Positions 1-64,000 of a stretch of DNA of 64,000 nucleotides are shown in pieces. This DNA comes from Sinorhizobium glycinis (GTDB taxonomy: Bacteria > Pseudomonadota > Alphaproteobacteria > Rhizobiales > Rhizobiaceae), in the NCBI RefSeq assembly GCF_001651865.1, contig NZ_LPUX01000053.1:62001-126000 (forward strand). The letters run 5' to 3'. Position 1 is the first letter of the stretch. Each line of letters begins with the position of its first letter. Both the position numbers and the translations under genes were made by a program. The notes under the pieces were generated by a model. The model saw only the letters and a list, made by a program, of their open reading frames with translations. It was not told the origin of the DNA and did not search any database.

Positions 1-2
1 TC

Positions 3-1178
3 TCGCATTTCGGACTTCTTGAAATGTCGCGCCAGCGCATTCGCGCCTCGGTGCTCGAAAGCACGATGCAGTCCTGCCCGCATTGCAACGGCACGGGTCA
101 TGTCCGATCGCAGTCTTCCGTCGCGCTGCATGTCCTGCGCGGTATCGAGGAATATCTGCTCAAGAACACCACGCACGACATTACCGTGCGGACGATCCCG
201 GAAATCGCGCTTTACCTGCTCAATCAGAAGCGCGGCACCATCACCGACTATGAGCGGCGCTTCGGCGTCTCCATCATTATCGAAGCGGATGCGCATGTGG
301 GCGCCCAGCACTTCGCGATCGACCGGGGCGAACCGGTCGAAAATCCGGTGAAGATCGAGCAGATCCTGCAATTCGCGCCGGAACCGGAAGACGACGAAGA
401 CGTCGTCATCGAGGAAGATCTGGACGAAGAAGAAGCGGAAGAGATCACCGCCGAGCGCCGGGAGCAGCCGAAGGCACAGCAGTCCGACGACCAGGGTGGC
501 CGCAAGCGCAAGCGTCGCCGCCGGCGCCGCGGCAAGGGCCCAGGCCAGACGCCGGAATCGGCCGCGGCCGAAGCCGGAGACATGGCCGACAGCGCGGATG
601 ACGACGCCGACGATACCGAGGACGAAGGCGAAGCCCAGGATGCTGTAACGGCAGACGGCGACCAGAAGCGCAAGCGCCGCCGTCGCGGCAAGCGCGGCGG
701 CCGCCGCAACCGGCCGGAACTGACGGAGGCCGAGGGTGACGCCGCTCTTGCCGCGGAAGCCGGTGAAGAAGCGGCTGAAGCAGAGGAAGCCGCGGATACC
801 GAAGAGGCGGATGTTGCTGCAGCCGCGGCTGTCGAACACGCCGTAGATGCCGCGCCAGTCGACACCCTCCCGGCAGCGGAAGCAAAGCCTGCAAAGCCCA
901 AGCGCAGCCGCAAGAAAGCCGCCGCGACCGAAGCAACGGCGGAGAATGCCGACGCAACCGCCGAACAGGCGATCGAAGCGCAGCCGGACGACTCCGCCCC
1001 TGCTGCAGTAGAGGAAGCGGTCGCAGATCTGGAGGGCGCCAAGCCTGCGCGTTCGAACCGCGATCTGGCGACGATTGCCTCGGAGCCCGTCGTCACTTCG
1101 AATGTCGCCAAGAACGAAGAGGAAGAGCCGACCAAGCCCAAAAAAGGTGGCTGGTGGCAGCGCCGCGGCTTCTTCTAA
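3..1178 (+). CDS. rne: Ribonuclease E, C-terminal part (5' end outside window)
   Basis: The reading frame is open from the left edge, so only the last ~391 residues are present. The visible part begins with the end of the catalytic half: the segment GLLEMSRQRIR is followed by the Zn-link motif CPHCNGTG, which in RNase E/G joins two protomers through a shared zinc ion. After about residue 110 of this fragment the protein becomes low complexity. Acidic Glu/Asp/Ala runs alternate with basic Arg/Lys clusters, typical of the RNase E scaffold half that binds RNA and degradosome partners. RNase E is the main endonuclease of mRNA decay and rRNA processing. A strong hairpin terminator follows the stop. 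The call is secure; partner-binding sites in the tail cannot be assigned from sequence alone. Confidence 0.95.
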   Translation, partial: SHFGLLEMSRQRIRASVLESTMQSCPHCNGTGHVRSQSSVALHVLRGIEEYLLKNTTHDITVRTIPEIALYLLNQKRGTITDYERRFGVSIIIEADAHVGAQHFAIDRGEPVENPVKIEQILQFAPEPEDDEDVVIEEDLDEEEAEEITAERREQPKAQQSDDQGGRKRKRRRRRRGKGPGQTPESAAAEAGDMADSADDDADDTEDEGEAQDAVTADGDQKRKRRRRGKRGGRRNRPELTEAEGDAALAAEAGEEAAEAEEAADTEEADVAAAAAVEHAVDAAPVDTLPAAEAKPAKPKRSRKKAAATEATAENADATAEQAIEAQPDDSAPAAVEEAVADLEGAKPARSNRDLATIASEPVVTSNVAKNEEEEPTKPKKGGWWQRRGFF

Positions 1179-1205
1179 GAAAGCACAGGCCTACCAAACA
1201 AAAAA

Positions 1206-1229
1206 GCCCGGATCGCTCCGGGTTTTTTT
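1206..1229 (+). terminator. Rho-independent terminator after rne
   Basis: A 6-bp GC stem (CCCGGA/TCCGGG, loop TCGC) is followed by seven T and preceded by a run of A, so it can act in both directions. It lies 28 bases after the rne stop and before the 3' end of the convergent aminotransferase gene, so it probably serves both. Confidence 0.85.
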
Positions 1230-1269
1230 GTTTGTGCCCGCCTGTTGGCCGGAGCAACCGGGAGGACCG

Positions 1270-2418
1270 CTATTTCAGCCAGTTTGCAATGCGGTCCATC
1301 GCTTCGGCCATATCGGCAGCCGAACCCGCATAGGAAAAACGCATGGTGCGATGTCCTTCGAGCGGATCGAAATCGAAGCCGGGTGTGGCGGCGACATTGA
1401 TCTCGGCCAGCATGCGACGGGCGAAGGCCATGCTGTCATTGGTGAAGCGGCTGACGTCCACATAGGCATAGAAGGCGCCGTCCATGGGCGAGGCTATGGA
1501 CAGGCCGATCTCGGCCAAGCGCCTGAGTAGAAGATCTCGGTTGGCGGCATAGGCCCGCTTGTAACCGTCCAGTTCCTCATGCGCGCCAAGCGCCGCCTCC
1601 GCGGCAATCTGCGAAAGCTCCGGCGGCGAGATGTAGAGGCTCTGGGCGATGCGCTCGAAGACACGGATCTGGTCTTCCGGCAGCACCATCCAGCCGATGC
1701 GCCACCCGGTCATGCAGTAGTATTTCGAGAACGAATTGATGACGACCGCGTCGTCGGCGACCTCCAGCACGGAGGCTTCTTCGCCGGCGAAGGTCAGACC
1801 GTGATAGATCTCGTCGGAGATGAAGGCGATCGACCGTGCGCGGCAATAGTCGGCGAGCGCCTTCAGGCGCGCCCTTCCCGTCACCGTGCCGGTCGGGTTG
1901 GCCGGACTGGCAAGAAGCACCCCCTTCAGGGGCCTGCCGGCTTGCGCCGCCGCCCGATCGAGGCTTTCGGGCGTGAGCGTATAGCCCGTTTCGGCACTCG
2001 CTTCGATCTCGACCACGCGCAGGCCGAGTGCGGCCATGATGTTGCGATAGGCGGGGTACCCCGGACGGGCGATGGCGACGCAATCGCCCGGATCGAAGAG
2101 CGCCAGGAAGGCAAGATTGAAGCCCGCCGAAGAGCCGGTGGTGATCGCTATCCTCTGCGGATCGAGCGCGATGCCGTGGCGGCTCTGATAGTGCGCGGCG
2201 ATCGCTCGCTTGAGAGAGAGGGTGCCGAGAGCGTCGGTATAGCCGAGCCGGCCGTGTTCCAGCGCCCGCCGCGCCGCCTCGAGTGCCGCCTCCGGGGCGG
2301 GATGGGCCGGCTGGCCGACCGCCATCGAGATGACGGGATAGCCAGCATCGCGGCGACGCGTCGCTTCCGCCAGCACATCCATGGCATGGAACGGTTCGAC
2401 CGCGCCGCGTTTTGACAT
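1270..2418 (-). CDS. PLP-dependent aminotransferase, class I/II
   Basis: A 382-residue fold-type I aminotransferase. Visible landmarks are SPANPTG (Asn174), SDEIYHG (Asp202 and Tyr205, which contact the cofactor), SFSKYY with the Schiff-base Lys232, and Arg240; MRFSYAGS near the C-terminus carries the substrate carboxylate-binding Arg. The frame stays open 42 codons further upstream, but that part is Arg/Gly-rich and unlike the family. The ATG giving MSKRGAVEPF is therefore taken as start. The substrate is not readable; aspartate, aromatic and branched-chain enzymes share these motifs. It stands alone, divergent from the DsbA-like gene. Confidence 0.9.
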   Translation of the reverse strand: MSKRGAVEPFHAMDVLAEATRRRDAGYPVISMAVGQPAHPAPEAALEAARRALEHGRLGYTDALGTLSLKRAIAAHYQSRHGIALDPQRIAITTGSSAGFNLAFLALFDPGDCVAIARPGYPAYRNIMAALGLRVVEIEASAETGYTLTPESLDRAAAQAGRPLKGVLLASPANPTGTVTGRARLKALADYCRARSIAFISDEIYHGLTFAGEEASVLEVADDAVVINSFSKYYCMTGWRIGWMVLPEDQIRVFERIAQSLYISPPELSQIAAEAALGAHEELDGYKRAYAANRDLLLRRLAEIGLSIASPMDGAFYAYVDVSRFTNDSMAFARRMLAEINVAATPGFDFDPLEGHRTMRFSYAGSAADMAEAMDRIANWLK

Positions 2419-2755
2419 CTGTGCCAATGGCTGATCCTCACAAGTTGACCGGACTGCCGCCCTTTGCCCGATCGCTGCACCCTTCACAAGTATGGGAGCG
2501 CCGCAATTCGGCCGATTTTGCCGTTTCGTTTCGCGCCCGCGCACCCTATGCTCGCATCAACAGCGCCGTACGTCTTTTCAGACGCACAAAGGTCGCCGTA
2601 GCATTTTGAATTGCTGCACGTTTATCTTTAAGTCGGCTACGATTTAAGAAGCATGCAGTAGCGTTGCAGGCATGCCGTCGTCGTTGTCCTTCGAAGATGC
2701 GTTGACGCGGCGGTGCGAAATGGGCGACAGACAGGTACGAGAAGACAACGAGGGA
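2419..2755. other. Divergent intergenic region, aminotransferase / DsbA-like gene
   Basis: A 337-bp stretch without a convincing gene. It must hold the promoters of the two divergent genes. A possible forward -35 (TTGAAT at 2606) with a poor -10 about 17 bases later is visible, and GCATGC occurs twice between 2651 and 2675 as an inverted pair. No conserved RNA or coding signal was recognised. Confidence 0.35.
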
Positions 2756-3526
2756 ATGATGACGCTCAAGAAGACGATGATTGCCGCCGGGACGCTGATG
2801 GCGCTCGCAGCCGGCATCGCCCTGCCCCAGTCCGCGGCTGCACTCGACGCAAAGCAGAAGGAAGAGATCGGCGCCTTCATCAAGGAATATCTCGTCGCCA
2901 ATCCGGAGATCATGCTGGAAGTGCAGGAAGCGCTGTCCGCCAAGCAGCGTGCCAAACAGCAGCAAGCGTCACAAGCCGCGATCGCCAACAACAAGAAGGC
3001 GATCTTCAATTCCGCCTATGACGTCGTCCTCGGCAATCCGAAGGGCGACGTCACGATCGTCGAATTCTTCGACTACAATTGCGGCTACTGCAAGCGGGCG
3101 CTTTCGGACATGGATGAGATCGTCGCCAAGGACAAGAATGTCCGTTTCGTCTTGAAGGAGTTCCCGATCCTCGGCCCCGATTCGCTCGCCGCTCACAAGG
3201 TCAGCGCCGCATTCCGCTTGATCGCACCGGAAAAATACGGTGATTTCCACCGCGCCCTGCTCGGCGCCGAGGAGCGGGCCACGGAAGAAACGGCGATCGC
3301 CGTTGCCGCCAAGCTCGGAGTTACGGAAGAGCAATTGCGCGAGAAAATGGAAGACGACCCGAATGACGCGTCGGTGCGCGAAGCTTACATGCTCGCCAAC
3401 GATCTCGGCATCACCGGCACGCCATCCTATGTGATCGGCAACGAGGCGGTCTATGGTGCGGTCGGCGCCGCCGAGATCAGCGGCAAGGTCGCCAATATGC
3501 GTGAGTGCGGCAAGACGGTCTGCTGA
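2756..3526 (+). CDS. Periplasmic DsbA-family thiol-disulfide oxidoreductase (ScsC/Com1-like)
   Basis: A 256-residue exported protein. The N-terminus is a typical signal peptide (Lys-Lys, a hydrophobic stretch, then AAALDAKQ). A helical region follows (about residues 28-75, rich in Gln/Lys/Glu) and resembles the N-terminal oligomerisation segment of ScsC-type proteins. The thioredoxin-fold domain carries the CGYC active site (Cys109 and Cys112), with a cis-Pro in GTPSYV. The extreme C-terminus has a second cysteine pair (ECGKTVC). It probably oxidises or isomerises disulfides in the periplasm. Tandem ATGs at 2756 and 2759 follow a GAGGGA ribosome-binding site; either may be used. No dsbB- or dsbD-like partner is adjacent. 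Confidence 0.88.
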   Translation: MMTLKKTMIAAGTLMALAAGIALPQSAAALDAKQKEEIGAFIKEYLVANPEIMLEVQEALSAKQRAKQQQASQAAIANNKKAIFNSAYDVVLGNPKGDVTIVEFFDYNCGYCKRALSDMDEIVAKDKNVRFVLKEFPILGPDSLAAHKVSAAFRLIAPEKYGDFHRALLGAEERATEETAIAVAAKLGVTEEQLREKMEDDPNDASVREAYMLANDLGITGTPSYVIGNEAVYGAVGAAEISGKVANMRECGKTVC

Positions 3527-3593
3527 CCGAGCACCGAAGCGGAACGCGTCATCGCCGTTCGCCCTTCGCTCAGCCTATGACTTGTGGACAAAT

Positions 3594-3611
3594 CCCCCGG
3601 GGACCCGGGGG
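3594..3611 (+). terminator. GC-rich hairpin after the DsbA-like gene
   Basis: A perfect 7-bp stem (CCCCCGG/CCGGGGG, loop GGAC) is followed by GCTTT. It lies about 65 bases after the DsbA-like stop and just before the putative aroQ promoter, so termination is plausible, but the T-tract is short. Confidence 0.4.
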
Positions 3612-3612
3612 G

Positions 3613-3641
3613 CTTTCCCTCGCCGAACCATCGGTCTATAG
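3613..3641 (+). promoter_or_regulatory. Putative sigma-70-type promoter of aroQ-accBC
   Basis: CTTTCC and CTATAG are separated by 17 bases and resemble the rhizobial CTTGAC-N17-CTATAT consensus. The predicted start lies about 25 bases before the aroQ ATG. The -10 is good and the -35 is weak. Confidence 0.45.
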
Positions 3642-3673
3642 GTAACCCTCCCATCACCGGACCGGAATCCCTT

Positions 3674-4120
3674 ATGTCCTCGACGATTTTTGTGCTGAAT
3701 GGCCCAAACCTGAATGCCCTCGGCAAGCGCGAACCGGGCATCTACGGCGGCCAGACCCTGGCCGATATCGAGGCGATGTGCATAGCGGAGGGGAGGCTCC
3801 TGGGCTTCGACGTCGATTTCCGCCAATCCAACATCGAAGGCGTGCTGGTCGACTGGCTGCACGAGGCGGGTGAAAAGGCCGTCGGCGTCGCCATCAATCC
3901 GGCCGCCTACGGGCACACGTCGATTGCCATGCATGATGCCATTCGCGCGATCGCCGTTCCCGTCGTGGAATTGCATCTCTCCAACATCCATGCGCGCGAG
4001 GAATTCCGCCACAAGTCAATGATTGCGCCGGCCGTCAAGGGCGTGATCTGCGGCTTCGGAGCGCAGAGTTACATTCTGGCGCTGCATGCGCTAAAGAACC
4101 TGACAAACACGTCGAAATAA
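3674..4120 (+). CDS. aroQ: 3-dehydroquinate dehydratase, type II
   Basis: This enzyme makes 3-dehydroshikimate from 3-dehydroquinate in the shikimate pathway. At 148 residues it has the normal size for the dodecameric type II family. The signature NGPNLN is followed by Arg19 and Tyr24 of the flexible active-site lid (KREPGIYG). Asn75 (INPAAYGH), His81, His87 and the catalytic His101 (ELHLSNIHAREEFR) are all present. The frame is open for 30 codons upstream, but homology starts at MSSTIFVLNG, which is the chosen start. accB follows after 23 bases, an arrangement common in alphaproteobacteria and probably one transcript. Confidence 0.96.
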   Translation: MSSTIFVLNGPNLNALGKREPGIYGGQTLADIEAMCIAEGRLLGFDVDFRQSNIEGVLVDWLHEAGEKAVGVAINPAAYGHTSIAMHDAIRAIAVPVVELHLSNIHAREEFRHKSMIAPAVKGVICGFGAQSYILALHALKNLTNTSK

Positions 4121-4143
4121 GAATTACACGAGGCTCATATCCC

Positions 4144-4620
4144 ATGGCTGACAAGAAACCGGGTATCGATCAGGCGCTGATCCGCGATCTCGCCAATATC
4201 CTCAAGGATACCGACCTGACCGAGATCGAAGTGGAACAGGACGATCTGCGCATCCGCGTTTCGCGGAACGGCACGCCTGTCGCGATGCCTATGGCGGCAA
4301 TGCCCGGCTACCAGCTGCCGGCTGCGGTCACGGCACCGGCTCCTGCGGCCGCGCCGGCCGCCGCACTGGAAGGCGGCCACAACGCCAAGAACGCGGTTAC
4401 GGCTCCGATGGTCGGTACCGCCTATCTCGCCCCCGCTCCCGGCGCCCGCCCCTTCATCGAAGTCGGCGCGATGGTCAAGGAAGGCCAGACGATCCTGATC
4501 ATCGAGGCGATGAAGACGATGAACCAGATTCCGGCGCCGCGCTCCGGCAAGATCACGGAAATTCTCGTGCAGGACGCCGCCCCGGTTGAATTTGGCGAAC
4601 CCCTGATCGTGATCGAATAA
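4144..4620 (+). CDS. accB: Biotin carboxyl carrier protein of acetyl-CoA carboxylase
   Basis: A 158-residue carrier subunit of acetyl-CoA carboxylase. The C-terminal biotinyl domain (about residues 80-158) has the EAMKTMN motif with biotin on Lys124. An Ala/Pro-rich hinge (about residues 52-78) separates it from an N-terminal segment involved in subunit contact. It carries biotin between the carboxylase (AccC, next gene) and the carboxyltransferase, which is not in this window. Biotin is attached by BirA, encoded at 50.2 kb. Confidence 0.97.
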   Translation: MADKKPGIDQALIRDLANILKDTDLTEIEVEQDDLRIRVSRNGTPVAMPMAAMPGYQLPAAVTAPAPAAAPAAALEGGHNAKNAVTAPMVGTAYLAPAPGARPFIEVGAMVKEGQTILIIEAMKTMNQIPAPRSGKITEILVQDAAPVEFGEPLIVIE

Positions 4621-4632
4621 GGCACGGTGGCG

Positions 4633-5976
<1,344 letters not shown>

Positions 5977-5985
5977 GGTAAGAGA

Positions 5986-6600
5986 TTGAAAGGACCGCGC
6001 AGCAAACAACCGGAAATCACCCCGGACATGTTGTTGCGCGCCTATTCCATCGGTCTGTTTCCGATGGCCGACTCGGCCGACGACCCTGAGCTCTTCTGGG
6101 TCGAGCCGGAAATCCGCGGCGTCATCCCGCTGGATCGGTTTCACATCTCCCACAGCCTGGCCAAGAGAATTCGCAAGCGACCTTTCGAGATCCGCTTCGA
6201 TACGGCCTTCGAAGCGGTTGTCGAGGGATGCGCAAAGCCCGCACCCGGTCGGCCGACCACCTGGATCAACGACAAAATCCGCTTGCTCTACGCGGCATTG
6301 CACCGCATGGGCTATGCCCACAGCGTCGAGGCGTGGGAGGAAGGAAGGCTTGTCGGCGGCCTCTATGGCGTCTCGCTCGGGGCAGCCTTCTTCGGCGAGA
6401 GCATGTTCTCGCTGCGCACCGACGCCTCGAAAATCTGCCTCGTCCATCTTGTGGAGCGACTTCGCGCCCGGCATTTCCAGCTCCTCGATACGCAATTTAC
6501 CACGGAGCATCTGAAGTCCTTCGGCGCAGTCGATGTGCCGAAGGCGGAGTATGACCTGCTGCTCGCCAGGGCGATCGCCTCGCCGAATCTAGAATTTTGA
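5986..6600 (+). CDS. aat: Leucyl/phenylalanyl-tRNA-protein transferase
   Basis: A 204-residue enzyme that adds Leu or Phe from aminoacyl-tRNA to proteins with N-terminal Arg or Lys, marking them for ClpAPS degradation (N-degron pathway). Family landmarks are the N-terminal [22 protein letters not shown], the GLYGVSLG region and FFGESMFS. The start is a TTG nine bases after the accC stop; no ATG fits as well. Its position after accC suggests the end of the aroQ-accBC operon. Confidence 0.94.
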
Positions 6601-6702
6601 TCGAGAAATGCGGGCTTCCGTCCGTCCGTCAGGCCCTCATCCGCCTGCCGGCACCTTCTGCCCGTCTTTACAGGTCAAGGGCAATGCGCTGCTCTTGCAA
6701 AG

Positions 6703-7164
6703 TCATTGCTTCGCCGCCGTATCTGGCGGGGGAACGTCGGAGGTCGGCTTGCAGGACTGCAGCCACACGTCATAGACGGGGTGCTCGACGGCGTTGAGAC
6801 CCGGGCTGTCGGCGAACATCCAGCCGGTGAAGATGCGGCGGATCTTGCGATCGAGCGTGATCTCGTCGACATCCACAAAGGTGGTCGTCTTCGGCGCCTC
6901 CGTCTCGTCACGGCTGTAGCAGACGTGCGGGGTCACCTGCAGGGCGCCAAACTGCACCGTCTCGCCGATATAGACGTCAAAGGTGGTGATGCGGCCGGTG
7001 ATCTTGTCGATGCCGGAAAAGACGGCGACGGCGTTGGAGAGACGCGCGGCGCGTGCCGGCTCGACGGCGGAGATCGATGGCAGAGCCAGGAGAAGGGCAA
7101 AACCCGTGCGCCGGGCCGTCCGGCCGATCAAGTTCCGCAGACAGAAACCTGCCATTCCCGCCAA
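6703..7164 (-). CDS. DUF2155 domain protein, exported
   Basis: A 153-residue protein with an N-terminal hydrophobic signal-like segment (about residues 15-37, ending near ARA). The DUF2155 core follows and contains GIDKITGRITTFDVYIGETVQFGAL and the conserved CY...RDE and FTGWMFADSPGLNAVEHPVYDVWL blocks. DUF2155 is a periplasmic alphaproteobacterial family of unknown function, often encoded next to the NDUFA12-like gene and aat, as here. Two cysteines (in HVCYS and LQSCK) could form a disulfide. Function is not known. Confidence 0.85.
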   Translation of the reverse strand: MAGMAGFCLRNLIGRTARRTGFALLLALPSISAVEPARAARLSNAVAVFSGIDKITGRITTFDVYIGETVQFGALQVTPHVCYSRDETEAPKTTTFVDVDEITLDRKIRRIFTGWMFADSPGLNAVEHPVYDVWLQSCKPTSDVPPPDTAAKQ

Positions 7165-7284
7165 TCCCCCGCGATGCTGTTAGTTCCGGATAGCCATTCA
7201 GGCGCTAAACCCGAAATGTGGCTGCGCCGTGATCGATCCTCGTAAGTTGAGATCCGAGCGCCGGCCGCCTTGTCGCCATTCCAA

Positions 7285-7680
7285 TCAGGAGCGCGGCGTC
7301 CAGGCGTCGTAGTCGCCGGTCACGCGCGGGCGCCGGCCTGCATTGGCCAAGGAGCCTTTCGGCCGGTAGGCACTGGGCGTGCCGGTCGGGTTCGGGCGAT
7401 GCGGTTGCTGCCATTCGCGCGCGGCGTATTTTTCATCGGCGGGGGAAATGTCGGTGCGGTGATGCATCCAGCCATGCCAACCGGGCGGAATGGCAGAGGC
7501 TTCGGCTGGGCCGTTATAGATCACCCAGCGCCGCGTGCGGCCCTCCGAATCCTGACCGCCCTGGTAGTAGACATTGCCCAACTCGTCTTCGCCGACACGC
7601 TGGCCATTCCGCCAAGTATGAAAGCGCGTACCGATCGTCTGTCCGTTCCACCAGGTGAATATCTGCAGCAGGAGCTTCAT
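7285..7680 (-). CDS. NADH:ubiquinone oxidoreductase accessory subunit, NDUFA12 family
   Basis: A 131-residue soluble protein with the NDUFA12 (B17.2) pattern: FTWWNGQTIGTRFHTWRNG, GEDELGNVYYQGG, RRWVIYNGPAEASAIPPGWHGWMH and the C-terminal region around PHRPNPTGT. NDUFA12 is one of the few mitochondrial complex I supernumerary subunits with alphaproteobacterial homologues, and it sits on the peripheral arm. Here it is far from the nuo operon that fills the right end of the window. The ATG giving MKLLLQIF was chosen; the frame also allows two residues more. Confidence 0.88.
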   Translation of the reverse strand: MKLLLQIFTWWNGQTIGTRFHTWRNGQRVGEDELGNVYYQGGQDSEGRTRRWVIYNGPAEASAIPPGWHGWMHHRTDISPADEKYAAREWQQPHRPNPTGTPSAYRPKGSLANAGRRPRVTGDYDAWTPRS

Positions 7681-7754
7681 AGGCATTCGTTCCTTGCCGG
7701 CCGATCGAGGGGCAGCCGGATATCAAAATCTCGTTCCCGCTTATGCCGTGCCAC

Positions 7755-8051
7755 TCATGCCTTGTCCAGTGATTCCACCGGACCGGCGGTCATTTCAGCT
7801 GCATCTTGAAGCCGGAATTGCTGCGCGCGAAAACCGACGCGTTGATAGAAGCGATGCGCGTCGAGCTGCGCTGCGTTGGAAGTGAGCCGCACTTTCGAGG
7901 CACCCTTTTCACGCGCCTCGCCAATGGCGTGACGGACCATGCGCTCGCCGATGCCGCGGCCGCGCATGTACTCTCTTGTCTGCACCGCCTCGACTGCCAG
8001 GCTGGAGCTGCCGCGCCCCGGCAGCGAAGTCGAATGCGTCCTCAGCCACAT
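7755..8051 (-). pseudogene. Truncated GNAT acetyltransferase remnant
   Basis: The 98 residues contain the acetyl-CoA-binding half of a GNAT domain: VEAVQTREYMRGRGIGERM matches motif A (R/Q-x-x-G-x-G/A), followed by LTSNAAQLDAHRFYQRVGF (motif B). The N-terminal half is missing. The reading frame is closed by a TGA six codons upstream of the first ATG, and neither other frame upstream looks like GNAT sequence. It is probably a decayed gene, though a very short expressed protein cannot be excluded. Confidence 0.55.
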
Positions 8052-8208
8052 CGACCATAAGGGACGTCAATATTGTGACAACAGGCAAGATGCGTCCCGC
8101 CGTTCGTGGGAGACCCCGGTATTCTGTGCCTTGCAGATAGAGTGAAGATGCCATTTCCGGTACAGTGCAGGGCCTTGGGATGGTCGGTGAGGCCTTCAAT
8201 AAATCCGC

Positions 8209-8222
8209 TGTTCGCGTGAACA
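8209..8222. promoter_or_regulatory. Perfect inverted repeat before the peroxiredoxin-like gene
   Basis: TGTTC-GCGT-GAACA is a perfect 14-bp dyad, 20 bases upstream of the start codon at 8242. It could be an operator for a dimeric repressor. No regulator gene is adjacent, so the assignment is only positional. Confidence 0.3.
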
Positions 8223-8241
8223 ACCTTCATAGGAACATGCC

Positions 8242-8922
8242 ATGGGAGAGCAAAGGCGTCCGCTGCAGCCGGGAGAGGCCGCGCCCTCCTTCACGCTTCC
8301 CGCAGCCAACCGAGAAGGGATGCTCTCTCTCGCCAGTTTGCATGGCCGCCCGTTCCTGATCGGCTTTTTTCGCGGGCTGCATTGCCCATTTTGCCGGCGT
8401 CAGGTGGAACAGCTTGCCGGCGTGCAAACTGCGCTCCGCGCCGACGAAATAGAGACCCTCGCCGTGATCAACACGCCGGTGGAGCGCGCCCGCCTGTATT
8501 ACCGCCACCGGCCGACGCCGGTCATGCTTCTGTGCGACCCGGATTGCAGCACACACCGAGCCTTCGGCGTACCGTATGGCGAGTTCCTTCCCGAGGGTAG
8601 CAACGCGCAGCCCGAATGGCCCTATCGCGCAGCGATGTCGCAATTCGAGGCGGCCCGCATCAACCCCACCGGCGAGCTTCCGAAACCCTTGCATCCTATG
8701 GAAGCCAACGTCGTACTGAACGCCAGCGACGGATTCGAGCTTGACGAAGCCGACAATGCGATCCTGGCAAACCACGGCACACAGCTCGTCGGCCACTTCC
8801 TGGTCGATGCGGCCGGTGTGATCGGCTGGGCGCAAATCGAGGCGTGCGACGGACCGGACAACCTGTGCGTTTTCCCGACCGCAACTGAGATCCTCGCCGC
8901 CGCCGGCGGCCTTCGCCGGTGA
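8242..8922 (+). CDS. Peroxiredoxin-like redoxin (AhpC/TSA superfamily)
   Basis: A 226-residue cytoplasmic protein with a thioredoxin-fold redoxin domain in its first ~150 residues: GEAAPSFTLPAANREG, then FLIGFFRGLHCPFCRR with a CPFC pair at the position of the peroxidatic cysteine. Peroxiredoxins usually have one Cys there preceded by Thr/Ser; the CxxC here makes thiol-disulfide reductase activity equally possible. The C-terminal ~70 residues have no landmark I recognise. The gene is monocistronic, with a 14-bp inverted repeat just upstream. Confidence 0.8.
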   Translation: MGEQRRPLQPGEAAPSFTLPAANREGMLSLASLHGRPFLIGFFRGLHCPFCRRQVEQLAGVQTALRADEIETLAVINTPVERARLYYRHRPTPVMLLCDPDCSTHRAFGVPYGEFLPEGSNAQPEWPYRAAMSQFEAARINPTGELPKPLHPMEANVVLNASDGFELDEADNAILANHGTQLVGHFLVDAAGVIGWAQIEACDGPDNLCVFPTATEILAAAGGLRR

Positions 8923-8985
8923 TCCGCAGCCGCCATTTCTCCTTACCCGCCGCGAAACTCCTAAGCGTGGATGGAACGTGGCCGC

Positions 8986-9492
8986 CTAGCGGATGAGGCG
9001 CTTTTCCAGGATGAGTGCCGGGATGCCCGATTGTTCGTCTCCACAATTCGGCGTCGTTCCGACCTCTGAGAACCCGTGCGCCCGATAAAAGGCGAGCGCA
9101 TGCAGGTTCTGCGGCTCGACCTCGAGCCGCATGCGCTCTGCATCCGGAAAGCAGGTCTCGAGTTCGGCGAACATGTCGCGGCCAATGCCCTGCCGTTGGT
9201 ATCTCGGCAGGACGTAGAGCTGATGAAGGATGATGGTCTTCGGAAGCGCGTCCGACATGGCTGCAAACCCCATGCCGGCGATTTCGCGGCCGTTGTCCGC
9301 GACGACGAACTCGGCATTCTTCTTTTGCAGCCGAGCCCTCAGGGCATCGACCGAATGCCACTTGGCTGTCAGCTCTTCGACCTTGTCGACGCCGTAGAAG
9401 CTGTCATAGGTCGCATGCCAGGTCGCGACGAGCAGGGCGCGCACCTGTTCCAGGTCGCGCTCGCTCGCCGTGCGGACGAAGAACATCGTCAC
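8986..9492 (-). CDS. GNAT family N-acetyltransferase
   Basis: A 168-residue single-domain GNAT. Motif A is visible as [17 protein letters not shown] and motif B as [16 protein letters not shown]. The N-terminus ([25 protein letters not shown]) fits the family that acts on small molecules or protein N-termini; the substrate is not inferable. Its start codon overlaps the gatB stop by four bases (ATGA), so it is translationally coupled to gatB. Confidence 0.88.
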
Positions 9493-10991
9493 TCTTCGAT
9501 GCCGAGCTTGGACTTGACGAGGGCCTGCACTGCCTGCGGGTTCGCCTTGCCGCCGGTCGACTTCATCACCTGGCCGACGAACCAGCCGGCCAGCGACGGC
9601 TTGGCCTTGGCCTTTTCCACCTGGTCGGGGTTGGCGGCGATGATTTCATCAACCGCCTTTTCGATCGCCCCGCTGTCGGTAACCTGCTTCATGCCGCGGC
9701 TCTCGACGATTTCAGCCGGGTCGCCGCCTTCGTTCCATAGGATTTCAAAGAGATCCTTGGCGAGCTTGCCGGAGATCGTCCCCGCCTTGATGAGGTCGAT
9801 GATGCCGCCAAGCTGGGCTGGCGAAACGGGAGTCTCTTCAATGGCTTTGCCGGCTTTGTTCAAGGCGCCCAGCAGGTCGTTGATCACCCAGTTCGCGGCC
9901 AACTTGCCGTCGCGTCCCGCGGCGACCGCCTCGAAATAATCGGCGATCGCCTTCTCCGAAACGAGAACCGAGGCATCGTAGACCGAGAGCCCGAGGTCGC
10001 GGACGAAGCGTTCCCTCTTGTCGTCCGGCAGTTCCGGAAGATCGGTTTTCAGCGCCTCCACGAAGGCGTCGTCGAACTCGAGCGGCAACAGGTCCGGATC
10101 GGGGAAATAGCGGTAGTCGTGCGCGTCTTCCTTAGAACGCATCGAGCGCGTCTCGCCCTTGTTCGGATCAAATAGGCGGGTTTCCTGGTCGATCACGCCG
10201 CCATCTTCGAGAATAGCGATCTGACGGCGGGCCTCGTATTCGATTGCCTGACCGACGAAGCGGATCGAATTGACGTTCTTGATCTCGCAGCGCGTGCCGA
10301 AAGCCTCGCCCGGACGACGCACGGAGACGTTGACGTCGGCGCGCATCGAGCCCTCGTCCATGTTGCCGTCGCAGGTGCCGAGATAGCGCAGGATCGAACG
10401 CAGTTTGGTCAGATAGGCCTTAGCCTCGTCCGACGAGCGCAGGTCCGGCTTGGAGACGATCTCCATCAGCGCCACGCCCGAACGGTTGAGATCGACATAG
10501 GACATGGAGGGATGCTGATCATGCATCGACTTGCCGGCATCCTGTTCCAGGTGCAGGCGCTCGATGCCGATCTCGACATCCTCGAACTGGCCCTGGCGAT
10601 CCGGGCCGATCGAGATGATGATCTTGCCTTCGCCGACGATCGGATCCTTGTACTGCGAGATTTGGTAGCCCTGCGGCAGGTCCGGATAAAAATAGTTCTT
10701 CCGGTCGAAGATCGAGCGGTGGTTGATCTGAGCCTTGAGGCCGAGGCCGGTGCGCACCGCCTGCTTGACGCATTCCTCGTTGATGACCGGGAGCATGCCG
10801 GGCATGGCCGCGTCGACCAGCGAGACATTGGCATTCGGCGCATTGCCGAATTCGGTCGAGGCCCCCGAGAACAGCTTCGAGTTGCTCAGCACCTGGGCAT
10901 GGACCTCCATGCCGATGATGACCTCCCAGTCACCGGTTGCGCCGGGAATGAAGCGTTTCGGATCGGGAGTGCGGACGTCGACGATGCTCAT
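9489..10991 (-). CDS. gatB: Asp-tRNA(Asn)/Glu-tRNA(Gln) amidotransferase subunit B
   Basis: The 500-residue tRNA-binding and kinase subunit of GatCAB, which converts Glu-tRNA(Gln) (and Asp-tRNA(Asn)) to the amidated form. Landmarks are [36 protein letters not shown], the RADVNVSVR block, CEIKNVNS, and the C-terminal YqeY-like tail domain (about residues 350-500) ending QALVKSKLG. The ATG giving [11 protein letters not shown] follows an AGAGCATGAG leader and was preferred to an upstream open stretch. It lies about 3.9 kb from gatA on the same strand, which is unusual spacing. Confidence 0.97.
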
Positions 10992-11123
10992 CTCATGCTC
11001 TTCTTTGAAGCCTGAATTTTGAGGTTTCTCGGTAGAGCAATTGGTTCTGCGGTGCAAGGCTTGTGAGGTGCCCCGCGACCCGGCGCGCGCGCGCAATGAT
11101 GCAGCGCTCCCATTCAGTGCAAC

Positions 11124-11203
11124 CTTGACGTTTGCAAGGCTGTCTTCTAAGAAATCCTGCTGTCCGAACGGAGTGTTTATGTACCTTCAGTCTGAGTCCC
11201 GGT
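11124..11203 (+). repeat. Imperfect direct repeat, copy 1 (DUF1294 end plus DUF3857 start)
   Basis: This segment matches 13763-13840. The last 42 bases (11162-11203) agree with 13799-13840 at 38 of 42 positions and cover the ribosome-binding region and first codons of the DUF3857 gene. The preceding part shares CTTGACG and CTTCTA with the 3' end of the DUF1294 gene. It reads as one footprint of an old tandem duplication. Confidence 0.7.
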
Positions 11204-13293
11204 GCAAGCAGGTTTTGTCTGGCTGCAGATTACTCATCTTCCTCCTTTTTCTTGTCTGGACACTGCTGGGCGCGGATTCGACAGTCAGGGCGGACGAGCA
11301 GGTCCGCAAGGCGCCAGCCGAAAATTGGGTGGAGATGGTCGGCCTTCCTGAGCTTGACCCGGCACGCAACGCCGAGATCAGGAACGGCATGGCCTATCTC
11401 CTGGTGGACACCCAGATCCGACATAGAGACGGCGGGTTTTCGGTCTTCGACCGGCTGGCTTATAAAGTGACTGACCGGCCGGGACTGGAAAGCGGAGCAC
11501 GGCTGGACATCCAATTCGATCCTTCGCGCCACAAGCTCTCCTTCAACCGACTGATGATCATCAGAAACGGGGTCGTCATCGACAAGCTCGGAGAGGCGAA
11601 GTTCGAGATATTTCGCCGGGAGACGGAGTCCGAAAGAGGGATTTTTGACGGCCGCCTTACGGCACATGTCGAACTCAGCGATGTGCGTGTCGGCGATATC
11701 GTGGACTATGCCACGACCCATGAGGTCACCCCTGCAGTGGGGAGGGATCTGCTTTTCGACCGCGTTTTGGCTGAATGGAGCGAGCCCGTCGCCCTTATGA
11801 GGGAACGGATCACCTGGCCGGCGGAAAAGCCGCTCAACATACGCACAGTCAGGACAGCCCTGAAGCCCAAGGTGACAATGGCTCAAGGCGAAACGACCTA
11901 TCTATGGGAAACCAGCAACCCTGCATCAGTAAAACTCCAGGACAATCTGCCGGTCGACCATCCTAACTTCGGATTGGTGGAGATATCTTCCGAGTTCGGC
12001 TGGCAGCCCGTGGTAGATGCCGTCCTTCCCTACTATCAGCCGGTTGAGAGCTTTCCCGCCGATTTCGAGGCCAAGCTCGATGAAATCGAGCGGCGCCATG
12101 CTGCACGTGAGGACCGTCTCATCGCCGCATTGCGGCTGATCCAGGACGAAATCCGCTATGTCAGCCTTTCGATGGGAGCGGGATCCTATGTTCCACGCCG
12201 TCCGGAAACGGTGCTGGCCAGCGGCTTCGGCGACTGCAAGGACAAGGCGCTGCTCCTTGTTTCAGCCTTGCGTCGACTGGGCATCGAGGCAACTGCGGCT
12301 CTTACGGACATCGATGCGGGCCGGGCGCTCGAACACAGCCTTCCCGCACTTGAGGCCTTCGACCATGTGATCGTCAAAGCGAAGATCGGCGAACGGGTCT
12401 GGTGGCTCGACGCGACCGATTATCTGCAGGGTGGACGCGCCGCGAACATCGTTCCGCCCGACTATGGCTTTGCATTGCCGCTGGTTGCTTCCGGAGCCGC
12501 CCTCGAAAAAATTCCGCAGAAGGAACTTTTGGAGCCCACCCAGTCGATCGCGGAACGATTTGCGTTCCCCAGACGGAATGGCGAGCCCCTGGTGCTCACC
12601 GTAAACACCAGCTACCGCAACGGCGATGCCGACAGGATGCGACGCCGGATTGCAGAAGCATCGAGGGCCAAGCTCGCCGACGACTATATCCAATACTACA
12701 ACCGGCAGTATCCGGGCATCAAAAGCACGGCGATGCTTGAAACCGTGGATGATCGTGACCGCAATATTCTGACGACAAAGGAGGCTTACGAGCTTCCCTC
12801 CGAAGCTCTCCTTGCCAATGATCTTGCCAAGAATTTCCCGTTGCGGGCAGATATCGGCATCGGCGGCATGCCAGCACCGACGGCAGTTGGCCGTACAGGG
12901 CCGATTGCGCTTGGATCTCCGGTCTACAAGAGCCACAAGGTCACCGTGACCAACCTCAAGGCTCGGTTCCGCCCACCGGAAAGCGCAGACGTCTACGACC
13001 CGCACTTCTCACTCAAACTGGGCTGGTCGACCCTTCCGACCGAGCTCGAACTGGAATGGAGCTTTCGTACACTGGCAGAGCGGGTGCCCGTCGGAGCGAT
13101 CAGCGCCTATCTCCAAGCGGTCGCCGACGGCAACCGCAAGTCGGAATGGTACTATGATTTCACCCAGGTCGACGCTGACGCCACAAGCAGTGACGCTGCG
13201 CCGAGTGTCGGCATCGCAGCCATGGTCAAGGCACTTGCTGATGCCCTCGGGGATCTGAATTCTGCGGCGCAAAGGGCCGACCGAGGGCACTAA
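11179..13293 (+). CDS. DUF3857 / transglutaminase-like protein, exported
   Basis: A 704-residue protein with an N-terminal hydrophobic segment (about residues 17-34) ending near VRADEQ, so it is probably periplasmic or membrane-anchored. A DUF3857 domain (about residues 55-230) is followed by a transglutaminase-like domain with the catalytic triad in place: Cys353 in FGDCKDKA, His396 in FDHVIV and Asp411 in WLDATD. The rest (about residues 440-690) resembles the C-terminal beta domain of this family. The substrate is unknown; relatives are thought to act as proteases or cross-linkers. The ATG at 11179 follows CGAACGGAG. The gene sits in the block separating gatB from gatCA and its 5' end is duplicated downstream at 13799. 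Confidence 0.8.
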
Positions 13294-13354
13294 GAGGCGA
13301 AGGGCGCCATTAGCTGGGCGATGGATGCGTTTTGTGTCGCGTGCAGCTCCTTAT

Positions 13355-13424
13355 CCCGGCCTCATTACCGCCACTGCCGCTACAGATTCGGAAACGCCGG
13401 GACTCCTTGACGCTCGGGCGGCCG
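13355..13424 (+). pseudogene. Remnant of a DUF1294 gene 3' end
   Basis: The 70 bases match the 3' part of the intact DUF1294 gene (13712-13781) at 56 positions by direct comparison, beginning with CGGCCTCATTA and ending with GGGCGGCCG. No start or intact frame accompanies it. It lies between the DUF3857 stop and the intact DUF1294 copy, so it is a leftover of a second copy. Confidence 0.7.
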
Positions 13425-13474
13425 TTGCGGTCGCGTTTAACGAAACTTTGTGCACCTTGTGACTATCGTTGCCC

Positions 13475-13789
13475 ATGTCGCCATTGATGATCCTCACCGT
13501 CCTCACAAGTATCAACCTCGCGACCTACTGCTTGTTCTGGCTGGACAAGCAAGCGGCGCAACGCAACTCTTGGCGTGTGTCGGAGCGAATGTTGCTGACG
13601 TTTGCCGCCATGGGCGGCAGCCTCGGGGCGCTTCTTGCGTGCCGAACTTATCGGCACAAGACAAGGAAAGAGCCGTTCCGCACTTTGCTTCTCGCCATCG
13701 TCACGTTCCATCTCGGCCTCATTATCGCCACTGTCGCTACGAGTCCGGAATTGCCGGCGCTTCTTGACGCCTGGGCGGCCGCCTTCTAG
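13475..13789 (+). CDS. DUF1294 family small membrane protein
   Basis: A 104-residue protein of the DUF1294 family: a first membrane helix (LMILTVLTSINLATYCLFW), then the family motif DKQAAQRNSWRVSE and MGGSLGALLACRTYRHKTRKEPFR, then a second hydrophobic helix (LLLAIVTFHLGLIIATVA). No function is established for the family. The ATG at 13475 is chosen; a TTG two codons earlier is possible. Its 3' end has a degenerate copy upstream, and a copy of the neighbouring DUF3857 gene start follows it. Confidence 0.82.
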   Translation: MSPLMILTVLTSINLATYCLFWLDKQAAQRNSWRVSERMLLTFAAMGGSLGALLACRTYRHKTRKEPFRTLLLAIVTFHLGLIIATVATSPELPALLDAWAAAF

Positions 13790-13840
13790 AAAAGGCCCGT
13801 CCGAACGGAGTCTTTATGTTCCTTCAGCTTGAGTCCCGGT
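13763..13840 (+). repeat. Imperfect direct repeat, copy 2
   Basis: The partner of 11124-11203. It contains the end of the intact DUF1294 gene followed directly by a dead copy of the DUF3857 5' region (13799-13840), which here runs into a TAA within a few codons. The two copies flank the DUF3857 gene in the same orientation. Confidence 0.7.
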
Positions 13841-13963
13841 AAGGGCCCCTGCCCGCATTCTCCAAGGATCGCGCGCACGGGCCGGAAACGCGAACCCCGC
13901 TATCTGACGATTGGCGGATCGTTTTCCTGCGTTCTGAGGAACGCCATTCCGGAACACTCAAAC

Positions 13964-14218
13964 ATGGACATTTCGCGCGCCGAACAGCGCATTCTTCACC
14001 ATTTGGCCCAGGGCGGCCGCATCGAGATCACGCGAGACGGCAAGGCGATCGCCGAAATCCGTTGCTTCACACGCGACGGCTGGGTCTATCCCGGCGTCAA
14101 CCTTGAGCTCTTTCGCAAGCTGAAACGCAAGCGGGCGATCAAGTCGTCGAGCGGGAGGCCCTATCGCATCACCGAACGCGGGCTGCATCTCGTCCGTTCC
14201 GAACTCGACAACAGGTGA
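13964..14218 (+). CDS. YjhX/TopAI family protein (UPF0386)
   Basis: An 84-residue basic protein matching the YjhX family throughout: MDISRAEQRILHHLAQGGRI, CFTRDGWVYPG, LFRKLKRKRAIKSSSGRPYRIT and RSELDNR at the very end. In E. coli YjhX (TopAI) has been described as a toxin that inhibits topoisomerase I, with the GNAT-like YjhQ as antitoxin. Homology supports the fold, not necessarily the toxin role. The next gene, convergent, encodes a GNAT. The frame is open further upstream, but the homology starts at the chosen ATG. Confidence 0.85.
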   Translation: MDISRAEQRILHHLAQGGRIEITRDGKAIAEIRCFTRDGWVYPGVNLELFRKLKRKRAIKSSSGRPYRITERGLHLVRSELDNR

Positions 14219-14229
14219 CACTGGGGCAT

Positions 14230-14274
14230 GTAACCATCTGGTTACAAACCGGAGGTGACTGCCATCTCCGGTTT
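14230..14274. terminator. Two hairpins between convergent genes
   Basis: Two adjacent stems lie here: GTAACC/GGTTAC (14230-14245, loop ATCT) and AAACCGGAG/CTCCGGTTT (14246-14274, 9-bp stem). They lie between the convergent YjhX-like and GNAT genes and could terminate both transcripts. There is no long T-run. Confidence 0.5.
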
Positions 14275-14289
14275 GGCTCCTTCCATCGC

Positions 14290-14763
14290 CTATAACTGCT
14301 TGGAGAGGCCGATGAATTCCATGTCGCGGTCGAGCTTCTGCGAATAGGCGGTCGATAGCCACTTCACCCGGTAGCCGGCGTTTTGGAAGAAGGCGACGGC
14401 GGCGGTATTCTGCGCGTGTGTCTTTGCGCTCGCGACGTCGAAACCCTCAGCCGCCATGCGTTGCTCCATGTCGGCCAGCAGCGCCCGGCCGAGACCCCTG
14501 CCCTGCGCCGCGGGATCGATCCAGAGATCGGAGATCGTGCCGTCGAGGTCCTCGCGGGCCGCCCAGCCGCAGACGCGGTTGTCCTCCTCGATCAGGAGGA
14601 CGGCAAGCCAGTGCTTCGCCAGGAAATCGACAAAGGCGCGCTCCGCCGCGTCTCGCATTCCCGCGGCATCCGCGAGCCCTGCAATCGCCTTTGCCCAGGC
14701 CCTGAGCCCGATCGCGGCAAGGAGACCGGCCTCGTCCTGGCGAGCGTGGCGAATGACGATCAT
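14290..14763 (-). CDS. GNAT family N-acetyltransferase
   Basis: A 157-residue single GNAT domain: ISDLWIDPAAQGRGLGRALL is the acetyl-CoA loop, followed by AQNTAAVAFFQNAGY. Substrate unknown. It converges on the YjhX-like gene with 71 bases between the stops. In E. coli YjhX is paired with a GNAT (YjhQ), but that pair is co-directional, so a functional link here is only suggested. The ATG at 14763 is taken; a TTG one codon upstream also fits. Confidence 0.85.
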   Translation of the reverse strand: MIVIRHARQDEAGLLAAIGLRAWAKAIAGLADAAGMRDAAERAFVDFLAKHWLAVLLIEEDNRVCGWAAREDLDGTISDLWIDPAAQGRGLGRALLADMEQRMAAEGFDVASAKTHAQNTAAVAFFQNAGYRVKWLSTAYSQKLDRDMEFIGLSKQL

Positions 14764-14843
14764 CAAGCGGAGCCCCCTTCCGCTTGCATTACATCATTTC
14801 TGGCGCCGCTTGACTATTGCCGGTGATCTGGCGGGGGCCCTTT

Positions 14844-16325
14844 TCACCACCACTTGGAAGGAGCGAAGCGGCCGGCCGCCTGTTCGATGACATGGGCTGT
14901 CTTGAACAGCGTCTCTTCGTCGAATGGCTTGCCGATCAACTGCAGGCCGAGCGGCAGGCCCTTGTGGTCGAGCCCGCCCGGTACCGCGATTCCCGGAAGC
15001 CCGGCCATGTTGACCGTCACGGTGAAGATGTCGTTCAGGTACATCTTGACCGGATCGGATGCGAGATCCTCGTCGGCGATGCCGAAGGCCGAGGACGGCG
15101 TGGCCGGCGTGAGGATCGCGTCGACGCCGGCCTGGAAGGCGAGCTCGAAGTCGCGCTTGATGAGCGTGCGGACCTTCTGGGCGCGCAGGTAATAGGCATC
15201 GTAGTAGCCGGCCGAAAGCACATAGGTGCCGATCATGATGCGGCGCTTGACTTCGCGGCCGAAGCCGGCGGCACGCGTCTTCTCGTACATGTCGACGATG
15301 TCCTTGCCGTCGACACGCAGGCCGTAGCGCACCCCGTCGTAGCGCGCGAGGTTGGACGAAGCCTCGGCCGGCGCGACGATATAGTAGGCCGGCAGCGCGT
15401 ATTTCGTATGCGGCAGCGTTATATCGACGATCTCGGCGCCGGCTTCCTTCAGCCAGGCAATGCCCTGCTGCCAGAGCGCCTCGATCTCCTCCGGCATGCC
15501 GTCGACGCGATATTCCTTGGGAATGCCGATCTTCATGCCCCTGATCGACTGGCCGATCGACGCCTCGTAGTCAGGAACCGGAAGGTCGACGGAGGTCGTG
15601 TCCTTCGGATCGACGCTCGCCATCGACTTCAGGAGGATCGCAGCGTCCCGCACGTCGCGGGCGATCGGGCCGGCCTGGTCGAGCGAGGAGGCGAAGGCGA
15701 CGATGCCCCAGCGCGAGCAGCGGCCATAGGTCGGCTTGATGCCGACGGTGCCGGTGAAGGCCGCCGGCTGGCGGATGGAACCACCGGTATCGGTCGCCGT
15801 GGCGCCGGCGCAAAGGTAGGCAGCGACTGCGGCCGCAGAGCCGCCCGAAGAGCCGCCGGGCACGAGATCGACGTTCGAGCCCTTGGCGCGCCATGGGTTC
15901 TTGACGGCACCGTAGTAGGACGTCTCGTTGGAGGATCCCATGGCGAACTCGTCCATGTTCAGCTTGCCGAGCATGACGGCGCCGTCGCTCCAGAGGTTTT
16001 GGGTGACGGTCGATTCATAACGCGGCTTGAAGCCGTCGAGGATATGGCTGCATGCCTGCGTGTGGACGCCTTCGGTGCCGAAAAGGTCCTTGATGCCAAG
16101 CGGGATGCCTTCCAGCGCGCCGGCCTTGCCGGCGGCTATACGGGCATCGGAGGCCTTGGCCATCTCGCGCGCCTTTTCCGGCGTCACGGTGACATAGGCG
16201 TTGATCGTCTCGTTGGCTGCCTCGATCGCTGCGATATAGGCATCGGTCAATTCCACCGCGGTGATTTCCTTGGCGGAAAGCTTGGCACGGGCTTCGGCGA
16301 TCGTGAGGCGGGTCAGGTCGGTCAT
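14844..16325 (-). CDS. gatA: Asp-tRNA(Asn)/Glu-tRNA(Gln) amidotransferase subunit A
   Basis: The 493-residue amidase subunit of GatCAB, which releases ammonia from glutamine. The Ser-cisSer-Lys triad is visible: Lys in [11 protein letters not shown], and the Gly/Ser loop [14 protein letters not shown] with the cis-Ser, followed by [10 protein letters not shown] with the nucleophile Ser. The gene follows gatC after 48 bases, forming a gatCA operon. Confidence 0.98.
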
Positions 16326-16373
16326 GGTGCAATCGAACTTTCGAATCTGGACGCGGGCGGCGGGAAGCGGCTC

Positions 16374-16661
16374 TTACTCGACCACTTTGGGAACGAGGAA
16401 GAAGTTGCGGTCCGAATTCGGCGCATTGGCCACGATATCGGCCGCCTTGTCGCCGTCGGCGACAATGTCGTCCCGCTTCTTCATCTCCATCGGCATCACC
16501 GATGTCATCGGCTCGACGCCATCGACGTTCACTTCGGAAAGCTGTTCGACGAAGCCGAGGATGCCGTTGAGTTCGCCGGTCATCCGTTCGGCTTCCTCCT
16601 CGCTGACGGCGATGCGGGCAAGGCGCGCGACACGCTTCACGGTGGCTAGGTCTACGGACAT
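16374..16661 (-). CDS. gatC: Asp-tRNA(Asn)/Glu-tRNA(Gln) amidotransferase subunit C
   Basis: The 95-residue subunit that wraps between GatA and GatB and stabilises the complex. It has the family pattern [18 protein letters not shown] at the N-terminus and VEPMTSV in the middle. It is the first gene of gatCA, with a good promoter directly upstream. Confidence 0.95.
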
Positions 16662-16691
16662 GATCGTCTCCGGTATCTCAAGATTTCCCCC

Positions 16692-16720
16692 GCTATAATG
16701 GCGAGTTGCAAGGCGTGCAA
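16692..16720 (-). promoter_or_regulatory. Putative promoter of gatCA
   Basis: On the minus strand TTGCAC is followed after 17 bases by TATAGC. The predicted start lies about 24 bases before the gatC ATG. Spacing and both hexamers are reasonable. Confidence 0.5.
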
Positions 16721-16765
16721 CGGGGAATGCCGCCGAACTGGCCTCTTAGAGTTCGACGCCGGCCC

Positions 16766-17470
16766 TTAAGCGGTGACGACGCCGCCGACCTCGGGCGCCG
16801 CAATCAGCGTCGAGGCGCCGTCCATGCCGGTGATGAAAGTCTCCGGCGTCTGGTCGATGACCGGAAACGAGCCATAGTGGCAGGGAATCGCCGTGTTGAA
16901 CTTGAAATAGCGCTGGCAGGCGAGCGCCGCCACGGCTCCACCCATCGTGAAGCGGTCGCCGATCGGCACGATGCCGATATCCGGCTGGTGCAACTCCTGG
17001 ATAAGCGCCATGTCGGAGAAAATGTCCGTGTCGCCCATGTGGTAGAGCGTCGGCTCGTCCGGGAAATGCAGAACGAGGCCGTTGGCGTTGCCGAGGCAGT
17101 GCGAGACGCCGTCCTCGGTGATCTGGGCCGAGGAGTGCAGAGCGTTGACGAAGGTGGCCGAGAAGGCGCCGAGCTGAATCGTTCCGCCGGTATTTCCGGG
17201 TTCCATCTTCGTAATACCATGCCGCCCGAGCCACATGCAGAGGTCGAAATTGGCAACGACGGTGGCGCCCGTCTCCTTGGCGATCGCCACCGTGTCACCG
17301 ACGTGGTCGCCATGGCCGTGCGTCAGAAGGATATGCGTCAGCCCGGCGGTCGCGGCCCTGCGCTCGTTGTCGCGGAACGCCGGATTGCCGGTGAAAAACG
17401 GATCGATGAGGATCTTGGCCTTGGCGGTTTCGATGTGAAAGGCGGAATGGCCCAGCCATTTGATCTTCAT
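16766..17470 (-). CDS. UPF0173 metal-dependent hydrolase, metallo-beta-lactamase fold
   Basis: A 234-residue cytoplasmic protein of the UPF0173 family. The metal site HxHxDH is present as THGHGDH (near residue 50); further ligands are in MGDTD and IPCHYGS. UPF0173 relatives are poorly characterised hydrolases, so no substrate is proposed. The frame continues 12 codons upstream, but [13 protein letters not shown] is the family start. It is divergent from ruvX. Confidence 0.88.
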
Positions 17471-17585
17471 GACGTTCTCCCTGAAATCATGGCGGCTTCG
17501 AAGCAAACCATAAAGGTGATCGATTTATCTGACAGACGAGCATATGGATCGGACCTGCGAACTGAAAAGATCGAATCGGCATCCC

Positions 17586-18074
17586 ATGGCAATTATCACC
17601 ATCGAAGAACTCGCCGCGCGGCTACCGCCGCATCAGGCGATCGCGGGTCTGGACCTCGGCACCAAGACGATCGGCCTCTCGGTCTCCGATCTCGGGCGAC
17701 GCTTCGCGACGCCGCGCTACGTCATTCGACGCGTCAAGTTCGGCGTCGACGCGCAAGCGCTGCTCGCGATCGCGGAAAAGGAAAAGGTCGGCGCCTTTGT
17801 CATCGGCCTGCCGGTCAATATGGACGGAACGGAAGGGCCGCGCTGCCAGGCGACGCGTGCCTTTGTACGCAACATGGGCGAGAAGACCGAGATCCCCTTC
17901 GTGCTTTGGGACGAGCGGCTTTCGACGGTCGCGGCCGAGCGGGTATTGATCGAGATGGACGTGTCGCGCAGGAAGCGCGCCGAGCGCATCGACTCGGCCG
18001 CCGCCTCGTTCATCCTTCAGGGGGCGCTCGACAGATTGGCGTTGCTTGGCAGAGGCGACGCGCCCGCCGGCTGA
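17586..18074 (+). CDS. ruvX: Putative Holliday junction resolvase / rRNA maturation nuclease YqgF
   Basis: A 162-residue RNase H-fold protein. [16 protein letters not shown] holds the first catalytic Asp, [11 protein letters not shown] is the family signature, and WDERLST and the [12 protein letters not shown] helix (with an Asp) complete the active site. YqgF/RuvX is essential in E. coli and is linked to 16S rRNA 5' maturation as well as junction resolution. The 3' ends of ruvX and of the convergent DUF6105 gene overlap. Confidence 0.92.
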
Positions 18075-18361
18075 GAGGTCGCGCCGCCGAGGCGCGCGCC
18101 GAACCAGGAGGCGATCTGCCGGTGTTTGCGGAGCGCGACGAGCCCGAAAAGAACGATCGTATCGACGACCATCGCCCGCGCAACGAGCGGCGGAATGCTT
18201 TCCGGCGGGATACCGAGGACGTGGCCGTATACGCGGAACACCAGGTCGTGCGCCTCGCGCGTCAGCATGAAGATGCCGAAGCTCATGTCGTAATAGGAGA
18301 GTGAGTACCAGCCGGTCAGCAGGATTACCGGACCGCCCCAGAAGATCATAAGCCACTTCAT
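18017..18361 (-). CDS. Small membrane protein (DUF6105-like)
   Basis: A 114-residue protein with two predicted membrane helices: [22 protein letters not shown] at the start and [17 protein letters not shown] in the middle. A conserved [29 protein letters not shown] block lies between them. I associate this arrangement with the rhizobial DUF6105 family, without certainty. Its ATG overlaps the stop of the upstream 50-residue gene (ATGA), so the two are translationally coupled. Its 3' end overlaps ruvX by 58 bases on the opposite strand. Function unknown. Confidence 0.7.
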
Positions 18362-18510
18362 GCGCCCCTCCCCCCGGCCCAGCCGCGCAGCAGTGGATAA
18401 ATGGCACGGTCGGCGAGAACGAAGCCGACCAGGCCGACGGCGAACGTCGCTATGTCGAGCGCCAGTGCGGCGAAAAACATCATCATGACGATCATCAAGC
18501 CAGTTCTCAC
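18358..18510 (-). CDS. Small membrane protein, 50 residues
   Basis: A short frame from GTG (18510) to a TGA that overlaps the ATG of the DUF6105-like gene. It encodes one long hydrophobic helix (LMIVMMMFFAALALDIATFA and onward) and a short basic tail ([11 protein letters not shown]). The coding potential, the perfect ATGA coupling and the absence of any other gene upstream support it as real. The start could also be the ATG five codons further in. No function is known; the pair may form a small membrane complex. Confidence 0.65.
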   Translation of the reverse strand: MRTGLMIVMMMFFAALALDIATFAVGLVGFVLADRAIYPLLRGWAGGRGA

Positions 18511-18710
18511 CGGACCGCTCCGTTCCGAGCTTCATTGAACGGCCGCCAGTATCTCTGCCATCACCGACCCTGCGCAACGTAAACCATCTGTTAAGGTTAA
18601 TATCAACAAGCCAAGCCGGGTTGCGGCCCGCGGCCAGGCGGTTCTAATAGGGGTGCGAGCGGACTTCGCCGCCTTGCCCCAGCTTAACACTTCCATCTGC
18701 ATGAGCCGCG

Positions 18711-19646
18711 ATGACCGCCATTTTCGAAAGCATTCTTCCCGTCTTCCTGCTGGTGTTGCTTGGCGTCTGGCTCCGCCGTTCGAGGCTCGTCGACCAGGGG
18801 CTTTGGGTGGGGCTCGAGCAGTTCGGCTATTATTTTCTCTTTCCCTCACTTCTGTTTTCCACATTGGCGAAGGCGGATTTCACGGGCATGGAGGCCGATG
18901 CGACGGCCATCGCGGCGATCGGCAGCGTCACTCTGATGTCGATCGCTCTTCTCCTGGCCTGGCCCCTGCTGCGCAGCAAAGGCATTTCCGGCGCCACCTT
19001 CACCTCGATCTTCCAAACGGCGACGCGCTGGAACGCCTTCATCGCCCTTGCCGTCGCCGAGAAGCTCTACGGCGCGATCGGCCTCAGCCTGACGGCGCTG
19101 GTGATGACGCTGATCATCATTCCGATCAATTTCTACAATGTCGCCGTGCTGGTGTGGTTCGGAGGCGGAGGCGGCGGCGTCGGATTCTTCTTCCTGAAAA
19201 TCATCACCAATCCGCTGATCATCGCGTCGGCGGCTGGCATCCTGTTCAATCTCACCGGCATCGAGCTCTATGAGCCGGTAATGACGGCGATCGACATGCT
19301 GGCAACGGCCTCGCTGAGCCTCGGGCTAGTGCTGGTCGGTGTCGGACTGAGGATCGCCGATGCTTTGAAGCCCACCGGCGCCGCGATCCTCGCGGTCGCC
19401 CTCAAGCTGATCGTCATGCCGATCTTCATGGTGAGTGCCAGCGCGCTGCTCGGCATCACCGGCGATGCCCTGCTCGTCATCGCGCTCGGCGCCGCCGTGC
19501 CGACGGCGATGAACGGCTATCTTCTTGCCAAGCAGATGGGGGGAGATGCGGAGCTTTACGCCGCCGTCGCCACGGTGCAGACGGCCGTGTCGTTCTTCAC
19601 GATCCCGCTCGTCCTATCCGTCACACGCTATGTCGCGGCCGGATAG
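18711..19646 (+). CDS. AEC (auxin efflux carrier) family transporter
   Basis: A 311-residue integral membrane protein with about ten hydrophobic segments, starting SILPVFLLVLLGVWLRR. The AEC-like features are the N-terminal helix pattern, the Phe/Tyr-rich GYYFLFPSLLF segment and the C-terminal half-repeat starting LATASLSLGLVLVGVGLRI. Bacterial members move dicarboxylates or other organic anions; the substrate here is unknown. Its last 19 bases overlap the 3' end of the convergent aidB-like gene. Confidence 0.88.
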   Translation: MTAIFESILPVFLLVLLGVWLRRSRLVDQGLWVGLEQFGYYFLFPSLLFSTLAKADFTGMEADATAIAAIGSVTLMSIALLLAWPLLRSKGISGATFTSIFQTATRWNAFIALAVAEKLYGAIGLSLTALVMTLIIIPINFYNVAVLVWFGGGGGGVGFFFLKIITNPLIIASAAGILFNLTGIELYEPVMTAIDMLATASLSLGLVLVGVGLRIADALKPTGAAILAVALKLIVMPIFMVSASALLGITGDALLVIALGAAVPTAMNGYLLAKQMGGDAELYAAVATVQTAVSFFTIPLVLSVTRYVAAG

Positions 19647-21280
19647 AGCAGATCGAGCACGTAGGCGGAATCAAAGCGCGAATCGAGCATGCCGTAAGTG
19701 GCGCGCCAGCCGGCGGCCAGTCGCGACTCCAGGAAGGCATCGGCGATGCGGCCCGCACCCAATCGATAGAGCTCGGCGGCGGCCGCCGCAAGCGCAAGCT
19801 GTTCGACCAGCAAGCGCGCCGCGCCTTCGTCACGCTCGCAGAGCGACATGGCGGCGCGCAGCACGTCGATCGTCTTGGGTCCGGCGGGCCCGAGGTCGCG
19901 GCTGAAGACGCCGAACAACTGCTCGAAGAGTTCCTTGCGGCGCCCGAGCACCCGGAGCACGTCGAGCGCCATGACATTGCCGGAGCCCTCCCAGATCGCG
20001 TTGACCGGCGCTTCGCGATAATGCCGGGCCAGCGCCCGCTCTTCCACGTAACCGTTGCCGCCAAGGCACTCCATCGCCTCGTAGATCAAGGCGGGGGCGA
20101 TCTTGCAGCACCAGTATTTCGCGACCGGCGTCATGATGCGGGCGTAAGCTGCATCCTCGGCACTGCTATGCGCATTGTCGAAGGCTTCGGCAAGTCGGAA
20201 CGACAGCGCGCTTGCCGCGGCGACATCGAGCGCCATGTCGGCCAGAACGCGGGTCATCATCGGCTGGCTGACGAGCGCCTGGCCGAAAACCTTGCGGCCG
20301 CGGGTGTGGTGTACGGCTTCGGCGAGCGAGGCCCGCATCATCCCGGCCGAAGCGAGCGCGCAATCGAGCCGCGTCAGCGTCACCATGTCGAGGATCGTGC
20401 GAATGCCCGCATCCGGCGTTCCGAGCAGGAAACCGAACGTATCCGTGAATTCCACCTCCGACGACGCGTTGGAGCGGTTGCCGAGCTTGTCCTTGAGACG
20501 CTGGAAGCGCAGACCGTTGGCGGCACCGTCCTCGAGCAGCCGCGGGACGAGGAAGCAACCGAGCCCCTCGCGGGTCTGCGCCAGCATGACGAAGGCGTCG
20601 CTCATCGGCGCCGACATGAACCACTTGTGGCCGTTGAGGCGATAGATCCCCTCGCCGACCCGTTCGGCGGTCGAGGTGTTGGCGCGCACGTCCGTGCCGC
20701 CCTGCTTCTCCGTCATGCCCATGCCGATCGTAACCGCGGACTTCTGCATCCAGGGACGGTTGGTCGAGTCATATCTGCGCGACAGGATCTTCGGCGCCCA
20801 TTCCTTCTGAACGGCCGGCGAGGCGGTGATTGCGGCAACCGAGGCGCTGGTCATCGTCAGCGGGCAGAGATGGCCGCATTCGAGCTGCGCCGTCAGATAG
20901 AAGCGGATCGCCCTCGCCTTGTGCGAACGGCCACGCTCGTCCGGCAGGTTCTCCCATGCGGACGAGTGCAGTCCCGTCGTCATCGAGCGGCGCATCAGCG
21001 CATGCCAGGCAGGGTGGAACTCGACGACGTCGAGGCGCTCGCCGCGCGGTCCGTGGGTCTTGAGCTTCGGCACGCCCTCATTCGCCATGCGCGCCAGTTC
21101 CTGCGCCTCCGGCGATGTCACATAACGGCCGAGCCCGTCGAACTCGTCGCGCAGCGTCTTCGGCATGGCCGAGGTGATGTCGACCACCAGGGGGTCGGAG
21201 CGATAGGCATTGATACCGGACCAGGGCTTCGGCTGGTTCAGTTCGGCGAGTTTCTGTTCGGTCCGGTTCATCTGATTCAT
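19628..21280 (-). CDS. aidB: AidB-like acyl-CoA dehydrogenase
   Basis: A 550-residue flavoprotein whose length and sequence fit the AidB branch rather than the ~390-residue metabolic acyl-CoA dehydrogenases. Landmarks are NQPKPWSGINAYRSDP at the N-terminus, GMGMTEKQGGTDVRANT (FAD and substrate region), GHKWFMSAPMSDAF, and YVEERALARHYREAPVNAIWEGSGNVMALDVLR. In E. coli AidB is part of the Ada alkylation response, binds DNA and is proposed to protect it. No ada or alkB gene is adjacent and no regulatory box was recognised. Confidence 0.9.
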   Translation of the reverse strand: MNQMNRTEQKLAELNQPKPWSGINAYRSDPLVVDITSAMPKTLRDEFDGLGRYVTSPEAQELARMANEGVPKLKTHGPRGERLDVVEFHPAWHALMRRSMTTGLHSSAWENLPDERGRSHKARAIRFYLTAQLECGHLCPLTMTSASVAAITASPAVQKEWAPKILSRRYDSTNRPWMQKSAVTIGMGMTEKQGGTDVRANTSTAERVGEGIYRLNGHKWFMSAPMSDAFVMLAQTREGLGCFLVPRLLEDGAANGLRFQRLKDKLGNRSNASSEVEFTDTFGFLLGTPDAGIRTILDMVTLTRLDCALASAGMMRASLAEAVHHTRGRKVFGQALVSQPMMTRVLADMALDVAAASALSFRLAEAFDNAHSSAEDAAYARIMTPVAKYWCCKIAPALIYEAMECLGGNGYVEERALARHYREAPVNAIWEGSGNVMALDVLRVLGRRKELFEQLFGVFSRDLGPAGPKTIDVLRAAMSLCERDEGAARLLVEQLALAAAAAELYRLGAGRIADAFLESRLAAGWRATYGMLDSRFDSAYVLDLLYPAAT

Positions 21281-21385
21281 AGGCCGGTTCTAGCGCAAGT
21301 TTCGCGGGTACGAAACAGGCCCGCGGCAAGAACCGCGGCCGCTGCAAGTTTTCTTCGGAAGGCCCGGCTCGCGGCTTGCCGGCCA

Positions 21386-21414
21386 CTTGCCGCGCCAAGG
21401 GCCACGTTCTATAG
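21386..21414 (+). promoter_or_regulatory. Promoter of pyrB-pyrC'
   Basis: CTTGCC and CTATAG separated by exactly 17 bases closely match the rhizobial housekeeping consensus. The predicted start near 21421 leaves about 26 bases before the ATG at 21448 but only about 12 before the ATG at 21433, which favours the shorter protein. Confidence 0.6.
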
Positions 21415-21447
21415 AGCGAGCCGAATTCCAGTATGCAAGGGCGGCTC

Positions 21448-22389
21448 ATGATCACTTTCCCGCATCGCCACCTGCTTGGCATCAAGGGGCTGACCGAACA
21501 GGACATCACGCTCCTGCTCGATCGCGCCGACGAAGCCGTGAAGATCTCCCGGCAGAGGGAGAAGAAGACCTCTTCGCTGCGTGGCCTGACGCAGATCAAC
21601 CTCTTCTTCGAAGCATCGACCCGCACGCAATCCTCCTTCGAACTGGCTGGCAAGCGCCTCGGCGCCGACGTCATGAACATGTCGGTCGGCAATTCTTCGG
21701 TGAAGAAGGGCGAGACGCTGATCGACACGGCGATGACGCTGAATGCGATGCACCCGGACGTGCTCGTCGTGCGCCACGCGTCGGCCGGCGCGGCAGCCCT
21801 GCTCGCGCAGAAGGTCTCCTGCTCCGTCGTCAATGCCGGCGACGGCCAGCACGAGCATCCGACCCAGGCGCTTCTCGACGCGCTGACGATCCGCCGCGCC
21901 AAGGGAAAATTGTCGCGGATCATCGTGGCGATCTGCGGCGACGTCCTGCATTCGCGCGTTGCCCGCTCCAATATCCTGCTTCTCAACCAGATGGGCGCCC
22001 GCGTCCGCGTCGTCGCGCCGGCGACCTTGCTCCCCGCCGGCATCGAGCAGATGGGCGTCGAGGTCTATCGCTCCATGGCGGAAGGCCTGAAGGATGCGGA
22101 TGTGGTGATGATGCTGCGGCTCCAGCGCGAGCGGATGGCCGGCTCCTTCGTTCCATCGGTGCGCGAATACTTCCACTATTACGGGCTCGACGCGGAAAAG
22201 CTGAAGGCCGCAAAGGACGATGCGCTCGTCATGCATCCCGGACCGATGAACCGCGGAGTCGAGATCGCGTCCGAGATCGCCGACGGACCGCAAAGCGTCA
22301 TCGAACAGCAGGTCGAGATGGGCGTCGCCGTGCGCATGGCGGTGATGGAAACGCTTCTTCTTTCTCAGAACCAGGGGCCGCGCCTATGA
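21448..22389 (+). CDS. pyrB: Aspartate carbamoyltransferase catalytic subunit
   Basis: A 313-residue ATCase that condenses carbamoyl phosphate with aspartate in pyrimidine synthesis. [20 protein letters not shown] is the carbamoyl-phosphate site (STRT), followed by the [26 protein letters not shown] and [10 protein letters not shown] blocks. An upstream ATG at 21433 would add five residues, but the promoter position and family start favour 21448. It overlaps the pyrC' start by four bases. In Pseudomonas-type enzymes PyrB needs the inactive PyrC' for assembly, which fits this pair. Confidence 0.95.
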
Positions 22390-23678
22390 CCAGACCGCTC
22401 GTTCTTGCGAACCTGCGCATCGTCGACCCTTCGCGAAACCTCGACGAGATCGGCACAATCGTCGTCGGGAGTGACGGTCGGATCCTTGCGGCCGGAAAGG
22501 ACGCCCAAAACCAGGGCGCCCCGGCAGGCGCCTTCGTCAAGGATTGCGCCGGTCTCGTCGCCGTGCCCGGCCTCGTGGACGCCCGCGTCTTCGTCGGCGA
22601 ACCGGGCAGCGAATATCGCGAAACGATCGAATCCGCCTCGCGTGCGGCAGCAACCGGCGGCGTCACGTCCTTTATCTCCATGCCCGACACCAATCCGGTG
22701 ATCGACGAGATCGCCCTCGTCGAATTCGTGCAGAAGACCGCCCGCGACAAGGCGCTCGTCAACGTCTATCCGGCCGCAGCGCTCACCAAGGGCCTGCTCG
22801 GTTTGGAAATGAGCGAGCTCGGACTGCTCCGGGATGCGGGGGCAGTCTGCTTCACCAACGGCCGGCAACCGGTCCACGACACGCTCGTGCTCCGCCGCGC
22901 GATGACCTATGCGCGCGAGTTCGATGCAGTCGTTGCGCTGGAGACCCGCGACAAATATCTCGGCGCCAACGGCGTCATGAACGAAGGCCTGCTGGCAAGC
23001 TGGCTCGGACTTCCCGGCATTCCGCGCGAGGCAGAAATCATTCCGCTCGAGCGCGACCTGCGCATCGCCGCACTGACGAAGGCCGCCTATCATGCGGCCG
23101 AAATCTCCGTCCCCGAATCGGCGGACGCCGTGCATTCGGCCCGAGAGCGCGGGGCAAACGTCACCTGCGGCATCTCGATCAACCATCTGACGCTGAACGA
23201 GAACGACATTGGCGAATACCGGACCTTCTTCAAGCTGACGCCGCCGCTGCGCGGCGAAGATGACCGGGTCGCGATGGTCGAGGCGCTTGCCTCGGGCAAG
23301 ATCGACATCATCGTCTCCTCGCATGACCCGCAGGGCGCAGATACCAAGCGCCTGCCCTTCGCGGACGCAGCGGACGGCGCGATCGGGCTGGAAACCCTGG
23401 CGGCGGCTGCACTTCGGCTCCACCACAGCGGCCAGGTCCCGCTGATGCGGCTCGTCGATGCGCTCTCGACGCGGCCTGCCTCGATCTTCGGCCTGGAAGC
23501 GGGCACGCTGAAACCCGGCGCCAAGGCGGACATCACCGTACTCGATCTTGACGAACCCTGGGTCCTTTACGAAAAAGAACTGGTTTCCCGCTCGAAGAAC
23601 ACGCCGTTCGAAAATGCGCGCTTTACCGGCCGGGTCGTGCAAACCTATGTTGGCGGCAAGCTCGTCCATTCATTGTGA
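22386..23678 (+). CDS. pyrC: Dihydroorotase-like PyrC', probably catalytically inactive
   Basis: A 430-residue amidohydrolase-fold protein coupled to pyrB by an ATGA overlap. The fold is clear ([14 protein letters not shown] near residues 61-74, [27 protein letters not shown]). The metal-binding HxH of active dihydroorotases is replaced: DARVF puts Arg67 and Phe69 where the two His should be. The later TDHAPH motif reads SSHDPQ, losing the Asp. This is the pattern of the PyrC' pseudo-enzymes that support ATCase assembly in Pseudomonas. An active dihydroorotase should be encoded elsewhere. Confidence 0.88.
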
Positions 23679-23706
23679 GCCGAAGCACTTAGGCGGGGAG
23701 GAACCG

Positions 23707-24318
23707 GTGGATCTGTTTTCCTGGCAGTTGGCGCTGCCTGCAACGATTTTGTGCCTCGTCTTCGGCTATCTGCTGGGCTCTATACCGTTCGGCCTGATCC
23801 TCACCCGCATGGCGGGGCTCGGCGACGTCCGCAAGATCGGCTCCGGCAATATCGGCGCGACGAACGTGCTGAGAACCGGCAACAAGAAGCTCGCGGCCGC
23901 CACGCTGCTGCTCGATGCGCTGAAGGGCACGGCAGCGGCCGCGATCGCGTCTCTCTGGGGCGTTGAAGCCGGCATTGCCGCTGGTCTCGCCGCCTTTCTC
24001 GGACATCTCTTCCCCGTCTGGCTCTCCTTCAAGGGCGGCAAGGGCGTCGCCACCTATATCGGCGTCCTGCTTGGCCTGGCGCCGCTGATGGTGCCCGCCT
24101 TCGCAGCGATCTGGCTCGCCGCGGCGAAGATCACCCGCTACTCCTCACTGTCGGCACTCATTGCCACCGCCGTCATGCCGATTGCCCTCTACGCGACCGG
24201 ATATGGGAAAGTCGCCCTGCTCTTCGCCCTGATGACGGTGATCACCTGGATCAAGCACCGCGCCAATATCCAGCGACTCTTGAGCGGCACGGAAAGCCGG
24301 ATCGGAGAAAAGGGATAA
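23707..24318 (+). CDS. plsY: Acyl-phosphate glycerol-3-phosphate acyltransferase
   Basis: A 203-residue inner-membrane enzyme that transfers acyl groups from acyl-phosphate to glycerol-3-phosphate, the first step of phospholipid synthesis. Signatures are [29 protein letters not shown] and [10 protein letters not shown], plus several membrane helices. The start is a GTG preceded by GGCGGGGAGGAAC, a strong ribosome-binding site. The stop overlaps the dprA start by one base. Confidence 0.95.
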
Positions 24319-25478
24319 TGCCGATCGGCGGCGCTCGACGTAACGGAACCGCGCTGACGGAACGGCAGAGGATCGCCTGGCTGCGGCTGATCCGCAGCGA
24401 CAATGTCGGTCCGGCCACCTTCCGGGATCTCGTCAATCACTTCGGCTCAGCAGAGGCGGCGCTCGAGGCCTTGCCGGACCTGTCGCGCCGCGGCGGCGCG
24501 GACCGACAGTTTCGCATCGCCTCGGTGGCGGATGCGGAGCGTGAGCTCGAGGCGGCGCACCGGTTCGGCGCAGTGTTCGTCGGCATCGGCGAACCCGACT
24601 ACCCGGCGGCGCTGAAAGAGATCGACGGCGCCCCTCCGCTCCTTGCGATGAAGGGCAACCCCCAGGCGGCAAGCCGCCCCTCGCTCGGCATCGTCGGCTC
24701 GCGCAACGCCTCGGCCAGCGGCGCGAAATTCGCCGCGATGATCGCCCGCGATGCCGGCGCCGCCGGCTACGTCATCACCTCGGGTCTTGCCCGCGGCATC
24801 GACACCGCCGCGCATCGCGCCAGCCTCGGAACCGGTACAATCGCCGCTCTCGCCGGCGGCCTCGACCGACCCTACCCGCCGGAGAATATCGGTCTCCTGC
24901 AGGAGATCACCGCCGGCGAAGGATTGGCGATCAGTGAAATGCCCTTCGGCTGGGAGCCGCGCGCCCGCGACTTTCCGCGAAGGAACCGCCTGGTTGCCGG
25001 CACCAGTCTCGGCGTCGCCATTGTCGAGGCGGCCAGCCGTTCGGGGTCGCTCATCACCGCCCGCTACGCGGCCGATTTCGGCCGGCTCGTCTTTGCCGTA
25101 CCGGGCTCACCGCTCGACCCGCGCTGTCACGGCACGAACGACCTCCTGAAACAGGGGGCGATCCTCACCACTTCCCCTGCCGATGTGCTCGAGGGATTGG
25201 CGCCCCTGAGCCGCGACGATCTCTTCTCACGCCTGAATGCCCGGGAACCGGCGGTCGAACCAGTCTCCTCTGGGCCGCCGGCAACGGCGACGCTCGGCGA
25301 AGGCGGCCGCGCGCTTGTCGTCGAAGCGCTCGGCCCGACCCCGGTCGAGATCGACGATGTCATTCGCCACACCGGACTTGCCGCCTCCGAGGTCCACCTC
25401 GTCCTCCTCGAACTCGATCTCGCCGGCCAGCTCTGCCGCCACGGGGCCAATCTCGTATCCCTCGCTCCTGCGCAATAG
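24318..25478 (+). CDS. dprA: DNA-processing protein DprA
   Basis: A 386-residue protein that loads RecA on incoming single-stranded DNA during transformation and recombination. An N-terminal helical region (about residues 12-80) is followed by the Rossmann core with [27 protein letters not shown] and [21 protein letters not shown] winged-helix-like C-terminal domain (about residues 310-386) ends the protein. It overlaps plsY by one base and precedes topA, the usual alphaproteobacterial order. Confidence 0.95.
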
Positions 25479-25611
25479 GGCGCGAAAATGCAGATGTACA
25501 CCGCCTCGCAACACGCGCAGAAATCGAAAAACGAACCACCAGGAGTTGCGGCAAATCGAATGTTGCGGTTTGGTTGCGATCTGTCGGGATGTCGCTATTT
25601 TCGTGAAGCCC

Positions 25612-25640
25612 CTTGACCGCGCCCGAATCCCTGTCCATTT
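25612..25640 (+). promoter_or_regulatory. Putative topA promoter
   Basis: A perfect CTTGAC -35 is followed after 17 bases by CCATTT, a weak -10. It lies in the 228-bp gap between dprA and topA, suggesting topA-rnr can be transcribed separately. Confidence 0.4.
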
Positions 25641-25706
25641 CGTGGCCACAATAAAGGCCGCGCAACGCCTGCGCCTTGCCAGAAGAGATTGTCTCAGAGA
25701 ATGACG

Positions 25707-28367
25707 ATGAATGTTGTAGTGGTGGAGTCGCCTTCCAAGGCCAAGACGATCAACAAGTATCTCGGCCCCGGCTACAAGGTACTTGCTTCGTTTGGCCACG
25801 TGCGGGACCTGCCGGCCAAGGACGGCTCGGTTCGCCCGGACGAAGACTTCGAAATGTCGTGGGAAGTCGACGGCGCCTCCGCCAAGCGGATGAAGGACAT
25901 TGCCGACGCCGTGAAGTCGTCGGACGGATTGATCCTCGCAACCGACCCGGACCGTGAGGGTGAGGCGATCTCCTGGCATGTGCTCGATCTGCTCAAGAAG
26001 AAGAAGGTCATCGGCGACAAGCCGGTCCGGCGCGTCGTCTTCAATGCCATCACCAAGAAGGCCGTGCTCGATGCGATGGCGGAGCCGCGCGACATCGACA
26101 TCTCGTTGGTCGACGCCTATCTCGCCCGCCGCGCGCTCGATTACCTCGTCGGCTTCAACCTGTCGCCGGTGCTTTGGCGCAAGCTGCCGGGCGCGCGGTC
26201 GGCCGGCCGCGTTCAATCGGTGGCGCTGCGCCTCGTCTGCGACCGCGAGGCGGAGATCGAACGGTTCGTCACCGAAGAATACTGGAACATCTCGGCACTC
26301 CTGAAGACGCCACGTGGCGACGAGTTCGAAGCAAGGCTCGTCTCGGCCGACGGCAAGCGGCTGCAGGCGAAGTCGATCGGCAACGGCGACGAGGCCAATC
26401 GGCTGAAGGCCCTGCTCGACGGCGCGAGCTATGTGGTCGAAAGCGTCGAGGCGAAGCCCGTCAAGCGAAACCCGGGTCCGCCCTTCACAACCTCGACGTT
26501 GCAGCAGGCCGCCTCCTCCAAGCTCGGCTTCTCGGCGTCTCGCACCATGCAGGTGGCGCAGAAGCTCTACGAGGGCGTCGACGTCGGAGGAGAAACCGTC
26601 GGCCTCATCACCTATATGCGTACCGACGGCGTGCAGATGGCGCCGGAAGCGATCGACGCCGCCCGCCGGGCGATCGGCAGCCAGTTCGGCCCCCGCTACC
26701 TGCCGGAAAAGCCGCGCTTCTATTCGACCAAGGCGAAGAACGCCCAGGAAGCCCACGAAGCGATCCGCCCGACGGACTTCAACCGCACCCCCGATCAGGT
26801 GCGCCGCTTCCTCGACGGCGACATGCTGAAGCTCTACGACCTGATCTGGAAGCGCGGCATCGCCAGCCAGATGGCATCGGCCGAGATCGAACGGACGACG
26901 GCGGAGATCGCCGCCGACAATGGCGGCAAGAAGGCCGGCCTCAGGGCCACCGGCTCCGTCATCCGCTTCGACGGCTTCATCGCCGCCTATACCGACATGA
27001 AGGAAGACGGCGAGCAGGCGGACGACGGCGACGAGGACGGTCGGCTGCCTGAGATCAATGCGCGTGAAAATCTCGCCAAGCAGAAGATCAACGCCACCCA
27101 GCACTTCACCGAACCGCCGCCGCGCTATTCGGAAGCGACACTGATCAAGAAGATGGAAGAACTCGGCATCGGGCGCCCCTCGACCTATGCCGCGACGATC
27201 AGCACCCTCGTCGACCGCGATTATGTGACGATCGACAAGCGCAAGCTGATTCCGCAGGCAAAGGGCCGGCTGGTGACGGCTTTCCTCGAGAGCTTCTTCA
27301 CGCGCTATGTCGAGTATGATTTCACCGCATCCCTGGAAGAGAAGCTCGACCAGATTTCCGCCGGCGAGCTCAACTGGAAAGACGTCCTGCGCGAGTTCTG
27401 GAAGGATTTCTTCTCGCAGATCGAGGACACCAAGGAACTGCGCGTCACCAACGTGCTCGATGCGCTCAATGAGGAACTGGCGCCGCTCGTTTTCCCGAAT
27501 CGGGAAGACGGAGGCGATCCGCGCACCTGCCAGGTTTGCGGTACCGGCAAGCTCTCGCTGAAGCTCGGCAAATACGGCGCCTTCGTCGGCTGCTCCAATT
27601 ATCCCGAGTGCAACTACACGCGCCAGCTGTCGTCCGAAGGCAACGGCGAGGCGGAAGCGGCCGTGTCGAACGAGCCGCAGAGCCTCGGCAAGGATCCGCA
27701 CACCGGCGAGGAAATCACCCTGCGGAGCGGTCGCTTCGGACCCTATGTCCAGCGCGGCGACGGCAAGGATGCCAAACGTGCGAGCCTGCCCAAGGGCTGG
27801 ACGCCGGCGACGATCGACCACGAAAAGGCGGTCGCGCTTCTGTCGTTGCCGCGCGACATCGGCAGGCACCCGGAAACCGGCAAGATGATTTCGACCGGCA
27901 TCGGCCGCTACGGCCCGTTCGTGCTGCATGACGGCACCTATGCCAATCTGGAATCCGTCGAGGACGTCTTCTCGATCGGCCTCAATCGCGCCGTTTCGGC
28001 ACTCGCCGACAAGCAGTCCAAAGGTGCAGGCGGCGGCCGCGGACGCACCGCCGCAGCCGCCCTCAAGGAACTCGGGGAACATCCGGACGGCGGCGCGATT
28101 ACGGTGCGCGACGGGCGCTTCGGCCCCTATGTCAACTGGGGCAAGGTGAATGCGACCCTGCCGAAGGGCAAGGATCCGCAGGCCGTGACCGTCGATGAAG
28201 CGCTCGCCCTCATTGCCGAACGCGCGGCGAAGGGTGGCGTATCGAAGGGCAAAGCGAGCAAGGGCAGATCCGCGGCGGCGGCGAAGAGCACGGCGGCGAA
28301 AACCGAGAAGCCCAAGACCGCCGCGAAGGCGAAGAGCAAGACGGCCGCGAAGGCCAAGAAGGACTGA
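25707..28367 (+). CDS. topA: DNA topoisomerase I
   Basis: A type IA topoisomerase of about 886 residues that relaxes negative supercoils. The N-terminal Toprim domain (MNVVVVESPSKAKTI; TDPDREGEAI) is followed by the catalytic Tyr303 in GLITYMRTDG and the HEAIRPTD motif. After the core come one Cys4 zinc ribbon (CQVCG...CSNYPEC, about residues 610-640) and GRFGPYV-type repeats (about 675 and later). A Lys/Ala-rich tail can bind DNA or RNA polymerase. ATGs at 25701 and 25707 are both possible; the second matches homologues better. rnr starts two bases after the stop. Confidence 0.97.
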   Translation: MNVVVVESPSKAKTINKYLGPGYKVLASFGHVRDLPAKDGSVRPDEDFEMSWEVDGASAKRMKDIADAVKSSDGLILATDPDREGEAISWHVLDLLKKKKVIGDKPVRRVVFNAITKKAVLDAMAEPRDIDISLVDAYLARRALDYLVGFNLSPVLWRKLPGARSAGRVQSVALRLVCDREAEIERFVTEEYWNISALLKTPRGDEFEARLVSADGKRLQAKSIGNGDEANRLKALLDGASYVVESVEAKPVKRNPGPPFTTSTLQQAASSKLGFSASRTMQVAQKLYEGVDVGGETVGLITYMRTDGVQMAPEAIDAARRAIGSQFGPRYLPEKPRFYSTKAKNAQEAHEAIRPTDFNRTPDQVRRFLDGDMLKLYDLIWKRGIASQMASAEIERTTAEIAADNGGKKAGLRATGSVIRFDGFIAAYTDMKEDGEQADDGDEDGRLPEINARENLAKQKINATQHFTEPPPRYSEATLIKKMEELGIGRPSTYAATISTLVDRDYVTIDKRKLIPQAKGRLVTAFLESFFTRYVEYDFTASLEEKLDQISAGELNWKDVLREFWKDFFSQIEDTKELRVTNVLDALNEELAPLVFPNREDGGDPRTCQVCGTGKLSLKLGKYGAFVGCSNYPECNYTRQLSSEGNGEAEAAVSNEPQSLGKDPHTGEEITLRSGRFGPYVQRGDGKDAKRASLPKGWTPATIDHEKAVALLSLPRDIGRHPETGKMISTGIGRYGPFVLHDGTYANLESVEDVFSIGLNRAVSALADKQSKGAGGGRGRTAAAALKELGEHPDGGAITVRDGRFGPYVNWGKVNATLPKGKDPQAVTVDEALALIAERAAKGGVSKGKASKGRSAAAAKSTAAKTEKPKTAAKAKSKTAAKAKKD

Positions 28368-28369
28368 CC

Positions 28370-30739
28370 TTGAGCAGAATTCCGCGCGATCCGACCGAAC
28401 GGCCCGCAAGAGGTGCCGGCAAGAAGCAGTTGCGCGCGGCCCAGGCGGCGGCGCCCGCCCAAAAGGAACCGATCATCCACGGCGCCGTTCCGCCGCGCGA
28501 CGTGCTGATGCGCTTCATCGCCGAGAACCCGCAGCAGGCCTCGAAGCGCGAGATCGCTAAGGCGTTCGGCCTCAAGGGCGAGGCTCGCGTCGAACTCAAG
28601 GCGCTGCTCCGCTCGCTGGAAGAGGACGGGCTGGTCGAGAAGAAGCGCAAGTCGCTCGTTCGCCCCGGCGCCCTGCCGCCCGTCACCGTTCTCGACATCA
28701 CCATCCGCGATATCGACGGCGAATTGATCGGCCGCCCGGCCGAATGGCTGGACGCCGACGGCGTCGCGCCGGCCGTGCTCATCCGCCAGTCGGCCGGCGG
28801 AAAGGCGAAGGGCAAGGCGCCCGTCGCCGGTCTCGGGGATCGGGTTCTTGCCAAGATCTTCCCTGCCAAGGAGAGGGGCGGACCCGCCTATACGGCGCGC
28901 ATCATCAAGGTTCTCGACAAGCGCAAGGACGCCGTGCTCGGCGTGTTCCGCTCGACCCCGGGCGGCGGCGGGCGGCTGCTGCCGATCGACAAGCGCGGCG
29001 AGGAAGTCCTCGTCGATCCGGATTTCACCGCCGATGCCAAGGACGGCGACCTCGTCGAAGTGCATCTCGCCCGCCTCGGGCGCTACGGCCTGCCGCGCGC
29101 CCAAGTGCAGAACGTCATCGGTTCCGTCGCCTCCGAAAAGGCGATCTCGATGATTGCCATTCATGCGCATGGCATTCCGCATGTGTTTCCGGAACGCGTG
29201 CTGCAGGAGGCCGACGCGGCGCAGGCGGTAACGATGGCGCACCGCGAGGATTGGCGCTCGCTGCCGCTCATCACCATCGACCCGGCCGACGCCAAGGACC
29301 ACGACGACGCCGTCCATGCCGAACCGGATCCCTCCCCGGACAATCCCGGCGGTTTCATCGTTACTGTCGCGATCGCCGACGTCTCCTGGTATGTCCGGCC
29401 GAAATCGGCTCTCGACCTCGAAGCGTTGAAGCGCGGCAATTCGGTCTATTTCCCCGATCGTGTCGTGCCGATGCTGCCCGAGCGCATCTCCAACGATCTC
29501 TGCTCGCTCAAGGAGGGCGTCGACCGACCGGCACTGGCGGTACGGATGCGTTTCTCGAAGGAGGGCCGCAAGGCAGGCCATACGTTCCACCGCATCATGA
29601 TGCGCAGCGCTGCCAAGCTTTCCTATCAACAGGCCCAGGCGGCGATCGACGGGTCGCCGGACGACAAGACCGGGCCGATCCTGGAACCGATCCTGAAGCC
29701 GCTGTGGGAGGGCTACCGCATCCTCAGCCGCGGGCGGGAACGGCGCCAGCCTCTCGAACTCGACGTGCCCGAACGCAAGATCATCCTGAAGCCGGACGGA
29801 ACGGTCGACCGGGTCTTCGTGCCGGAACGCCTAGACGCCCACAAGCTGATCGAGGAAATGATGATACAGGCCAACGTCGCCGCGGCGGAGACCTTGGAGC
29901 AGAAACGACAGGTACTGATCTACCGCGTCCACGACCAGCCGTCGCTCGCCAAGCAGGAAACTCTGCGTGAGTTCCTGCAGACACTGGACATCTCGCTCGC
30001 CAAGGGCGGCAATATGCGAGCCAACCACTTCAATGGCGTTCTCGCCCGCGCCGACGGCAAGCCCTACGAGACCATGGTCAACGAGATGGTGCTCAGGTCG
30101 CAAAGCCAGGCAATCTACAGCCCGGAAAACATCGGCCATTTCGGCCTCAACCTGATGCGCTATGCCCACTTCACCTCGCCGATCCGGCGCTATGCCGACC
30201 TGGTCGTGCACCGGGCGCTGGTGAGCTCGCTTGGCCTTGGCGAGGGCGGCCTGACGCCTCAGGAAGAGGGGGTGCTCGACGATATCGCCGCGGAAATCTC
30301 CACCTTCGAGCGGCGCGCAATGGCTGCCGAACGCGATACGGTCGACCGGCTGATTGCCCATCACTTGAGCGGACGCGTCGGCGAGGAGTTCGACGGGCGC
30401 GTCTCGGGCGTGATCAAGGCGGGACTTTTTGTCACCCTCCCCGCCTATGGCGCCGACGGCTTCATCCCTATATCTACGCTCGGGCGAGACTATTTCATCT
30501 ATGATGAAGCGCATCAGGCCCTTTCCGGCGAAAAGACCGGACTTGGCTATGGTCTCGGCGATCCTGTCCGCGTCAAGCTCGCCGAAGCCGTGCCGCTCGC
30601 CGGTGCGCTCCGCTTCGAGATGCTGAGCGAAGGGCGAAAGATGCCGACGGCAATGCGCTCCTTCCACAAGTCCGGCCGCCGCGATCGGGTGAACGCAGGC
30701 AAGCGGCCGGGAACACGGCCCCCGCGCGGCAGGCGCTGA
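28370..30739 (+). CDS. rnr: Ribonuclease R
   Basis: A 789-residue 3'-5' exoribonuclease that degrades structured RNA. An N-terminal winged-helix region (about residues 45-95) precedes cold-shock-like domains. The RNB catalytic domain begins near TIDPADAKDHDDAVHAE (metal-binding Asp residues) and includes SNDLCSLKEGVDRPALAVRM and FTSPIRRYADLVVHR. A C-terminal S1 domain (FDGRVSGVIKAGLFVTLP) and a basic tail finish the protein. The start is TTG, two bases after topA, so the genes are surely co-transcribed. Confidence 0.96.
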   Translation: MSRIPRDPTERPARGAGKKQLRAAQAAAPAQKEPIIHGAVPPRDVLMRFIAENPQQASKREIAKAFGLKGEARVELKALLRSLEEDGLVEKKRKSLVRPGALPPVTVLDITIRDIDGELIGRPAEWLDADGVAPAVLIRQSAGGKAKGKAPVAGLGDRVLAKIFPAKERGGPAYTARIIKVLDKRKDAVLGVFRSTPGGGGRLLPIDKRGEEVLVDPDFTADAKDGDLVEVHLARLGRYGLPRAQVQNVIGSVASEKAISMIAIHAHGIPHVFPERVLQEADAAQAVTMAHREDWRSLPLITIDPADAKDHDDAVHAEPDPSPDNPGGFIVTVAIADVSWYVRPKSALDLEALKRGNSVYFPDRVVPMLPERISNDLCSLKEGVDRPALAVRMRFSKEGRKAGHTFHRIMMRSAAKLSYQQAQAAIDGSPDDKTGPILEPILKPLWEGYRILSRGRERRQPLELDVPERKIILKPDGTVDRVFVPERLDAHKLIEEMMIQANVAAAETLEQKRQVLIYRVHDQPSLAKQETLREFLQTLDISLAKGGNMRANHFNGVLARADGKPYETMVNEMVLRSQSQAIYSPENIGHFGLNLMRYAHFTSPIRRYADLVVHRALVSSLGLGEGGLTPQEEGVLDDIAAEISTFERRAMAAERDTVDRLIAHHLSGRVGEEFDGRVSGVIKAGLFVTLPAYGADGFIPISTLGRDYFIYDEAHQALSGEKTGLGYGLGDPVRVKLAEAVPLAGALRFEMLSEGRKMPTAMRSFHKSGRRDRVNAGKRPGTRPPRGRR

Positions 30740-30780
30740 CGGCCAGCGGCCGGTAAGGTCCTCGTTCGACAAGGATTGGA

Positions 30781-31236
30781 ATGAAGGCAATGGCAACGGA
30801 GAAGCTCCAGCTGGGTGGGGAGCAGCAGGAGGAGCGGCCAGTCGGCCGGTCAATGAAGCGCGGCTTTCTGGGCAAATGTCCCGCCTGCGGCCAAGGCCGG
30901 CTGTTTCGAGGCTTCGTCAAATCGGTGGATGCCTGCGCCGCCTGCGGCGAACGGATGGACCATCATCGCGCCGACGACTTTCCACCCTATATCGTCGTGA
31001 CGATCGTCGGTCATCTGGTCCTCGGCGGATACATGATGACGGATCTGGTCCTGCCGCTCTCCACCTGGCAGCACCTGGCGGTCTGGGCGCCGGTGACTCT
31101 CGTCAGCGCACTCGTCCTGATGCAGCCGGTCAAAGGCGCGGTCATCGGGCTGCAATGGGCTCTGAAAATGCACGGCTTCGGCGGGCACGAAGACCGGCCG
31201 GAAGATATTCTCCCACCGCGGGATCCGTCGGCATGA
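30781..31236 (+). CDS. DUF983 membrane protein
   Basis: A 151-residue protein with the DUF983 layout. A basic N-terminus holds a zinc-ribbon-like pair of cysteine motifs (CPACGQGRLFRGF and CAACGERMDHHRADDFPPY). Two membrane helices follow (VVTIVGHLVLGGYMM and VWAPVTLVSALVLMQP). The family's function is unknown. Its stop overlaps the NUDIX start (ATGA), and it follows rnr closely. Confidence 0.88.
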   Translation: MKAMATEKLQLGGEQQEERPVGRSMKRGFLGKCPACGQGRLFRGFVKSVDACAACGERMDHHRADDFPPYIVVTIVGHLVLGGYMMTDLVLPLSTWQHLAVWAPVTLVSALVLMQPVKGAVIGLQWALKMHGFGGHEDRPEDILPPRDPSA

Positions 31237-31949
31237 GGCCGGATCGTGGCAGCGGCGGCCCCGCTCAATCGCAGGCCGGGGCACCCAGGCATCAGCCGCT
31301 CAGGCCGCGTGACGCGGCGTCGATCATGCTGCTCGACCGCTCCGGCAAGCGCGTGCGCGTGTTGATGGGAAAGCGCCACAGCGCCCATGCCTTCATGCCG
31401 GACCTCTATGTCTTTCCGGGCGGCCGCCGCGACCCGACGGACCATCGGCTGGGGTTTTCCGGCGATCTCAATCCCACGGTGCTGCGCGCCCTGAAGGCAA
31501 GCGAGGGGCGCCCGATCAGCGACGGGCGCGCCCGGGCGCTGGCGCTCGCGGCAGCGCGAGAACTCTTCGAAGAGGCGGGAGTCTGCCTCGGCACGGAACA
31601 CCACCGGTCACGCGCTCCCCTTCCCTTTCTTCCCGATCTCACAAACTTGCGCTATATGGCTCGGGCCATCACGCCGCCGGGACAATCGAGGCGGTTCGAT
31701 ACGCGCTTCTTTGCGGTCTTCGCGGATGAGGTGGAGATCGATCCGTCCAAAGTCCTGGAAAGCCGGGAGCTTCAGGATTTGCAATGGATCGATGTCAACG
31801 ACTTCTCGTCTCTACAAGTGCCGGAGATCACCGCAATCATCCTTTCGGATCTGAGAAGCGGCCTCGAATCGGATCCCTCGCTTCCTCCTGAACGGGCGAT
31901 ACCGTTCTACTTCACGCGCCGCGGGCGCTTTCTTCGCACGCTTCTCTAG
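31233..31949 (+). CDS. NUDIX hydrolase
   Basis: A 238-residue protein with FVPGG-like VFPGGRRDP followed, after an insertion, by the NUDIX helix AAARELFEEAGVCLG, where the RExxEExG core is intact. The insertion of about 45 residues between the GG and the RE helix is a feature of the CoA-diphosphatase-like and related subgroups in proteobacteria. The substrate is not determinable. The start ATG overlaps the DUF983 stop; an MFS gene follows after 11 bases. Confidence 0.85.
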   Translation: MRPDRGSGGPAQSQAGAPRHQPLRPRDAASIMLLDRSGKRVRVLMGKRHSAHAFMPDLYVFPGGRRDPTDHRLGFSGDLNPTVLRALKASEGRPISDGRARALALAAARELFEEAGVCLGTEHHRSRAPLPFLPDLTNLRYMARAITPPGQSRRFDTRFFAVFADEVEIDPSKVLESRELQDLQWIDVNDFSSLQVPEITAIILSDLRSGLESDPSLPPERAIPFYFTRRGRFLRTLL

Positions 31950-31960
31950 GGATCTGTCGA

Positions 31961-33145
31961 ATGTCGAAGCCGCCGTCCGGCACATCTGCGCCGGTTGACG
32001 AAATCCACTGGCCTTCGCTGGCCGCGGCGCTTGCGTCGATCACCGCCGTCGGCATTGCGATGGGCCTGGGGCTTCCGCTGCTGAGCATCATCATGGAGAA
32101 GCGCGGCATCGCGCCTACGCTGAACGGGCTGAATGCTGCAATGGCCGGCATCGCATCGATGGCCGCCGCTCCGTTCACGATGAAGTTCGCCCATCGTCAC
32201 GGCGTCGCACCGACCATGCTGCTGGCAATCGTGGTTGCAGCGGCAAGCGCGCTCGGCTTCTACTACATCACCAATTTCTGGCTTTGGTTTCCGCTCAGAA
32301 TCGTCTTCCACGGTGCGATCACGGTCCTCTTCATCCTCTCGGAATTCTGGATCAATGCCACTGCGCCGCCCAATAGGCGCGGCTTCGTGCTCGGCATCTA
32401 CGGCACCGTACTCTCGCTCGGTTTCGCGAGCGGCCCTTTGCTCTTTTCGATCCTGGGCAGCGAGGGCGTCCTGCCCTTCACTGTGGGCGCGGGCGTCATC
32501 CTGCTGTCCGCGATCCCGATCTTTCTGGCGCGCAACGAAAGCCCGGTACTCGATGAGAAGCCGAAGCGCCACTTCATGCGTTATGTCTTGCTCGTGCCGA
32601 CCGCCACCGCTGCCGTCTTTATTTTCGGCGCGGTGGAATATGGTGGCCTCTCCCTGTTTCCGATTTTCGGGACACGGGCCGGCTTCACCGAATCGCAGGC
32701 GGCCCTGCTGTTGACGGTCATGGGAATCGGCAATTTCATCTTCCAGATCCCGCTCGGCATGCTTTCCGATCATGTGAAGGACCGTCGGACGATCTTGTCG
32801 GCGCTGACATTGATCGGCCTCGTCGGCGCGCTGTTCCTGCCTATGCTGGTCGAAAGCTGGTTTCTAATGGCGCTCGTCTTGTTGTTCTGGGGCGGCTGTG
32901 TCTCCGGCCTCTATACCGTCGGCCTCAGCCACCTCGGCTCGCGGCTGCAAGGCGCCGATCTTGCGGCCGCCAATGCCGCCTTCGTCTTCTCCTATGCGGT
33001 CGGCACCGTGGCGGGACCGCAGGTGATCGGAGCCGCGATGGATGTGACCGGGAACGATGGATTTGCCTGGGCGATCGCCGCCTTCTTCGGTCTTTATGTC
33101 GTGCTTTCCCTGGTCCGTATCGTTTTGAAGCCAAAACGGCCTTGA
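31961..33145 (+). CDS. MFS transporter
   Basis: A 394-residue membrane protein with the twelve-helix pattern of the major facilitator superfamily. A loop between helices 2 and 3 (KFAHRHGVAPTM) and the second-half loop LSDHVKDRRT (a GxxxD-R/K-RR-like motif A) are visible. It resembles the sugar/drug exporter-like branch, but the substrate is unknown. It is the last gene of the rnr-DUF983-NUDIX-MFS run; the rpmG promoter overlaps its end. Confidence 0.88.
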   Translation: MSKPPSGTSAPVDEIHWPSLAAALASITAVGIAMGLGLPLLSIIMEKRGIAPTLNGLNAAMAGIASMAAAPFTMKFAHRHGVAPTMLLAIVVAAASALGFYYITNFWLWFPLRIVFHGAITVLFILSEFWINATAPPNRRGFVLGIYGTVLSLGFASGPLLFSILGSEGVLPFTVGAGVILLSAIPIFLARNESPVLDEKPKRHFMRYVLLVPTATAAVFIFGAVEYGGLSLFPIFGTRAGFTESQAALLLTVMGIGNFIFQIPLGMLSDHVKDRRTILSALTLIGLVGALFLPMLVESWFLMALVLLFWGGCVSGLYTVGLSHLGSRLQGADLAAANAAFVFSYAVGTVAGPQVIGAAMDVTGNDGFAWAIAAFFGLYVVLSLVRIVLKPKRP

Positions 33146-33169
33146 CTTTTCGACCGCGATTTGTAGTTT
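33141..33169 (+). promoter_or_regulatory. Promoter of rpmG
   Basis: CTTGAC, 17 bases, then TAGTTT: an excellent rhizobial housekeeping promoter starting at the end of the MFS gene. The predicted transcript starts near 33176, about 65 bases before rpmG. Confidence 0.6.
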
Positions 33170-33240
33170 CGCGCCAACCTTGACCGTGGCCCGCAACCGG
33201 TTGTCCACGGCTTTCATCTTTCTACAAAGGCAGGACGACC

Positions 33241-33408
33241 ATGGCGAAAGCTACCACCATCAAGATCAAGCTGCTGTCGACGGCCGACACGGGTTATTTC
33301 TACGTCACGACCAAGAACAGCCGCACGATGACGGAAAAGATGACGAAGACGAAGTACGATCCGGTCGTCAAGAAGCACGTTGAATTCAAGGAAACGAAGA
33401 TCAAGTAA
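33241..33408 (+). CDS. rpmG: 50S ribosomal protein L33
   Basis: The 55-residue protein matches bacterial L33 end to end: [26 protein letters not shown], then [23 protein letters not shown]. It lacks the zinc-binding cysteines, as is normal for the Cys-minus form of L33. It is a single gene with its own promoter and terminator. Confidence 0.97.
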
Positions 33409-33434
33409 GATCACGTTTCGATTTCGATCGACGA

Positions 33435-33461
33435 GCGCCGGCCGCAAGGTTCGGCGCTTTT
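33435..33461 (+). terminator. Terminator of rpmG
   Basis: Stem GCGCCG/CGGCGC (33435-33440 and 33452-33457) followed by TTTTCTTT, 27 bases after the rpmG stop. Confidence 0.7.
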
Positions 33462-33539
33462 CTTTGGCGCGTTCTGCCGGTTGCGGCGGTTCTTTTTGGC
33501 TATGTCTTCAGGGACACGCGCGCGCATTAGACCGGAAAC

Positions 33540-33668
33540 GAAAAACGCCGCCTCTTGTCGAAGCGGCGTCTCGAAAGGGGGTCGGCTGGCTCCGACTGCG
33601 GCACGAGGAATCCGCGGGTGTCGGAATCCAGCCGACCGACCCCACGACCCAGGAGATGCGGCGGACCT
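33540..33668 (-). ncRNA. Small RNA candidate between rpmG and pleD (minus strand)
   Basis: The minus strand carries a long hairpin: stem GTCGGCTGG/CCAGCCGAC (33581-33589 with 33628-33636), inner stems TCCGAC/GTCGGA (33591-33596 with 33620-33625) and GCGG/CCGC (33598-33601 with 33612-33615). A terminator hairpin ACGCCGC/GCGGCGT follows (33545-33569), ending in TTTTT on the minus strand. There is no reading frame. A possible promoter (CTTCCA-N17-CATGAT on the minus strand) would start it near 33668, giving about 130 nt. I recall a published S. meliloti sRNA (SmrC10 group) at the rpmG/pleD position; this is from memory and unverified. Confidence 0.7.
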
Positions 33669-33980
33669 GAGCATCATGGGGTAACCGATCGATCGTGGAA
33701 GTCTCACTTCCTTAATATCAGCATTGCTTGAAAATAAAAAAAAATCAACGAATTCTTAATCGCCGAAGCGGGTTGCTCGGCGTTTGGTTAATTCTGTCTC
33801 GTATTCGGACAAATCCGAACTCGCCGCTCTTTGGAAATGCTTGCCCCAGCACCAGCGACGCGGCAAAAGATACAACTTATAAGTAAGTTCGCAAGCTGAG
33901 TTTGGGCGTATGCTCCAGCCTCCTCCTACGCCCAATGGCGAAGTCCGAGACAGCCGGCGAGCGTCGCTTGCCAATTCGGC
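33669..33980. other. AT-richer gap upstream of the sRNA, downstream of pleD
   Basis: No gene was recognised. The stretch 33710-33760 is A/T-rich, with a run of nine A, and probably holds the upstream part of the sRNA promoter. An 8-bp stem TGGGCGTA/TACGCCCA (33903-33934) lies 47 bases after the pleD stop and could end its transcript. CGCCGA/TCGGCG (33761-33782) is another hairpin. Confidence 0.4.
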
Positions 33981-35348
33981 TTACGCGGCCGCCGCGACGA
34001 CCCGGTTACGCCCGTTGTTCTTGGCTTGGTACAACGCCGTGTCGGCGCGCTTCAGCAGCGCCTCGGGCGTATCATCCTGCGGGCGCAACGTGGCTATCCC
34101 GAGGGATGCCGTGACGCTGAGGACCGTGCCTCCGTGCGAAATGCCAAAGGCGCGTCCCTCAATCATCAAGCGAAGCCGCTCGGCAACGATCGCCGCCATC
34201 TCGGGGGTCGTGTCCGGCATGACGATCACGAACTCCTCGCCGCCGAACCGGCATGCGAGATCGGCGCCGCGTACCGTCGCGCGTACACGGTTCGCAAATT
34301 CACGCAGAACTTCGTCACCCGCATCATGCCCATAGGTGTCGTTCACCAGCTTGAAGCGATCGATATCGGTGATGCAGATCGAAAGCGGCCGGCCGCGGGC
34401 GCTCGCGCGATCGATCAGGAGCTTCAGATGGCCATCGAGATAGCGGCGATTGTGGAGGCCGGTGAGGTCGTCGGTGATCGCCAGTTCGATCGTGTGCTGG
34501 ACACTGGCGCGCAGCCGGTCATTGCAGTGCTTGCGGCGGACCTGCGTCAGGGAGCGCGCCACCAGCTCGTTGGGATCGACCGGACGCATGATGTAGTCCG
34601 TCACGCCAAGCTCAAGCGCACGAACGATCATCTCTTCGCTCCCCTGCTCGGTCACGAGCAGGATCGGTATGAAGCGCGTCCTCTCGAGTGAACGCAGTTG
34701 CGAGCAGAGGCGCAGCGGGTCGTAGTCGTCGAAATTCGCGTTGACGATCACCAGATCGAAGCTGTTCTCCGCCGCTTCGAAGAGGGCGGCCTGGGGATCG
34801 GCGATGACCGAGACTTCGGCAATCGGCTTCAAGGCGCGCAGGAGCCGCTCCTGCGAGGAGGCACGACCGTCGACGAGGAGCACGTTGCCGGGCTCGTCGG
34901 GGCGGTCGGCGCGCGCAAGCTCCTGTAGGCCGATCGTGTGCGCCGTCTGCGCCCTGAGGCGCAACTCGTCGCTGACGTTCTTCAGCCGAACAAGGCTCTT
35001 CACCCGGGACATCAGCTGGAGATCGTTGACCGGCTTGGTGAGGAAATCGTCTGCACCGGCCTTTAGCCCGCGCACCCGATCCGAGGGTTGGTCGAGCGCC
35101 GTCACCATGACCACCGGAATATGGGCGGTCCGGCTGTTTGCCTTCAGCCTCTCGCAGACCTCGAAGCCGTCCATGTCTGGCATCATGATGTCGAGGAGCA
35201 CAAGGTCGACCGATGTGTTCTCACAGATCGCCAATGCGGAGCGTCCGTCACCGGCCGTCAAGACGTCGAAATACTCGGCGACCAACCGCGCCTCAAGCAG
35301 CTTCACATTGGCTGGTATGTCATCGACGACGAGGATGCGCGCAGTCAT
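33981..35348 (-). CDS. pleD: PleD-type response regulator, diguanylate cyclase
   Basis: A 455-residue REC-REC-GGDEF protein. The first receiver domain has the phosphoacceptor Asp53 (LLDIMMPDMDG). The second (about residues 155-275) is an adaptor receiver. The GGDEF domain carries the active-site RFGGEEFVIV and, five residues before it, the inhibitory I-site RGAD. It makes cyclic di-GMP when phosphorylated. In Caulobacter PleD drives the polar transition and is controlled with DivK by PleC/DivJ. Here divK lies directly upstream on the same strand, separated by 17 bases. Confidence 0.96.
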   Translation of the reverse strand: MTARILVVDDIPANVKLLEARLVAEYFDVLTAGDGRSALAICENTSVDLVLLDIMMPDMDGFEVCERLKANSRTAHIPVVMVTALDQPSDRVRGLKAGADDFLTKPVNDLQLMSRVKSLVRLKNVSDELRLRAQTAHTIGLQELARADRPDEPGNVLLVDGRASSQERLLRALKPIAEVSVIADPQAALFEAAENSFDLVIVNANFDDYDPLRLCSQLRSLERTRFIPILLVTEQGSEEMIVRALELGVTDYIMRPVDPNELVARSLTQVRRKHCNDRLRASVQHTIELAITDDLTGLHNRRYLDGHLKLLIDRASARGRPLSICITDIDRFKLVNDTYGHDAGDEVLREFANRVRATVRGADLACRFGGEEFVIVMPDTTPEMAAIVAERLRLMIEGRAFGISHGGTVLSVTASLGIATLRPQDDTPEALLKRADTALYQAKNNGRNRVVAAAA

Positions 35349-35365
35349 AGAAAGTTTCCCGGCAC

Positions 35366-35737
35366 TCAGGCATCGCCCAGGTAAGTCTTGATCGTTTCAA
35401 TGAATTTGGGAACGGAAATAGGTTTGGAAACATAGGCTTCGCACCCGCCCTGGCGAATGCGCTCCTCGTCGCCCTTCATGGCGAAAGCGGTTACGGCGAT
35501 AACCGGAATGACGTGGAGCTCGTCGTCTTCCTTGAGCCATTTCGTCACTTCCAGGCCGGACACCTCCGGCAGCTGAATGTCCATGAGAATGAGGTCGGGC
35601 CGGTGCTTGCGGGCAAGTTCGAGCGCTTCCATGCCGTTGCGCGTCTGGATCGTCGCATAACCAGAAGCCTCAATCAGGTCGCGGAAGAGCTTCATGTTCA
35701 GCTCGTTATCCTCAACAATCATCACCTGTTTGGGCAT
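35366..35737 (-). CDS. divK: Single-domain response regulator DivK
   Basis: A 123-residue receiver domain without output domain. [22 protein letters not shown], the phosphoacceptor Asp53 ([13 protein letters not shown]), the switch Thr in AVTAFAM and Lys in VSKPISV are all present. DivK controls the CckA-CtrA cell-cycle pathway through DivL. The frame is open far upstream, but that part overlaps the divergent DUF3572 gene and is not coding on this strand. It forms a conserved divK-pleD unit. Confidence 0.97.
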
Positions 35738-35893
35738 GTCGATCCCTTGTTGTCTGTCGCCGCCTTGCAAGTCCCCTGAAGAGATATAAGCTTCACAAAC
35801 GGTGACTCGACCCACTTCCTCGGCCGCAAGACTAACGATATTTGGTTGAAAAAGAGGTAACTCCGGACGCCATATGAGAAGAGGTTCAACAGC

Positions 35894-36166
35894 ATGAAGA
35901 GCCCTGACGAAACGGCGATTGCGATCCTCGGCTGGCTTGCCGGCGAACCAGAACTCCTGTCGCGTTTCCTGGCGCTGACCGGCACCGAGCCCGCTTCGTT
36001 GCGCAAGGCTATCGGGGAGCCGGGCTTCATGGGCGGGCTCGTCGCGTTTCTGATGGACCACGAGCCGACATTGATCGCCTTCTGCACGGCGACCCAGACC
36101 GCTCCGGAGGAGGTCGTCGGGGCGCACCAGGCATTTTCCGGTCCGGGGAACTTCGAGGACGTCTGA
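35894..36166 (+). CDS. DUF3572 family protein
   Basis: A 90-residue, mostly helical acidic protein: [26 protein letters not shown] and [21 protein letters not shown] are the conserved blocks of DUF3572, a small alphaproteobacterial family. It is typically found next to divK, as here, divergent from it. No function is established. Confidence 0.85.
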
Positions 36167-36280
36167 GCTTTTCCATCATCCGGCCCCTTCGGCCCAGACA
36201 GCTTCCCAAAATCCGGCCAGAGCTCCCCTGTCACCGGCGCAAATTGCAGGGCGATATCCACTATGGCCTCCGATCGCCGC

Positions 36281-36309
36281 CTTGAGACTCACCAGCCTAG
36301 AGCGTAAAG
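36281..36309 (+). promoter_or_regulatory. Putative dinB promoter
   Basis: CTTGAG, 17 bases, then GTAAAG. The start would fall near 36316, directly at the LexA-type box, so a bound repressor would cover the start point. Confidence 0.45.
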
Positions 36310-36316
36310 TCGCCGC

Positions 36317-36331
36317 GTTCAACATTTGTTC
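36317..36331 (+). promoter_or_regulatory. LexA (SOS) box of dinB
   Basis: GTTC-AACATTT-GTTC matches exactly the alphaproteobacterial LexA direct repeat GTTC-N7-GTTC. It ends five bases before the dinB ATG and overlaps the predicted transcription start. A match of this type is expected about twice by chance in 64 kb, but its place before an SOS-type polymerase gene makes it convincing. Confidence 0.8.
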
Positions 36332-36336
36332 CGGCC

Positions 36337-37626
36337 ATGCCCAGCGCTGCACCGTTTTCCGGCTTCTGCCGAGACTGCCTCAAGGAACTGGCCGCGCCGG
36401 CGCGACGCTGCGTGGCCTGCGGCAGTCCGCGGCTTCTCAGCCATTCCGAGCTCTATCGGCTGACCCTGGCCCATATCGACTGCGACGCCTTCTATGCCTC
36501 GATCGAGAAGCGCGACAATCCGGAACTTGCCGACAAGCCGGTGATCATCGGCGGCGGCAAGCGCGGCGTCGTCTCGACGGCCTGCTACATCGCCCGTATC
36601 CACGGCGTCCGCTCTGCGATGCCGATGTTCAAGGCGCTCGAAGCCTGCCCGCAGGCCGTGGTGATCAAGCCGGACATGGAGAAATATGTGCGCGTCGGAC
36701 GCGAGGTCAGGGCGATGATGCTCGAACTGACGCCGCTCGTGCAGCCGCTGTCGATCGACGAGGCTTTCCTGGACCTGAACGGCACCGAGCGGCTGCATCA
36801 TGATCCCCCTGCCCGAACGCTGGCGCGCTTCGCGAGGCGGATCGAGACCGAGGTGGGCATCACCGTCTCCGTCGGGCTCTCCTACTGCAAGTTCCTCGCC
36901 AAGGTCGCCTCCGATCTGCAGAAGCCGCGCGGCTTCTCCGTCATCGGCCAGGCCGAGGCGGTCGACTTCCTGAAGGAGCGCCCCGTCACGCTGATCTGGG
37001 GCGTCGGCAAGGCCTTCGCCACGACGCTCGAGCGGGACGGCATCCGCACGATCGGTCAATTGCAGACGATGGAGGAAGCAGATCTCATGCGCCGCTACGG
37101 CTCGATGGGGCAAAGGCTCTATCGCCTGTCGCGCGGCCAGGACGAGCGAATCGTCGAGACCGATGGCGAGGCGAAGAGCGTATCCTCGGAGACGACCTTC
37201 AACGACGACCTGTCGCGCCCGGAAGAGCTCGTTCCGCATCTCAGGCGCCTAAGCGAGCAGGTCGCCCTGCGGTTGCGCAAGTCGGAGCTTGCCGGGCACA
37301 CCGTCGTCCTGAAACTCAAGACCGCAGACTTCAAGCTGCGCACGCGCAACCGGAGGCTCGAAAGCCCGACCCGCCTCGCCGACCGCATCTTTCGCGTAGG
37401 CCTCCAGCTGCTCGAAAAGGAAGTTGACGGCACGAAATACCGGCTGATCGGCATCGGCGTCAGCGATCTCGCCCACCCCGATCTCGCCGACCCGCCGGAT
37501 CTCGTCGATCCTATCGCCACCAGAAGGGCCGCCGCCGAAGAGGCGATCAACAAGCTGCACGACAAATTCGGCAAGACCAGCGTTGAAACGGGCTACACCT
37601 TCGGCCATCGCCGACGCGATCAATAG
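36337..37626 (+). CDS. dinB: DNA polymerase IV (Y family) with N-terminal zinc ribbon
   Basis: A 429-residue translesion polymerase. The catalytic acids are Asp48 ([12 protein letters not shown]) and Asp141-Glu142 (SIDEAFLDL). The palm/fingers, thumb (helix-hairpin-helix [11 protein letters not shown]) and little-finger regions follow. An N-terminal extension of about 40 residues, absent from E. coli DinB, carries Cys11, Cys14, Cys25 and Cys28 (CRDC and CVAC), a likely zinc ribbon. A LexA box overlaps its promoter. The C-terminus lacks a clear beta-clamp pentapeptide at the very end. Confidence 0.95.
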
Positions 37627-37705
37627 GGCGTGAACTCGCCCGGTCACCGGCGCGGCTCCCTGCGTTTCAATTCGTTAAATATTGAACAGTATCCTCGCTC
37701 AACAG

Positions 37706-37724
37706 GTTCGGCGTGCCCGAACCG
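37706..37724. repeat. Short inverted repeat in the dinB / L,D-transpeptidase gap
   Basis: GGTTCGG and CCGAACC flank CGTGC. The stem has no T-run. It may be a weak transcription end for dinB or an operator; nothing more can be said. Confidence 0.3.
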
Positions 37725-37800
37725 GGCGCGCACGGCAAAGCGCCGGATTGGAAGCACTACGACGGTTGATTGCGCTTAATGGTCGGATTGAGGGTTTGTA

Positions 37801-39030
37801 TTGCATATCACTCTCAGGATAGGACTGGCCGTTCTCATCGTATCGGCGCCGTCCGCCTTTGCGGCCGGCACGAAGGCGCCCCTGCAGATCGTCGTATCGA
37901 GACAGCAGCAATCGCTCGTCGTCTATGACGGCGACACCGTCGTCGCCACGTCCAATGTCTCTACCGGCAAGCGCGGCCACACGACGCCGACGGGGATTTT
38001 TTCGATTCTCGAGAAACGCCGCCATCACAAATCCAACATCTATTCGAATGCGCCGATGCCGTTCATGCAGCGGCTCACCTGGTCCGGCATCGCACTGCAT
38101 GGATCGAACCACGTGCCGGACTATCCGGCCTCGCATGGCTGCGTGCGCCTCCCGAGCAAATTTGCCGCCGGACTCTTCAAGATGACTGAACGCGGCATCC
38201 ATGTGGTGATCTCCGACCGCCAGGTGACGCCTGTCGAGATCGTGAGCACCATGCTGTTTCAGCCGAATCAGTCGCGCCCACCGCAGCCGCCGATGTCGGA
38301 CGTACCCCTCCGGCCCGCCCTCAGCCAGCTCGAGGGAGGTTCCGTCGAGGTCGCCATGACGGACAGTCGCCCCGCGCCATGGCTGCTCGATGACGACCGG
38401 GCGCCCGTTCGAATCCTGATCACCCGGCGCGGCATGATGGAAACATTGCGCGATCTCCAGATGCTTTTGACCGCGCTCGGCCACGACGCGGGCAATCCGG
38501 ACGGCCACAGTGGGCCCATGACGCTTGCCGCGATCCGCTCCTTCCAAACGGCCGAGGGGCTGCCGGTGGACGGCCAGGTGACCCGGAAGCTGGTCGAGGC
38601 GGTCTATCGCAAGGCTGGCCGGGCCGTGCCGCCGAACGGCGTTCTTCGCATCCGCCGCCAGTTTCAACCGCTCCTCGAGGCGGGTATCACGATCGAGAGA
38701 CCTGAGTTCGCGCTCGGCACACATTTCCTACAGTTCCAGGATACAGAGGCGGCAACCGGGCAAGGCAAATGGTTCGGCATGTCGCTGGACAACGCGCTCT
38801 CAAAGGCCACGAAACATCGGCTGGGCATCACTGTCGACGCCGATCCCATGGAGTTCAACGCCCTTCAACGAGCCCTGAATCGCATTAGGGTGCCCGACGA
38901 GGTGCGCCAAAGCATCGCCGGCCTTCTGGCCGATGGGTCCTCACTTTCAATCTCCGACACCGACACGGGACTGGAGACCGGCGAAGGGACCGACTTCATC
39001 ACCATCACGCGTCCGGTAACCGGCGGCTGA
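37801..39030 (+). CDS. L,D-transpeptidase (YkuD) family protein
   Basis: A 409-residue exported protein. A short signal peptide (LRIGLAVLIVSAPSAFA) is followed by the YkuD domain (about residues 27-150) with the active-site His and Cys in HGSNHVPDYPASHGCVRLP. A middle region (about 215-270) looks like a peptidoglycan-binding domain (GHSGPMTLAAIRSFQTAEGLPVDG). These enzymes make 3-3 crosslinks in peptidoglycan or attach proteins to it. The start is a TTG; no ATG lies near the signal peptide. It converges with dnaE. Confidence 0.88.
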   Translation: MHITLRIGLAVLIVSAPSAFAAGTKAPLQIVVSRQQQSLVVYDGDTVVATSNVSTGKRGHTTPTGIFSILEKRRHHKSNIYSNAPMPFMQRLTWSGIALHGSNHVPDYPASHGCVRLPSKFAAGLFKMTERGIHVVISDRQVTPVEIVSTMLFQPNQSRPPQPPMSDVPLRPALSQLEGGSVEVAMTDSRPAPWLLDDDRAPVRILITRRGMMETLRDLQMLLTALGHDAGNPDGHSGPMTLAAIRSFQTAEGLPVDGQVTRKLVEAVYRKAGRAVPPNGVLRIRRQFQPLLEAGITIERPEFALGTHFLQFQDTEAATGQGKWFGMSLDNALSKATKHRLGITVDADPMEFNALQRALNRIRVPDEVRQSIAGLLADGSSLSISDTDTGLETGEGTDFITITRPVTGG

Positions 39031-39053
39031 CGATCACTCGCCGAGGCCGTCTC

Positions 39054-42000
39054 CTATACGAGCTCGACGTCCACCACACCCGGCGCGGAGCGAAGAGCTG
39101 CGGCAATCTCCGGCGAGATCCGATATTTCTCGCTGAGCTCGACCTCGATCTCCCGCTGACCATTGTCCTTGATGACGATGAACGAGACGAGGCCGTCTCC
39201 CTTGGCGTTCAGATGCGAGGCAATGGATCGCAAGGGGCCCGAATCGCGCACATAGACGCGCAGCGCCTTCTGCATCTGCAGCGATTCCTCTTCGAGCGAC
39301 CGTAGAGTCTGGATACGCAGGCCGATGCCCTCCGGCCGCTCCTCCGCTTCGACGGTCATCACCAGCGATTTGCCGGGTTCGAGCAGGTCGCGATACTGGT
39401 GCAGCATCTCCGAAAAGAGCACCGCCTCGAACTGGCCAGAGGCGTCGGAGAAGGCGACGATGCCCATCTTGTTGCCGGTGCGCGTCTTGCGCTCCTGCTT
39501 CGACGTCACGGTGCCTGCGAGCTTACCCCTTCCCGCACCTTTTTTGACCGCTGCGGCAAAGTCGGCGAAATTCTGAACGCGCAGCTTCTCCAGCAGCTTG
39601 TTGTAGGTATCGAGCGGATGAGCGGAAAGGTAGAAGCCGAGCACCTGGAACTCCCGGTGAAGCTTCTCCGAGGCGAGCCAGGGCGTATAGGCCGGCAGGG
39701 CGATCTTCTCAGGCCCCGTCGCGGCTCCGGCGCCGAACATGTCGCTCTGGCCGCTCAGCTTGTTTTCCTGGGCGCGCTGCGCGAAGCCGAGGATCCGGTC
39801 GAGCCCGCCGATCAGTTCGGCCCGGTCGTATCCGAAGCAGTCGAAGGCGCCGGCGGCGATGAGACTTTCGAAGACACGCCGGTTCAAGAGCTTCGGGTCG
39901 ATCCGTAGGCAGAAGTCCTCGAGGCTCGCGAAGGGACGGTCGCCGCGGACGGCGACGATGTGGTCGACGGCGGATTCACCGACGCCCTTGATGGCGGCAA
40001 GCGAGTAGTAGATGCGGTTATCGCCGGTCTCGAAAGGACGGAACGAGCTCTGCACCGAGGGTGCGATCACCTGAATGCCGAGGCGCATCGCGTCCTGGCG
40101 GAAGTCGTTGATCTTCTCCGTGTTCGACATGTCGAGCGTCATCGACGCCGCCAGGAACTCGACCGGGTAATGCGCCTTCATATAGGCGGTCTGGTAGGAG
40201 ACGATGGCGTAGGCCGCCGCGTGCGACTTGTTGAAGCCGTAGTTGGCGAATTTGGCGAGCAGATCGAAGATCAGGTCCGCCTGCGGCTTCGAGACCCCAT
40301 TGCCGACCGCGCCTTCGACGAAGCGGGCACGCTGCTTGTCCATCTCCTCCTTGATCTTCTTGCCCATGGCGCGGCGCAAGAGATCCGCCTCGCCGAGCGA
40401 ATAGCCCGAGAGCACCTGGGCGATCTGCATCACCTGCTCCTGATAGACGATAACGCCTTGCGTTTCCTTGAGCAGGTAGTCGATTTTCGGGTGGATCGAT
40501 TCGATCTCTTCCTCGCCATGCTTGCGGGCGTTGTAGACCGGGATATTTTCCATCGGGCCCGGCCGGTAGAGCGCGACCAGCGCGATGATGTCCTCGATGC
40601 AGTCGGGCCGCATGCCGATCAGCGCCTTGCGCATGCCGGCGCTTTCCACCTGGAACACCCCGACGGTCTCGCCGCGCGAAAGAATCTCGTAAGTCTTCGG
40701 ATCGTCGAGCGGGATGCTTGCGAGATCCACTTCGATGCCGCGCTTGGCGACGAAGTCGACCGCCGTCTTCAGCACCGTCAGCGTCTTCAGGCCGAGGAAG
40801 TCGAACTTGACGAGCCCGGCCTGCTCGACCCATTTCATGTTGAACTGGGTGACCGGCATGTCGGAGCGCGGATCGCGGTACATCGGCACCAGCTGCGACA
40901 GCGGCCGGTCGCCGATGACGATGCCCGCCGCATGCGTCGACGCGTGACGATAGAGACCCTCGATCTTCTGCGCGATGTCGAGAAGCCGGCCGACGACGGG
41001 CTCCTTTTCCGCCTCCTCCTGCAGGCGCGGTTCCTCCTCGATCGCCTTCGAAAGCGGCGTCGGATTGGCCGGATTGTTCGGCACCAGCTTGCAGATCTTG
41101 TCGACCTGGCCATAGGGCATTTCGAGCACGCGGCCGACGTCGCGCAGCGCGGCGCGTGCCTGCAGCGATCCGAAGGTGATGATCTGAGCCACCTGCTCGC
41201 GCCCATATTTCTGCTGCACGTAGCGGATCACCTCTTCGCGGCGGTCCTGGCAGAAATCGATGTCGAAGTCCGGCATCGAGACGCGCTCCGGATTGAGGAA
41301 GCGCTCGAAGAGCAACGAGAAGCGCATCGGATCGACGTCGGTGATCGTCAGCGCATAGGCGACCAGCGAGCCGGCACCCGAGCCGCGACCCGGCCCGACG
41401 GGAATGTCGTGCTGCTTCGCCCACTTTATGAAGTCCGCAACGATCAAAAAGTAACCCGGGAACTTCATTCGCTCGATGACGCCGAGCTCGAAGGCAAGGC
41501 GCTCGCGATAGTCTTCTTCCTTGTAGCCCGGCGCCATGCCGAGCTTGGCGAGCCGCAGTTCCAGCCCCTCCTCCGCCTGACGACGAAGCTCAGCGGACTC
41601 GGCGCGCTCGGCCTCCACAGGATCGTCCGAAACACCGGTGAAGCGCGGCAGGATCGGTCCGCGGGTCTTCAGCATGAAGGAGCAGCGGCGCGCGATCTCG
41701 ACGGTATTTTCCAGCGCCTCCGGCAGATCGGCGAAAAGCGCCGCCATCTCCTTGCGGCTCTTCAGATAATGATCCGACGTCAGCCGGAAGCGGCGATCGT
41801 CGGAAACGACGGCATTGTGGGCAACGGCCATCAGCGCGTCATGCGCATCATAGTCAGCCGGCGATGGAAAGAAGGCCTCGTTCGTCGCAACGAGCGGAAT
41901 GTCGTGGCGATAGGCAAGGTCGACCAGACGGCTCTCATGGCGTCGATCGTAACTGCCGTGGCGCTGCAGTTCGACATAAAGGCGATTGCCGAACAGCTCG

Positions 42001-42548
42001 TTCAGCGCCTTGAGGCGCCCTTCGGCAAGGGCGGGCGAGCCCGCCATCAGCGCAAGGTCGACCGGGCCGCCGCCGGCACCGGACAAGGCGATCAGACCAT
42101 CCGTGCCGCCCGCGGCGAGCCAGGAGCGCGTTATCCGCGCTGCCTGATGACCTTCGCCTTCGAGATAAGCGCGGCTGACCAGGTCGACGAGGCGGGTGTA
42201 GCCTTCGTCGGTCGCCGCAATCAGGACAATCGAAGGCAGCTTGGCTAGCTGCTGCGCGTGGCTGCGTCGCTCCCCCTCCGCCTCGTCCTCCATGTCGATG
42301 GACAGCTGACATCCGATGATCGGTTGCAATCCGTCGTCTGCCGCCTTCTGGGAAAACTCCAGCGCGGCGAACAGATTGTTGGTATCGGCAATGCCGATGG
42401 CCGGCTGATCGTCGGCCACCGCCTTGGCGATGATCTTCTTCAGCGGCAGCGCGCCTTCCAGCAGCGAATAGGCCGAATGCACGCGCAGGTGAACGAATTG
42501 CGGATCCACGCCGCCCGAGCCCTGGTTGATGCTTTCGTCGCCTGCCAT
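39054..42548 (-). CDS. dnaE: DNA polymerase III alpha subunit
   Basis: The 1164-residue replicative polymerase. An N-terminal PHP domain (HLRVHSAYSLLEGALP, then ADTNNLFAALEF) precedes the palm with PGRGSGAGSLVAYAL and the catalytic acids in PDFDIDFCQDRR. HASTHAAGIVI, the fingers, the helix-hairpin-helix and the OB domain (KLAGTVTSKQERKTRTGNKMG) follow. The length is typical of DnaE1. The start is the first ATG of the homologous region. The 28-residue peptide gene with LexA boxes lies 131 bases upstream on the same strand. Confidence 0.98.
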   Translation of the reverse strand: MAGDESINQGSGGVDPQFVHLRVHSAYSLLEGALPLKKIIAKAVADDQPAIGIADTNNLFAALEFSQKAADDGLQPIIGCQLSIDMEDEAEGERRSHAQQLAKLPSIVLIAATDEGYTRLVDLVSRAYLEGEGHQAARITRSWLAAGGTDGLIALSGAGGGPVDLALMAGSPALAEGRLKALNELFGNRLYVELQRHGSYDRRHESRLVDLAYRHDIPLVATNEAFFPSPADYDAHDALMAVAHNAVVSDDRRFRLTSDHYLKSRKEMAALFADLPEALENTVEIARRCSFMLKTRGPILPRFTGVSDDPVEAERAESAELRRQAEEGLELRLAKLGMAPGYKEEDYRERLAFELGVIERMKFPGYFLIVADFIKWAKQHDIPVGPGRGSGAGSLVAYALTITDVDPMRFSLLFERFLNPERVSMPDFDIDFCQDRREEVIRYVQQKYGREQVAQIITFGSLQARAALRDVGRVLEMPYGQVDKICKLVPNNPANPTPLSKAIEEEPRLQEEAEKEPVVGRLLDIAQKIEGLYRHASTHAAGIVIGDRPLSQLVPMYRDPRSDMPVTQFNMKWVEQAGLVKFDFLGLKTLTVLKTAVDFVAKRGIEVDLASIPLDDPKTYEILSRGETVGVFQVESAGMRKALIGMRPDCIEDIIALVALYRPGPMENIPVYNARKHGEEEIESIHPKIDYLLKETQGVIVYQEQVMQIAQVLSGYSLGEADLLRRAMGKKIKEEMDKQRARFVEGAVGNGVSKPQADLIFDLLAKFANYGFNKSHAAAYAIVSYQTAYMKAHYPVEFLAASMTLDMSNTEKINDFRQDAMRLGIQVIAPSVQSSFRPFETGDNRIYYSLAAIKGVGESAVDHIVAVRGDRPFASLEDFCLRIDPKLLNRRVFESLIAAGAFDCFGYDRAELIGGLDRILGFAQRAQENKLSGQSDMFGAGAATGPEKIALPAYTPWLASEKLHREFQVLGFYLSAHPLDTYNKLLEKLRVQNFADFAAAVKKGAGRGKLAGTVTSKQERKTRTGNKMGIVAFSDASGQFEAVLFSEMLHQYRDLLEPGKSLVMTVEAEERPEGIGLRIQTLRSLEEESLQMQKALRVYVRDSGPLRSIASHLNAKGDGLVSFIVIKDNGQREIEVELSEKYRISPEIAAALRSAPGVVDVELV

Positions 42549-42679
42549 TGCCGCACTCCGATTCCTGTCTGGTGCGGAGGATATCCCGTTTCCCGCCCCG
42601 ACTGTCCAGCCTTACCGCGAGGCCCTGCCCCCTTTTTGCCCGGCCGCGCTTGGCAGGACGGATTTGCAGCGGGCGGCGA

Positions 42680-42766
42680 TCACATGCCGAGTGCGATCAT
42701 CGAAATGCTTGCGATGAAAAGGGTCATCGAGGCGAAGGCAGCGAGATCACGGACGAAATCAGTCAT
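42680..42766 (-). CDS. 28-residue single-pass membrane peptide, SidA-like candidate
   Basis: A short gene preceded by AAAGGAG seven bases before its ATG. It encodes 28 residues: a charged start (MTDFVRDLAAFASM) and one hydrophobic helix from about residue 8 to the end (TLFIASISMIALGM). It is too short for standard gene calling. Its promoter region holds three GTTC half-sites in LexA spacing. The 29-residue SidA of Caulobacter is also SOS-induced, single-pass, and blocks division through FtsW; similarity here is in size, topology and control, and homology is unproven. dnaE follows after 131 bases on the same strand, so read-through is possible. Confidence 0.72.
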   Translation of the reverse strand: MTDFVRDLAAFASMTLFIASISMIALGM

Positions 42767-42788
42767 AACATGGCTCCTTTCGGCTATT

Positions 42789-42814
42789 GTTCTATCTTTG
42801 TTCCATTTATGTTC
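42789..42814 (-). promoter_or_regulatory. Double LexA box (three GTTC half-sites) of the 28-residue peptide gene
   Basis: On the plus strand GTTC occurs at 42789, 42800 and 42811, each separated by exactly seven bases. This gives two overlapping GTTC-N7-GTTC sites (GAAC-N7-GAAC read along the gene). The run lies between a CTTGAC -35 (42819-42824) and the ribosome-binding site, the position of a repressor operator. Three in-phase half-sites are much less likely by chance than one pair. Confidence 0.8.
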
Positions 42815-43008
42815 GATAGTCAAGCAAGCGTGAATGAAACGCCCGTTATTCATCGGCTATGGTTAATGCAACCGAGGCGGTCAACTCAAAGCGAGACGCC
42901 TTCCGAAGACCAGCAACAGGCTTATTGAACTGCAGAGCGCGCGGGCTACGCCCACTCTCATGAACTCGGTTCTTCACGGAGCCCAACGCGGCCGCGAAGA
43001 GGATGCAT

Positions 43009-43023
43009 GTTCTCTTTTTGTTC
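43009..43023 (+). promoter_or_regulatory. LexA-type box upstream of the DUF5680 gene
   Basis: GTTC-TCTTTTT-GTTC is an exact match to the alphaproteobacterial SOS box, 52 bases before the start codon at 43076. No good promoter hexamers were recognised around it. One such match is expected by chance per strand in a window of this size, so it needs testing. Confidence 0.55.
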
Positions 43024-43075
43024 TTTACAGCCGGCATTTGCTGCGGCATCCTCCGCGAAAGACGGAGGAGCGTGC

Positions 43076-43543
43076 ATGATCAGCATCGAGGAACTGACCG
43101 ACTTTATCGTCGAGGCGAAGGCGAAGACCTATATTGGCGATGGCTCAAGACTGCCGGCCTGCCGAACCGGTTCCCACGATCTCGGCCATCACCGCGGCTC
43201 CTGGCGCTACCTCGACAGCTATTTCGGCGGGACCGATTTCGCCGGCCAGGAAGCGGTCTGGCATGACGGCACACCGTGCTGGGCCATGAATTACTTCGGC
43301 CGAATCATCCGTCCGGAACTTATCAATGCGCGGCGGGCGGGCGCCGTCATCAAGGCGGCACTGCAGACGATGTATCGCGAAAAGCGCCATTTCCTCGGCG
43401 GCATGGAATATCAGCACGCCTATGGCTGCTATGTCGACAGCAGCCGCGGCGGAACCGATCATTTCTCCGGACGCGAGACCATTTTCGTCGATGGGGAAGA
43501 AGCCTATGAGCTCGATTATCGCGGCGGGCTGATCGTTCCGTGA
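43076..43543 (+). CDS. DUF5680 domain protein, possibly SOS-controlled
   Basis: A 155-residue soluble protein of the DUF5680 family: EELTDFIVEAKAKTYIGDG, RYLDSYFGGTDFAGQEAVW, WAMNYFGRI and the closing SSRGGTDHFSGRETIF and YELDYRGG. The repeated FGGTDF/RGGTDHF pattern suggests two similar half-domains. The family is of unknown function. The ATG follows GGAGGAG; a frame open upstream is not conserved-looking. A LexA-type box lies in its 5' region. Confidence 0.8.
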   Translation: MISIEELTDFIVEAKAKTYIGDGSRLPACRTGSHDLGHHRGSWRYLDSYFGGTDFAGQEAVWHDGTPCWAMNYFGRIIRPELINARRAGAVIKAALQTMYREKRHFLGGMEYQHAYGCYVDSSRGGTDHFSGRETIFVDGEEAYELDYRGGLIVP

Positions 43544-43556
43544 GCTTCCTTCCGGC

Positions 43557-44243
43557 CTATCTCAGTTCGACGACCTTGCCGTCCTCGATCGTCACGCAGC
43601 GATCCATAAGCGCCGCGAGCTCGTGATTGTGGGTGGCGATCAGCGCCGCCAGCCCGGACTGACGTGCTAGAGCTTCCATCGCCTCGAAGACATAACCGGC
43701 GGTCTCCGGATCGAGATTGCCGGTGGGCTCGTCGGCCAGCAGAATGAGCGGTGCGTTGGCTACCGCCCGCGCTATCGCCACCCGCTGCTGCTCGCCGCCG
43801 GAAAGTTCAGCCGGACGGTGCGCGGCACGGTGTCCGATGCGCATATAGTCCAGCAGCGCCCTCGCCCGCTCGGCCGCTTCCGCCTTTGACAAGCCGGCGA
43901 TCAGCTGCGGCATCATGATGTTCTCGAGCGCCGAGAATTCCGGCAGCAGGTGATGAAACTGGTAGACGAAGCCGATCTCGTTCCGGCGTATCGCCGTGCG
44001 CCGGTCGTCGCTGAGGCCGTTGCATGGCATGCCGTTGACGATCACGTCGCCCGTGTCCGGATGTTCGAGCAGCCCGGCGACATGAAGCAGTGTCGATTTC
44101 CCCGTGCCAGAGGGTGCGACCAGGGCAATCGTTTCGCCGCTCCGCAAGGTCAGATCGACACCCTTGAGGATCGGAAGATAGGTATCTCCCTCGCCATAAT
44201 GTCGCTCTACGCCGGAGAGCTGCAGTGCCACGCGCGCATTCAT
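43557..44243 (-). CDS. lolD: Lipoprotein-releasing ABC transporter ATP-binding protein
   Basis: A 228-residue ABC ATPase: Walker [11 protein letters not shown]-loop [12 protein letters not shown], signature LSGGEQQR, Walker [14 protein letters not shown] and the switch His in IATHNHE. With its membrane partner (next gene upstream, 17 bases away) it extracts outer-membrane lipoproteins from the inner membrane for LolA. The pair sits downstream of proS, a usual alphaproteobacterial order. Confidence 0.93.
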
Positions 44244-44260
44244 CTACGTTTTTGTCCTTG

Positions 44261-45571
44261 TTATTCGTACCGCAGGGCCTGCACCGGATCGAGGCGTGAG
44301 GCGCGCCAGGCCGGAAAAATCGTCGCCAGGAAGGAAAGCGCGAGCGCCATGATGATGACGGAGATGGTCTCGTCGGCGTTCATATCGGCTGGCAGCTGGC
44401 TCAGGAAGTAAAGCTCCGGATCGAAGAGCGTCGCCCCGGATACCCAGGAGAAGAACTGCCGGATCGACTCGATGTTGAAGCAGACGACGACGCCGAGGAT
44501 GACACCGGCGATCGTTCCTGCGACGCCGATGGCCGCGCCCGTCATGAAGAAGATACGCATCACCGAACCGGAGGTCGCACCCATCGTTCGCAGGATTGCA
44601 ATGTCGCTGCCCTTGTCCTTCACCAGCATGATCAGGCCCGAGACGATGTTGAGCGCCGCGACAAGCACGATCAGCGTCAGGATCATGAACATCACATTGC
44701 GCTCCACCTCGAGCGCCGAGAAGAAGGTTCTGTTGCGGTCGCGCCAGTCGGTCAGATAGACCTGCCGGCCGGCGGCGTCCTCGATCGGCTTGCGCAAGGC
44801 GTCGACGGTGTCCGGCTGCTCGACGAAGAGCTCGATCGACTGGACGAGGCCCTCGGCGTTGAAATAAAGCTGCGCCTCCTCGAGCGGCATGAAGACGATC
44901 GTCGCGTCGTACTCCGACATTCCCATCTCGAAGATCGCCGAAACCGTATAGGCCTTGACGCGCGGATTCATGCCGAGCGGCGTGACGTCTCCGTTCGGCG
45001 AGGTGAGCGTGATCGTGCCGCCGACGCGAATTCCCAATTGCTCGGCCATGCGCGAACCGATGGCGACGCCGGCACCTGAGGCAAAACCCACGAGATCGCC
45101 GGATTGAATATGCTCCGAGATCGATTTGAGCTTCATGAGGTCTTCGGAGCGAATGCCGCGAACCAGGGCACCTGTCGAGGCATCGCCAACGCCTTGAGCG
45201 AGCACCTGCCCTTCCACCATCGGGATCGCCATCGTCACTCCCGGCACGGCCGAGAATTTGGTGGCGAGTTCCGCATAGTTGGTGAGCGGCCCATCGAGCG
45301 GCTGGACGATCACATGGCCGTTCATGCCGAGAATGCGCGATATGAGCTCGGTGCGGAATCCGTTCATTACTGCCATGACGATGATCAGCGTCGCCACGCC
45401 GAGCATGATGCCTATAAAGGAGAAGCCGGCGATGACGGAGATGAAGGCTTCCTTCCGCCGCGAGCGCAGGTAGCGCCAGGCAACCATGCGCTCGAAGGCG
45501 GAGAAGGGACGGCTCAACGACTTGCCGGATGGCGCGGCAACCTGCACTTGCTCTTCCGTCGCCGCGGTCAT
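44261..45571 (-). CDS. Lipoprotein-releasing ABC transporter permease (LolC/LolE family)
   Basis: A 436-residue permease with one N-terminal membrane helix (EAFISVIAGFSFIGIMLGVATLIIV), a large periplasmic domain (about residues 70-270) and three C-terminal helices ending RLDPVQALRYE, the family's closing motif. Only one permease gene is present, so it may work as a homodimer like the LolF-type proteins; hence no C or E symbol. The ATG giving MTAATEEQ was chosen, ten codons into the open frame. It follows proS by 16 bases. Confidence 0.9.
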   Translation of the reverse strand: MTAATEEQVQVAAPSGKSLSRPFSAFERMVAWRYLRSRRKEAFISVIAGFSFIGIMLGVATLIIVMAVMNGFRTELISRILGMNGHVIVQPLDGPLTNYAELATKFSAVPGVTMAIPMVEGQVLAQGVGDASTGALVRGIRSEDLMKLKSISEHIQSGDLVGFASGAGVAIGSRMAEQLGIRVGGTITLTSPNGDVTPLGMNPRVKAYTVSAIFEMGMSEYDATIVFMPLEEAQLYFNAEGLVQSIELFVEQPDTVDALRKPIEDAAGRQVYLTDWRDRNRTFFSALEVERNVMFMILTLIVLVAALNIVSGLIMLVKDKGSDIAILRTMGATSGSVMRIFFMTGAAIGVAGTIAGVILGVVVCFNIESIRQFFSWVSGATLFDPELYFLSQLPADMNADETISVIIMALALSFLATIFPAWRASRLDPVQALRYE

Positions 45572-45587
45572 TGTCGTCCCTTGCCTC

Positions 45588-46916
45588 TTATCTTGTCGCA
45601 ACCAGCTTGTTGATCGCGGCTTCCACCGTCATCGTCTCGCGCGCGCCGGTCTTGCGGTCCTTCACCTCGACTTCGCCATTGGCGATCGAGCGCGGCCCGA
45701 CGATGATCTGCACCGGAACGCCGATGAGATCGGCGGTCGCGAACTTGGCACCGGCGCGATCGTCCGTGTCGTCCAGGAGAACGTCGAATCCGGCCTTGTC
45801 GAGGTCGGAGTAGAGCGTGCCGCAAGCCGCATCGCAAGCGGCGTCGCCCGTTTTCATGTTGATGACGACCGCGTCGAACGGGGCCACCGACTTCGGCCAG
45901 ATGATGCCGTTCTCGTCATGCGACGCCTCGATGATCGCCGGCACCAGCCGTGTGGGGCCGATGCCATAGGAGCCCATATGCACGATGTGCTCCTTGCCGT
46001 CGGGTCCAAGCACCTTGGCGCCCATTGCCTCCGAGTATTTCGTGCCGAAATAGAAGATATGGCCGACCTCGATGCCGCGCGCCGACAGCCGCTCGCCCTC
46101 AGAAATCGCGTCGAAGGCGGCCTCGTCATGCATCTCCGAGGTCGCGGCGTAGCGGGACGTCCACTTGTCGAAGATCGCCTTCAGTCCGGCGACATCGTCG
46201 AAATTCGTGTCCTTGCCCGGAATGTCGAAGCCGAGGAAATCCTTGTGGCAGAACACCTCCGACTCGCCGGTATCGGCGAGGATGATGAATTCATGGCTGA
46301 GGTTGCCGCCGATCGGACCTGTGTCGGCTCGCATCGGAATGGCGCGCAGGCCCATGCGGTCGAAGGTGCGCAGATAGGCGGCGAACATCTTGTTATAGGC
46401 ATGCTCCGCGCCTTCACGATCGAGGTCGAAGGAATAGGCGTCCTTCATCAGGAACTCGCGGGAACGCATGGTGCCGAAACGCGGGCGGATCTCGTCACGG
46501 AACTTGAGCTGGATATGGTAGAGGTTGAGCGGCAGGTTGCGATAGGACTTCACGGAGGAGCGGAAGATGTCGGTGATCATCTCCTCGTTGGTCGGGCCGT
46601 AGAGCATCGGCCGATCCTGCCGGTCTTTGATGCGCAGCATTTCCTTGCCGTAGGCATCGTAGCGGCCGCTCTCCTGCCACAACTCCGCCGATTGCAGGGT
46701 CGGCATCAAGAGCTCGACCGCGCCGGAGCGGTTCTGTTCCTCGCGAATGATCGCATTGACCTTGTCGAGCACGCGCTTGCCGAGCGGCAACCAGCTGTAG
46801 ATGCCGGCCGACTGCTGGCGGATCATGCCGGTCCTCAGCATCAGCCGATGGGAAACGATTTCCGCTTCCTTCGGGTTTTCCTTCAAGATGGGCATGAAAT
46901 AGCGGGACAGGCGCAT
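45588..46916 (-). CDS. proS: Prolyl-tRNA synthetase
   Basis: A 442-residue class II synthetase, shorter than the E. coli enzyme because it lacks the inserted editing domain. This is the alphaproteobacterial form. Motif 2 ([25 protein letters not shown]) and motif 3 ([17 protein letters not shown]) are clear, and the anticodon-binding domain fills the last ~120 residues. The start at [11 protein letters not shown] is the usual one for this group. It heads the proS-lol operon. Confidence 0.96.
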
Positions 46917-47305
46917 GACGGGTTCCGGAACTGGTGACTCTCGCACTATCGGTGGATTCGGGCGAAATGACGTTGTGCTGCGACAACCGCCCTCGCCCTG
47001 GGACAGGGCAAAGGTGGAAATTGCCGTATGAAATCTGGCTCTTGAATTCCCAGGGCGCAGCCGATGGGAAGCCTTCGAGTTCAGCGTTCATAGCCGCTTC
47101 GCGCGCGGAAGAAAACCCTGCCTCATCGGGAAGAGAGCACGCCAGACGTGATGCTCCGGCGGAAATACGCTTGAGCCCTGCGTCAAAAGAGCACGGTAGT
47201 AACAGGGCAAGGACCGTTCCTGTCAACCGGAATTTTTTGCCGAACTGTAGCAAAAATGCAAAAAAAACTGATGACATAGCCCAATGTTTGAGCTAGTTTC
47301 GGCTC
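46917..47305. other. Intergenic region upstream of proS
   Basis: About 390 bases with no convincing gene. It must contain the proS promoter on the minus strand and, at its right end, the promoter of the sRNA candidate on the plus strand. Runs of A/T (47229-47270) stand out against the GC-rich surroundings. Confidence 0.4.
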
Positions 47306-47454
47306 ACAAAACAGGCAAGAAGACCAAATTCTTGCCGAATTTCGCGGTCAAGTCTTGGGAGGATAAGATCTTAGGCGCGCTCGTTCGCTGCCGCCGGTAA
47401 CGGTTGAAAGATCACGCGAAACTTGAAAACAAGGCTTTGGCCTTGTTTTTTTTT
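47306..47454 (+). ncRNA. Small RNA candidate between proS and DUF1467 (alpha-r9-like position)
   Basis: A strong terminator closes it: ACAAGGC/GCCTTGT (47429-47446) followed by eight T. Upstream, ATGACA and CTAGTT with 16-17 bases between them form a promoter predicting a start near 47306, giving about 149 nt. There is no reading frame with a ribosome-binding site in the interval. I recall that S. meliloti SmrC9 (family alpha-r9) is about this length and lies beside proS; this is recollection, not a database result. Confidence 0.65.
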
Positions 47455-47614
47455 GCTTTTCTTCCCGAGATCGAAGCGAAGCAGCGGCGAAAGATGTCAA
47501 TTCGTTGACTGTCAAGAGGCTCGGATCGGAGCCGTGTCGCAGAGCCTCCATCGAAAGCCCCCTTCACCTTGCGGCACGTTTCTTGCGTGTGGGAATTTTC
47601 GACGCCGTGAGCGA

Positions 47615-47884
47615 TCAGGCTTCAGGACCGATGAAGCCGAATATCGCATCAAGATCATAGCCGAACTTAACGGACAGGACATACCAACCGAGATGGATCA
47701 GGGCGGCGACGACCGTTGTCATCAGGACCACCCGCAGCCCATGAAAGCGCGCCGGAGCACTCTCGACGCTGCCGGGAACGACGTCGTTCTCCTCGGCCTG
47801 GGTCTTCACACCGAACGGCAGCACGGTGAAAAGCGTGAGCCACCAGATGATGAAAAAGACGGCAAAGGTCGAAAAGGCGGACAT
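47615..47884 (-). CDS. DUF1467 family membrane protein
   Basis: An 89-residue protein with two membrane helices (FAVFFIIWWLTLFTVLPFGV and VVLMTTVVAALIHLGWYVL) and the family motif LPFGVKTQAEENDVVPGS between them. DUF1467 is a small alphaproteobacterial family with no established function. It commonly follows the mce gene, as here, 162 bases downstream of it on the same strand. Confidence 0.85.
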   Translation of the reverse strand: MSAFSTFAVFFIIWWLTLFTVLPFGVKTQAEENDVVPGSVESAPARFHGLRVVLMTTVVAALIHLGWYVLSVKFGYDLDAIFGFIGPEA

Positions 47885-48046
47885 TCAGGTCCCCTGAAGG
47901 AAGGCTTGTTCAGACGGCCCTTTGGCAAGCAGCCCTGCACCTTGTCTTGCACGGATCACAGGGGCTTCCAAAAGAAGCTCCGCAGGCCATCACCTTATAG
48001 CGCTATTGCCATCGATCGCGCAAATGGCTTCCCCCGCGCCCGACTG

Positions 48047-48451
48047 TCACACCTCTTCGAGTTCGATCAGAGTGCCTTGAAAGTCCTTTGGATGAAGGAA
48101 GAGCACCGGCTTGCCGTGGGCGCCGATCTTGGGATTGCCGTCGCCGAGCACACGCGCCCCCGCCTCTCTCAGCCGGTCGCGCGCCGCTATGATGTCCTCC
48201 ACTTCGTAGCAGATGTGATGCATGCCACCTGCCGGGTTCTTCGCGAGAAAAGCGGCGATCGGCGACCGATCGCCGAGCGGCTCCAGCAGTTCGACCTTGG
48301 TGTTGGGAAGCGTGACGAAGACCACCGTCACCCCGTGTTCCGGCAGGGCCTGAGGTTCCGTGACCGCAGCGCCGAGGGTCGTCCGATAGCTTTCCGCGGC
48401 GGAGGCGAGATCTGGCACGGCGATAGCCACATGATTCACTCTTCCGAGCAT
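48047..48451 (-). CDS. mce: Methylmalonyl-CoA epimerase
   Basis: A 134-residue vicinal-oxygen-chelate protein that interconverts (R)- and (S)-methylmalonyl-CoA in propionyl-CoA breakdown. Metal ligands and family blocks are visible: VNHVAIAVPDL (His), EHGVTVVFV, MHHICYEVEDI (His) and GTLIELEEV (Glu). It lies between rnj and the DUF1467 gene, probably in one transcript. Confidence 0.93.
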   Translation of the reverse strand: MLGRVNHVAIAVPDLASAAESYRTTLGAAVTEPQALPEHGVTVVFVTLPNTKVELLEPLGDRSPIAAFLAKNPAGGMHHICYEVEDIIAARDRLREAGARVLGDGNPKIGAHGKPVLFLHPKDFQGTLIELEEV

Positions 48452-48510
48452 CGAACGTCCTCCCAGATCGACGGCTCAACCGGTTTACACCGGCTCACCC
48501 GCCGGACAAA

Positions 48511-50178
48511 TCAGATCTTGGTGACGAAGACCGTGACGATCGGCTTCTTGCCCCAGATCTGGTTGGCCGTGCTGCGCACAGCGCGGCGTACCGCTTCCTG
48601 CAGCATCGCCAGATCCTTGCGCTTGGCGCGCGGGATGCTTTCCACCGCACCGAGGACGGCATCGTAGAGCACGTCGTCCATGTCGTCGCCCTCGTCGTCG
48701 AACTGCGGAAGCCCGATCGGCACGACGTCCGGGTCACCGAGGAAGTCGTAGCGGCTGTCGAGCACGACGTTGACCGAGACGTGGCCCGCAAAGGAGAGCT
48801 TGCGGCGTTCGCCAATGCCCATTTCCTCGAAATCGCCGATCAGCGTCCCGTCCTTGTAGATGCGGCCGTGCGGCGCTTCATCAATGACCTGCGCCGGTCC
48901 AGGCGCCAAGCGCAGCATCTCGCCATTGCGCAGCCGCGGGACGCTCGCAATGCCCGAGTGCAGCGCAAGCTCGGCATGCGCTGTCAGATGCGCTGCCTCG
49001 CCATGCACCGGCACGACGATCTCAGGCTTCAGCCATTGATACATCTGCTGCAGCTCGTTGCGGCGCGGATGGCCGGACACATGCACCAGCGCCTCGCTGT
49101 CGGTGACGATATGGATGCCCTGCTCGATCAGGCCGTTCTTGATATCGTTGATCGCCTTTTCATTGCCGGGGATGGTCCGCGACGAGAAGACGATGGTATC
49201 CCCGGCCGAAAACGCCACGTTGCGCATCTCGTCCCGGGAGATCTTTGCAAGGGCGGCACGCGGCTCGCCCTGACTTCCCGTCAGGATGACGACCACCTTG
49301 TCGCGCGGGATATAGCCGAATTCATCCTCCGCCAGGAACGGCTTCAGCCCCTCCATGATGCCGAGATCCTTCGCGACGTCGACGACGCGCTTCATCGAAC
49401 TGCCGAGCAGCAGCACTTCGCGGCCCGCCGCCTCCGCGGCTTCGGCGACCGAGCGGATGCGGCCGACATTCGACGAAAAGGTGGTGATGCCGACGCGCCC
49501 CTCGGCATTGGCGATGATCTTCGCCAGGCTTTCCGATACCTCGCGCTCCGACGGCGAAACGCCGTCACGCAGCGCATTGGTCGAGTCGCAGACGAGCGCC
49601 AGCACGCCCTCTTCGCCGACCTGACGAAACCGCGCTTCATTGGTGATCGGGCCGAGCGAAGGTTCGAGGTCGATTTTCCAGTCGCCCGTATGCACGACGG
49701 CGCCCAGCGGCGTTCGGATCACCAACGACATCGGCTCGGGAATAGAATGGTTGACGCCGACAGCCTCGATGCTGAAGGGGCCGACGTTAATGCGGTCGCC
49801 CGCCTTGAAGACAGTCACCGGAATTTCGCCGCGGCTCTTTTCGAAGTCGCGCTTCGCCTCCAGCATGCCGGCGGTAAACGGCGAAGCATAGACCGGAACG
49901 TTCAGCCCCGGCCAAAGATCATTCAGCGCGCCGTAGTGATCCTCGTGGGCGTGCGTGATGATGATCGCCTTGAGATTGCGACGCTCCTCGGCGAGAAAGG
50001 AGATGTCGGGCAGGACGAGTTCCACGCCGGGCAGTTCCGGCCCGGGGAAGGTCACGCCGCAATCGACCATGATCCATTGGCGGCTGCCGGGCCTGCCATA
50101 GCCATAAAGGCCGAGGTTCATGCCGATCTCGCCAACGCCGCCGAGCGGCAAGAACACCAATTCTTCTTCCTGCGCCAT
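48511..50178 (-). CDS. rnj: Ribonuclease J
   Basis: A 555-residue metallo-beta-lactamase/beta-CASP nuclease with both endonuclease and 5'-3' exonuclease activity. The metal site is THAHEDHYGAL (HxHxDH), with a later VHTGDWKID and the beta-CASP blocks LLLGSSMKRV, LTGSQGEPRAAL, SRTIPGNEKAI and HVSGHPRRNE. Rhizobia carry RNase J together with RNase E, whose gene starts this window. It follows birA by 23 bases. Confidence 0.95.
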   Translation of the reverse strand: MAQEEELVFLPLGGVGEIGMNLGLYGYGRPGSRQWIMVDCGVTFPGPELPGVELVLPDISFLAEERRNLKAIIITHAHEDHYGALNDLWPGLNVPVYASPFTAGMLEAKRDFEKSRGEIPVTVFKAGDRINVGPFSIEAVGVNHSIPEPMSLVIRTPLGAVVHTGDWKIDLEPSLGPITNEARFRQVGEEGVLALVCDSTNALRDGVSPSEREVSESLAKIIANAEGRVGITTFSSNVGRIRSVAEAAEAAGREVLLLGSSMKRVVDVAKDLGIMEGLKPFLAEDEFGYIPRDKVVVILTGSQGEPRAALAKISRDEMRNVAFSAGDTIVFSSRTIPGNEKAINDIKNGLIEQGIHIVTDSEALVHVSGHPRRNELQQMYQWLKPEIVVPVHGEAAHLTAHAELALHSGIASVPRLRNGEMLRLAPGPAQVIDEAPHGRIYKDGTLIGDFEEMGIGERRKLSFAGHVSVNVVLDSRYDFLGDPDVVPIGLPQFDDEGDDMDDVLYDAVLGAVESIPRAKRKDLAMLQEAVRRAVRSTANQIWGKKPIVTVFVTKI

Positions 50179-50201
50179 CTGCGCTGCGCCTCTATTCTTG
50201 T

Positions 50202-50969
50202 TTATCCGAGAAATACGTCGCCCGCCGCGATTGCCAGCGGTGCGCCGGAGCCAGTGTCGAGCAGCAGCCGACCGTCGGCGTCGATGCCGACGAAACGGCC
50301 GGCAAGCGACCGGTCCGGCAGATTAACGGTAATGGCCTCGCCAATGCCCCCCGCGGCAGCCCGCCACTGATCGATGATCAAGGCGATGCCGGCGCCGCGG
50401 TCCCACACGGAAAGCGCTTCCGCCATGGTCACGAACAGGTGGGCGAACAGCTCCTCGGCCGAGATCGTCGCACCCTCCTGCCGAAGCGAAGTCACGGGGT
50501 AGAGCCCCGTTTCCGGCATGGCCGCGACGTTCACGCCGCAGCCGATCACCAGCGCATGACGGCCGTCTGGAAGGCCTTCGGCTTCGAGCAGGATGCCGCA
50601 GGTTTTCCGGCCGTCGACGAGGATGTCGTTCGGCCACTTGATCGCCACCTCCGGGGAGCCCGGAGGCATGACCCTGCGAATAGCCCGATGCACCGCAACG
50701 GCTGCCGCGAGCGGCAGTGAATGCAGGTGCTGCACCGGCGCTGGGTCGATCAGCAGCAAGGATGCATAGAGATTGCCCGGCTCGGAAAACCACTCGCGGC
50801 CGCGCCGGCCGCGCCCGCCGGTCTGGCGCGCAGCGGTGATCCAGAGATTGCCGGGATCACCCTCACGCGCCCTCGCAAGGCATTCGTTGTTCGTCGAGAC
50901 AGTTTCGGCAAGCGCTATATGCCGGAAATCGTCAGGGGAAATCCGGCCGCTGCCCTGCCCGCCGCTCAA
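50202..50969 (-). CDS. birA: Biotin-protein ligase
   Basis: A 255-residue enzyme that attaches biotin to AccB and other carboxylases. The biotin site [13 protein letters not shown], the ATP loop [18 protein letters not shown] and [19 protein letters not shown] are clear. The N-terminal DNA-binding domain of E. coli BirA is absent, so this is not a repressor. No ATG is available; the TTG overlapping the nuoN stop (TTGA) best fits the homology. Translation is thus coupled to nuoN. Confidence 0.9.
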
Positions 50970-52408
50970 AAGAATGTCCGTGCCGCGACTTCTGCGGCAT
51001 TTCCGAGCAGGCCGCCGATCAGCACGTAACCGAGCACGAACAGGCCGGAAAGTCCGTAGACCAGCCGCAATTCGCCCGCCGAGCGGGCAAATTCGCCCTT
51101 CGCCTCGTCGAACCACATGACCTTGATGACCCGCAGGTAATAGTATGCGCCGACGACGGAAGCGAGCACGCCGATAATCGCCAGCCCGTAGAGCTGAGCT
51201 TCGATCGCAGCAACAAACACGAAGTACTTCGCGAAGAAGCCGGCGAGCGGCGGGATGCCGGCGAGGGAAAACATCAGGATCGTCAGCACCGTCGCCATGA
51301 ACGGATTGGTCTGCGACAGACCGGCAAGGTCGTCAATCCCTTCGACATGCTCGCCGTCCCTGCGGCGCATGGCGAGAATGCAGGCGAAGGTGCCGAGCGT
51401 CATCACCATGTAGATCAGCATGTAGAGAATGACGCCGCGCACGCCGGCCATCGATCCGGCGGCCAGACCGACGAGCGCATAGCCCATGTGACCGATCGAG
51501 GAATAGGCCATCAGCCGCTTGATGTTGCGCTGGCCGATCGCGGCAAAGGAGCCGAGCAGCATCGAGGCGATGGAAATGAAGACGACGATCTGCTGCCAGT
51601 CGGCGACGACCGGCTCGAAGGCTTCGATGACGATGCGGACGAGCATCGCCATGGCCGCCACCTTCGGCGCACCCGCAAAGAAGGCCGTCACCGGTGTCGG
51701 CGCACCTTCATAGACATCCGGCGTCCACATATGGAACGGAACGGCCGAGATCTTGAAGGCAAGGCCGGCGAGGATGAACACCAGACCGAAGACCAGGCCG
51801 AGGGAGCGGCCTTCCGCAGTCAGGGCCGCGGCAATCTCGTCGAAACCGGTATGGCCGGTGAAGCCATAGACGAGCGACATGCCGTAGAGCAGCATGCCCG
51901 AGGACAGGGCGCCAAGAACGAAATATTTGAGCCCCGCTTCCGTGGACCGCACGCTGTCGCGATTGATCGCCGCCACGACATAGAGCGCCAGCGACTGCAG
52001 CTCAAGCGACAGATAGAGCGAGATCAGGTCATTGGCCGAGATCATCAGCAGCATGCCGAGGGTCGCAAGCAGCAGAAGCACCGGGAACTCGAAGCGGTCG
52101 ATCTGCGCCGCACGGGCCTGACCGACTGTCATGATCATGACGGTGACCGAGCCGATCAGCGCCAGAACCTTCATGAACTTCGCGAAGGGATCCGAAAGGA
52201 AGGCGCCGGCATAGGCCTCGCCGTCACCCGTATTCAGGACGAGCCACAGCCCGGCGACAACGAGCACCGCGACGGAGAGCCCGGTCACGACCGGCGCCGC
52301 GCGCTCGCTCGAATAGACGCCGACCATCAGCAGCACCAGCGCGCCGACTGCCAGGATCAGCTCGGGGGCGGAGAGTTGCAGGCTTGCAAAAAGGGTTTCA
52401 GCAGTCAT
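50966..52408 (-). CDS. nuoN: NADH-quinone oxidoreductase subunit N
   Basis: A 480-residue antiporter-like subunit of complex I with about 14 membrane helices. Conserved charged residues of the proton path lie in [11 protein letters not shown] (Glu) and [24 protein letters not shown] (Lys). It is the last nuo gene of the operon. ATG at 52408 is taken; a TTG two codons before it is possible. Confidence 0.97.
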
Positions 52409-52427
52409 GTCCAATCACGTCCTGTGG

Positions 52428-53939
52428 TCATTGCACCGAAAGCGCAACGTCTTGCGCTGCCTGCAGGGCTGCGGCGTAGTTGTTGACGAGCAGATCCACG
52501 GAGGCCGCCGTCGCGTCGAAGACCGGCGCCGGGTAGACACCGAAGAAGATGGTCAGGATCACCAACGGATAGAGGATGACCTTCTCGCGGGTCGAAAGGT
52601 CGAGCATGGCCTTCAGGCTCTCCTTCTCCAGCGCGCCGAAGATCACTCGGCGATAGAGCCAGAGCGCATAGGCGGCCGACAGGATGACGCCGCTGGTCGC
52701 AAAGAGCGCAACCCAGGTGTTGGCGCGGAAGGCGCCGACCAGCGTCAAAACTTCGCCGACGAAACCCGAAGTGCCCGGGAGCCCGACATTTGCCATGGTG
52801 AAGACCATGAAGGCCACGGCGTATTTCGGCATGTTGTTGACGAGGCCGCCATAGGCGGAGATTTCGCGCGTGTGCAGCCGGTCATAGACGACGCCGACGC
52901 AAAGGAAGAGCGCGCCCGAGACAATGCCGTGCGAGAGCATCTGGAAGATCGCGCCCTGCACCCCTTGGATGTTGGCTGCAAAGGTCCCCATCGTCACATA
53001 GCCCATGTGGGCAACCGACGAATAGGCGATCAGCTTCTTGATGTCGGTCTGCATCATCGCCACCAGCGAGGTGTAGATGATCGCGATGATCGACAGCGTA
53101 TAGACGAGCGGGGCGAAATAATCGGACGCCAGCGGGAACATTGGCAGCGAGAAGCGCAGGAAGCCGTAGCCGCCGAGCTTCAGGAGAATGCCGGCCAGGA
53201 TGACCGAGCCCGCCGTCGGCGCCTGGACGTGCGCATCGGGAAGCCAGGTATGGACCGGCCACATCGGCATCTTCACGGCAAAGGACGCGAAGAAGGCTAG
53301 CCACAGCCAGGTCTGCATCTGGCGCGGGAAATCATACTTCAGCAGTTCGGTGATGTCGGTGGTGCCGGCCTGCCAGTACATCGCCATGATGGCGAGCAGC
53401 ATCAGCACCGAGCCGAGCAGCGTGTAGAGGAAGAACTTGTAGCTCGCATAGACGCGGTCGCGGCCGCCCCAGACGCCGATGATGATGAACATCGGGATGA
53501 GGCCCGCCTCGAAGAAGACGTAGAAGAGCACGATGTCGAGCGAGACGAAGACGCCGAGCATCAGCGTTTCCAGCAGCAGAAACGCGATCATGTATTCCTT
53601 CAGGCGCTTCTCGATCGTGACCCAACTCGCCAGCACGCAGAACGGCATCAGGAACGCCGTCAGCGGCAGGAACAGGACCGAAATGCCGTCGATGGCGAGA
53701 TGATAGGAGATGCCGGTGCCGAGCCACTCATGCTTCTCGACCATCTGGAAGCCGGGGTTCGAGCTGTCGAACTGGTACCAGACATAGAGCGACAGGCCGA
53801 AAACGACGATCGTCGTGAACAGCGAGATGTTCAGGATGTTGCGGCGGCCGGCTGCGCTGTCTTCCCTCATCAGCAGGAGAAGCAGGGCGCCGGCGAGCGG
53901 CAGGAAGGTGACCGCGGAAAGTAAGGGCCAATCGGTCAT
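52428..53939 (-). CDS. nuoM: NADH-quinone oxidoreductase subunit M
   Basis: A 503-residue antiporter-like complex I subunit. Key blocks are [21 protein letters not shown] (Glu of the proton channel), [20 protein letters not shown] (Lys) and [11 protein letters not shown]. The start MTDWPLLSA overlaps the nuoL stop by one base. Confidence 0.98.
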
Positions 53940-55933
53940 CAGAAGGAACTCCCGAGCATCATCCATGTAACGAGCGCTGCGATGCCGATCAGCATGGCGA
54001 ACGCGTAGTGATAGAGGTATCCGGTCTGCAGCCGGACGACGCGGTCGGTCACGTCGAGAACGCGGGCCGCCACCCCGTTCGGCCCGAAGCCGTCGATGAC
54101 GCGGCCGTCACCCTCCTTCCAGAGGAAGGTGCCGAGACGCTTGGCGGTACGGACGAAGAGGAAATCGTAGAGCTCGTCGAAATACCACTTGTTGAGCAGG
54201 AATTGGTAGAGACCGCGATGCTGATCTGCCAGATACTTCGGCAGCTCCGGCCGGCTGATATACATGTACCAGGCCGTGAAGAGGCCGAGCGCCATGGCGC
54301 AGAACGGGCTCCATTTCACCCACAGCGGCACATGGTGGAATTCCTCGAGGATCTCGTTCTCGGCCGAGGTGAACAGCGCACCCTTCCAGAATTCGACGTA
54401 GTGATGGCCGAAGAAGTAGTCGTGGAACAGGAAGCCTGCGACGAGCGCGCCGAGGGCGAGGGTATAGAGCGGCACCAGCATGACCTGGGGCGACTCGTGG
54501 ACGTGATGCATGACCTCGTGGGAGGCGCGCGGCGTACCGTGGAAGGTCATGAACGTCAGGCGCCAGGAATAGAAGCTGGTGAACAGTGCGGCGATCACCA
54601 GCAGCGTGAAGGCAATGCCCGAAACGATGCTGTGCGACGCGAAGGTGGATTCGATGATCGCATCCTTCGAGAAGAAGCCCGCCGTTCCGAAGAGCGTTCC
54701 CGGAATGCCGACGCCGGTCAGCGCAATCGTGCCGATGAACATCATCCAGTAGGTGACGGGAATGTGCGTGCGCAGGCCGCCCATGTAGCGCATGTCCTGC
54801 TCGCCGTCGACGGCGTGAATCACCGAGCCGGCACCAAGGAACAAGAGCGCCTTGAAGAAGGCGTGCGTGAACAGGTGGAAGATCGCAGCGCCGTAAGCGC
54901 CGACGCCGAGTGCCACGAACATGTAGCCGAGCTGTGAACAGGTCGAATAGGCGATGACGCGCTTGATGTCGTTCTGCACGAGACCGACCGTCGCGGCGAA
55001 GAAGGCGGTGATCGCACCAATCAGGGTGACGACCGTCAGCGCATCCGGCGACAGCTCGAAGAGCGGCGACATGCGGGCAACGAGGAAGACGCCGGCGGTC
55101 ACCATGGTCGCGGCATGGATGAGGGCCGAAACCGGCGTCGGGCCTTCCATGGCGTCCGGCAGCCAGGTGTGCAGCAGGAACTGGGCCGACTTGCCCATCG
55201 CGCCCATGAAGAGCAGCAGGCAGGTCGCCGTCAGAGCATCGGCCTTGTCGAGGTGCATGCCGAAGAGCGTGATCACGGCCTCCCCTGCCTCGGCACCTTC
55301 AGCCGGCAGATAGCTCTGGGCGGCGGCGAAGACCGTTTCGAGATTGATCGAGCCGAAGAGAACGAAGACTGAGAAGATGCCGAGCGAGAAGCCGAAGTCG
55401 CCGACGCGGTTGACGATGAAGGCCTTGATCGCCGCGGCATTGGCCGAGGGCTTCTTGTACCAGAAGCCGATCAGCAGGTACGACGCCAGGCCCACGCCTT
55501 CCCAGCCGAAGAACATCTGCAACAGGTTGTCCGACGTAATCAGCATCAGCATCGCGAAAGTGAAGAGCGACAGATAGCCGAAGAAGCGCGGACGGTGCGG
55601 ATCGTGGTGCATGTAGCCGATCGAATAGATATGCACCAGCGTCGAAACCGTGTTGACGACCACGAACATGACGGCCGTCAGCGTGTCGACGCGGAATGCC
55701 CATTCGACGTCGAAGCTGCCCGACTGGATCCAGCGCAGCACCGAGACCTTGATCATCTCTTCATGACCGAGGGCGACGTCGAAGAAGACAAACCAGGAGA
55801 GCGCCAGCGCGATCAGCATCAGGCCGCTGGTCACATATTCGGATGCCTTGGCGCCGATCTGCGTGCCGAGAAGGCCGGCGATCAGAAAGCCGATCAGAGG
55901 CAGAAAGGCGATAGCCTTGATAATGGTGTCCAT
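53939..55933 (-). CDS. nuoL: NADH-quinone oxidoreductase subunit L
   Basis: The 664-residue largest antiporter-like subunit, with the long lateral helix at its C-terminal end (from about residue 520). Conserved blocks are [54 protein letters not shown] and [10 protein letters not shown]. It lies seven bases after nuoK. Confidence 0.98.
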
Positions 55934-55940
55934 GGCCCTG

Positions 55941-56249
55941 TCAGCCCTTCATCATGTTGACGTCTTCGACGGCGATCGAGCCGCGGTTGCGGTAGAAGAC
56001 GACGAGAATTGCGAGTCCGATTGCGGCTTCGGCGGCCGCGACGGTCAGAATGAACAGCGCGAAGACCTGGCCGGTGATGTCGTTCAGGAAAGCCGAGAAG
56101 GCCACCATGTTGATGTTGACCGCGAGCAGGATGAGCTCCACCGACATCAGGATGATGATGACGTTCTTCCGGTTGAGGAAGATGCCGAAGACGCCGAGCG
56201 TAAAGAGAATGGCGCTGACGGTGAGATAGTGGGAAATTCCGATTTCCAT
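55941..56249 (-). CDS. nuoK: NADH-quinone oxidoreductase subunit K
   Basis: A 102-residue, three-helix membrane subunit. The two conserved membrane Glu residues are visible in [11 protein letters not shown] and [11 protein letters not shown]. It is 29 bases from nuoJ. Confidence 0.97.
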
Positions 56250-56278
56250 AAGTCTGATCCCTCGACCTCGCGTCCCGA

Positions 56279-56893
56279 TTAAAGGCCCTGCCCCGGCTTG
56301 ACCGTGACCACCTCGACGGCGGTCTCGGGCGAGCGGGCAACCTGGCGCGGAATGCTCTGGCGCTTGATGTTTTCACGATGACGCAGGGTGAGCACGATGG
56401 CGCCGATCATGGCGACGAGCAGCACCAGCCCGGCGATCTGGAAGAAGTAGACGTAATGGGTGTAGAGCACGTCGCCGAGCGCGGCGGTATTGGTCCGCTC
56501 GGTGACGGCTGGGATCGGCATGGCGATGCCCTTGGCGATCTCCGGCGAGAAGGTCGAACCGCCGACGACGATGATGAGCTCGGCGGCGAGGATCAGACCG
56601 ATCAACGCACCGACCGGCGCGTATTCAAGCACACCGGCGCGCAGTTCGGCGAAGTCGATGTCGAGCATCATGACCACGAAAAGGAAGAGAACCGCGACGG
56701 CGCCGACGTAGACGACCAGCAGGATCATCGCCAGGAACTCGGCGCCCGTCAGCAGGAACAGCCCCGCCGCGTTGAAGAAGGTCAGGATCAGGAACAGAAC
56801 CGAATAGACCGGGTTCTTGGCCGCGATGACCATGAATGCCGACGCCACCGCGATGAAGGCGAAGAGATAGAAAAAAAGAGCCTGCAGACCCAT
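56279..56893 (-). CDS. nuoJ: NADH-quinone oxidoreductase subunit J
   Basis: A 204-residue membrane subunit with five helices; [22 protein letters not shown] and [18 protein letters not shown] (the helix with a pi-bulge in complex I) are the family signatures. A 150-bp gap with two hairpins separates it from nuoI. Confidence 0.96.
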
Positions 56894-56955
56894 GATCGGT
56901 GCCTTTTTCGTCTTGCTCGGCGTGAAGGCGCACCGCCCTCACTCCATGAGGCAAA

Positions 56956-57017
56956 GCCGGACAACCGTCCGGCCAGTGCCCAAACCCGTTCCGCATGCAC
57001 CCTCTGTTACGAGAGGG
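56956..57017 (-). repeat. Two hairpins in the nuoI-nuoJ gap
   Basis: GCCGGAC/GTCCGGC (56956-56973, loop AACC) and CCCTCT/AGAGGG (57000-57017). Neither has a T-run on the minus strand. They may protect an mRNA end or set different levels for nuoI and nuoJ. Confidence 0.45.
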
Positions 57018-57043
57018 ACGATGCTGCGTTTACGCAGATGGTC

Positions 57044-57538
57044 TCAGCGATAGGGCGAGTCCATTGCAATGTTGCGCGCGATTTCCCGCTCCCACCGGTC
57101 ACCGTTGGCGAGCAGCTTTTCCTTGTCGTAGTAGAGCTCTTCGCGCGTCTCGGTGGCGAACTCGAAGTTCGGCCCTTCGACGATGGCGTCGACCGGACAG
57201 GCTTCCTGGCAGAAACCACAATAGATGCACTTCACCATGTCGATGTCGTAGCGCACCGTGCGGCGGGTGCCGTCGTTGCGGCGCGGGCCGGCCTCGATGG
57301 TGATGGCCTGGGCAGGACAGATCGCCTCGCAGAGCTTGCAGGCTATGCAACGCTCTTCGCCGTTCGGATAACGGCGCAGCGCATGCTCGCCGCGGAAACG
57401 CGGGCTGACCGGACCCTTTTCGAAGGGATAGTTCAGTGTCGCCTTCGGCCGGAAGAAATAGCGCATCGACAGAAGGAATGCGCCGACGAACTCCTTGAGG
57501 AACAGCGAGCTGACGGCTTGCGAAAGACCGGCCATCAT
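57044..57538 (-). CDS. nuoI: NADH-quinone oxidoreductase subunit I
   Basis: A 164-residue iron-sulfur subunit that carries clusters N6a and N6b. The two ferredoxin motifs are [12 protein letters not shown] and [12 protein letters not shown] (about residues 64-75 and 103-114), each followed by the fourth Cys in the partner motif. The N-terminal helix docks on the membrane arm. Confidence 0.98.
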
Positions 57539-57599
57539 TAACCTCCAATTTTGCCGGCCTGGGAGAAGCCGGCGGTATGCAGCGAAGCTCGGGCGGCCA

Positions 57600-58643
57600 T
57601 CATGCCCATCCCATCAGCTTCAGAACGAATGCGACGATGACGACCATCGCCAGCGACAGCGGCAGGAAGACCTTCCAGCCGAGACGCATCAACTGGTCGT
57701 AGCGGTAGCGCGGGACGAAGGCCTTCACCATCGCGAACATGAAGAACACGAACGAGGCCTTCAGAACGAACCAGATGATGCCCGGCACCCAGTTCAGGAT
57801 CCAGATGTCGACGGGCGGCAGCCAGCCGCCGAGGAACAGGATCGTCGTCAGCGCGCACATCAGGCAGATCGCCGCGTATTCGCCGAGCATGAACATCATG
57901 TACGGGGTCGAGCCGTATTCGACCATGAAGCCGGCAACGAGTTCGGATTCGGCTTCGGGCAGGTCGAAGGGCGGGCGGTTCGTCTCGGCGAGCGCCGAAA
58001 TGAAGAACACGATGAACATCGGGAACAGCGACAGCCAATGCCAGTCGAGGAAGGAGGCCGGCAGGCCGATCATCGTTCCAAGGCCGTCCGACTGCGCATT
58101 GACGATGTCGGTCAGGTTGAGCGAGCCGACGCAGAGCAGCACGGTGACGATGACGAAGCCGATCGAGACTTCATAGGAGACCATCTGCGCGGCGGAGCGC
58201 AGCGCGCCAAGGAACGGATATTTCGAGTTCGAGGCCCAGCCGCCCATGATGATGCCATAAACCTCGAGAGAAGATATGGCGAAGACGAAGAGGATGCCGA
58301 CGTTGATGTTCGCGATTACCCAGTTGGCATTGAGCGGAATGACGGCCCAGGCAGCGAGCGCCAGCGTCACCGAGACGAGCGGCGCGAGCAGGAAGATCGT
58401 CTTGTTGGCGCCGGCCGGAATGACCGGCTCCTTGAAGACGAATTTCAGCAGGTCGGCAAAGGACTGGAACAGCCCCCAGGGGCCGACGACGTTCGGGCCG
58501 CGGCGAAGCTGCACGGCTGCCCAGATCTTACGGTCTGCGAGCAGGATGTAGGCGATGAAGACCAGCAGCGCGACCAGAAGCAGCAGCGACTGGCCGATGA
58601 TGATGGCCGTGGGCCAGACGTAGCTCGAAATGAAAGCGTCCAT
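57600..58643 (-). CDS. nuoH: NADH-quinone oxidoreductase subunit H
   Basis: A 347-residue membrane subunit at the quinone site, with eight helices. Signatures are [27 protein letters not shown] and [29 protein letters not shown], which lines the quinone and proton entry path. Confidence 0.98.
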
Positions 58644-58663
58644 GATGCTCTAGTCCCTCGCGC

Positions 58664-60742
58664 TCATTCCGCTGCGGCTTTGAAGTTGTTGCGCGCCAAG
58701 GCCGAGCATTCGGCCATGACGGCGGATGCGCGCGCTATCGGGTTCGTCAAATAGAAGTCTTTGACCGGAGACGCAAACACGGATTTGGCCATCTCACCGG
58801 CTTTTTGCGCAAGTGCGGCAATTTCGTCGCTGCTTGCGGCGGCAATGGCGTCGGCCTCTGCGAAATGCGGATAGGCGGCACAGAGCTTTGCACGCAATTC
58901 GCCAAGCGAATCAAACGGCAGCTTGCGGCCGAGCACGTCGGAAAGGGCGCGGATGATTGCCCAATCCTCGCGCGCGTCGCCCGGTGCGAAGCCGGCGCGG
59001 TTGCCGATCTGCACGCGGCCTTCGGTGTTGACCCAGATGCCGGATTTTTCCGTATAAGCGGCGCCCGGGAGGATGACGTCCGCCGCATGCGCGCCGTTGT
59101 CGCCGTGCGAGCCGATATAGACGGTGAAGCCCTTCCGTGCCGTGAGGTCGATCTCGTCGGCGCCGAGCAGGAAGAGCACGTCGGTACCATGGATCATGCC
59201 GGCGGCCGGTTTGCCGCCCGTGCCGGGGACGAAGCCGAGATCCAGGCCGCCGACGCGCGATGCCGCGTTATGAAGGACGGCGAACCCGTTCCACTCCGCG
59301 CCGGCCGCGCCCACGGCGACGGCGAGCTTGGCGGCATTGGCGAGAACGGCAGCACCCCCCTCCCCTGCGACGGCGCCCTGGCCGACGAGGATCAGCGGCC
59401 GCTCGGCCTTCTTGAGCGTCTCGAAGAACTTGCCTTTGCCGGCAACGAGCTCTGCAAGCGTCTCCGTACCGGCCCCGAGATATTCATACTCGTAGCGCAG
59501 TTCGCCGCGCTCGCCGATGACGGCGATCGGAAACTTGCCCATGCGATAGCGCTTGCGGATGCGCGCATTGAGAACCGAAGCCTCGAAGCGCGGGTTGGAA
59601 CCGATGATGAGCAGCGCATCGGCGCTCTCGATCCCCTGGATCGTCGGATTGAAGAGGTAGCTGGCGCGGCCGAGCGACGGATCGAGCGCTGCGCCGTCCT
59701 GGCGGCAGTCGACGTTCTCAGAACCGAGCGAGGCAATGAGTTCCTTCAGCGCGTACATTTCCTCGACGGATGCGAGGTCGCCGGCGATCGCACCGATCTT
59801 GTCGCCCGAGGTCTTGCCGACGGCAGCCTTGATCGCCTGGAAGGCCTCGCCCCAGGTCGCCGGCTGCAGGCGGCCGTCCTTCCTGACATAGGGCCGGTCG
59901 AGACGCTGCGTCTTCAGCCCGTCCCAGATGAAGCGGGTCTTGTCGGAGATCCACTCTTCGTTGATCTCCTCGTTGACGCGCGGCATGATGCGCATCACCT
60001 CACGGCCACGCGTGTCGACGCGGATCGCCGAACCGACGGCGTCCATGACATCGATCGATTCGGTCTTGTTGAGCTCCCATGGACGCGCCGTGAAGGCGAA
60101 GGGCTTCGAGGTCAGCGCGCCGACCGGGCAGAGGTCGACGACGTTACCCTGCAACTCCGAGGTCATCGCCTGTTCGAGATAGGTGGTGATCTCGGCATCT
60201 TCGCCGCGGCCGATCAGGCCGAGCTCGGCGATGCCGGCGACTTCGGTCGTGAAGCGGACGCAGCGCGTGCAGTGGATGCAGCGGTTCATCACCGTCTTGA
60301 CGAGCGGGCCGATATACTTGTCCTCGACGGCGCGCTTGTTCTCCTGGTAGCGCGAACTGTCGATGCCGAAGGCCATCGCCTGGTCCTGCAGGTCGCATTC
60401 GCCGCCCTGGTCGCAGATCGGGCAATCGAGCGGATGGTTGATCAGCAGGAATTCCATGACGCCTTCGCGGGCCTTCTTGACCATCGGCGTGGTCGTGAAG
60501 ACTTCCGGCGCTTCGCCATTCGGGCCGGGGCGCAGGTCGCGCACGCCCATGGCGCAGGAGGCAGCCGGCTTCGGCGGGCCGCCCTTCACCTCGATCAGAC
60601 ACATGCGGCAATTGCCGGCAACCGAAAGCCGCTCGTGGAAACAGAAGCGCGGAACCTCGGCGCCGGCCTCTTCGCACGCCTGAAGCAGCGTGAAATGATC
60701 CGGGACCTCGATCTCTTTTCCGTCGACTTTCAGCTTTGCCAT
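58664..60742 (-). CDS. nuoG: NADH-quinone oxidoreductase subunit G
   Basis: A 692-residue iron-sulfur subunit. The N-terminus holds a 2Fe-2S domain (CFHERLSVAGNCRMC) and the His-ligated and Cys-ligated 4Fe-4S clusters (HPLDCPICDQGGECDLQD; CIHCTRC). The rest is a molybdopterin-oxidoreductase-like domain without cofactor. The ATG giving MAKLKVDGKEI is preferred; four extra residues are possible upstream. It starts 99 bases after the HHH-domain gene. Confidence 0.97.
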   Translation of the reverse strand: MAKLKVDGKEIEVPDHFTLLQACEEAGAEVPRFCFHERLSVAGNCRMCLIEVKGGPPKPAASCAMGVRDLRPGPNGEAPEVFTTTPMVKKAREGVMEFLLINHPLDCPICDQGGECDLQDQAMAFGIDSSRYQENKRAVEDKYIGPLVKTVMNRCIHCTRCVRFTTEVAGIAELGLIGRGEDAEITTYLEQAMTSELQGNVVDLCPVGALTSKPFAFTARPWELNKTESIDVMDAVGSAIRVDTRGREVMRIMPRVNEEINEEWISDKTRFIWDGLKTQRLDRPYVRKDGRLQPATWGEAFQAIKAAVGKTSGDKIGAIAGDLASVEEMYALKELIASLGSENVDCRQDGAALDPSLGRASYLFNPTIQGIESADALLIIGSNPRFEASVLNARIRKRYRMGKFPIAVIGERGELRYEYEYLGAGTETLAELVAGKGKFFETLKKAERPLILVGQGAVAGEGGAAVLANAAKLAVAVGAAGAEWNGFAVLHNAASRVGGLDLGFVPGTGGKPAAGMIHGTDVLFLLGADEIDLTARKGFTVYIGSHGDNGAHAADVILPGAAYTEKSGIWVNTEGRVQIGNRAGFAPGDAREDWAIIRALSDVLGRKLPFDSLGELRAKLCAAYPHFAEADAIAAASSDEIAALAQKAGEMAKSVFASPVKDFYLTNPIARASAVMAECSALARNNFKAAAE

Positions 60743-60841
60743 CTTCGCACTCAATCCTGTCTTCCGTCCGGCTGCCTTCCGCGGCGCCGGACAATTCCTT
60801 CACGGCTCTTCCGGTATGGTGACGACCGGACAGCCGTCACG

Positions 60842-61534
60842 TCATTTCTCGCGCATCAGCGCCTTTGCCTGTCCGACCCAATCGTCCCGCAGGATGCGGC
60901 CGTTGAGGGCGAACTCGGCATCGATACGCGCGACATCCGCCTCGGTGAGAGCAGCGATGTCGGCAAACCGGCGAAGGCCCTGGCCATTCAGCACCTGCAC
61001 GAGCTTCGGGCCGATGCCGGAGATCCGCTTCAGATCGTCATCGGCGCGGCCTTTCGGCTTCGATGCGACAGGTTTCCTGGCGCCGCGCTTCGGCTTGGCG
61101 ACGGCGGCCGGTGCGGGCTTGGGCTCGCGGGCCGCCGGAGCCGGACGGTCCTCACGGGCGGCCGGTACGGCCTTGGCCTCGCGCGCGGCCGGCGCTGGCG
61201 AAGCTTCCTGATTTACCGGCTGCGGCTTCACGACCGCCGGGGCCGGTTCGGCAATCTCCGCCGGTTCGAGCGCGCCGACGCTTTTCTGCAGGGCGCTTGC
61301 AGCCCCCTGCATGGCGCCGAACATGACGCCTGCGAAGTGGCTCGACAGGCCGAAACCCAGCGCCGTCGCCGCCGCAACGGCGGCCACGGGATTGGCCATC
61401 AGCGGAACAGCCGGCATGCTCTTCATCCATTCGGCCATGCCGAACGGGTCGGCCGAGCCGGCACCCAAGGGCCGCACGAAAGGAATGACTGCAGCCGCTT
61501 TCATGCCCTGTCCTTCATTGCGCGTCCCGGCCAT
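60842..61534 (-). CDS. Helix-hairpin-helix protein encoded within the nuo operon
   Basis: A 230-residue protein between nuoF and nuoG. The N-terminal part (about residues 10-90) is hydrophobic and Met/Ala-rich (PFGMAEWMKSMPAV; VAAVAAATALGFGLSSHFAG). The middle (about 95-160) is an Ala/Pro/Lys/Arg linker with repeated PAAREP units. The C-terminal ~70 residues form a helix-hairpin-helix-like domain: DDLKRISGIGPKLVQVLNGQGLRR, then FADIAALTEADVARID and a closing RDDWVGQAKALM. Similar domains occur as C-terminal extensions of NuoE in other alphaproteobacteria, as I recall. Role unknown; complex I assembly or stability is an inference from position. Confidence 0.8.
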   Translation of the reverse strand: MAGTRNEGQGMKAAAVIPFVRPLGAGSADPFGMAEWMKSMPAVPLMANPVAAVAAATALGFGLSSHFAGVMFGAMQGAASALQKSVGALEPAEIAEPAPAVVKPQPVNQEASPAPAAREAKAVPAAREDRPAPAAREPKPAPAAVAKPKRGARKPVASKPKGRADDDLKRISGIGPKLVQVLNGQGLRRFADIAALTEADVARIDAEFALNGRILRDDWVGQAKALMREK

Positions 61535-61540
61535 TGCTCG

Positions 61541-62845
<1,305 letters not shown>

Positions 62846-62857
62846 GGTATCACCTCT

Positions 62858-63685
62858 TTACCGCGGCTTCTTCGCCGGCTTGGACTTGTCGACCGTCTCG
62901 CCTTCGATCTTGGCGTTCTTCGCCGCCGCCTTCCTCGCGGTCGCGGGGGTCTTCAGCGCCGGATTGGTGACGTCTGTGGCGGTCTTCGGCTTGGCGGCAT
63001 TCGATGGGGGCACGCTCACGGCCTCATCCTTGGCCTTGCTTGCGCGAGCCGGCGCCTTCGGCTTTTCAGGCGTTTCCACGAGCTGAAGCGTCGTCAGCCC
63101 GCCTTCCGGCGCGGAGTAGATCCGGTCGACCTGGGGCCCGGGCTGGATTTCGGCACCCTTGCCTGCGTCGAAGCCGTCGATGATCTCCTCGAGTCGCTCC
63201 GGCGTCAGGTCCTCGTAAGCGTCCTTGAAGATCATCACCATCGGCGCGTTGACGCAGGCGCCCTGACATTCGACCTCTTCCCAGGAGAGCGTCCCGCTCT
63301 CGTTCAGCGTGAAGGGCTCGGCGGCAATCTTCTTCTTGCAGAGCTTGATCAGGTCTTCCGCGCCGCGCAGCATGCAGGGCGTCGTGCCGCAGACCTGCAC
63401 ATGGGCGCGCGATCCGACCGGCTTCAGCTGGAATTGCGTGTAGAAGGTCGCCACTTCGAGGGCGCGGATATAGGCCATGCCGAGCATGTCGGCGATGGAC
63501 TCGATGGCCGCCCGCGTCACCCAGCCGTCCTGTTCCTGGGCGCGCATCAGCAACGGAATGATCGCCGACTGTTCGCGGCCCTTCGGGTATTTGTTGATCG
63601 TTGCCTTAGCCCAGGCGGCGTTCTCCTTGCTGAAGGCAAAGCTCGCTGGCTGGACAGTGTCTTCGGCTAGTCGACGAACGGACAT
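62858..63685 (-). CDS. nuoE: NADH-quinone oxidoreductase subunit E, with long C-terminal tail
   Basis: A 275-residue subunit carrying 2Fe-2S cluster N1a. The thioredoxin-like domain ends near residue 175 and has the cluster cysteines in [10 protein letters not shown] and [10 protein letters not shown]. The last ~90 residues are a Pro/Ala/Lys-rich, disordered-looking tail ([13 protein letters not shown] onward) beyond the usual ~160-170-residue bacterial protein. The ATG at 63685 is taken over a GTG four codons upstream. Confidence 0.95.
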
Positions 63686-63701
63686 TCTAGTGGACACCTT
63701 A

Positions 63702-63956
63702 TCAATTAATCGAACCGCACCGCGATTTCGTCAACGTGACGAATTCGCAGGCATAGGCGGACTGGTCTTTCTGCATGAACACGATGTAGCGCGTGCCGTT
63801 GGCGACAGCTGCCTTGATCTCGTATCCCTTCGACAGCAGCGTGGCCATCGAACCGCCGTGCAGCCCCGACGAGGATGTGCTGCCGACATCCTCCTGGGCG
63901 ACGGCAGCTGGGCTGAGCGCAAGAAATCCGAGAACGGCAAGCGGCGCCAGACGCAT
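63702..63956 (-). CDS. Small exported protein between nuoD and nuoE
   Basis: An 84-residue protein with a clear signal peptide ([21 protein letters not shown]) and a short mature part of about 63 residues with two cysteines (YACEFV and SRCGSIN) that could form a disulfide. Its ATG overlaps the nuoD stop (ATGA). It is inserted between nuoD and nuoE in this operon; a role in or near complex I is only suggested by position, and an exported protein would be on the other side of the membrane from the NADH arm. Confidence 0.8.
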
Positions 63957-64000
63957 CAGCGATCCACCTCGCCGAACACGATATCGAGGGAGCCCAGCAC
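63956..64000 (-). CDS. nuoD: NADH-quinone oxidoreductase subunit D, C-terminal end only
   Basis: The last 14 codons and stop are present; they read VLGSLDIVFGEVDR, the invariant C-terminus of NuoD. The rest lies beyond the right edge. Its stop overlaps the start of the 84-residue gene. Confidence 0.9.
   Translation of the reverse strand: MLGSLDIVFGEVDR

What the first reader, a model, noticed from the sequence alone, without database searches (positions are those of the whole stretch)
42680..42824. Unannotated 28-residue membrane peptide under a double LexA operator: candidate SOS division inhibitor
Seen: a 28-codon gene with AAAGGAG seven bases before ATG, a charged N-terminus and one hydrophobic helix. 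Its promoter has a CTTGAC -35 followed by three GAAC half-sites at exact 11-bp period. Known: alphaproteobacterial LexA binds GTTC-N7-GTTC, and in Caulobacter the LexA-repressed 29-residue single-pass SidA blocks division via FtsW. Inference: this is the rhizobial counterpart. It lies upstream of dnaE on the same strand, so induced read-through could also raise the replicative polymerase.
Basis: partly seen in the sequence, partly recalled or inferred. Interest (0 to 1): 0.8.

Follow-up and report, generated by a model that had tools for sequence, protein, structure and literature searches.

The report
Rhizobial SidA-like SOS division peptide
A 28-residue membrane peptide behind a DNA-damage (LexA) switch sits just before the replicative polymerase gene in rhizobia, in the place where Caulobacter relatives carry the known division blocker SidA, so the two are probably branches of one old DNA-damage checkpoint.

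Summary
Observation confirmed: a 28-codon ORF (42680-42766, minus) with a strong ribosome-binding site and three GAAC half-sites at 11-bp period. Single-sequence search hit 113 of 297 Rhizobiaceae genomes. The best 30 loci are all 28 codons, all with GAACN7GAAC 47-49 bp before ATG (third half-site in 13), all followed by dnaE; median dN/dS 0.21.

In Caulobacteraceae the ORF at the same lolD-X-dnaE place is SidA (NCBIfam NF033228, 59.7 and 72.4 bits, cut-off 35). The window peptide fails that model, but a Caulobacteraceae profile scores 19 Rhizobiaceae peptides far above shuffles, ungapped, with R6, D/E7, A/S10, S13 and F17 in register. Beyond these groups the sequence link is weak and rests on position and box.

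In 60 divergent Rhizobiaceae dnaE loci, 19 have box and peptide, none box alone, 2 peptide alone, 39 neither was found. So the LexA site credited to alphaproteobacterial dnaE probably serves the peptide. S. meliloti Ribo-seq reported a translated sORF25 in the dnaE1 5'-UTR, probably this gene.

Best reading: a SidA-type SOS division inhibitor. LexA binding, induction, membrane insertion and FtsW contact are inferred, not shown.

The parts
42680..42766 (-). 28-codon ORF for a single-pass membrane peptide, SidA-like
   Evidence: conserved frame and length in 30/30 best Rhizobiaceae loci
42774..42780 (-). Shine-Dalgarno AAAGGAG, 7 nt before ATG
   Evidence: SD-like tetramer in 30/30 loci
42789..42814 (-). 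two overlapping LexA-type boxes (three GAAC half-sites, 11-bp period)
   Evidence: LexA binding itself inferred
42818..42823 (-). -35-like element TTGACT
   Evidence: TTGAC just before the box in 30/30 loci; no -10 found by the consensus scan
39054..42548 (-). dnaE, replicative DNA polymerase III alpha, 131 bp after the peptide stop
   Evidence: NF004226, 1512.3 bits, cut-off 1002; follows the peptide in 30/30 loci
43557..44243 (-). lolD, next gene upstream on the same strand
   Evidence: best hit TIGR02211 LolD, 258.3 bits, below its cut-off of 307.75; seen in the 1.5-kb flank of 23 of 30 loci

Best explanation
A rhizobial branch of the SidA lineage of SOS cell-division inhibitors. LexA sits on GAACN7GAAC operators just behind the -35 element and keeps the gene off. 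After DNA damage LexA is cleaved, a short-leader mRNA with a strong ribosome-binding site makes a 28-residue peptide, the peptide inserts in the inner membrane, contacts the late divisome (most likely FtsW) and holds septal wall synthesis inactive until repair. Shown by sequence: the gene, its purifying selection, the operator, the locus shared with SidA, and residual similarity. Inferred: LexA binding, induction, membrane insertion, division block, FtsW contact.
For: Conserved ORF, SD and operator. Of all 40 peptide hits with a dnaE place, 38 lie 130-1399 bp upstream of dnaE on the same strand. In a presumed Caulobacteraceae family all 30 loci examined have dnaE next, 21 an exact box within 90 bp, and two of the peptides pass NF033228 SidA. 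Named Caulobacterales records: 13 of 14 carry such a 29-residue peptide before dnaE. Caulobacteraceae profile on 19 Rhizobiaceae peptides: mean 13.5 bits, best of 500 block-shuffled sets 1.8; hhalign probability 89.6 over columns 1-18. Shared register R6, D/E7, A/S10, S13, F17. Box and peptide together in 19 of 60 divergent loci, box alone in 0. SidA: 29 residues, inner membrane, acts through FtsW; a lexA deletion filaments because of sidA (PMC4211646, PMC12700426, passages).
Against: The SidA equivalog model does not hit the peptide even at E<=10; identity to five SidA-type peptides is 21-36%. The reverse profile is weaker: 5 of 27 SidA-type peptides are matched by more than 5% of their own shuffles. 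Scores of Caulobacteraceae profile on 11 other Hyphomicrobiales are weak, 4 of 11 not distinguished. No helical-face pattern. In 39 of 60 divergent Rhizobiaceae loci no peptide was found, so it is dispensable. No functional data; the C. crescentus gene itself was not seen by name.
Confidence: 0.72

Rival explanations
1. A LexA-controlled membrane peptide that depolarises the membrane or slows energy metabolism after damage (TisB/DinQ-like), not a divisome inhibitor.
For: Small LexA-controlled single-pass peptides of this kind exist (DinQ: abstract seen in listings; TisB recalled). Size and hydrophobicity fit.
Against: Position shared with SidA and motif in register; the operator-to-ATG distance of 47-49 bp leaves a leader of about 20 nt by my estimate, too short for the structured leader recalled for tisB; no Rfam match in 42300-43200 at E<=1. 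Antisense transcription could not be tested.
Confidence: 0.12
2. A real SOS membrane peptide that arose independently of SidA at the same intergenic spot (analogue, not homologue); it may still stop division.
For: Short hydrophobic peptides can look alike; the SidA model fails.
Against: Block-shuffle test, ungapped register, same neighbours and same operator; intermediates in other Hyphomicrobiales that the Rhizobiaceae profile finds at mean 24.9 bits, 0 of 500 shuffles for each of 11.
Confidence: 0.08
3. A leader ORF (uORF) that tunes dnaE translation or transcription.
For: It lies in what is described as the dnaE1 5'-UTR in S. meliloti (PMC10117765), whose authors raise uORF roles; no terminator-like site before dnaE.
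Against: Gap to dnaE varies from 130 to 1399 bp; ungapped identity drops from 0.85-0.97 in the CDS to 0.23-0.62 in the 100 bp after the stop in four pairs; protein-level conservation; Rfam empty; dnaE persists where no peptide was found.
Confidence: 0.05

Closest known systems
SidA of Caulobacter (NCBIfam NF033228)
   Same: Place before dnaE (lolD upstream where the flank holds it), LexA-type box, one short hydrophobic helix, 28 against 29 residues, R6, D/E7, A/S10, S13, F17 in register
   Different: Lacks the FVWM block conserved in SidA, D3 in place of R3, misses the SidA model; function untested
S. meliloti sORF25 in the 5'-UTR of dnaE1 (PMC10117765, section 24 read)
   Same: Translated small ORF just before dnaE1; probably the same gene
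   Different: Paper gives no LexA or SidA link in its main text (term counts 0); coordinates are in a supplement I could not open, so identity is not proven
DidA, YneA, SosA
   Same: Small membrane proteins induced by DNA damage that block division (PMC4211646 and PMC13396833 passages; PMC6851548 abstract in listing)
   Different: DidA is SOS-independent and binds FtsN; YneA has a LysM domain; no sequence comparison run here
DinQ / TisB
   Same: LexA-controlled hydrophobic peptides
   Different: DinQ has antisense RNAs (abstract of PMC3567139 in listing); TisB recalled; act on the membrane, not the divisome

Membership tests
SidA (NF033228 equivalog) | Score over the curated model cut-off (35 bits) | tested here: not met
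   0 families for P0001; best own-genome hits 12.3-13.1 bits lie elsewhere
SidA (NF033228 equivalog) | Position between lolD and dnaE, as in Caulobacteraceae (position of SidA learnt here) | tested here: met
   dnaE in 30/30 and lolD in 23/30 Rhizobiaceae flanks; dnaE in 30/30 and lolD in 13/30 Caulobacteraceae flanks
SidA (NF033228 equivalog) | LexA-type operator at the promoter | tested here: met
   Sequence only:
SidA (NF033228 equivalog) | About 29 residues with one hydrophobic helix | tested here: met
   28 residues; best 19-residue hydropathy 2.12; membrane insertion itself not tested
SidA lineage (looser sense) | Sequence similarity to SidA beyond composition | tested here: met
   (0-2 of 500 block shuffles reach the score for each of 19 Rhizobiaceae peptides); weaker in the reverse direction, 5 of 27 not distinguished
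SidA (NF033228 equivalog) | LexA-dependent induction, division block, FtsW interaction | not testable with these tools
   needs experiments
TisB/DinQ-like SOS peptides | Antisense RNA and structured leader | tested here: inconclusive
   No Rfam match; transcription not visible in sequence
Leader peptide of dnaE | Fixed distance or conserved sequence between ORF and dnaE | tested here: not met
   Gap 130-1399 bp; low post-stop identity in four pairs

The most novel reading that the evidence does not exclude
The SidA checkpoint is not a Caulobacteraceae speciality but an old alphaproteobacterial device in the order lolD-sidA-dnaE, lost or eroded many times and overlooked because the genes are too short to annotate and too diverged for the family model. 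The LexA control credited to dnaE in this class is really the promoter of this inhibitor, which may also put replicative polymerase supply and division arrest on one damage-induced transcript.
Probability: 0.55. Interest if true: 0.78.

Novelty: new variant of a known kind. Interest (0 to 1): 0.66.

Why it matters
My searches listed no named SOS division inhibitor for rhizobia (title and abstract starts only). This gives a one-gene hypothesis that can be tested in S. meliloti. It offers a reason why the housekeeping polymerase gene looked LexA-controlled, and a natural series of short peptides with which to ask how one helix silences septal wall synthesis. A part in the division arrest of nodule bacteria is pure speculation.

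Tried and rejected
Chance ORF: rejected by exact length, SD, operator position and dN/dS. Motif count as evidence: rejected; GTTCN7GTTC is hardly enriched in the genome. Of the 100 sites that one search listed (of 178), 8 have at least 6 A/T in the spacer; two are this operator, others lie at uvrA/ssb, a YifB (ComM-type) gene, dinB and the DUF5680 gene, and two at genes I could not name. Direct SidA membership: not met. Helical-face argument: not significant (252, 1202 and 417 of 5000 shuffles). Class search with alignment A2: 26 of 387 genomes at E<=0.1, mostly chance, so dnaE-anchored loci were used instead. Modell 2011 is not held. tRNA and Rfam searches: nothing. No structure prediction was run.

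Full report
What is there. At 42680-42766, minus strand, is a 28-codon ORF, MTDFVRDLAAFASMTLFIASISMIALGM, with AAAGGAG 7 nt before ATG and three GAAC half-sites at 11-bp period behind CTTGAC. Downstream on the same strand is dnaE (39054-42548; NF004226, 1512.3 bits); the next same-strand gene upstream is lolD (best hit TIGR02211, 258.3 bits, below its cut-off). Between them on the plus strand is a DUF5680 gene.

Is it a gene. A single-sequence search of 297 Rhizobiaceae genomes gave 113 with a match at E<=0.1. In the best 30 loci: 28 codons 30/30, GAACN7GAAC 47-49 bp before ATG 30/30, third half-site at 11-bp period 13/30, TTGAC just before the box 30/30, SD-like tetramer 30/30, dnaE next 30/30, lolD in the flank held 23/30. 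Median dN/dS 0.21 over 378 of 435 pairs. Of all 40 hits whose genome has a dnaE place, 38 lie upstream of dnaE on the same strand: 37 within 690 bp, one at 1399; the two misses are weak hits, E above 0.09. A strict promoter scan found no sigma-70 site.

Other Hyphomicrobiales. A profile search of 397 genomes of the order gave 54 with a match at E<=0.1. I examined 28 loci (L031-L058): 26 are next to dnaE and two (L051, L057) are not; 22 of the 26 have an exact box within 90 bp before the match. Of the 26, 19 are outside the Rhizobiaceae, with 28-36 residues, many with a W near the end; 17 of the 19 have the box.

Class-wide, anchored on dnaE. Of 387 genomes of the class 267 had a dnaE match. 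For one genome in each of 60 families I took up to 900 bp upstream (one, L103, only 200 bases). Eleven have GAACN7GAAC; a small hydrophobic ORF overlaps or follows the box in eleven of eleven, nine by filter, two by eye (L094, L111). Three have only a GTTC-orientation match within 91 bp of the dnaE match and no such ORF. In the 49 loci without a GAAC box the filter found no such ORF between -450 and -80; I did not read them by eye. Among 80 named dnaE loci, 21 have a GAAC box: 19 with such an ORF by filter, one by eye (L181), and one, L249 (Methyloceanibacter), without; five Caulobacteraceae (L176, L177, L182, L185, L189) have the peptide and no exact box.

The Caulobacteraceae occupant. L143 of the 60 encodes MVQFTRETLALASVASFVWMMVEVARMFA. 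In its family, unnamed but taken as Caulobacteraceae, 58 of 79 genomes match it; of the best 30 loci all have dnaE next, 13 have lolD in the flank held, 21 have an exact box within 90 bp. NF033228, cell division inhibitor SidA, scores two such peptides at 59.7 and 72.4 bits, cut-off 35; the second (L157) is flanked by both lolD and dnaE. Of 14 named Caulobacterales records (L176-L189) 13 carry such a 29-residue peptide before dnaE; L183 does not. So SidA sits where the window peptide sits. C. crescentus itself was not seen by name.

Are they related. The SidA model misses the window peptide. A profile of 27 Caulobacteraceae peptides gives 19 Rhizobiaceae peptides a mean of 13.5 bits; with residues 2-8 and 9-end shuffled apart the best of 500 sets gives 1.83, and 0-2 of 500 shuffles reach each real score. 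The reverse is weaker: mean 7.9 against at most 1.72, but 5 of 27 are reached by more than 5% of their shuffles. The Rhizobiaceae profile finds 11 other Hyphomicrobiales peptides at mean 24.9 (0 of 500 each); the Caulobacteraceae profile finds them weakly (mean 5.7, 4 of 11 not distinguished). hhalign: probability 89.6, columns 1-18. For 14 peptides of other orders the scores are low, and about half are not distinguished from shuffles by either profile: there the case rests on position and box. In ungapped register (34 Rhizobiaceae, 27 Caulobacteraceae peptides): R6 22/34 and 26/27, D/E7 34/34 and 26/27, A/S10 34/34 and 27/27, S13 29/34 and 27/27, F17 34/34 and 27/27; a helical-face pattern is not significant. 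Fifteen of the 34 came from the loci of the next paragraph, some chosen by eye.

What the box is for. In 60 dnaE loci, chosen by hand from the more divergent part of the 107 dnaE places, 19 have box and peptide (16 by filter, some with an upstream start, 3 by eye), none box alone, two peptide without exact box (L285, L314), and in 39 neither was found. Fisher p is 1e-13, not corrected for kinship; boxed loci were looked at more closely (by eye) than boxless ones (filter and motif only, unrelated hydrophobic ORFs not counted), which favours the association. [quoted passage not shown] crescentus and that its own analysis finds such genes in other alphaproteobacteria (PMC3323433, section 8 read; figure not held). 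My reading is that the operator belongs to the peptide gene. A shared transcript remains possible: no terminator-like site, and S. meliloti Ribo-seq work describes a translated sORF25 in the dnaE1 5'-UTR (PMC10117765, section 24 read), probably this ORF; its coordinates I could not see.

LexA here. One lexA passes TIGR00498 (181.5 bits) with GTTCCATATGTGTTC 45 bp upstream. Similar A/T-rich boxes lie between ssb and uvrA, before a YifB (ComM-type) gene and before dinB in the window.

Mechanism. SidA is a 29-residue inner-membrane protein that blocks division through FtsW, and a C. crescentus lexA deletion filaments because of sidA (PMC4211646, PMC12700426; passages). By homology, locus and operator I infer the same here. 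Nothing in these data tests it.

Literature. Searches listed no paper whose title or abstract start describes a SidA outside Caulobacter; I opened six papers, in passages or single sections, and most subscription journals are not held.

Noticed in passing
43009-43023 and 43077-43543 (+): A LexA-type box GTTCTCTTTTTGTTC lies 53 bp before ATG 43077 of a DUF5680 gene (PF18931, 89.9 bits); among nine loci examined only L001 (this genome) and L002 have such a box there. If the gene starts at 43007 instead, the box is inside it.
   Followed up: partly
36317-36331 and 36337-37626 (+): dinB (DNA polymerase IV, NF002751, 727 bits) has the box GTTCAACATTTGTTC 5 bp before its ATG.
   Followed up: partly
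L298, L303, L312, L323, L016, L151, L152, L155, L156, L160, L166, L174: Several relatives carry more than one box before the peptide at spacings other than 11 bp, or further boxes upstream; doubling of the operator seems to recur.
   Followed up: no
L249 (Methyloceanibacter): Box before dnaE but no hydrophobic small ORF behind it, the one such case among 21 boxed named loci.
   Followed up: partly
L260, box at 899: GTTCTTGCTTTGTTC lies before a PA0069-family radical SAM protein (NF033668, 526.7 bits) in this genome: a possible further LexA target.
   Followed up: no
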